Shown here one piece after another: positions 1 to 21,311 of a DNA stretch of 21,311 nucleotides. The notes beneath the pieces are model-generated. The model did no database searches and was not told the DNA's origin. It was given only the letters and a program-made list of their open reading frames with translations. The first letter of the stretch is position 1; every line of letters begins with the position of its first letter. The position numbers and the translations under genes were made by a program. The DNA is from JACRDV01 sp024860865 [NCBI: Methanobacteriota archaeon] (GTDB lineage: Archaea > JACRDV01): the NCBI GenBank assembly GCA_024860865.1, contig JACRDV010000069.1, positions 1 through 21,311 of the forward strand. Direction: 5' to 3'.

Positions 1-1
1 G

Positions 2-439
2 AAAAAAGGTATCAAATTGCCACCTGAAGTTGTTGATAAAGCTATCACAAATATTTCTAAAACTTATCACAGCTTAGGCGAATACTATGAAGAGACAAAA
101 AAAGAATTCAATTATATATTAGACCAACTTAACGAAGTTCATTCCTCTCTAAAATCCTTAAAAGAAGAACTTTCAAATAAAAAGGAAGAGGAAATGGAAA
201 GAGCTTTCCTTTTAAAAGCTAATAAGATTTATAGCGATGCTGTTTTTGCTTATTCTCTATATATCCAAATCTGTGCTAAGCTAGATAACACTCTCCATGA
301 TTTCGCAGGTGTTATTGGACAAGTTAAGGGGATAATAGAGATAACCAAGGGTTTTCAAAGCGAAAAAATAATTTCAATGGAAGAAATTGAAAAGATCCAA
401 CGCTCGGTAGGAGAGTTTACTTGGAGGTATATCTGGTAA
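2..439 (+). CDS. Partial coiled-coil protein of unknown function, 5' end outside window
   Basis: The reading frame is open to the left edge (Lys-Lys-Gly-Ile-Lys before the TTG at 17), so the true start probably lies outside the window and about 145 residues are visible. The first half is rich in Glu, Lys and Leu with heptad-like spacing, notably around the stretch LKSLKEELSNKKEEEMERA, which suggests a coiled coil. The second half looks helical and contains Tyr, Ile and Leu. There is no signal peptide, Cys pair or catalytic motif. It ends in TAA, 121 nt before the next gene. I do not recognise the family; a structural or adaptor protein is possible but not shown. Confidence 0.55.
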   Translation, partial: KKGIKLPPEVVDKAITNISKTYHSLGEYYEETKKEFNYILDQLNEVHSSLKSLKEELSNKKEEEMERAFLLKANKIYSDAVFAYSLYIQICAKLDNTLHDFAGVIGQVKGIIEITKGFQSEKIISMEEIEKIQRSVGEFTWRYIW

Positions 440-470
440 ACAATCGATTGTAAGAAATCTAATTCTTGAA

Positions 471-543
471 GTAATTTACTTATTTAGAATGTGCAGTCTT
501 TCTTTAGCTCATGAGTTTTACTGTGTAAATTACCAAAGAAAGA
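471..543 (+). promoter_or_regulatory. Interleaved complementary 9-mers upstream of thiDN
   Basis: GTAATTTAC at 471-479 is the perfect reverse complement of GTAAATTAC at 525-533, and TCTTTCTTT at 497-505 is the perfect reverse complement of AAAGAAAGA at 535-543. The order A-B-A'-B' would form a pseudoknot if transcribed. An 8-nt palindrome CTCATGAG lies at 508-515. The segment ends 17 nt before the GTG of thiDN. It could be a leader structure, or an operator for an archaeal thiamine regulator such as ThiR. The 525-533 copy could also be the TATA box itself. Chance matches are possible in AT-rich DNA. Confidence 0.25.
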
Positions 544-560
544 TCTTTTAGATAAAAAAG

Positions 561-1901
561 GTGTTTAAATTTAAAATTCCATGTGTTCTAACTATAGCCG
601 GCTCTGATAGCAGCGGAGGAGCTGGAATTCAAAATGACTTGAAAACTTTCGCTAGTTTAAACGTCCATGGCCTCTGTGCAATCACATCTATTACTGCTCA
701 AAACACAGTTGGAGTTCATGCAATATTTGATCTTCCACTTAAAATGATTGAAAAACAAATTGATGTAGTGGTCAATGATATAGGAGTCGATGCCGCAAAA
801 ACTGGGATGCTAAATCGAAAAGAGACAATCAAAATTATATCAAAAAAAATTAAACAGTATAGTATCCCAACTGTTGTTGATCCAGTGATGATAGCTGCTT
901 CAGGAGCACCCTTGCTCAGGCCAGATGCGGTAGATTTCTTAAAAAATGACCTTTTTCCAGTTGCAAAAATTGTAACTCCTAATTTGTTTGAGGCTGAAAA
1001 ACTCAGCAATATCAAAATTTTAAACTTAAATAACGCAAAGCAAGCAGCTAAAAAAATTGCACAGTTTGGGCCAGAAGCAGTTTTGATAAAAGGCGGTCAT
1101 GCCGGATTCAAAGAAGCTATCGATGTTTTATACTTTGGTAAGAAATTTTATACATTTAAAAGTGAAAGAATTGAAACAAAAAATCTACATGGTGCTGGCT
1201 GTACTTATTCAGCTGCAATTGCTGCTGAGCTTGCAAAAGGTAAAAATATAGTTGAATCAATCGCTTCTGCTAAAGGATTCATAACAAACGCTATTAAGTT
1301 TGGCCTAGAAATTGGCCATGGGCCTGGGCCAGTGAATCCGACTGCCTTCCTCCATAATGAAGCTGAAAAATATAAAATCATTCGAAATCTTAAAGAAGCC
1401 ATTATAATCCTACAAGATTGTAAAAATTTTGTTAAGCTAATTCCAGAAGTTGGAACAAACATAGCTATGGCTTTGCCCTACGCAAAAAATTTGAGCGATG
1501 TAGCTGCTATTCCAGGCAGGATTGTGCGATTTAAGGACCACATTAAAATTGTTGGCGATCCTGAGCTTGGTGGCTCGAAGCATGTTGCAACAATAGTGCT
1601 AACTGCTATGAAATTTGACCCTCTAGTTAGAGCTGCAATTAATATCCGCTACTCAGAATCAATTCTCAAAACTTGCCAACGGATGAAGCTATACATCTCA
1701 ACCTTTGACAGAACAAAAGAGCCAAAGGGAGTAGAAACTATGGAGTGGGGGACACAAGAAGCTATTAAAAATTTTAGAGGTATTCCAAGTGTAATTTACG
1801 ACCTTGGAGCAGTTGGAAAGGAACCTATGATCAGAATTCTGGGGAAGTCAGCAGTTGAAGTTGCCGGAGTTGCTGCAAAAATCGCTGAGGCTCTCAAATG
1901 A
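561..1901 (+). CDS. thiDN: Bifunctional HMP/HMP-P kinase - thiamine phosphate synthase (ThiD-ThiN)
   Basis: 446 aa. Residues 1 to about 265 are a ThiD ribokinase-fold kinase that phosphorylates hydroxymethylpyrimidine (phosphate): TIAGSDSSGGAGIQ at 11-24, VVDPVM at 105-110, KGGH at 177-180, and the anion-hole loop HGAGCT at 210-215 with Cys214. Residues from about 275 to 446 are a ThiN domain, the archaeal thiamine phosphate synthase that replaces ThiE, with the block GRIVRFKDHIKIVGDPELGG at 319-338. This fusion is common in archaea. The start is the GTG at 561; a TAG lies just upstream in frame and no good Shine-Dalgarno is seen. The stop overlaps the next gene's start (ATGA), so the two are probably cotranscribed. 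Confidence 0.93.
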   Translation: MFKFKIPCVLTIAGSDSSGGAGIQNDLKTFASLNVHGLCAITSITAQNTVGVHAIFDLPLKMIEKQIDVVVNDIGVDAAKTGMLNRKETIKIISKKIKQYSIPTVVDPVMIAASGAPLLRPDAVDFLKNDLFPVAKIVTPNLFEAEKLSNIKILNLNNAKQAAKKIAQFGPEAVLIKGGHAGFKEAIDVLYFGKKFYTFKSERIETKNLHGAGCTYSAAIAAELAKGKNIVESIASAKGFITNAIKFGLEIGHGPGPVNPTAFLHNEAEKYKIIRNLKEAIIILQDCKNFVKLIPEVGTNIAMALPYAKNLSDVAAIPGRIVRFKDHIKIVGDPELGGSKHVATIVLTAMKFDPLVRAAINIRYSESILKTCQRMKLYISTFDRTKEPKGVETMEWGTQEAIKNFRGIPSVIYDLGAVGKEPMIRILGKSAVEVAGVAAKIAEALK

Positions 1902-2758
1902 TCTTCAAGCCGAAAAAAGTGCCTCTTTTAACCTCATATGAAGCAAATCAAATTTTAAAAACAATTGAAGAAGCCCCGACTAAACTCTCGATTTCTTTAA
2001 ATCTTGGTTTAAGCCAAAGCGAAGTTTACCTTGAAAGGGAAAAAGTTGTATTACCAAGCAGACAAACAATTGATATTTCTTCTCTTAAAAAGATGGCAAA
2101 AGAAACAAGAACTATTTTTTTTCTAGAGGATAACCAAATTTTTAAAGCTGCAGTTGCTCGCGAGCATTTTTATAAACTAGTCCCTACACAAATAGGTCAC
2201 CCACCAACTCTTGAAATTGATGGAATTCACATGCATAGAGTTAAAGATATTTTACCAGATAGGGATGCCCAAATGAAAATTGATACTATAAACCCTAGAC
2301 CAGGATCAATTGGATTGGATATAGGCACGGGTTTAGGCTATACAGCTGCTCATGCAATAAAGTCCGGAGCGGCCAAAGTTATTACAATAGAAAAGGACCT
2401 CAACATACTAGAAATCGCTCAATTAAATCCATGGTCATACGATCTTGCAAGTGAAAAAATCAAAATCATTGTTTGCGATGCAACAGTTGAAGTTGGTAAA
2501 TTTGATGATGATTTTTTCGATTTTATAATCCATGATCCTCCTAGGTTTGCATTGGCAGGTGAGCTTTATAGTGAAGAGTTCTACCAAAAACTGCATAGAG
2601 TTCTAAAAGCAAATTGCAAACTTTTTCATTATGTTGGATCTCCAGGAGCTAAATATAGAAGAAAGGATATTGTTGCTGGGGTGATGAAAAGGCTTAAAGC
2701 TGTTGGGTTTAAAGTAGAACGCAAACCTAGAGTCCTAGGAGTCTTAGCCACAAAATAG
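1898..2758 (+). CDS. Predicted archaeal SAM-dependent methyltransferase (COG2521-like)
   Basis: 286 aa. The C-terminal two thirds is a class I Rossmann methyltransferase: SAM-binding motif I LDIGTGLGYTA at 140-150, an acidic residue after the second strand (TIEKD), and catalytic motif IV HDPPRF at 212-217. The DPPR/DPPF form is seen in enzymes modifying N atoms of bases or RNA, so a nucleic-acid substrate is plausible. Residues 1-120 form a family-specific N-terminal region. It matches the archaeal COG2521 type in length and layout. It starts inside the thiDN stop codon (ATGA), which indicates translational coupling, but a link to thiamine metabolism is not shown. The substrate is unknown. 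Confidence 0.8.
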   Translation: MIFKPKKVPLLTSYEANQILKTIEEAPTKLSISLNLGLSQSEVYLEREKVVLPSRQTIDISSLKKMAKETRTIFFLEDNQIFKAAVAREHFYKLVPTQIGHPPTLEIDGIHMHRVKDILPDRDAQMKIDTINPRPGSIGLDIGTGLGYTAAHAIKSGAAKVITIEKDLNILEIAQLNPWSYDLASEKIKIIVCDATVEVGKFDDDFFDFIIHDPPRFALAGELYSEEFYQKLHRVLKANCKLFHYVGSPGAKYRRKDIVAGVMKRLKAVGFKVERKPRVLGVLATK

Positions 2759-2790
2759 GCCGTATTATTTATACCGATAATAATACTACA

Positions 2791-2796
2791 GGAGGT
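2791..2796 (+). promoter_or_regulatory. Strong ribosome binding site of dapA
   Basis: GGAGGT lies six nucleotides before the ATG at 2803, a near-perfect match to the archaeal anti-Shine-Dalgarno. It fixes the dapA start. Confidence 0.75.
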
Positions 2797-2802
2797 CTTC
2801 AA

Positions 2803-3684
2803 ATGCGAGTAAGTGGTGTAATACCTGCCTTAATAACTCCTTTCACTAAGAATTTTGAAATTGATGAGGAAGGCTTTCGCTCAAATATTGATTTCGTAAT
2901 TAGGGGTGGAGTAAGCGCAATTGTCCCAGTTGGAACAACTGGTGAAGCTGCTACCCTTTCCCATGAAGAACACAAAAAAGTTATTGATATAGCTATTGCT
3001 GCTGCTGGAAAAGTTCCAGTATTTGCAGGCACTGGCTCAAACAATACAGCTGAAGCGATTGAGCTGACAAAATATGCTGAAGATGCTGGCTCAGATGCCG
3101 CCCTTATGATTACTCCATATTACAATAAGCCAAATGATAGCGGTATAGTTAAACATTTTAAAGCAGTTGCTGAAGCCGTTAATATCCCAATTATTTTATA
3201 TAACATTCCAGGACGCACCGGACAAAATGTAAGGCCTGAAATTATCGCAAAGCTTGCAGAGATAGACAACATCATTGCTATTAAAGAAGCCAGCGGCGAT
3301 TTACGCCAAGTTATGAAAATCATCGAGCTATGTGGCGACAAGCTACAAGTTATATCTGGTGATGATGAACTAACTTACCCAATTATGGCATTAGGTGGAA
3401 CCGGCGTTATTTCTGTTGCTGCAAATATCATCCCCAAACAGATGTGCAAACTAGTTGATGCAATGACAAAAGGAAATTTAAAACAAGCTAAACAGCTTCA
3501 TTACAAGTATCTAAAGCTTTTTAAGACTCTTTTTTTAGAAACAAATCCTGTACCAGTCAAAGAAGCTATGAATATGATGGGTTTGGCAGCAGGCCCAACT
3601 AGACTTCCTCTTGGTCCGATGTCAGAGGAGAACAGAAAAACCTTGAAAGCTGTTTTAGAGAGCTATGGCTTGCTAAAAAGGTGA
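2803..3684 (+). CDS. dapA: 4-hydroxy-tetrahydrodipicolinate synthase
   Basis: 293 aa, the usual family length. It condenses pyruvate with L-aspartate-4-semialdehyde, the first committed step of the diaminopimelate route to lysine. It is a TIM barrel with all key residues at the numbering of the E. coli enzyme: GTTGE at 44-48 (Thr45), Tyr133 in YNIPGRT, Arg138, and Schiff-base Lys161 in IKEASGD. It is followed four nucleotides later by dapB, with asd downstream, so substrate supply and use are encoded together. A DHDPS-superfamily aldolase with another substrate is possible in principle, but the dapB and asd neighbours argue for DapA. Confidence 0.95.
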   Translation: MRVSGVIPALITPFTKNFEIDEEGFRSNIDFVIRGGVSAIVPVGTTGEAATLSHEEHKKVIDIAIAAAGKVPVFAGTGSNNTAEAIELTKYAEDAGSDAALMITPYYNKPNDSGIVKHFKAVAEAVNIPIILYNIPGRTGQNVRPEIIAKLAEIDNIIAIKEASGDLRQVMKIIELCGDKLQVISGDDELTYPIMALGGTGVISVAANIIPKQMCKLVDAMTKGNLKQAKQLHYKYLKLFKTLFLETNPVPVKEAMNMMGLAAGPTRLPLGPMSEENRKTLKAVLESYGLLKR

Positions 3685-3688
3685 AATT

Positions 3689-4510
3689 TTGATTAATGTC
3701 GCAGTTGGTGGAGCCCACGGCAGAATGGGCGGCCAAGTTGTTTCACTCGTAACTCAACAGCCAGATATGAAATTGGTTGGGGCAATTGAATCGCCAAACA
3801 GCCCGAAGCTTAGACTTGATATTGGAGAGGTCATCGGTGTTGGAAAAATTGGAGTCCCTATATCTAGTGCTGAAAAAATTCATGATATTTTAGTCAATTC
3901 CAATGCCGACGTATATGTCGACTTTACAACTGCTGCAGCTGCAACTAAAAATGCAAAGGCTGCTGCCGAAGCCAGAACCGATTTGGTGATCGGCACAACC
4001 GGTTTTTCGCCTGAGCAATTGAAAGAAATTGAGGAAGCAATTAAAAAAAATCAAATTTCTGCCGTAATTTCACCAAACATGGCAGTAGGGGTTAATGTAT
4101 TCTTTAAAATTGTTGAAGAAGCTGCGAAGATATTGAGAGATTATGATATTGAAATAATTGAAGTCCATCATAAATATAAGACCGATGCTCCAAGTGGCAC
4201 TGCAAAGAAAGTTGGTGAAATAATTACGAAAGCGCTTGGGTATGATTTAAACAAAGTTAGCACTTATGGTAGAAAAGGAATCACCGGCGAAAGAAAACCA
4301 GAAGAAATTGGATTTCATGCGATTAGAGCGGGTGATATAGTGGGGGATCACACTGTTTTGTTCGCTGGTCCAGGAGAACGTATTGAAATAATCCATCGCG
4401 CCCATAGTCGCCTTGCATTTGCCCATGGAACAATGAAAGCAATCCGTTTTGTATATGGACAAGCTGAGCCAGGTAAAATTTATAGCTCACGCGAAGTACT
4501 TAATCTTTAA
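3689..4510 (+). CDS. dapB: 4-hydroxy-tetrahydrodipicolinate reductase
   Basis: 273 aa. It reduces the DapA product with NAD(P)H to tetrahydrodipicolinate. The N-terminal nucleotide-binding motif VGGAHGRMGG is at 6-15. The family signature is at 160-171: His160-His161, then Lys164-Thr-Asp-Ala-Pro-Ser-Gly-Thr171, which contains the catalytic His and Lys. FAGPGERIEIIHRAHSR near residue 230 is also typical. The start is a TTG at 3689, preceded by AAGGTGA (3678-3684) that overlaps the dapA stop, so translation is probably coupled. Length and motifs are normal. Confidence 0.95.
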   Translation: MINVAVGGAHGRMGGQVVSLVTQQPDMKLVGAIESPNSPKLRLDIGEVIGVGKIGVPISSAEKIHDILVNSNADVYVDFTTAAAATKNAKAAAEARTDLVIGTTGFSPEQLKEIEEAIKKNQISAVISPNMAVGVNVFFKIVEEAAKILRDYDIEIIEVHHKYKTDAPSGTAKKVGEIITKALGYDLNKVSTYGRKGITGERKPEEIGFHAIRAGDIVGDHTVLFAGPGERIEIIHRAHSRLAFAHGTMKAIRFVYGQAEPGKIYSSREVLNL

Positions 4511-4553
4511 TCAACAAAAAGTATCACAGCAATATCTCAATAAGGCAAAGCTA

Positions 4554-4736
4554 ATGGCGACAATAAAAATCGATGTGGCCAAATGCGATAGATGTAAAAC
4601 TTGTGTGGAAATATGCCCGGCTAGCATTTTTGAGCTTCATAATAAAGAATTAAATGTAGTTAATTCTCAAGATTGCATAGAATGCTATGCATGTGAGGAA
4701 GAATGCCCTCAAAGTGCAATTCAAGTCATTATATAA
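4554..4736 (+). CDS. 2[4Fe-4S] ferredoxin, 60 aa
   Basis: A small soluble electron carrier with two classic CxxCxxCxxxCP clusters: CDRCKTCVEICP in the first half and CIECYACEEECP in the second. Each should bind a [4Fe-4S] cluster. The frame is open further upstream inside dapB, but the ATG at 4554 gives a compact 60-residue protein starting MATIKID, like other archaeal ferredoxins. It sits 43 nt after dapB and 29 nt before asd on the same strand, so it is probably in the same transcript. No partner enzyme is encoded beside it, so its redox partner is unknown. Confidence 0.9.
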   Translation: MATIKIDVAKCDRCKTCVEICPASIFELHNKELNVVNSQDCIECYACEEECPQSAIQVII

Positions 4737-4765
4737 ATATCTCGACAGCCAGAGGTTAAATTTTC

Positions 4766-5848
4766 ATGAAAAAAATTAAAGTTGGAGTTTTAGGCGCCAC
4801 AGGTATGGTTGGCCAACGTTTTATTCAGCTGTTAAGCAATCATCCTTGGTTTGATTTATCAGTTTTAACAGCTTCAGCACGCTCTGCTGGCAAAAAGTAT
4901 CGCGAAGTTGCAAAGTGGTACTTAGAAACTCCAATGCCTGAAGAAGTTGCTGAGATGACAGTTGTTGATACAGCTCCAGATGCAGTAAAAAAGGCAGGAG
5001 GTACTGAAATAGCATTTTCAGCACTGCCGGCAGAAATAGCAGATGTTGCAGAACCAGAATTTGCAAAAGCTGGTTATATTGTTGCTAGCAATGCAAGCAG
5101 TTTTAGAATGGAAAAAGATGTGCCGCTTATAATTCCAGAAGTAAATCATGATCATTTAGAGCTAATTAAAGTCCAACAGAAAAATAGAGGTTGGAGTGGT
5201 TTTATCATTACCAATCCCAACTGCTCGACTATCAATCTAGTAATATCACTGAAGCCTTTGTTTGACGAGTTTGGCATAAAAGCTGTTATAGTTTCGACTA
5301 TGCAAGCACTTTCTGGAGCAGGTTATGAAGGAGTTCCTTCAATGGCTATCCTTGATAATATACTCCCATACATCTCTCATGAAGAAGAAAAAATCCAAAC
5401 TGAAACTCTAAAGCTTTTGGGAACCTATAGAGAGGGGCAAATACAGCCTGCTAATATCAAAATTAGCGCAAGTTGTAACAGAGTCTTTGTGTTGGATGGA
5501 CATCTTGAGACAGTGTTCGTTGAGCTTAAAAGACCTGCAAAAATTGATGAAGTTAAAAAAGCCTTTCAAAACTTCAATGCATTGCCTCAAAAACTTAAAC
5601 TTCCTACTGCCCCAATACCTCCAATTGTTGTTAGAGAAGAAATTGACCGCCCTCAGCCAAGGTTAGACAGAGATGCTGGAAAAGGGATGGCTGTTGTAGT
5701 TGGTAGAATTAGAAAAGATGCCGTTTTTGATGAGGGAATTAAATATTTAGCACTAGGGCATAATACCATAAGGGGTGCTGCAGGAGCATCTGTCCTAAAT
5801 GCCGAGCTTTTGGTCAAACAATATTGGAAGGCAGCGCAAACTATATGA
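4766..5848 (+). CDS. asd: Aspartate-semialdehyde dehydrogenase
   Basis: 360 aa. It reduces L-aspartyl-4-phosphate to L-aspartate-4-semialdehyde, the precursor of lysine (via DapA), threonine and methionine. The N-terminal Rossmann motif [12 protein letters not shown] is at 6-17. Catalytic Cys153 lies in [10 protein letters not shown], and Arg239 and His246 lie in [15 protein letters not shown]. The length and the [20 protein letters not shown] ending (from about residue 330) fit the archaeal/fungal-type branch. AGAGGT sits upstream of the ATG as a ribosome site. With dapA and dapB it forms an aspartate-family cluster; an aspartate kinase is not in the window. Confidence 0.94.
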
Positions 5849-5896
5849 ATATGGTAGCTCTTGTCCTATTTGGAGCAAAATCTTTCAGTGAACCTT

Positions 5897-5903
5897 GGAG
5901 GTG
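5897..5903 (+). promoter_or_regulatory. Ribosome binding site of alba
   Basis: GGAGGTG, five nucleotides before the ATG at 5909, one of the strongest Shine-Dalgarno matches in the window. It fits a highly expressed chromatin protein. Confidence 0.7.
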
Positions 5904-5908
5904 CTTAA

Positions 5909-6193
5909 ATGGCTGAAATGGCTGACGAAAATGTCGTCTACGTTGGAAGCAAAGCTGTTATGAACTATGTGCTCGCGGTTGTGACGCAATTTAACAACAA
6001 CGCGAAAGATGTCGTATTAAAAGCCCGCGGCCGCGCGATTTCTCGAGCTGTTGATGTGGCAGAAATAGTACGCAACCGCTTTATGCCAGATATTGACGTC
6101 AAAAACATCGGCATTAGCACAGAAGAGATTGCGACTGAAGAAGGAAACAAAATAAACGTTTCAGCGATTGAAATTAGCTTAGCAAAGAAGTAG
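5909..6193 (+). CDS. albA: DNA/RNA-binding chromatin protein Alba
   Basis: 94 aa, the usual Alba length. Alba dimers coat archaeal DNA and also bind RNA. The hallmark N-terminal block [17 protein letters not shown] (9-25) carries the conserved Lys15, equivalent to the acetylatable Lys of Sso10b, in the first loop. [20 protein letters not shown] follows at about 38-57, then a beta-hairpin arm and the terminal strand. The second ATG (residue 4) is a possible alternative start, but spacing to GGAGGTG favours 5909. Local GC content is higher than in neighbours, as often seen in highly expressed genes. A small hairpin with T-runs follows the stop. Confidence 0.95.
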
Positions 6194-6230
6194 CCCATTT
6201 TTGGGTTTCTTCCTAAAATTTTTTATTTTT
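6194..6230 (+). terminator. Likely terminator after alba
   Basis: A short hairpin (CCCA 6194-6197, TTTT loop, TGGG 6202-6205) is followed by T-runs at 6219-6224 and 6226-6230. It ends 20 nt before the next start. In archaea the T-tract alone may suffice. Confidence 0.45.
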
Positions 6231-6250
6231 ATTAGTTTCTATTAGGTTAT

Positions 6251-7258
6251 ATGCTAACTATTGGTATCGAGCACGGAACTACTAAGATTGCTTTTGCTGT
6301 TCTTAAGGATAGCAAGTTGCATAACTTTTTCTCTTTAGATAGAAAGCTGCTCGCCCAAAAGCAAGTTTCAGTCATAGACACGCTCAAGCGCGTGTTGCCC
6401 CAAAAACTTTCTGAGGTAAAGATGATCGGAATTAGTTATTCCATGGGTGATGCTCTAACTGAAATTACTCCAATTCAAAAAGTCAAAAATCGAGGAATCT
6501 TATCAACTGGTGGTACAGGAGAATTTATTGGCGGAGGAACTCAAGTTTTCGATGAAATAAGTAGTTCCGGATTGCCAGCTGTTGTGATTCCAGGCATTCA
6601 CCGCAATTTACCATGTCTAGATCCTAGATTTAGAGCAGCTTATTCCCACCATGGCGGCGCAGATAAAGTTGGAACAGCATATGAAGGATATCTCTACTCT
6701 CAATCTATTCTCAAAAAACAAGTTCAAAATTTGATTATTTCGGACATTAGTTCTGGCACTGTAACAATCCTAATTAAAGATGGAAAAATTCATGGCGCAA
6801 TAGATGCTTGCTTAGGCGCAATGGGGCTTTACTACGGTCCACTTGATTTAGAAATGATTAGAAAAATTGACAACAGAGAGTTAACTGCAAATGAAGCTTT
6901 TACTTTTAGTGGAGCTAGAAAAGTTGCTTGCATAAAAGAAAAAGAAGAAATAATTCAAGCTGCAATTAATGGCGACCCTAAAGCCCAACTAGCCTTTGAA
7001 ACATTAATTATGGCTGTTACAATGGAAATTGCTGGAATTTCCTCACTAGTAGATAAGCTCGATTGTATTATAATAACTGGGTCAATTGGGGCTATGGAAT
7101 CGCCAATAAATATTTTCGAAAAAATAAAACAACAGACTTCAAAACTTGGTCCAGTATTAAAAATGGATGAAACTTCAACAGCAATCGGCTGTGCGAAAAT
7201 TGCGCAAGCTGTAGTTGAGGGAGCAAAAGAAATTCTTGGAATTAAAGTTACCCTCTAA
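6251..7258 (+). CDS. ASKHA-fold protein, methanogenesis marker 12 / DUF1464-like
   Basis: 335 aa. An N-terminal phosphate-1-type motif GIEHGTTKIAF (5-15) marks the acetate/sugar kinase-Hsc70-actin fold. Further blocks are STGGTGEFIGGGTQVFDE (85-102), SHHGGADKVGTAY (132-144), SDISSGTVTILIKDGKIHGA (164-183) and a C-terminal ITGSIGAM. This set and the length agree, from memory of the families, with methanogenesis marker protein 12 and the related DUF1464 predicted-butyrate-kinase group. Biochemical function is unknown. If it is truly marker 12, it points to a lineage with methane or alkane metabolism in its ancestry. It follows alba after a probable terminator, so it likely has its own promoter. 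Confidence 0.62.
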   Translation: MLTIGIEHGTTKIAFAVLKDSKLHNFFSLDRKLLAQKQVSVIDTLKRVLPQKLSEVKMIGISYSMGDALTEITPIQKVKNRGILSTGGTGEFIGGGTQVFDEISSSGLPAVVIPGIHRNLPCLDPRFRAAYSHHGGADKVGTAYEGYLYSQSILKKQVQNLIISDISSGTVTILIKDGKIHGAIDACLGAMGLYYGPLDLEMIRKIDNRELTANEAFTFSGARKVACIKEKEEIIQAAINGDPKAQLAFETLIMAVTMEIAGISSLVDKLDCIIITGSIGAMESPINIFEKIKQQTSKLGPVLKMDETSTAIGCAKIAQAVVEGAKEILGIKVTL

Positions 7259-7306
7259 AACACGCTAAAAAAATAGATAAAACTAAATAAAATTAAAGGA
7301 TCTCTT

Positions 7307-8095
7307 ATGCCTTACCTGTCTATAAAAGATGCCCGAATATACTATCAATCTAAAGGTGAAGGCAACCCAATAGTATTTTTGCACTGCTGGACTTGCAATC
7401 GATTATTTTGGAAATACCAAATTGAAAAATTTTCCTCACAATATAAATGCATTGCATTAGATTTTCCAGGACATGGTAAATCTGAGCCTGCTAAAAAGTA
7501 TGCGCCTGAGTTCTTATCGGAGATAGTTTACGAACTAATTGCAAAAATTATCAGTAAAAATCAAAAAATCATTCTCGTGGGCCACAGCCTTGGAGGAGTT
7601 GTGGCATTGCAACATGTCCTAGATCACAAAGATAATGTAAAAGGGTTGATTCTTGTTGATACCACCGCCCGACTAAATCAACCCACATTGCGAACTTTAT
7701 CCTCTCTTTTCGCACTAACCGACTACAGCACGTTTATTCCGAATAGAAGGATGGTGGCACATGTCACAACTCACCCGCTCTCGGATGTAAAAATTAAAGA
7801 CTTTATTAAAGACCAAATTGCTAAAGTTCCAAGTTTTGTTATAGCCCAAGTATGGAAAGATATGATAAATTTTGATGTTGCTCATAAACTACGTGAAATT
7901 AAAGTTCCTACCTTGATTATTGTGGGCGATTTAGATGTGATTACAGGAATAAAGGATGCTGTCTTTTTGCACTTATCAATTAAAAACTCAAAACTACGAA
8001 TCGTACCAAGATCAGGCCATATGACGATTCTTGAGCAACCAGAAAAATTTAACAGTTATATGTTGGAATTTTTGCAAAAAATTAATGAACTTTAG
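7307..8095 (+). CDS. Alpha/beta hydrolase
   Basis: 262 aa, cytoplasmic, no signal peptide. The nucleophile elbow VGHSLGG gives Ser94. FLHCWTCNR (24-32) is the oxyanion/HG-type loop with Cys in place of the usual Gly, followed by LDFPGHGKS at 51-59. The acid is Asp210 (or Asp208) in VGDLDVIT and the base is His238 in RSGHMTILEQPEKF. The length is typical for esterases, lipases and C-C hydrolases. It lies tail-to-tail with phaC, so a role in PHA turnover (oligomer hydrolase or thioesterase) is conceivable, but nothing in the sequence fixes the substrate. AAAGGATC lies upstream of the ATG. Confidence 0.85.
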   Translation: MPYLSIKDARIYYQSKGEGNPIVFLHCWTCNRLFWKYQIEKFSSQYKCIALDFPGHGKSEPAKKYAPEFLSEIVYELIAKIISKNQKIILVGHSLGGVVALQHVLDHKDNVKGLILVDTTARLNQPTLRTLSSLFALTDYSTFIPNRRMVAHVTTHPLSDVKIKDFIKDQIAKVPSFVIAQVWKDMINFDVAHKLREIKVPTLIIVGDLDVITGIKDAVFLHLSIKNSKLRIVPRSGHMTILEQPEKFNSYMLEFLQKINEL

Positions 8096-8104
8096 AGAAA
8101 TTTA

Positions 8105-8140
8105 GTTTACCAAGGTAAACCTTCTGTTGCAATTTTTTCG
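8105..8140 (+). terminator. Hairpin plus T-tract between hydrolase gene and phaC
   Basis: A perfect 7-bp inverted repeat, GTTTACC (8105-8111) and GGTAAAC (8114-8120), is followed by a T-run near 8133-8138. It lies just after the hydrolase stop at 8095. A second inverted repeat, TAAAGT/ACTTTA at 8141-8155, overlaps the convergent phaC stop codon. The pair probably insulates the converging transcripts. Confidence 0.5.
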
Positions 8141-8152
8141 TAAAGTTCAACT

Positions 8153-9301
8153 TTAATATTTCAATTTAAAATTAGAGGGTTGAAGTTTCTCTGGAAGGAA
8201 TTTGGCTATTTTAAGCATTTTGTTAGTAAAACTCCTTTGGATTGGTCTTGCAGTGTTTTTCTCATGCATTTTAATTGTTGTTTTAGGTAGCTGGCTGGTG
8301 AAACTGCTTTCCCCATTTATATTTGACCTGAGTCTCAGCCATTCTCCAACCTTAGACCACACCTCTTTTTGAAACTTGGAGCTGACGAAAAGCCCTATGT
8401 GTTTTGTTGGGAAAATCAACGTCTTTTTGTCCTTGCTAGAGACAGCTTCCTCCAGGGGCTTACAAGCATCCGCAGGCACTATGTGGTCTAATTCCGCAAC
8501 GATATTTAGCACTGGCATATTTATCTTTCGCAAATCAATGCGCTTTCCATCTATCCTCATCTCATTTTTTATTAATAAGTTTTTTTGATAGCAATCCTTC
8601 AAGAATTGCCTAAAAGCCTCTCCAGCTTGGTCAGGGCTATCAAATATCCATTTTTCCATTCTAAGAAAGTTCTTAGTAAATTCTACATTATCAACATGTT
8701 CCAAGAAAGTAACGTACTTATCTATTATAAGTCGGAATGGATTCAACAACAGAAAGATGTTATTTAAGAAATCCCCAGGGACATTACCTAAGGTATCTAC
8801 AATTTTGTCCACATCAAAGTATTTCACCCATATGTGCAAAAGGCCTGCTTGTGTGCTAAAGTCAATAGGAGCCACTACAGCAATTAGATTCTTCACTTTG
8901 TCAGGATGTAGTGCAGCATACATAACTGAAAGAGTTCCACCTTGGCAAACTCCTAAAAGAGAAATCTTATTTATGCCAGACCTTTTTTTAATGATCTCTA
9001 CTGCTCTATCAATATAGCCATTGATATAATCATCAAGAGTTAGAAATTTATCTGCTCTGCTCGGATATCCCCAATCGATAAGATAAATATCCATACCCTG
9101 CTCTAATAGCCTCCGAATCATGCTCCTATCTGGTTGGAGGTCGAGCATATAAAATCGATTTACCAAGGCATATACTATTAATAGAGGTACTGGGTGGATT
9201 TTCTCTGCCATTGGATAATAATGGAGTAGCTTAAATTTGTCCTCCTCATAAACCACTTCAGAGGGCGTAGTGCCAACATCTATGTCAAAATTTTTAAACA
9301 T
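8153..9301 (-). CDS. phaC: Class III-type polyhydroxyalkanoate synthase catalytic subunit
   Basis: 382 aa from the ATG at 9301. It polymerises (R)-3-hydroxyacyl-CoA into PHA. The lipase-like box is GVCQGG with nucleophile Cys119, as in PHA synthases and unlike Ser hydrolases. Asp272 is in AELDHIVP and His301 in FPTKHIGLF. DIYLIDWGYPSRAD and the DSPDQAGEAFRQFLKDCYQ stretch are also typical of class III PhaC. After the domain ends there is a basic tail of about 55 residues that bacterial class III enzymes generally lack. A TTG seven codons upstream is possible, but the ATG has AAGGAAG before it and a TATA-like box at 9340-9347 would start transcription near 9317, inside the longer version. Confidence 0.93.
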   Translation of the reverse strand: MFKNFDIDVGTTPSEVVYEEDKFKLLHYYPMAEKIHPVPLLIVYALVNRFYMLDLQPDRSMIRRLLEQGMDIYLIDWGYPSRADKFLTLDDYINGYIDRAVEIIKKRSGINKISLLGVCQGGTLSVMYAALHPDKVKNLIAVVAPIDFSTQAGLLHIWVKYFDVDKIVDTLGNVPGDFLNNIFLLLNPFRLIIDKYVTFLEHVDNVEFTKNFLRMEKWIFDSPDQAGEAFRQFLKDCYQKNLLIKNEMRIDGKRIDLRKINMPVLNIVAELDHIVPADACKPLEEAVSSKDKKTLIFPTKHIGLFVSSKFQKEVWSKVGEWLRLRSNINGESSFTSQLPKTTIKMHEKNTARPIQRSFTNKMLKIAKFLPEKLQPSNFKLKY

Positions 9302-9337
9302 ATTAAACTTCCTTACACTCAATTTTTATTATTGAAT

Positions 9338-9356
9338 TATTTTATAGAGTTATAAA
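9338..9356 (-). promoter_or_regulatory. TATA-like promoter of phaC
   Basis: Read on the minus strand, TTTTATAACTCTATAAAA contains TATA elements 35-50 nt before the phaC ATG. A start site about 27 nt downstream leaves a short leader with the AAGGAAG site. phaC can therefore be expressed apart from the upstream phaE-like genes, despite being on the same strand. Confidence 0.4.
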
Positions 9357-9493
9357 ACTTAAAGATTGTTAAATTATTCTCCCTTTGTACGACAAACAGT
9401 AGTATAAAGTCAGACAAAAATTAGAAGATAATTAAAAGAGTACTATTCACTCGATTAAAAAAATTAAAATAAATTTTTTTCTTATTTCATTTT

Positions 9494-10072
9494 TCAAGAA
9501 AGGGCTTTAACTTGGCCAGATAGTTCTCTCACTTGTTTTTTTAGAAGATGTATCTCTCTATTAATTTCATCTATATCGCTTTTAGTTGGAAGGGACATTG
9601 TTTTTAGGTACCCTTGTGAAACATCCTCATAATATTTTCTAAAATCTAAAAAACTATTAATAAACGCCCCAAAATCTGAAGCAAATTCGTCTGATCTTAA
9701 AAATTTGTCAAAAGTCTCTTCATACGTGCTTATCCAAGCATTGTAAGATTCTTTATAACTTTCAATGGTTATTTCTCCCTTCATCATTTTTGATGTCACA
9801 TCGCGCATCTTCCCCATAGCTTCGGTCCAAGGCCTATAAAACTTAAAGTAGAAGTTCATCCAAGCCTTATAGAATTTTGTAAAAACCTCAAAGCCTTTAA
9901 AAAATTTTTCAGTAATTTCTTTCGCTGGTCCTAAGAGCGTCATTCCTAGAAACTTGCCAAAGGTTTCTTCATAGGTTTTCGTCCATAAATTGTAGAACTC
10001 TTTGTAGGCCTCAGGGCTTGCAGCCCCTCTTGTAATTTCTGCCATTTTTTTTAGTTGCTCTTCGGTCATCAT
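9494..10072 (-). CDS. PhaE-like PHA synthase subunit (downstream half of a repeat array)
   Basis: 192 aa. Class III synthases need a non-catalytic PhaE partner that stabilises PhaC. Evidence is the position upstream of phaC, a helical Trp/Tyr/Phe-rich body, and a C-terminal tail (MSLPTKSDIDEINREIHLLK, then KQVREL) resembling the PhaE C-terminus. Residues 12-45 hold the module TRGAASPEAYKEFYNLWTKTYEETF and residues 96-130 a diverged one (GEITIESYKESYNAWISTYEETF). It starts with tandem ATGs at 10072/10069, seven nucleotides after the upstream gene's stop, with no clear ribosome site, so reinitiation is likely. Its start falls in the middle of a repeat module. PhaE is the best guess for this pair; phasin is the alternative. 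Confidence 0.7.
   Translation of the reverse strand: MMTEEQLKKMAEITRGAASPEAYKEFYNLWTKTYEETFGKFLGMTLLGPAKEITEKFFKGFEVFTKFYKAWMNFYFKFYRPWTEAMGKMRDVTSKMMKGEITIESYKESYNAWISTYEETFDKFLRSDEFASDFGAFINSFLDFRKYYEDVSQGYLKTMSLPTKSDIDEINREIHLLKKQVRELSGQVKALS
9944..10041 (-). repeat. Direct DNA repeat, copy D (98 nt)
   Basis: It matches 10215-10312 with about two mismatches over 98 nt (offset 271). It encodes the end of one module, SPEAYKEFYNLWTKTYEETFGKFLG, in the downstream PhaE-like gene. Confidence 0.85.
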
Positions 10073-10079
10073 TCAGCCA

Positions 10080-10925
10080 TCATATCCATAGTTTATAAAG
10101 TTTAAAGTAGAAATCCATTCCCATTTTATAAAATTTCATAAGAGTGGTAGCATAGGTTTCTGAAATTTCCCAAAAGGGGTCAAACGCTCCTTTAACAGAT
10201 TCGAACATTGGTACTCCTAGAAACTTGCCAAAGGTTTCTTCATAGGTTTTCATCCATAAATTGTAGAACTCTTTGTAGGCCTCAGGGCTTGCAGTCCCTC
10301 TTGTAATTTCTGTTGCTTTATCTGACATATTTTTCATTGCATCGATCCATGGACTATAAAGTTTAAAGTAGGAATCCATCCACATCCTCATAATATTAAT
10401 CAAAGAATCAGAGTATATTCTTAACACTCCGGTCCAATGTCCAAATAATTCTCTCGTAGATTCAATAGCAGCTGGTCCCAGAAGATCATCAAAAATATCC
10501 TCATAAGTCTCTACCCACCTATCGTACAGCTCTTTATATTCCCTTGGATCAGTCTCTCCCTCCAGCATTTCTGTTGTTTTCTTCGATAAATCCTCCAGTG
10601 CGGCTATCCATAACTTATAACGCCCTACAGAGTCATCAGCACCTTTTAACAATTTCTCAAATGTTTCCTTAGTTGGCGCAAGGAGAGGCGTTCCTATAAA
10701 CTTGCCAATGGTTTCTTCATAGGTTTTCGTCCATAAATTGTAGAACTCTTTGTAGGCCTCAGGGCTTGCAGTCCCTCTTGTAATTTCTGTTGCTTTATCT
10801 GACATATTTTTCATCGCATCGATCCATGGACTATAAAGTTTAAAGTAGGAATCCAACCACATTTTGGTTATATTGCTATATCCGTCGGACCAAATTTTAA
10901 AAAAATTTCTTTCTCCTCCAATCAT
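10080..10925 (-). CDS. PhaE/phasin-like repeat protein (upstream half)
   Basis: 281 aa, soluble, helical, rich in Trp, Tyr and Lys. Three modules are visible near residues 34-76, 106-146 and 193-235. Each runs W-[IL]-x-A-[ML]-x-x-[ML]-S-x-K-x-T-E, then G-[TE]-[AT]-[SD]-P-x-x-Y-K-E-[FL]-Y-x-x-W-x-x-T-Y-E. The first and third are 159 residues apart and almost identical. The protein stops after YFKLYKLWI, exactly where a fourth module would continue; the next gene resumes that module. The ATG at 10925 is chosen because GGGGG sits six nucleotides before it; an ATG eight codons upstream at 10949 has no such site. It is probably a PHA granule or synthase partner, inferred from context and resemblance to PhaE. 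Confidence 0.65.
   Translation of the reverse strand: MIGGERNFFKIWSDGYSNITKMWLDSYFKLYSPWIDAMKNMSDKATEITRGTASPEAYKEFYNLWTKTYEETIGKFIGTPLLAPTKETFEKLLKGADDSVGRYKLWIAALEDLSKKTTEMLEGETDPREYKELYDRWVETYEDIFDDLLGPAAIESTRELFGHWTGVLRIYSDSLINIMRMWMDSYFKLYSPWIDAMKNMSDKATEITRGTASPEAYKEFYNLWMKTYEETFGKFLGVPMFESVKGAFDPFWEISETYATTLMKFYKMGMDFYFKLYKLWI
10215..10378 (-). repeat. Direct DNA repeat, copy C (164 nt)
   Basis: It matches 10692-10855 with about four mismatches over 164 nt at a fixed offset of 477 nt. It encodes the third module of the upstream PhaE-like protein. The low divergence implies recent duplication or gene conversion. Confidence 0.9.
10692..10855 (-). repeat. Direct DNA repeat, copy A (164 nt)
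   Basis: Partner of 10215-10378. It encodes the first module (DSYFKLYSPWIDAMKNMSDK onward) of the same protein. Confidence 0.9.
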
Positions 10926-10949
10926 TATATTCCCCCAAGTTAATTTCAT

Positions 10950-11071
10950 TAATCATGTATTTAAAATTCATTTCATAGTCTAACTAGATATATAAAAAAT
11001 AATAATAAATCAAACAACAATAATTACTCTTTGTATTTATTTTTTGTGTTTGAACAAAAAACAGGAGGCAT
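10950..11071. promoter_or_regulatory. Divergent promoter region between PhaE-like genes and phaB1
   Basis: 122 nt of very AT-rich DNA. On the minus strand, TTTATATAT (10988-10996) is a TATA candidate about 65 nt before the PhaE-like ATG. On the plus strand, TATTTAT near 11034-11040 is a weaker candidate for phaB1. Shared regulation of synthase partner and reductase is plausible. No clear operator palindrome is seen. Confidence 0.4.
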
Positions 11072-11077
11072 GTGTTA

Positions 11078-11923
11078 GTGGGTGAAAGATTAAAAGGTAA
11101 AACAGCTTTGGTTACAGGGGCTTCAAGAGGAATTGGAAAAGCGATTGCACTAGCTTTAGCAGAAGAGGGAGCTAGTGTGGCAATTAATTACCAACATAGA
11201 GAAGATGAAGCAAGAGAAGTTGCAAAATTAGCGGAGCAAATAGCAAAAACTGAGCAATTATACACTGCTGCTCTATTAATAGATCACCTAGAAACTAGAG
11301 AGCATGCACAGGAAGTAGCAAAAGTAGTGGAAGAACTAGGCGGGTCAGCAATGATTTGCCAAGCAAACGTCAGCAAGATTGAAGAAGTATATCGAATGAG
11401 AGATGAAGTGCTAAAAGAGTTTGGCAAAATAGATATTTTAGTCAATAATGCCGGAATTACTAGAGACAAAACGCTAGTTAAAATGACGCCAGAAATGTGG
11501 AGAGAAGTCCTATCTGTAAACTTAGATGGAGTTTTTTATTGCACTAAAGCAGTTGTGGAAGGAATGATAGAAAGAAGATGGGGAAGAATAATCAATACAT
11601 CATCGGTGGTAGGTGAAATGGGGAATATTGGGCAAACAAATTATGCCGCGTCTAAAGCAGGATTGATTGGCTTTACAAAGGCTTTGGCAAGAGAATTAGC
11701 CGGAAAAGGAATAACTGTAAATGCAATTGCTCCAGGTTTTACAGAAACAGAAATGGTAGCTTCGGTGCCAAAGAATGTACTGGAAAAAATTGTGGCTCAA
11801 ATACCGCTAGGTAGGCTTGGAAGACCAAGAGAAATAGCAAGAGCTGTAATTTTTTTGGCTTCAGAAGATGGAGATTATATAACCGGCCAAGTTTTAGATG
11901 TAAATGGCGGACTATATATGTAA
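11078..11923 (+). CDS. phaB: SDR reductase, probable acetoacetyl-CoA reductase (PhaB/FabG type)
   Basis: 281 aa. It probably reduces acetoacetyl-CoA to (R)-3-hydroxybutyryl-CoA. Classic SDR features: TGASRGIG at 13-20, NNAG at 123-126, and catalytic Ser176, Tyr189 and Lys193 (YAASK). The end of beta-2 reads AINYQHR without an acidic residue, which suggests NADPH. It is about 35 residues longer than usual: an insertion of about 32 residues follows REVAK near residue 50 and ends at a second QEVAK copy. GGAGG at 11064-11068 is nine nucleotides before the GTG at 11078 but only three before the GTG at 11072, so 11078 is preferred. A FabG role in lipid synthesis is less likely in an archaeon. Confidence 0.85.
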   Translation: MGERLKGKTALVTGASRGIGKAIALALAEEGASVAINYQHREDEAREVAKLAEQIAKTEQLYTAALLIDHLETREHAQEVAKVVEELGGSAMICQANVSKIEEVYRMRDEVLKEFGKIDILVNNAGITRDKTLVKMTPEMWREVLSVNLDGVFYCTKAVVEGMIERRWGRIINTSSVVGEMGNIGQTNYAASKAGLIGFTKALARELAGKGITVNAIAPGFTETEMVASVPKNVLEKIVAQIPLGRLGRPREIARAVIFLASEDGDYITGQVLDVNGGLYM

Positions 11924-12125
11924 TGTACCGCTACACCATCCAACATTAAATATTTCAATCTTATTTTTCTAAATTATTTTCTGCAATCTTTGCAAATTCC
12001 ACAAAACTAAATTATTGGATATTTCAATGGACTATGTTTTGTGAGGGACAAGTAATCGATATTTTTTCGAGTTTAAATATCATTTAATAACTTATAACAT
12101 TAGTTAATCTTACAAGAGTGCGTTT

Positions 12126-13304
12126 TCACCTTTCAACTATCGTGGCTATCCCTTGCCCACCTCCTATGCAAAGAGAAGCAAGACCGTATGTTCCTTCTCT
12201 TCTCTGCAACTCATATAATAGAGTAATTAGAATTCTCGCCCCACTAGCCCCTATAGGATGACCAAGAGCTATAGCACCGCCGTTTACATTTACTTTTTCC
12301 ATATCCCAACCCATCATCTTACTTACTGCAACGCTTTGAGCTGCGAAGGCTTCATTAACTTCTATTAAGTCTAAGTCTTCCAATTTTAATCCTGCCCTGT
12401 TCAAAGCTTTTTTACTAGCATTCAATGGACCTATTCCCATTATTTCAGGCGGGACTCCAGCAGATGCATAGCTCTTAATAACGGCCATCGGTTCAATCCC
12501 CTTTTCCTCCGCTTTTTTCTCTGACATCAAGACTACAACAGCTGCCCCATCATTTATTCCACAAGAATTCCCCGCCGTCACACTTCCATCTTTTTTAAAA
12601 GCTGGTTTTAACTTACAAAGAGCTTCGAGAGTAGTTCCAAAGCGCGGAAATTCATCAGTATCAAAAACAATAGGCTCTCCTTTTTGTTGTGGAACCGTTA
12701 CTGGAACTATCTCTTCCTTAAACTTCCCTCCTTTTACTGCTGCCTCTGCCCTTTTTTGGCTTTTTAATGCAAATTCATCTTGCTCTTCTCTAGTAATTTT
12801 AAACCTTTCAGCGATATTTTCAGCAGTAATCCCCATATGACAATTATTAAAAACATCCATAAGCCCATCGTGAACCATTAAATCTATGAGCTCATCGTTA
12901 CCCATTTTAATTCCCCATCTAGCTCTTTTAATAGCATAAGGCGCGGTTGACATTGATTCGACTCCGCCTGCCAAAATTATATCTGCATCTTTAAGCATTA
13001 TCGCTTGGGCACCTAAAATTATAGATTTTAATCCTGATCCGCAAACCTTATTAACGCAATAAGACGGGACTTCAACTGGAATTCCTGCTCTAATAGCTGC
13101 TTCTCTAGCAATGTTCTGGCCATTGCCTGCTGAAAGAACATTTCCTAAAATTACCTCATCAACTTCCTTTGGGTCAACATTTGCCCTTTTTAAAGCTTCT
13201 TTTAAAACTATCTCTCCAAGCTGAGGTGGAGTAAAATCTTTTAAACTTCCTCCAAATTTTCCTACTGGAGTTCGAACTCCTGTAACAATAACTGGCTTTT
13301 CCAT
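12126..13304 (-). CDS. phaA: Acetyl-CoA acetyltransferase (beta-ketothiolase)
   Basis: 392 aa, typical thiolase length. It condenses two acetyl-CoA to acetoacetyl-CoA, the entry to PHB. Acyl-enzyme Cys88 is in NKVCGSGLK, His349 in [12 protein letters not shown] and the second Cys (379) in [11 protein letters not shown]. This is the bacterial AtoB/PhaA-type arrangement, distinct from the archaeal mevalonate-pathway thiolase, so acquisition together with the PHA genes is likely. It lies 65 nt downstream of the large repeat-protein gene on the same strand, converging with phaB1 across about 200 nt. Degradative use in beta-oxidation is the alternative, but no beta-oxidation genes are present here. 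Confidence 0.93.
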
Positions 13305-13369
13305 TCTAGATTACCAATAAATTATTAGATACTTCACAGACCCCAATATTGATGCTGTTCTCTTTCCCG

Positions 13370-14416
13370 TTAAGTTGGCTTGTAGCGATAAACAAAATCG
13401 ACCCACATCTTTGAGAATCTTAAAGAAGTATCCATATAAACTTTTAGCATGCTTGTCATTGGAGCAAACATTTCTTTCATTGGCTTGAGCATTGGAATCT
13501 CAAGAATGTCAGTAACAGCTTTTTCGTACAACTTTACCCATAGGGTGAGAAATTCCTTTTGAACTTCTGGAGCCGTATCTACTTTGACCATATCACTCGC
13601 TTTCTCTGACATTTTTTCTAAAGCAGGCATCCAGGACTTAAAGAGCCTTAAATACACATTAAAGCTTTCTAAAAAGCTTTCGAGCATTAGCTTTGTTGGT
13701 AACTCTCTTTCTGCTCCAAAAATCTTACTGAAAGTCTCTTTATAAGTGTCCATCCATAAGTTGTAAAATTCTTCATATGCTGTTGGAGAAGCCTTGCCTT
13801 CAGCAATTTCTGCTGTTTTTTCAGCAATTTTTCCAGTTACATCTATCCATGGTTTAAAAAGTTTTTCAAAAGATTCTTTCCAAACATTTGAAGCTTTTGC
13901 GAGAAAACCTATAAACATTTCCGGCACGCCAAAGTAATATCCAAAGGCCCCCTTCAACGGTTCGGATACCGGCGGCTTAAAGGAATAATCTAAAATTTTT
14001 TTATAATTTTCCAACCATAGAGCATAAAATTCTCTAAGCTTTTCAGGAGTTGTTGGCCCTGTCAATGCTTCAGAAGTTTTCTTTGAAATGTCCTCTAATG
14101 TTGAAATCCAAGATTTATAGGCTGCAATATTATCTTCACTAGTTTTTAAAAACTTTTCAAAAATTTCTTTATCTAGTGAAGGCGTTACTAACTTGCTGAA
14201 GGTATCTTTATACGTGGTAATCCACAACTCATAAAACTCTTTGTAGGCCTCTGGGCTTGCAGCCCCTCTTGTAATTTCTGTTGCTTTATCTGACATATTT
14301 TGCATTGCATCGCTCCATTGTTTAAAAAGCGCCCCATAAGATTCTTCCCAATTTTTTAAAAAGTCATCATAAAAATTTATCCATTTCTCAGTGCTGGTTT
14401 TCTTTTCTTCTTCCAT
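13370..14416 (-). CDS. Large phasin/PhaE-like protein with four repeat modules
   Basis: 348 aa from the ATG at 14416, which follows GAGGGTGA at a good distance; a longer frame to 14488 starts with unrelated sequence. Four modules lie near residues 34-77, 103-141, 190-232 and 262-299, for example SDKATEITRGAASPEAYKEF, EKTAEIAEGKASPTAYEEFY and SEKASDMVKVDTAPEVQKEF. The first is nearly identical, also in DNA, to the modules in the PhaE-like genes. It is soluble, acidic and helical with regularly spaced Trp and Tyr. Directly upstream of phaA, it is probably a granule-coating or synthase-binding protein. It lacks the PhaE-like LPTKSDIDE tail, which favours a phasin role over a synthase-subunit role. 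Confidence 0.65.
   Translation of the reverse strand: MEEEKKTSTEKWINFYDDFLKNWEESYGALFKQWSDAMQNMSDKATEITRGAASPEAYKEFYELWITTYKDTFSKLVTPSLDKEIFEKFLKTSEDNIAAYKSWISTLEDISKKTSEALTGPTTPEKLREFYALWLENYKKILDYSFKPPVSEPLKGAFGYYFGVPEMFIGFLAKASNVWKESFEKLFKPWIDVTGKIAEKTAEIAEGKASPTAYEEFYNLWMDTYKETFSKIFGAERELPTKLMLESFLESFNVYLRLFKSWMPALEKMSEKASDMVKVDTAPEVQKEFLTLWVKLYEKAVTDILEIPMLKPMKEMFAPMTSMLKVYMDTSLRFSKMWVDFVYRYKPT
14235..14318 (-). repeat. Direct DNA repeat, copy F (84 nt)
   Basis: It matches part of the 10215-10378 and 10692-10855 repeats with about four to five mismatches over 84 nt, nearly 4 kb away in a different gene. It encodes the first module of the large repeat protein. Confidence 0.85.
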
Positions 14417-14826
14417 AGTTTCACCCTCTTTGTGTTTTATTGAAAAACTTTCGTTTCTTGAATGTTGCCGGTAACAATACAAAAACAAAAAACCTAAGCT
14501 AAGTTTTTGCTCTAGCTGAGAAAGCTAGAGAGGTTTTATTTTCATTTGATTTCAAATAAATGGCCTTTTATGTTGGTTGGATTTTAATATATAAACCTTA
14601 TTAATATGAAGGCTTTGGGACATAATTAGGCATTCATCCTCGATAGCGGATATCCCATCTATATGTTTCAAATAGCAAAGCCGCTTAAGATTATAATCGC
14701 ACGCCCTCGTAAATGCCTCCTGCTTTCTTCGCAAATTAATTCTCTTTCGCAGCGGAATAGAAAAATTCCTTTTGTAATATCAAAGTGCTATGATAGGAAA
14801 ACTTCTAACGAAGCAATCGATTTTTA
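14417..14826. other. Gene-free stretch with a perfect hairpin
   Basis: No convincing gene. It contains the leader of the large repeat-protein gene and a perfect 8-bp inverted repeat at 14510-14530 (CTCTAGCT, 5-nt loop, AGCTAGAG). The hairpin is followed on the minus strand by two T-runs within 35 nt and on the plus strand by GGTTTTATTTTC, so it could be a terminator for either strand or an operator. Short frames here show no protein-like composition. Confidence 0.4.
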
Positions 14827-15112
14827 GAGGAAGTTAGAAAAGAGACAAAAGAAAAGATCTATTTAATTCTGATAACTGGTCTGTTCATAGATCAAAAGCT
14901 TTTAAAGAATTTGTTGAAAAGGATGGGAAAATCGAGCTTGTTTATCTTTCAACAAATACTTGGTCGAATAGAATTGAGTAATTTTTTCTCGACACTTAAA
15001 GGAGATGTAATTAACAATTAACAACAACAGCAACAAAGCAAAGAAGAGCTTAAAAAAAGCAATAGTTAGATATGTCGAGTGTTCTATCAAAAAAATAATT
15101 TTAAATTTATAA
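14827..15112 (+). pseudogene. IS630-type transposase remnant (C-terminal DDE part)
   Basis: Joining frames recovers a protein-like string: EEVRKETKEKIYLIL (from 14827), DNWSVHRSKAFKEFVEKDGK and then IELVYLS (from 14871), FSTLKGDVINN, and KKAIVRYVECSIKKIILNL ending at 15112. This follows the IS630/Tc1-like pattern ..LILDN.S.H.SK..KEF......IELVYL.........E..FS.LK..V. The Asp of the DN motif and the start of the following H-x-S-K helix are present, but the PPYSPxLNPIE motif has decayed to STNTWSNRIE. There are at least two frameshifts and several stops, and no N-terminal half or terminal repeats. It is a dead fragment inside the PHA locus. Confidence 0.55.
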
Positions 15113-15235
15113 AACTCGACTTTTTTATATTTAGATTATCTAACTATTTTTGTCAAAATAATTAAATTCTATAATTTTTGGTATACAACAGTAAACATTA
15201 TTAATTAATTATAGTTATTAAAGAAATAGAAAAAC

Positions 15236-15466
15236 ATGACTGACAAACAAACTCCTAAACAACTACCGGATAACTTCTATGCTTATATGATTTACTTCCC
15301 AACAATGCAACTTTTCTACTGGAATTTGCTTCAGTACTTTTTGTTCGTTACTACGCTGACACATATGGCAAATAAGCTCCTATTGCCCTATAGACAACCC
15401 ACCACTGACAAGATTACTAACAAAACCTCCAAAGTAGACCTTAGACCAGATCCAAGTTTTGCGTAA
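15236..15466 (+). CDS. Small aromatic-rich protein sharing a segment with the second reductase
   Basis: 76 aa. Residues 14-50 are rich in Tyr, Phe, Trp, Leu and Met and contain YFPTMQLFYWNLLQYFLF, long enough for one membrane-inserted or interface helix. The remainder is polar. The block M-[ST]-[DE]-K-Q ... YFP[ST]MxLFY also begins the 307-aa reductase at 17466, so this is probably real and functional. An AT-rich TATA-like element is centred about 28 nt before the ATG and no ribosome site is seen, which suggests a leaderless transcript, as for the reductase. I infer a granule- or membrane-surface role. It is not a family I can name. Confidence 0.55.
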   Translation: MTDKQTPKQLPDNFYAYMIYFPTMQLFYWNLLQYFLFVTTLTHMANKLLLPYRQPTTDKITNKTSKVDLRPDPSFA

Positions 15467-15490
15467 GAAACTAAAAACAGGAATTTATAG

Positions 15491-16267
15491 CTAAGCGGAT
15501 AATGGCGCTTTAGTATAACAATATATTCCGTATCCTATTTCATTTGAGTTAATAAATAGCCTTGATATTTCCTTTAACTTTAACCTTTGAGAAGGATCAA
15601 TCTTTAGATATCTTAGAAGAATATTAAACGATTCGAAGCCTTCTGTGATAAATATATCAAAAGAATGATCACTTTCCTCAATGAAAATTCCTGCACTTAG
15701 TTCTTTAAACCCAAAATTTTCGAAAAGGCTTCTCCATTCATTGAAAGTGAATGTTTCAAATTTTATTCCAGTTAATCTAGAAATCTTATTTGCCAGCTTT
15801 TCTGATGGTTTTTCAAGCCACGTATATTCTATCACACCGAGACGACCGCGATATTTTAAAATGCGCTTGATTTCAGATAGAGCTCTCTTTAAATCCAGAT
15901 ATATAAGAACAGATTGGGCTATAATAACATCAAAACACTCATTTTTTAAGGGAAGGTCATTCGAATCACAGCGGATGAAATCACAGATTTTCGCTCTATC
16001 CTTAAGTTTTTCCTTTGATCTAGCTATCATTAATGGATTTATATCTGCTCCAATTGCTCTACATCCATACTCTTCAGCAATATTAAGTACAGTTCTTCCG
16101 ATGCCTGCACCTATCTCTAGCACACTACTATCGCTAGAAATTCCGCAATTTTTAACGAGTTTCTTTGTAGCCCAATATCCACCTGGATGAAGCCAAGGTA
16201 AACCTATGTACGCAAGAAGCTCAAAATAAGATAATTTTGTTAATTCTTCAGGCTTAAAAAGCTTCAT
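15491..16267 (-). CDS. SAM-dependent methyltransferase (UbiE-like class I)
   Basis: 258 aa. SAM-binding motif I is VLEIGAGIGRTVLNIAEEYG (from about residue 49), followed by the acidic GADINPLMIARSKEK, then RCDSNDLPLKNECFDVIIAQ as motifs II-III with the post-I to IV spacing of small-molecule methyltransferases. The N-terminal LPWLHPGGYWATKKLV resembles the entry helix of ubiquinone/menaquinone-type enzymes. The C-terminal 90 residues are variable and probably define the substrate, which is unknown. It lies 70 nt downstream of the small phasin gene on the same strand, so cotranscription is possible. No Shine-Dalgarno is visible before the ATG. Its link to PHA is positional only. Confidence 0.75.
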   Translation of the reverse strand: MKLFKPEELTKLSYFELLAYIGLPWLHPGGYWATKKLVKNCGISSDSSVLEIGAGIGRTVLNIAEEYGCRAIGADINPLMIARSKEKLKDRAKICDFIRCDSNDLPLKNECFDVIIAQSVLIYLDLKRALSEIKRILKYRGRLGVIEYTWLEKPSEKLANKISRLTGIKFETFTFNEWRSLFENFGFKELSAGIFIEESDHSFDIFITEGFESFNILLRYLKIDPSQRLKLKEISRLFINSNEIGYGIYCYTKAPLSA

Positions 16268-16337
16268 ATTTTAACAAATATGCTAATAATTTCATAAAAA
16301 TTTAATAAAAAGATTTTGTTATTCTTTTGGTCAGTTT

Positions 16338-16736
16338 TTACTTTTTGAAGAAGGTATCAAAAGTGTTTGACCAAAGAGAGACCCAGTTTTTATACATGTC
16401 AGTGGGTGCCTTGTGCCATTCACCTGTGAACACATTTGCCAGTTTAAAAGCCTCTTTTGTTGCGTCTATCCCGGAAACCGAGAGCCTAAGACATGTATCG
16501 AGACTTTGGATTGATAACTTTGTCATATCTGCAAAGGGAGCGAAAAAAACTCGCGATGGTCCTGTGACTAAAGCTTCGAACATTGATTTTTGTAGTGATA
16601 TGTTATAATCAACCAAACGTTTTAAATTCTCTACATACTCTTTTTGTACAGCTATGGTTACTTCGAACAGCTTGGCAGAACTTTCTCTTAAAGCATCAAA
16701 GATATCCTTTCCTGCCCTTTCAGGTTTTTCTTCCAT
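16338..16736 (-). CDS. Small phasin-like granule protein
   Basis: 132 aa from the ATG at 16736, which follows AAGGTGA; a GTG at 16745 lies within that ribosome site and is less likely. The whole protein looks amphipathic-helical: SSAKLFEVTIAVQKEYVENL and LVDYNISLQKSMFEAL resemble the helical repeats of phasins, which coat PHA granules. The C-terminus has WHKAPTDMYKNWVSLWSNTF, echoing the P-x-x-x-Y-x-x-W-x-x-x-W spacing of the repeat modules. Start (MEEKPE) and ribosome site resemble those of the large repeat protein (MEEEKK), suggesting parallel expression. Phasin is the best guess given the location. Confidence 0.65.
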   Translation of the reverse strand: MEEKPERAGKDIFDALRESSAKLFEVTIAVQKEYVENLKRLVDYNISLQKSMFEALVTGPSRVFFAPFADMTKLSIQSLDTCLRLSVSGIDATKEAFKLANVFTGEWHKAPTDMYKNWVSLWSNTFDTFFKK

Positions 16737-16761
16737 AAATTTCACCTTCTTTTAATCTTTA

Positions 16762-16775
16762 GCTATTTAAATATA
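16762..16775 (-). promoter_or_regulatory. TATA-like promoter of the small phasin gene
   Basis: Minus-strand TTATATTTAAATA about 30 nt before the ATG at 16736. It predicts a very short leader that just holds the AAGGTGA ribosome site. Confidence 0.4.
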
Positions 16776-17433
16776 AAACCTTCGAATTCTTTCTCTTAAA
16801 ATATCATGCTTCTATTGTTGCTAACGTCAGATAGCGGATAGATACAGAATTCTTCAAAATTAACATATAATTATATATTTCTAAAATATAAAAATTCTGT
16901 AAATTTTGTTTGCTAATATTCTTTTAAAATTGAAACAACATTTTGAATAAAACAGAGTGCTTTTAAACTACTAGCTCCAAAACCTAAAGAAGTCTACCTG
17001 AAAAACTGTTATCAAAATTTTTTGGAGCATTCCTGAGCTTGCTTTGCATTCTTTTCACTTTGAATTTTTTCTTCGCTCGAATTGCAGTATGGTTCTCTGT
17101 TTACTGGCAAATAGATTATTTTAAAAGTTCTTGCAATAGCTAGATCGCAACATTGTGGTTTTTCTATTTTTTAATTTTAAAGTAATTACTGGAGCTTTAC
17201 TTAAGAGCATTGAACTAGGTTCTAGCTACTTGTGACTTGCTGCAAGCGAACTATTTCTCAAAGATTTCACTTAAGATTTTGTCATTGCAGAATAATAGTA
17301 ATTTTTGGAATTGTTATTTACCAGCAAAGTTCTTATTGACAAGAAGGATGCTTATAGTCTGACGAAAGGAGAGAAATTTCTAGAACAAAATTCCAATTAC
17401 TGATAAAGTCGTCGGACGTTAGTCTTAACCAAG
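16776..17433. other. Long gene-free stretch with possible decayed coding
   Basis: About 660 nt without a convincing gene. One short plus frame at 17329-17403 reads VLIDKKDAYSLTKGEKFLEQ, reminiscent of the C-terminal end of archaeal winged-helix regulators (Y-x-[LT]-T-x-K-G-x-x-F-L), but upstream frames are full of stops. It may be the remnant of a regulator gene. Otherwise nothing is recognised. Confidence 0.3.
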
Positions 17434-17441
17434 TTTAAGTA
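17434..17441 (+). promoter_or_regulatory. TATA-like promoter of the extended reductase
   Basis: TTTAAGTA is centred about 28 nt before the ATG at 17466 and no ribosome site precedes the ATG, the pattern of a leaderless archaeal transcript. The small aromatic protein gene at 15236 has the same layout. Confidence 0.4.
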
Positions 17442-17465
17442 TTTTATTTTAATAAGTATACCTAC

Positions 17466-18389
17466 ATGTCTGAAAAACAAATGCTAAGCTTCACGCACTA
17501 TTTTCCCAGCATGTATCTTTTTTACTTGTACTCATTCTACTATTATCAGTTTATCAACATTCTAAAACTTACCACTCAAGCACTTATAAAGCAGCATACG
17601 CAACGTGCAAGCCCGGAAGTAAAAAAATTAAGGATACTGGAAGTAAAAAAATTAAGGCTAGAAAACAAGGTTGCAATTATTACAGGTTCAGCAAAAGGAA
17701 TTGGAAGAGAGGCTGCACTGTTATTTGCTGAAGAAGGAGCTAAAGTTGTTGTAATCGACGTTGACGAGGGTGGTAGTGAAACAGCTGAAGAGATCAAAAA
17801 TATGGGCCATGAATCTCTTTTTGTAAAAACAGATGTATGTAACAAAGAACAGGTACAAGATATGGTAAAAAAGGTAGTGGAAAGATTCGGCAAAATAGAT
17901 GTACTGATTAATAATGCTGGGATTATCCGAGATTCTACTCTATTGAAAATGACTGAAGAGCAATGGGATAAAGTTATTGATACAAACCTTAAAGGAGTTT
18001 TTAATTGCACTCAAGCTGTAGCTGAAGTTATGGTTAAACAAGGTTATGGAAAGATAATAAACACTTCTTCTATAGTAGCCCTTTACGGTAATTTTGGGCA
18101 AGCAAATTATGCAGCTTCAAAAGCAGGATTAATTGGATTTACGAAGACGCTAGCAAAAGAACTCGGGAGAAAAGGGATTCGGGTTAATGCAGTTGCACCT
18201 GGATTTGTTCTTACCGATATGGTTCGCAGTGTTCCGGAGAAAGTTCTTGAAATGGTCAAAGAAAAAACACCAATAGGTAGATTGGGTCAACCAAAAGATA
18301 TTGCCAATGTATATCTATTTTTAGCTTCAGATGAATCAGATTATATTAATGGGGCTGTACTTTCTGTTGATGGTGGATTAACCCTGTAA
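17466..18389 (+). CDS. SDR reductase (PhaB/FabG type) with aromatic N-terminal extension
   Basis: 307 aa. Residues 66-307 are a complete SDR: TGSAKGIG at 73-80, INNAG at 148-152, and catalytic Ser202, Tyr215 and Lys219. The end of beta-2 is VVVIDVD (Asp98), which usually selects NAD(H), unlike the other reductase here. Residues 1-65 are extra: HYFPSMYLFYLYSFYYYQF at 11-29 is a strongly aromatic segment shared with the 76-aa protein at 15236, followed by a basic linker with an 8-residue tandem duplication (EVKKLRIL/EVKKLRLE). No internal ATG precedes the SDR domain, so the extension is probably translated. It probably interconverts acetoacetyl-CoA and 3-hydroxybutyryl-CoA, perhaps tethered to the granule or membrane. 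Substrate and tethering are inferred. Confidence 0.8.
   Translation: MSEKQMLSFTHYFPSMYLFYLYSFYYYQFINILKLTTQALIKQHTQRASPEVKKLRILEVKKLRLENKVAIITGSAKGIGREAALLFAEEGAKVVVIDVDEGGSETAEEIKNMGHESLFVKTDVCNKEQVQDMVKKVVERFGKIDVLINNAGIIRDSTLLKMTEEQWDKVIDTNLKGVFNCTQAVAEVMVKQGYGKIINTSSIVALYGNFGQANYAASKAGLIGFTKTLAKELGRKGIRVNAVAPGFVLTDMVRSVPEKVLEMVKEKTPIGRLGQPKDIANVYLFLASDESDYINGAVLSVDGGLTL
17615..17657 (+). repeat. 24-nt tandem duplication in the reductase linker
   Basis: GGAAGTAAAAAAATTAAGG occurs at 17615-17633 and again, exactly, at 17639-17657. It encodes E-V-K-K-L-R twice at the junction between the aromatic extension and the SDR domain. Confidence 0.85.
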
Positions 18390-18826
18390 ATGATTTTTAA
18401 ATTTTTTAATTAATTACTACTTCTCATTTGTTTTTATTTTTTTAAAAAGACAAATTAAGTTTTTTTAGAAATAGTTTATGAATTGCTTATCAAAAATTAT
18501 TTTTTCATATGATTTATTGGATTAACTTTTAATTCAAGATTATGTTAGCTCAATTTATGAAAAAAATAAAAGCCAGAAAAAGAAAACGCTGCTGCAGTCA
18601 GAAAAAGCAATTTGAAGAAAGCATAGCTCTTAAAGACGAATACGATCAAATTTTGCCTATATAACTACATTCATACGTTGTTAAAATCTCTGAGAGAAAC
18701 AATACGCGTAGTTTAAATTTTATGCATTCAATTTTTTAGAGTTATATATGTTCGTGAGAGGCAAAATTTTGTTGATTTTCGAAGGGCGTTCAATTTTTAA
18801 AAGATGTGTATATCCCTTAAGGATAG
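18390..18826. other. Gene-free, AT-rich stretch
   Basis: Mostly A/T runs after the reductase stop, including T-runs that could terminate it. One 40-codon frame (18542-18664), very basic (KKIKARKRKRCC...), has no ribosome site and no known family. Nothing else is recognised. Confidence 0.4.
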
Positions 18827-18867
18827 CGGGCTCGCTGGGATTTGAACCCGGACTATACCACGGACCC
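18827..18867 (-). pseudogene. 41-nt internally deleted tRNA copy
   Basis: On the minus strand the first 18 nt match the start of the tRNA at 19837-19952 (acceptor, GTGGTATAGTCC) with one change. The sequence then jumps at CCGG directly to the T-arm (GGGTTCAAATCCC) and 3' acceptor strand. The rest of the D-arm and the whole anticodon arm are missing. The parent has CCGG at both breakpoints, so a microhomology deletion explains the product. The acceptor stem has a C-A mismatch and a G-U pair. It is probably not a working tRNA. Confidence 0.8.
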
Positions 18868-18989
18868 ACATTATGAGCTTATACAGCTTCTGTTTAAAGA
18901 GCATCAAAAGAGTCCATACAAAATTTCATGTTTTTTACAATTGTAGCTTAGATAATAGCTCAAACAATATCTGGGTAACCAGAAAAGTG

Positions 18990-19400
18990 TCAATACCGTT
19001 GAATATCTATTTTTATGACTTCTTTTATTAGCTCGAAGTGTTTTATATTTCTTGTAACAACAGTGCTGTAGCCGTTGTTTAAAGCTACTGCAGCTGTTAT
19101 CGCGTCTGCGCCGACTTCCCTTCCACTTCTCAACAGAGTGCCGCCTATTTCTGAAGCCTTTAGAGCATCTCTATATTTAAAATCTAAAATTTCCACCCTG
19201 TTGAAAGCTTTATCTAATTTTTCTTTAATCTTCTTGCGAGTTTTATCATCCTTAACGGCAAATGCCCCGATATAAGCTTCAAAAACATTGAGCACGGTTG
19301 TAGCTGCACCCCCCTCCTCATCTATTTTTTGAGTTATATCGCGAATTGCATCTGGATTTTTAATCAAGTCCACAAAATAAGTTGTGTCAAGGCAAATCAT
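18990..19400 (-). CDS. vapC: VapC-type PIN-domain toxin ribonuclease
   Basis: 136 aa. It has the PIN-domain acidic set: Asp5 in MICLDTTYFVD, Glu41 in NVFEAYIGA, Asp99 in EVGADAITAAVAL, and the terminal TRNIKHFELI block (116-125) typical of VapC. Such toxins cleave tRNA, rRNA or mRNA with Mg2+. Its ATG overlaps the antitoxin stop (ATGA), the classic vapBC layout. Length and motifs look intact, so it is probably active. The RNA target cannot be read from sequence. Confidence 0.9.
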   Translation of the reverse strand: MICLDTTYFVDLIKNPDAIRDITQKIDEEGGAATTVLNVFEAYIGAFAVKDDKTRKKIKEKLDKAFNRVEILDFKYRDALKASEIGGTLLRSGREVGADAITAAVALNNGYSTVVTRNIKHFELIKEVIKIDIQRY

Positions 19401-19627
19401 AGTGCAAAGCCTTGTTTAAATTCTTCATCTAGCTTAGCTCTTATCTTCTTCACTGAGTTTTCATATTCAGATACTTCTCTAAGCTCAGAATGCAAATCCA
19501 GAATCTCGCTAAGCGTGGCTTTTTTCTTGGTTAACCTTTTTATCACGTCAGAGAAACTCTCGTCCTTAAGCTTCATGTTGCGTAAAAGCTTATAGGCATC
19601 ATCAGAAAGCGAAATAGTTTTTGTCAT
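19397..19627 (-). CDS. vapB: VapB-type antitoxin
   Basis: 76 aa from the ATG at 19627. The N-terminal KTISLSDDAYKLLRNMKLKD followed by ESFSDVIKRL is the archaeal VapB form: a DNA-binding strand-helix-helix that dimerises, then a C-terminal tail that wraps the toxin. A GTG six codons upstream is in frame but lies within the operator palindrome and after the TATA box, so the ATG with a leaderless start is preferred. It overlaps vapC by four nucleotides. Confidence 0.85.
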   Translation of the reverse strand: MTKTISLSDDAYKLLRNMKLKDESFSDVIKRLTKKKATLSEILDLHSELREVSEYENSVKKIRAKLDEEFKQGFAL

Positions 19628-19634
19628 GTATGTG

Positions 19635-19662
19635 TATGTGCGCACATATATATTTAAAAGTT
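19635..19662 (-). promoter_or_regulatory. vapBC promoter with 14-nt palindromic operator
   Basis: TATGTGCGCACATA (19635-19648) is a perfect palindrome, flanked upstream by the TATA-like TTTAAATATA (about 19653-19662). Transcription would start near the ATG at 19627. The palindrome lies between TATA box and start, where a VapB dimer would block RNA polymerase; autoregulation is the norm for this family. Confidence 0.6.
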
Positions 19663-19836
19663 TTGAGTTTGCCTAAATGGCGCTTTTTAAGTTTGCTATC
19701 CGCGTTGTTGTCCACGACCTACTCAGACGACCCGTTAGTCATCTCTCTTGATGTCTAATACCTGATCACCTAAGAGTGCTGCACTTCTTTATGAAAAATA
19801 TGCTCTATAACTGCTCAATTCATAGATTTAGTATAG

Positions 19837-19952
19837 CGGGCCCGCCGGGATTTGAACCCGGGTCACGGGGTATCTCCCGAAGACCGAATTCAGGCAGTAG
19901 AAATTTTTTCTAACTGTGCCCCGTATGCTAGTCCGGACTATACCACGGGCCC
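19837..19952 (-). tRNA. tRNA gene with inserted (intron-like) segment, isotype unresolved
   Basis: The minus strand starts with GGGCCCG and ends with CGGGCCC plus discriminator G, a perfect 7-bp acceptor stem. The T-arm CCGGG-TTCAAAT-CCCGG is perfect. The D-arm carries the AGTCCGGA loop. CGGGG and CCCCG can form the anticodon stem, but they enclose 48 nt instead of 7. The excess of about 41 nt can fold partly on itself (TAGAAA/TTTCTA) and is presumably an archaeal intron. With an intron at the usual 37/38 site, U33 would be missing (C-A-C follows the stem), so I cannot place the anticodon; CTTCGGG (Arg UCG) occurs inside the segment. CCA is not encoded. Confidence 0.75.
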
Positions 19953-20196
19953 AGCAAGATTTTTCCTAACTTAACTTATGTTAGCCTTCCTAAAAATCCT
20001 ATGCCTAGCCAAGGGATGAATTTTGGAGCTCTTAAATATTTTCAATGTTGATTGCTGGGCTTAGTTCCATTCTCAATCTGGCCTAATTTAACTTAAATTA
20101 AGCAATCTTTACCTCTTTTGTTTTTTCATTTACAGTTACTAGATTTCTTTGTCCTTATGCCACATTTGCCAATTTTGGTTTTTAACTTCATTTTCT

Positions 20197-20544
20197 CTAT
20201 TTATAAATTTTCGAATCATAATTATTATAATCTGGATTCGAATAATTCAATTTCATAAGCTCTTTATTTCGGTAAAAGGGAATGGAGGGAATGGAAGAAG
20301 CTTTATCTACTAAGTTAGATGCAAGCTCGAAAGTTAAAGGATTGCTCAGAATTTCATTTGTAGATATAATTTTTTTATCCAAGGCTAATGTAGCAGCAGC
20401 ATAGTGAGAATCAAAAAAAGAAAGACCATAATGTTGGCGCAAATAAACGCTGCTAATAACGATATTCGGAGTCAATGGAAGAAATTCGATATTAGGAATT
20501 GCAGCTAAACTTATCAAATCCTTTGGAAGATTTTTTTCAAATCC
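20197..20544 (-). pseudogene. PIN-domain (VapC-like) C-terminal remnant
   Basis: The block LRQHYGLSFFDSHYAAATLA, then LDKKIISTNEI, matches the second half of PIN toxins (helix, conserved F-F-D, A-x-A-L, S-T-N/D-E). The preceding LAAIPNIEFLPLTP fits the family too, and the frame is open to about 20544. The N-terminal half with the first Asp and the Glu is absent, and upstream DNA is AT-rich with stops. The only start in frame is a TTG at 20517. It is probably inactive. Confidence 0.6.
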
Positions 20545-20742
20545 TTCACTTTTATATATTATTTAAATTTAAAATTCAAATGAAATACTAATTTTGGTTT
20601 CATCACATTATGTCATAGACCATAGTTTAATAACTAGAGAAGTTGAAGGTGTATCTCCTGATGAGAAAGAATCTGAAGACTGAAAACAGTAGCAAAATCT
20701 TTTTCATTCTTCTTCTAACCTTACAAGCAGCTCATTAAAAAA

Positions 20743-20898
20743 ATGAAAAATATTTTTCAAAGTAACGCCTATCCGATATATGATTTCTTGTTCTTCAAAG
20801 AAAGTAGCAAAGAAAAAGTGCCTCTTCATTTTCAATATGAAGTTATAAAAAAAGGAAAGAGCGTTTTTTCAAAGGAAGTCAAAGATAAGGTTATATAG
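20743..20898 (+). pseudogene. Possible C-terminal remnant of a MNT-type nucleotidyltransferase
   Basis: 51 codons. VPLHFQYEVIKKGKSVFSKE resembles the C-terminal end of minimal nucleotidyltransferases of HEPN-MNT pairs (P-L-x-x-x-Y-E-x-x-x-x-G-K-x-x-F). The catalytic G-S-x10-D-x-D half is not present. No ribosome site is seen. It lies among other toxin-antitoxin remnants, which fits, but the match is short. Confidence 0.3.
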
Positions 20899-20921
20899 TA
20901 TTTTAGTAACAAATCCCTTTA

Positions 20922-21191
20922 GTGATAAAATTGGCTCAAATAAAAATAGTCGCTCCAGAACATTTGGTCAATAAATTTAAGCAAATCGTTGTCATAAAAC
21001 ACGGAAAATTGGAACTCGGTGCAGAGGGTGAAGAAGCCATTAGGCTTTACGTTCAAAAACACGAACAACTGCTCAAGGGGCCCTGCCCTCCAGAAGCTGA
21101 TCCTCTAAATAAGATAATTGGAATCGCCAAGTCTAAATTAAAAACAAATGTACTCAAGGATTTAAAAAAGTTAGATAGTGGCGAACTTTGA
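20922..21191 (+). CDS. Probable VapB-like antitoxin
   Basis: 89 aa starting at GTG 20922, with ATATAGTA about 27 nt upstream as TATA box and no ribosome site, so probably leaderless. The N-terminal half (QIKIVAPEHLVNKFKQIVVI, then KHGKLELGAEGEEAIRLYVQ) could be a strand-helix-helix DNA-binding fold. The C-terminal half is Lys-rich and likely extended. The strongest evidence is the neighbour: a PIN-toxin frame begins at TTG 21188 overlapping this stop, the usual antitoxin-toxin overlap. I recognise no more precise family. Confidence 0.6.
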   Translation: MIKLAQIKIVAPEHLVNKFKQIVVIKHGKLELGAEGEEAIRLYVQKHEQLLKGPCPPEADPLNKIIGIAKSKLKTNVLKDLKKLDSGEL

Positions 21192-21311
21192 TATTCATTG
21201 ACACAACTGTTTGGGCAAGCGATAAACAGAAATGATGAACTTTATTCATCTAGTAAAGCAATTATAGAATCAATTTTAAAGGGAAAGCTTCCTCTGGCTT
21301 TGACCACAGAC
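21188..21311 (+). pseudogene. PIN-domain toxin, frameshifted and cut by the window edge
   Basis: From TTG 21188 the frame reads L-IFIDTTVWAS, the N-terminal PIN strand with its catalytic Asp, then hits TGA at 21233. In the +1 frame from 21219 the expected continuation appears: AINRNDELYSSSKAIIESIL, then KGKLPLALTTD, to the window end. One extra base (or two lost) near 21215-21220 explains this. The rest lies outside the window. It is either a true inactivation of the toxin or a sequencing error. Confidence 0.65.

What the first reader, a model, noticed from the sequence alone, without database searches (positions are those of the whole stretch)
15236..17555. Shared aromatic tag: a 76-aa protein and the N-terminus of a reductase
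MTDKQ...YFPTMQLFYWNLLQYF (15236) and MSEKQ...HYFPSMYLFYLYSFYYY (17466) share the start and the YFP[ST]MxLFY core followed by Tyr/Phe/Leu-rich helix. PhaB/FabG enzymes normally have no such extension. A modular tag that anchors enzymes and a free small protein to the PHA granule surface, membrane or synthase would be a new granule-targeting element.
Basis: partly seen in the sequence, partly recalled or inferred. Interest (0 to 1): 0.75.

Follow-up and report, generated by a model that had tools for sequence, protein, structure and literature searches.

The report
Aromatic helix on archaeal storage-pathway reductase
In one poorly known archaeon, an enzyme that probably serves the bioplastic (PHA) storage pathway carries an extra, very aromatic front segment that its nearest relatives lack, and a small neighbouring protein has a similar segment; it probably sticks to a greasy surface, but whether that is the storage granule or the membrane is unknown.

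Summary
Both reading frames are where stated, and their aromatic segments resemble each other more than chance gives, but modestly: score 60 is reached by 1 of 20,000 full and 91 of 20,000 segment-wise shuffles and by 7 of 7,626 aromatic-rich pairs. The host is an archaeon with a Methanoperedens-like class III PHA locus. In 16 of 17 related loci examined the reductase's orthologue follows phaC, and it starts at the codon aligned with window residue 63: ATG in 14 of 16, ATA in 2. In the window this codon is TTA, and no ATG/GTG/TTG lies between residue 21 and the core. So the extension is very probably translated and new in this lineage. It is modelled as a long helix, uniformly hydrophobic rather than phasin-like. 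It works most like the N-terminal anchor of lipid-droplet SDRs such as HSD17B13. I found no convincing match in 393 other archaeal genomes or in 14 Methanoperedens-type genomes, so a general granule-targeting element is not supported. An origin from a PhaE unit failed its test. Granule versus membrane stays open.

The parts
15236..15466 (+). P0001, 76-aa ORF; aromatic core YFPTMQLFY at 15293-15319
   Evidence: codon score better than 98.7% of random open frames (39 of 3,000 reach it); helix 12-53 modelled from the single sequence; no Pfam or NCBIfam match
17466..17651 (+). 62-residue N-terminal extension of FabG1; aromatic core YFPSMYLFY at 17499-17525
   Evidence: codon score not distinct from random open frames (627 of 3,000 reach it); helix 14-46 modelled with moderate confidence
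17652..17654 (+). TTA codon that aligns with the start codon of the orthologues (ATG in 14 of 16, ATA in 2)
17652..18389 (+). FabG1 core, SDR
   Evidence: PF13561 and FabG models TIGR01830, NF004198 above cut-off; 58-71% identity to 14 orthologues
17615..17657 (+). Two direct copies of a 19-base word, 24 bases apart, at the junction of extension and core
   Evidence: By eye; not listed by TRF at score 30
8153..9322 (-). Class III PhaC
   Evidence: TIGR01836, 481.4 bits against cut-off 365.3
9494..10072 (-). PhaE-like protein, 2 repeat units
   Evidence: PF09712 above cut-off; TIGR01834 below cut-off
10080..10949 (-). PhaE-like protein, 3 repeat units
   Evidence: PF09712 above cut-off; TIGR01834 below cut-off
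11072..11923 (+). FabG2, second SDR, no extension
   Evidence: TIGR01830 and TIGR01829 above cut-off
12126..13304 (-). PhaA-type thiolase
   Evidence: TIGR01930 above cut-off
13370..14488 (-). PhaE-like protein, 4 repeat units
   Evidence: PF09712 just above cut-off (26.2 of 25.7 bits); TIGR01834 below cut-off

Best explanation
The SDR reductase FabG1 is no longer behind phaC, has lost the start codon that its orthologues use, and is now translated from an upstream ATG. This adds 62 residues whose core is a long, very aromatic helix. The helix most likely lies in the interface of a hydrophobic surface as a monotopic anchor and holds the reductase there, either on the cytoplasmic membrane or on the PHA granule, where its product would be made next to the synthase. 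The separate 76-residue protein is a free helix of the same kind, perhaps a paralogue, that would go to the same surface. Shown: no extension in orthologues, start codon lost, segment aromatic and hydrophobic, helix modelled. Inferred: translation from 17466, surface binding, common descent of the two segments, and any role in PHA.
For: 16 of 16 orthologues lack the extension, and the aligned start codon is TTA here. The in-frame canonical starts are at residues 1, 6, 16 and 21 only. The chance of an open 62-codon frame at local composition is 0.005. FabG1 core intact and, with FabG2, the only match at E <= 1e-15 in the 92% complete genome. Interface energy of the best 19 residues -9.8 (P0001) and -11.5 kcal/mol (extension), while a translocon-type scale is unfavourable, +5.6 and +6.3 (scales recalled). 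Helix models. Working analogue: HSD17B13, N-terminal hydrophobic helix in one leaflet (PMC10449848, passages).
Against: Only one genome has it. Codon usage of the extension is not gene-like (627 of 3,000 random open frames score as well). The extension has no homologue row in its model and moderate confidence (pLDDT about 73 at residues 21-40). The two segments are only weakly alike and not at DNA level. Flanking stretches reach a hydrophobic moment of 0.39, so an amphipathic part is not excluded. FabG1 misses the cut-off of the acetoacetyl-CoA reductase model.
Confidence: 0.45

Rival explanations
1. The extension is translated, but P0001 is unrelated or is not a gene. The two segments look alike because both are short, aromatic-rich and hydrophobic (convergence).
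For: BLASTP 6-residue match only. No DNA likeness. An unrelated N-terminus (L037) also reaches score 60 against the extension, and 7 of 7,626 aromatic-rich pairs do. The pair was picked by eye.
Against: 1 of 20,000 full shuffles, 91 of 20,000 segment shuffles. Same start MxxKQ, same order, same contig 2 kb apart. P0001 has fairly gene-like codons (39 of 3,000).
Confidence: 0.35
2. The extension is not made. FabG1 starts at a non-standard codon near the core (ATA 17634-17636, CTG 17637-17639 or TTA 17652-17654) and the upstream frame is open by chance.
For: 2 of 16 orthologues have ATA at the start position, and their script listing shows no ATG/GTG/TTG between stop and core. Codons of the extension are not gene-like (627 of 3,000).
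Against: The open frame has a chance of 0.005. 14 of 16 orthologues use ATG. The aromatic density is rare (2 of 204) and an ATG stands at the head of the frame.
Confidence: 0.15
3. The extension is a piece of a PhaE-like helical unit that docks FabG1 to PhaC/PhaE.
For: By eye, FINILK...RASPEVKK lines up with WIDAMK...TASPEAYKE of the window's PhaE-like proteins; weak matches to PhaE-like ORFs in the listing.
Against: A profile of 119 units gives 0.6 bits, reached by 845 of 5,000 full and 531 of 5,000 segment shuffles; P0001 -0.2 bits, 1,242 and 916 of 5,000. No Pfam match of the extension.
Confidence: 0.04
4. Assembly or base-calling fault of the draft genome joins foreign DNA to FabG1.
For: 160 contigs. 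A-runs and a 24-base-spaced direct repeat at the junction. FabG1 is out of its usual place.
Against: In the sequence no ATG lies in any frame in the 40 bases before the core, so a small indel would not give a usual start. GC is even across the junction.
Confidence: 0.06

Closest known systems
Lipid-droplet SDRs HSD17B13 and HSD17B11 (N-terminal anchor, residues 1-28)
   Same: SDR core with an added N-terminal hydrophobic helix that would lie in one leaflet of a surface; linked to a storage body in the known case (PMC10449848, passages)
   Different: Animal enzymes with another core substrate; HSD17B13 also uses a C-terminal helix-turn-helix; no sequence kinship of the anchors was tested; the tag here is longer, more aromatic and of unknown location
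FabG1 orthologues of Candidatus Methanoperedens PHA loci
   Same: Same SDR core, 58-71% identity in 14 aligned, same class III PHA locus
   Different: No extension in 16 of 16; they lie behind phaC, here FabG1 is about 8 kb away on the other strand
Phasins and PhaE
   Same: Helical, surface-seeking, at home in PHA loci
   Different: Phasin helices are amphipathic (moment 0.34-0.40 in PhaP1, PMC5658603 passage); the tag core is uniformly hydrophobic (0.01-0.23); no Pfam, NCBIfam or PhaE-unit match

Membership tests
FabG-type classical SDR | Match to SDR/FabG models above cut-off | tested here: met
   PF13561, PF00106; TIGR01830 315.2 of 297.75 bits, NF004198 315.7 of 296
FabG-type classical SDR | Cofactor motif and catalytic Ser, Tyr, Lys | tested here: met
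   T73 G74 G78 I79 G80, S201/S202, Y215, K219 invariant in 15 sequences; role of these residues recalled
Acetoacetyl-CoA reductase PhaB | TIGR01829 above its cut-off | tested here: not met
   FabG1 271.7 of 302.1 bits; FabG2 304.4, met
Acetoacetyl-CoA reductase PhaB | Reduces acetoacetyl-CoA | not testable with these tools
   Needs an enzyme assay
Phasin / PhaE | Match of the tag to phasin, PhaE or PhaE-unit profile | tested here: not met
Monotopic N-terminal anchored SDR (HSD17B13-like in working) | N-terminal hydrophobic helix before the SDR core | tested here: met
   modelled, not measured
Monotopic N-terminal anchored SDR (HSD17B13-like in working) | Location on membrane or storage body | not testable with these tools
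   Needs microscopy or fractionation
General granule-targeting tag | Recurs in proteins of other PHA loci | tested here: not met

The most novel reading that the evidence does not exclude
A lineage-specific aromatic helix has been used twice in one archaeal PHA locus, once as a free small granule or membrane protein and once fused to a reductase, so that monomer supply is fixed at the polymer surface: a granule-targeting tag unrelated to phasins and PhaE.
Probability: 0.15. Interest if true: 0.65.

Novelty: new variant of a known kind. Interest (0 to 1): 0.36.

Why it matters
If true, it is a natural case of a storage-pathway enzyme tethered to a hydrophobic surface by an added N-terminal helix, as in the lipid-droplet SDRs of animals, and a possible short tag for putting enzymes on PHA granules. 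It also catches an N-terminal fusion with the old start codon lost. At present it rests on one draft genome.

Tried and rejected
PhaE-unit origin of the tag: I built a profile of 119 units from 43 ORFs; extension and P0001 score at shuffle level. Rejected.

Tag elsewhere: own genome; 121 archaeal genomes including own, with each segment (26 and 32 genomes with a match at E <= 1, best other 0.0018 and 0.0023, read as noise); 17 genomes including own with the two-row profile (best other 0.0027 with stops inside and 0.0055 in a 46-aa open frame); 394 archaeal genomes including own (37 others at E <= 0.05, where about 20 are expected; best 7.6e-5 with four stops inside, next 0.0013 in a 40-aa open frame); viral contigs (none); PDB (two licT entries, E 0.31 and 0.45); six-frame pattern over 163 loci including the window (outside the window region, short or out-of-place matches only). 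The weak hits were judged from the tables; I did not study their surroundings.

DNA-level duplication of the two regions: not beyond chance. Remnants of PHA genes upstream of FabG1: tblastn of ORFs of 100 aa or more from the window, 17 related loci and 20 own contigs found nothing in 16750-17465 at E <= 0.05 but FabG1's own frame; some frames of L182 failed. The sigma-70 scan is uninformative for an archaeon. The upstream A+T profile of 126 genes shows only a faint rise near -28, so a leaderless start stays a guess.

Papers: six searches. Passages of two papers were seen; all others only as listings. No listing named an N-terminally anchored PHA reductase, which does not show that none is in print.

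Full report
WHAT IS THERE. The window is contig C16 of a draft archaeal genome (1.54 Mb, 160 contigs, 92% complete). No held genome is nearer than the domain: all 120 others are 'same domain', and the phylum search held only this genome. The middle and right of the window is a PHA locus: class III PhaC, three PhaE-like repeat proteins, a PhaA-type thiolase and two FabG-type reductases. FabG2 is at 11072, FabG1 at 17466. Between them lie the 76-aa ORF P0001 (15236), a methyltransferase and a 135-aa protein.

RELATIVES. PhaE-like ORFs stand before PhaC and FabG1 behind it; in G359 a thiolase follows (named by its likeness to the window's). I examined 17 loci (L162 and L082-L097); 16 gave a FabG1 orthologue, L092 did not. 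In the window these genes lie on both strands, and a broken DDE_3 transposase piece lies at about 14856-15092. So the locus was rearranged.

THE EXTENSION. In 16 of 16 orthologues FabG1 starts at the codon that aligns with window residue 63: ATG in 14, ATA in 2. In the window it is TTA at 17652-17654. In the 15 orthologues complete in their locus an in-frame stop lies 1 to 31 codons upstream, so none of these can hold 62 more residues. In the window the in-frame canonical starts lie 68, 63, 53 and 48 codons before the VAIITG motif, that is at residues 1, 6, 16 and 21. Unless a non-standard codon is used, at least 42 residues of extension are made. An open frame of 62 codons has a chance of 0.005 at local composition, but its codon usage is not gene-like (627 of 3,000 random open frames score as well; for P0001 39 of 3,000). 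The core is intact, and FabG1 and FabG2 are the only matches at E <= 1e-15 in the genome. By NCBIfam FabG1 passes FabG cut-offs and misses the acetoacetyl-CoA reductase one, which FabG2 passes. Its part in PHA making therefore rests on gene context.

LIKENESS OF THE TWO SEGMENTS. Score 60 over 41 ungapped residues. The controls are 1 of 20,000 full and 91 of 20,000 segment shuffles, 10 of 20,706 own N-terminus pairs, 0 and 1 of 5,119 N-termini, and 7 of 7,626 aromatic-rich pairs. BLASTP sees almost nothing, and the DNA is not alike beyond chance. As the pair was picked by eye, I read this as probable but unproven relatedness.

PHYSICS. Both segments are modelled as one long helix: 12-53 in P0001, pLDDT 90 and 96 for residues 21-30 and 31-40 from a single sequence, and 14-46 in FabG1, pLDDT about 73 for 21-40. 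The hydrophobic moment is 0.01-0.23 in the aromatic core and up to 0.39 just behind it. Phasin helices are amphipathic, 0.34-0.40 in PhaP1 (PMC5658603, passages). The closer analogue in working is the N-terminal hydrophobic helix of HSD17B13, proposed to lie in one leaflet, which brings an SDR to lipid droplets (PMC10449848, passages).

WHERE ELSE. Nowhere convincingly; the searches and their weak hits are listed in Tried and rejected. This speaks against a general granule tag and leaves a recent invention of this lineage.

A LEAD THAT FAILED. The tail of the extension resembles a PhaE repeat by eye. A profile of 119 PhaE units scored it 0.6 bits, reached by 845 of 5,000 shuffles, and P0001 -0.2 bits, reached by 1,242 of 5,000. 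I dropped it.

VERDICT. The extension is most likely real, new in this lineage, and a monotopic surface anchor. Granule targeting is one of two main options; a shared modular tag is possible but weakly supported.

Noticed in passing
L096:11059 and L097:11059: FabG1 orthologues of two Candidatus Methanoperedens nitroreducens records have ATA at the start position, with no ATG/GTG/TTG between the upstream stop and the core: possible non-standard start.
   Followed up: no
9494-10949 and 13370-14488; relatives L082-L097, L162: PhaE-like proteins are arrays of a repeat unit (model of 49 positions): 2, 3 and 4 units in the window, mostly 4 or 1 in relatives; 119 units in 43 ORFs.
   Followed up: partly
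14856-15092: Broken transposase piece, DDE_3 (PF13358) 29.2 of 28.6 bits, spread over three frames with stops, just upstream of P0001.
   Followed up: partly
16338-16745 (-): 135-aa protein without Pfam match whose end weakly resembles the second half of the PhaE unit (9.3 bits; 7.3e-5 for a single-protein search): maybe a small phasin.
   Followed up: partly
8153-8311 (-): PhaC has a tail of about 52 residues that the G359 PhaC lacks.
   Followed up: no
11072-11923 (+): FabG2-like proteins of relatives are about 30 residues longer behind the cofactor motif than FabG1 (273 against 239-241); window FabG2 matches SDR models in two stretches.
   Followed up: no
18990-19645 (-): VapB-type antitoxin (PF02697) and PIN-domain protein (PF01850) side by side: a toxin-antitoxin pair.
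   Followed up: no
whole genome G000: No MCR_alpha (PF02249) match at E <= 0.001 in the 92% complete genome, while the control rang in two methanogens: a Methanoperedens-like PHA locus apparently without methyl-coenzyme M reductase.
   Followed up: partly
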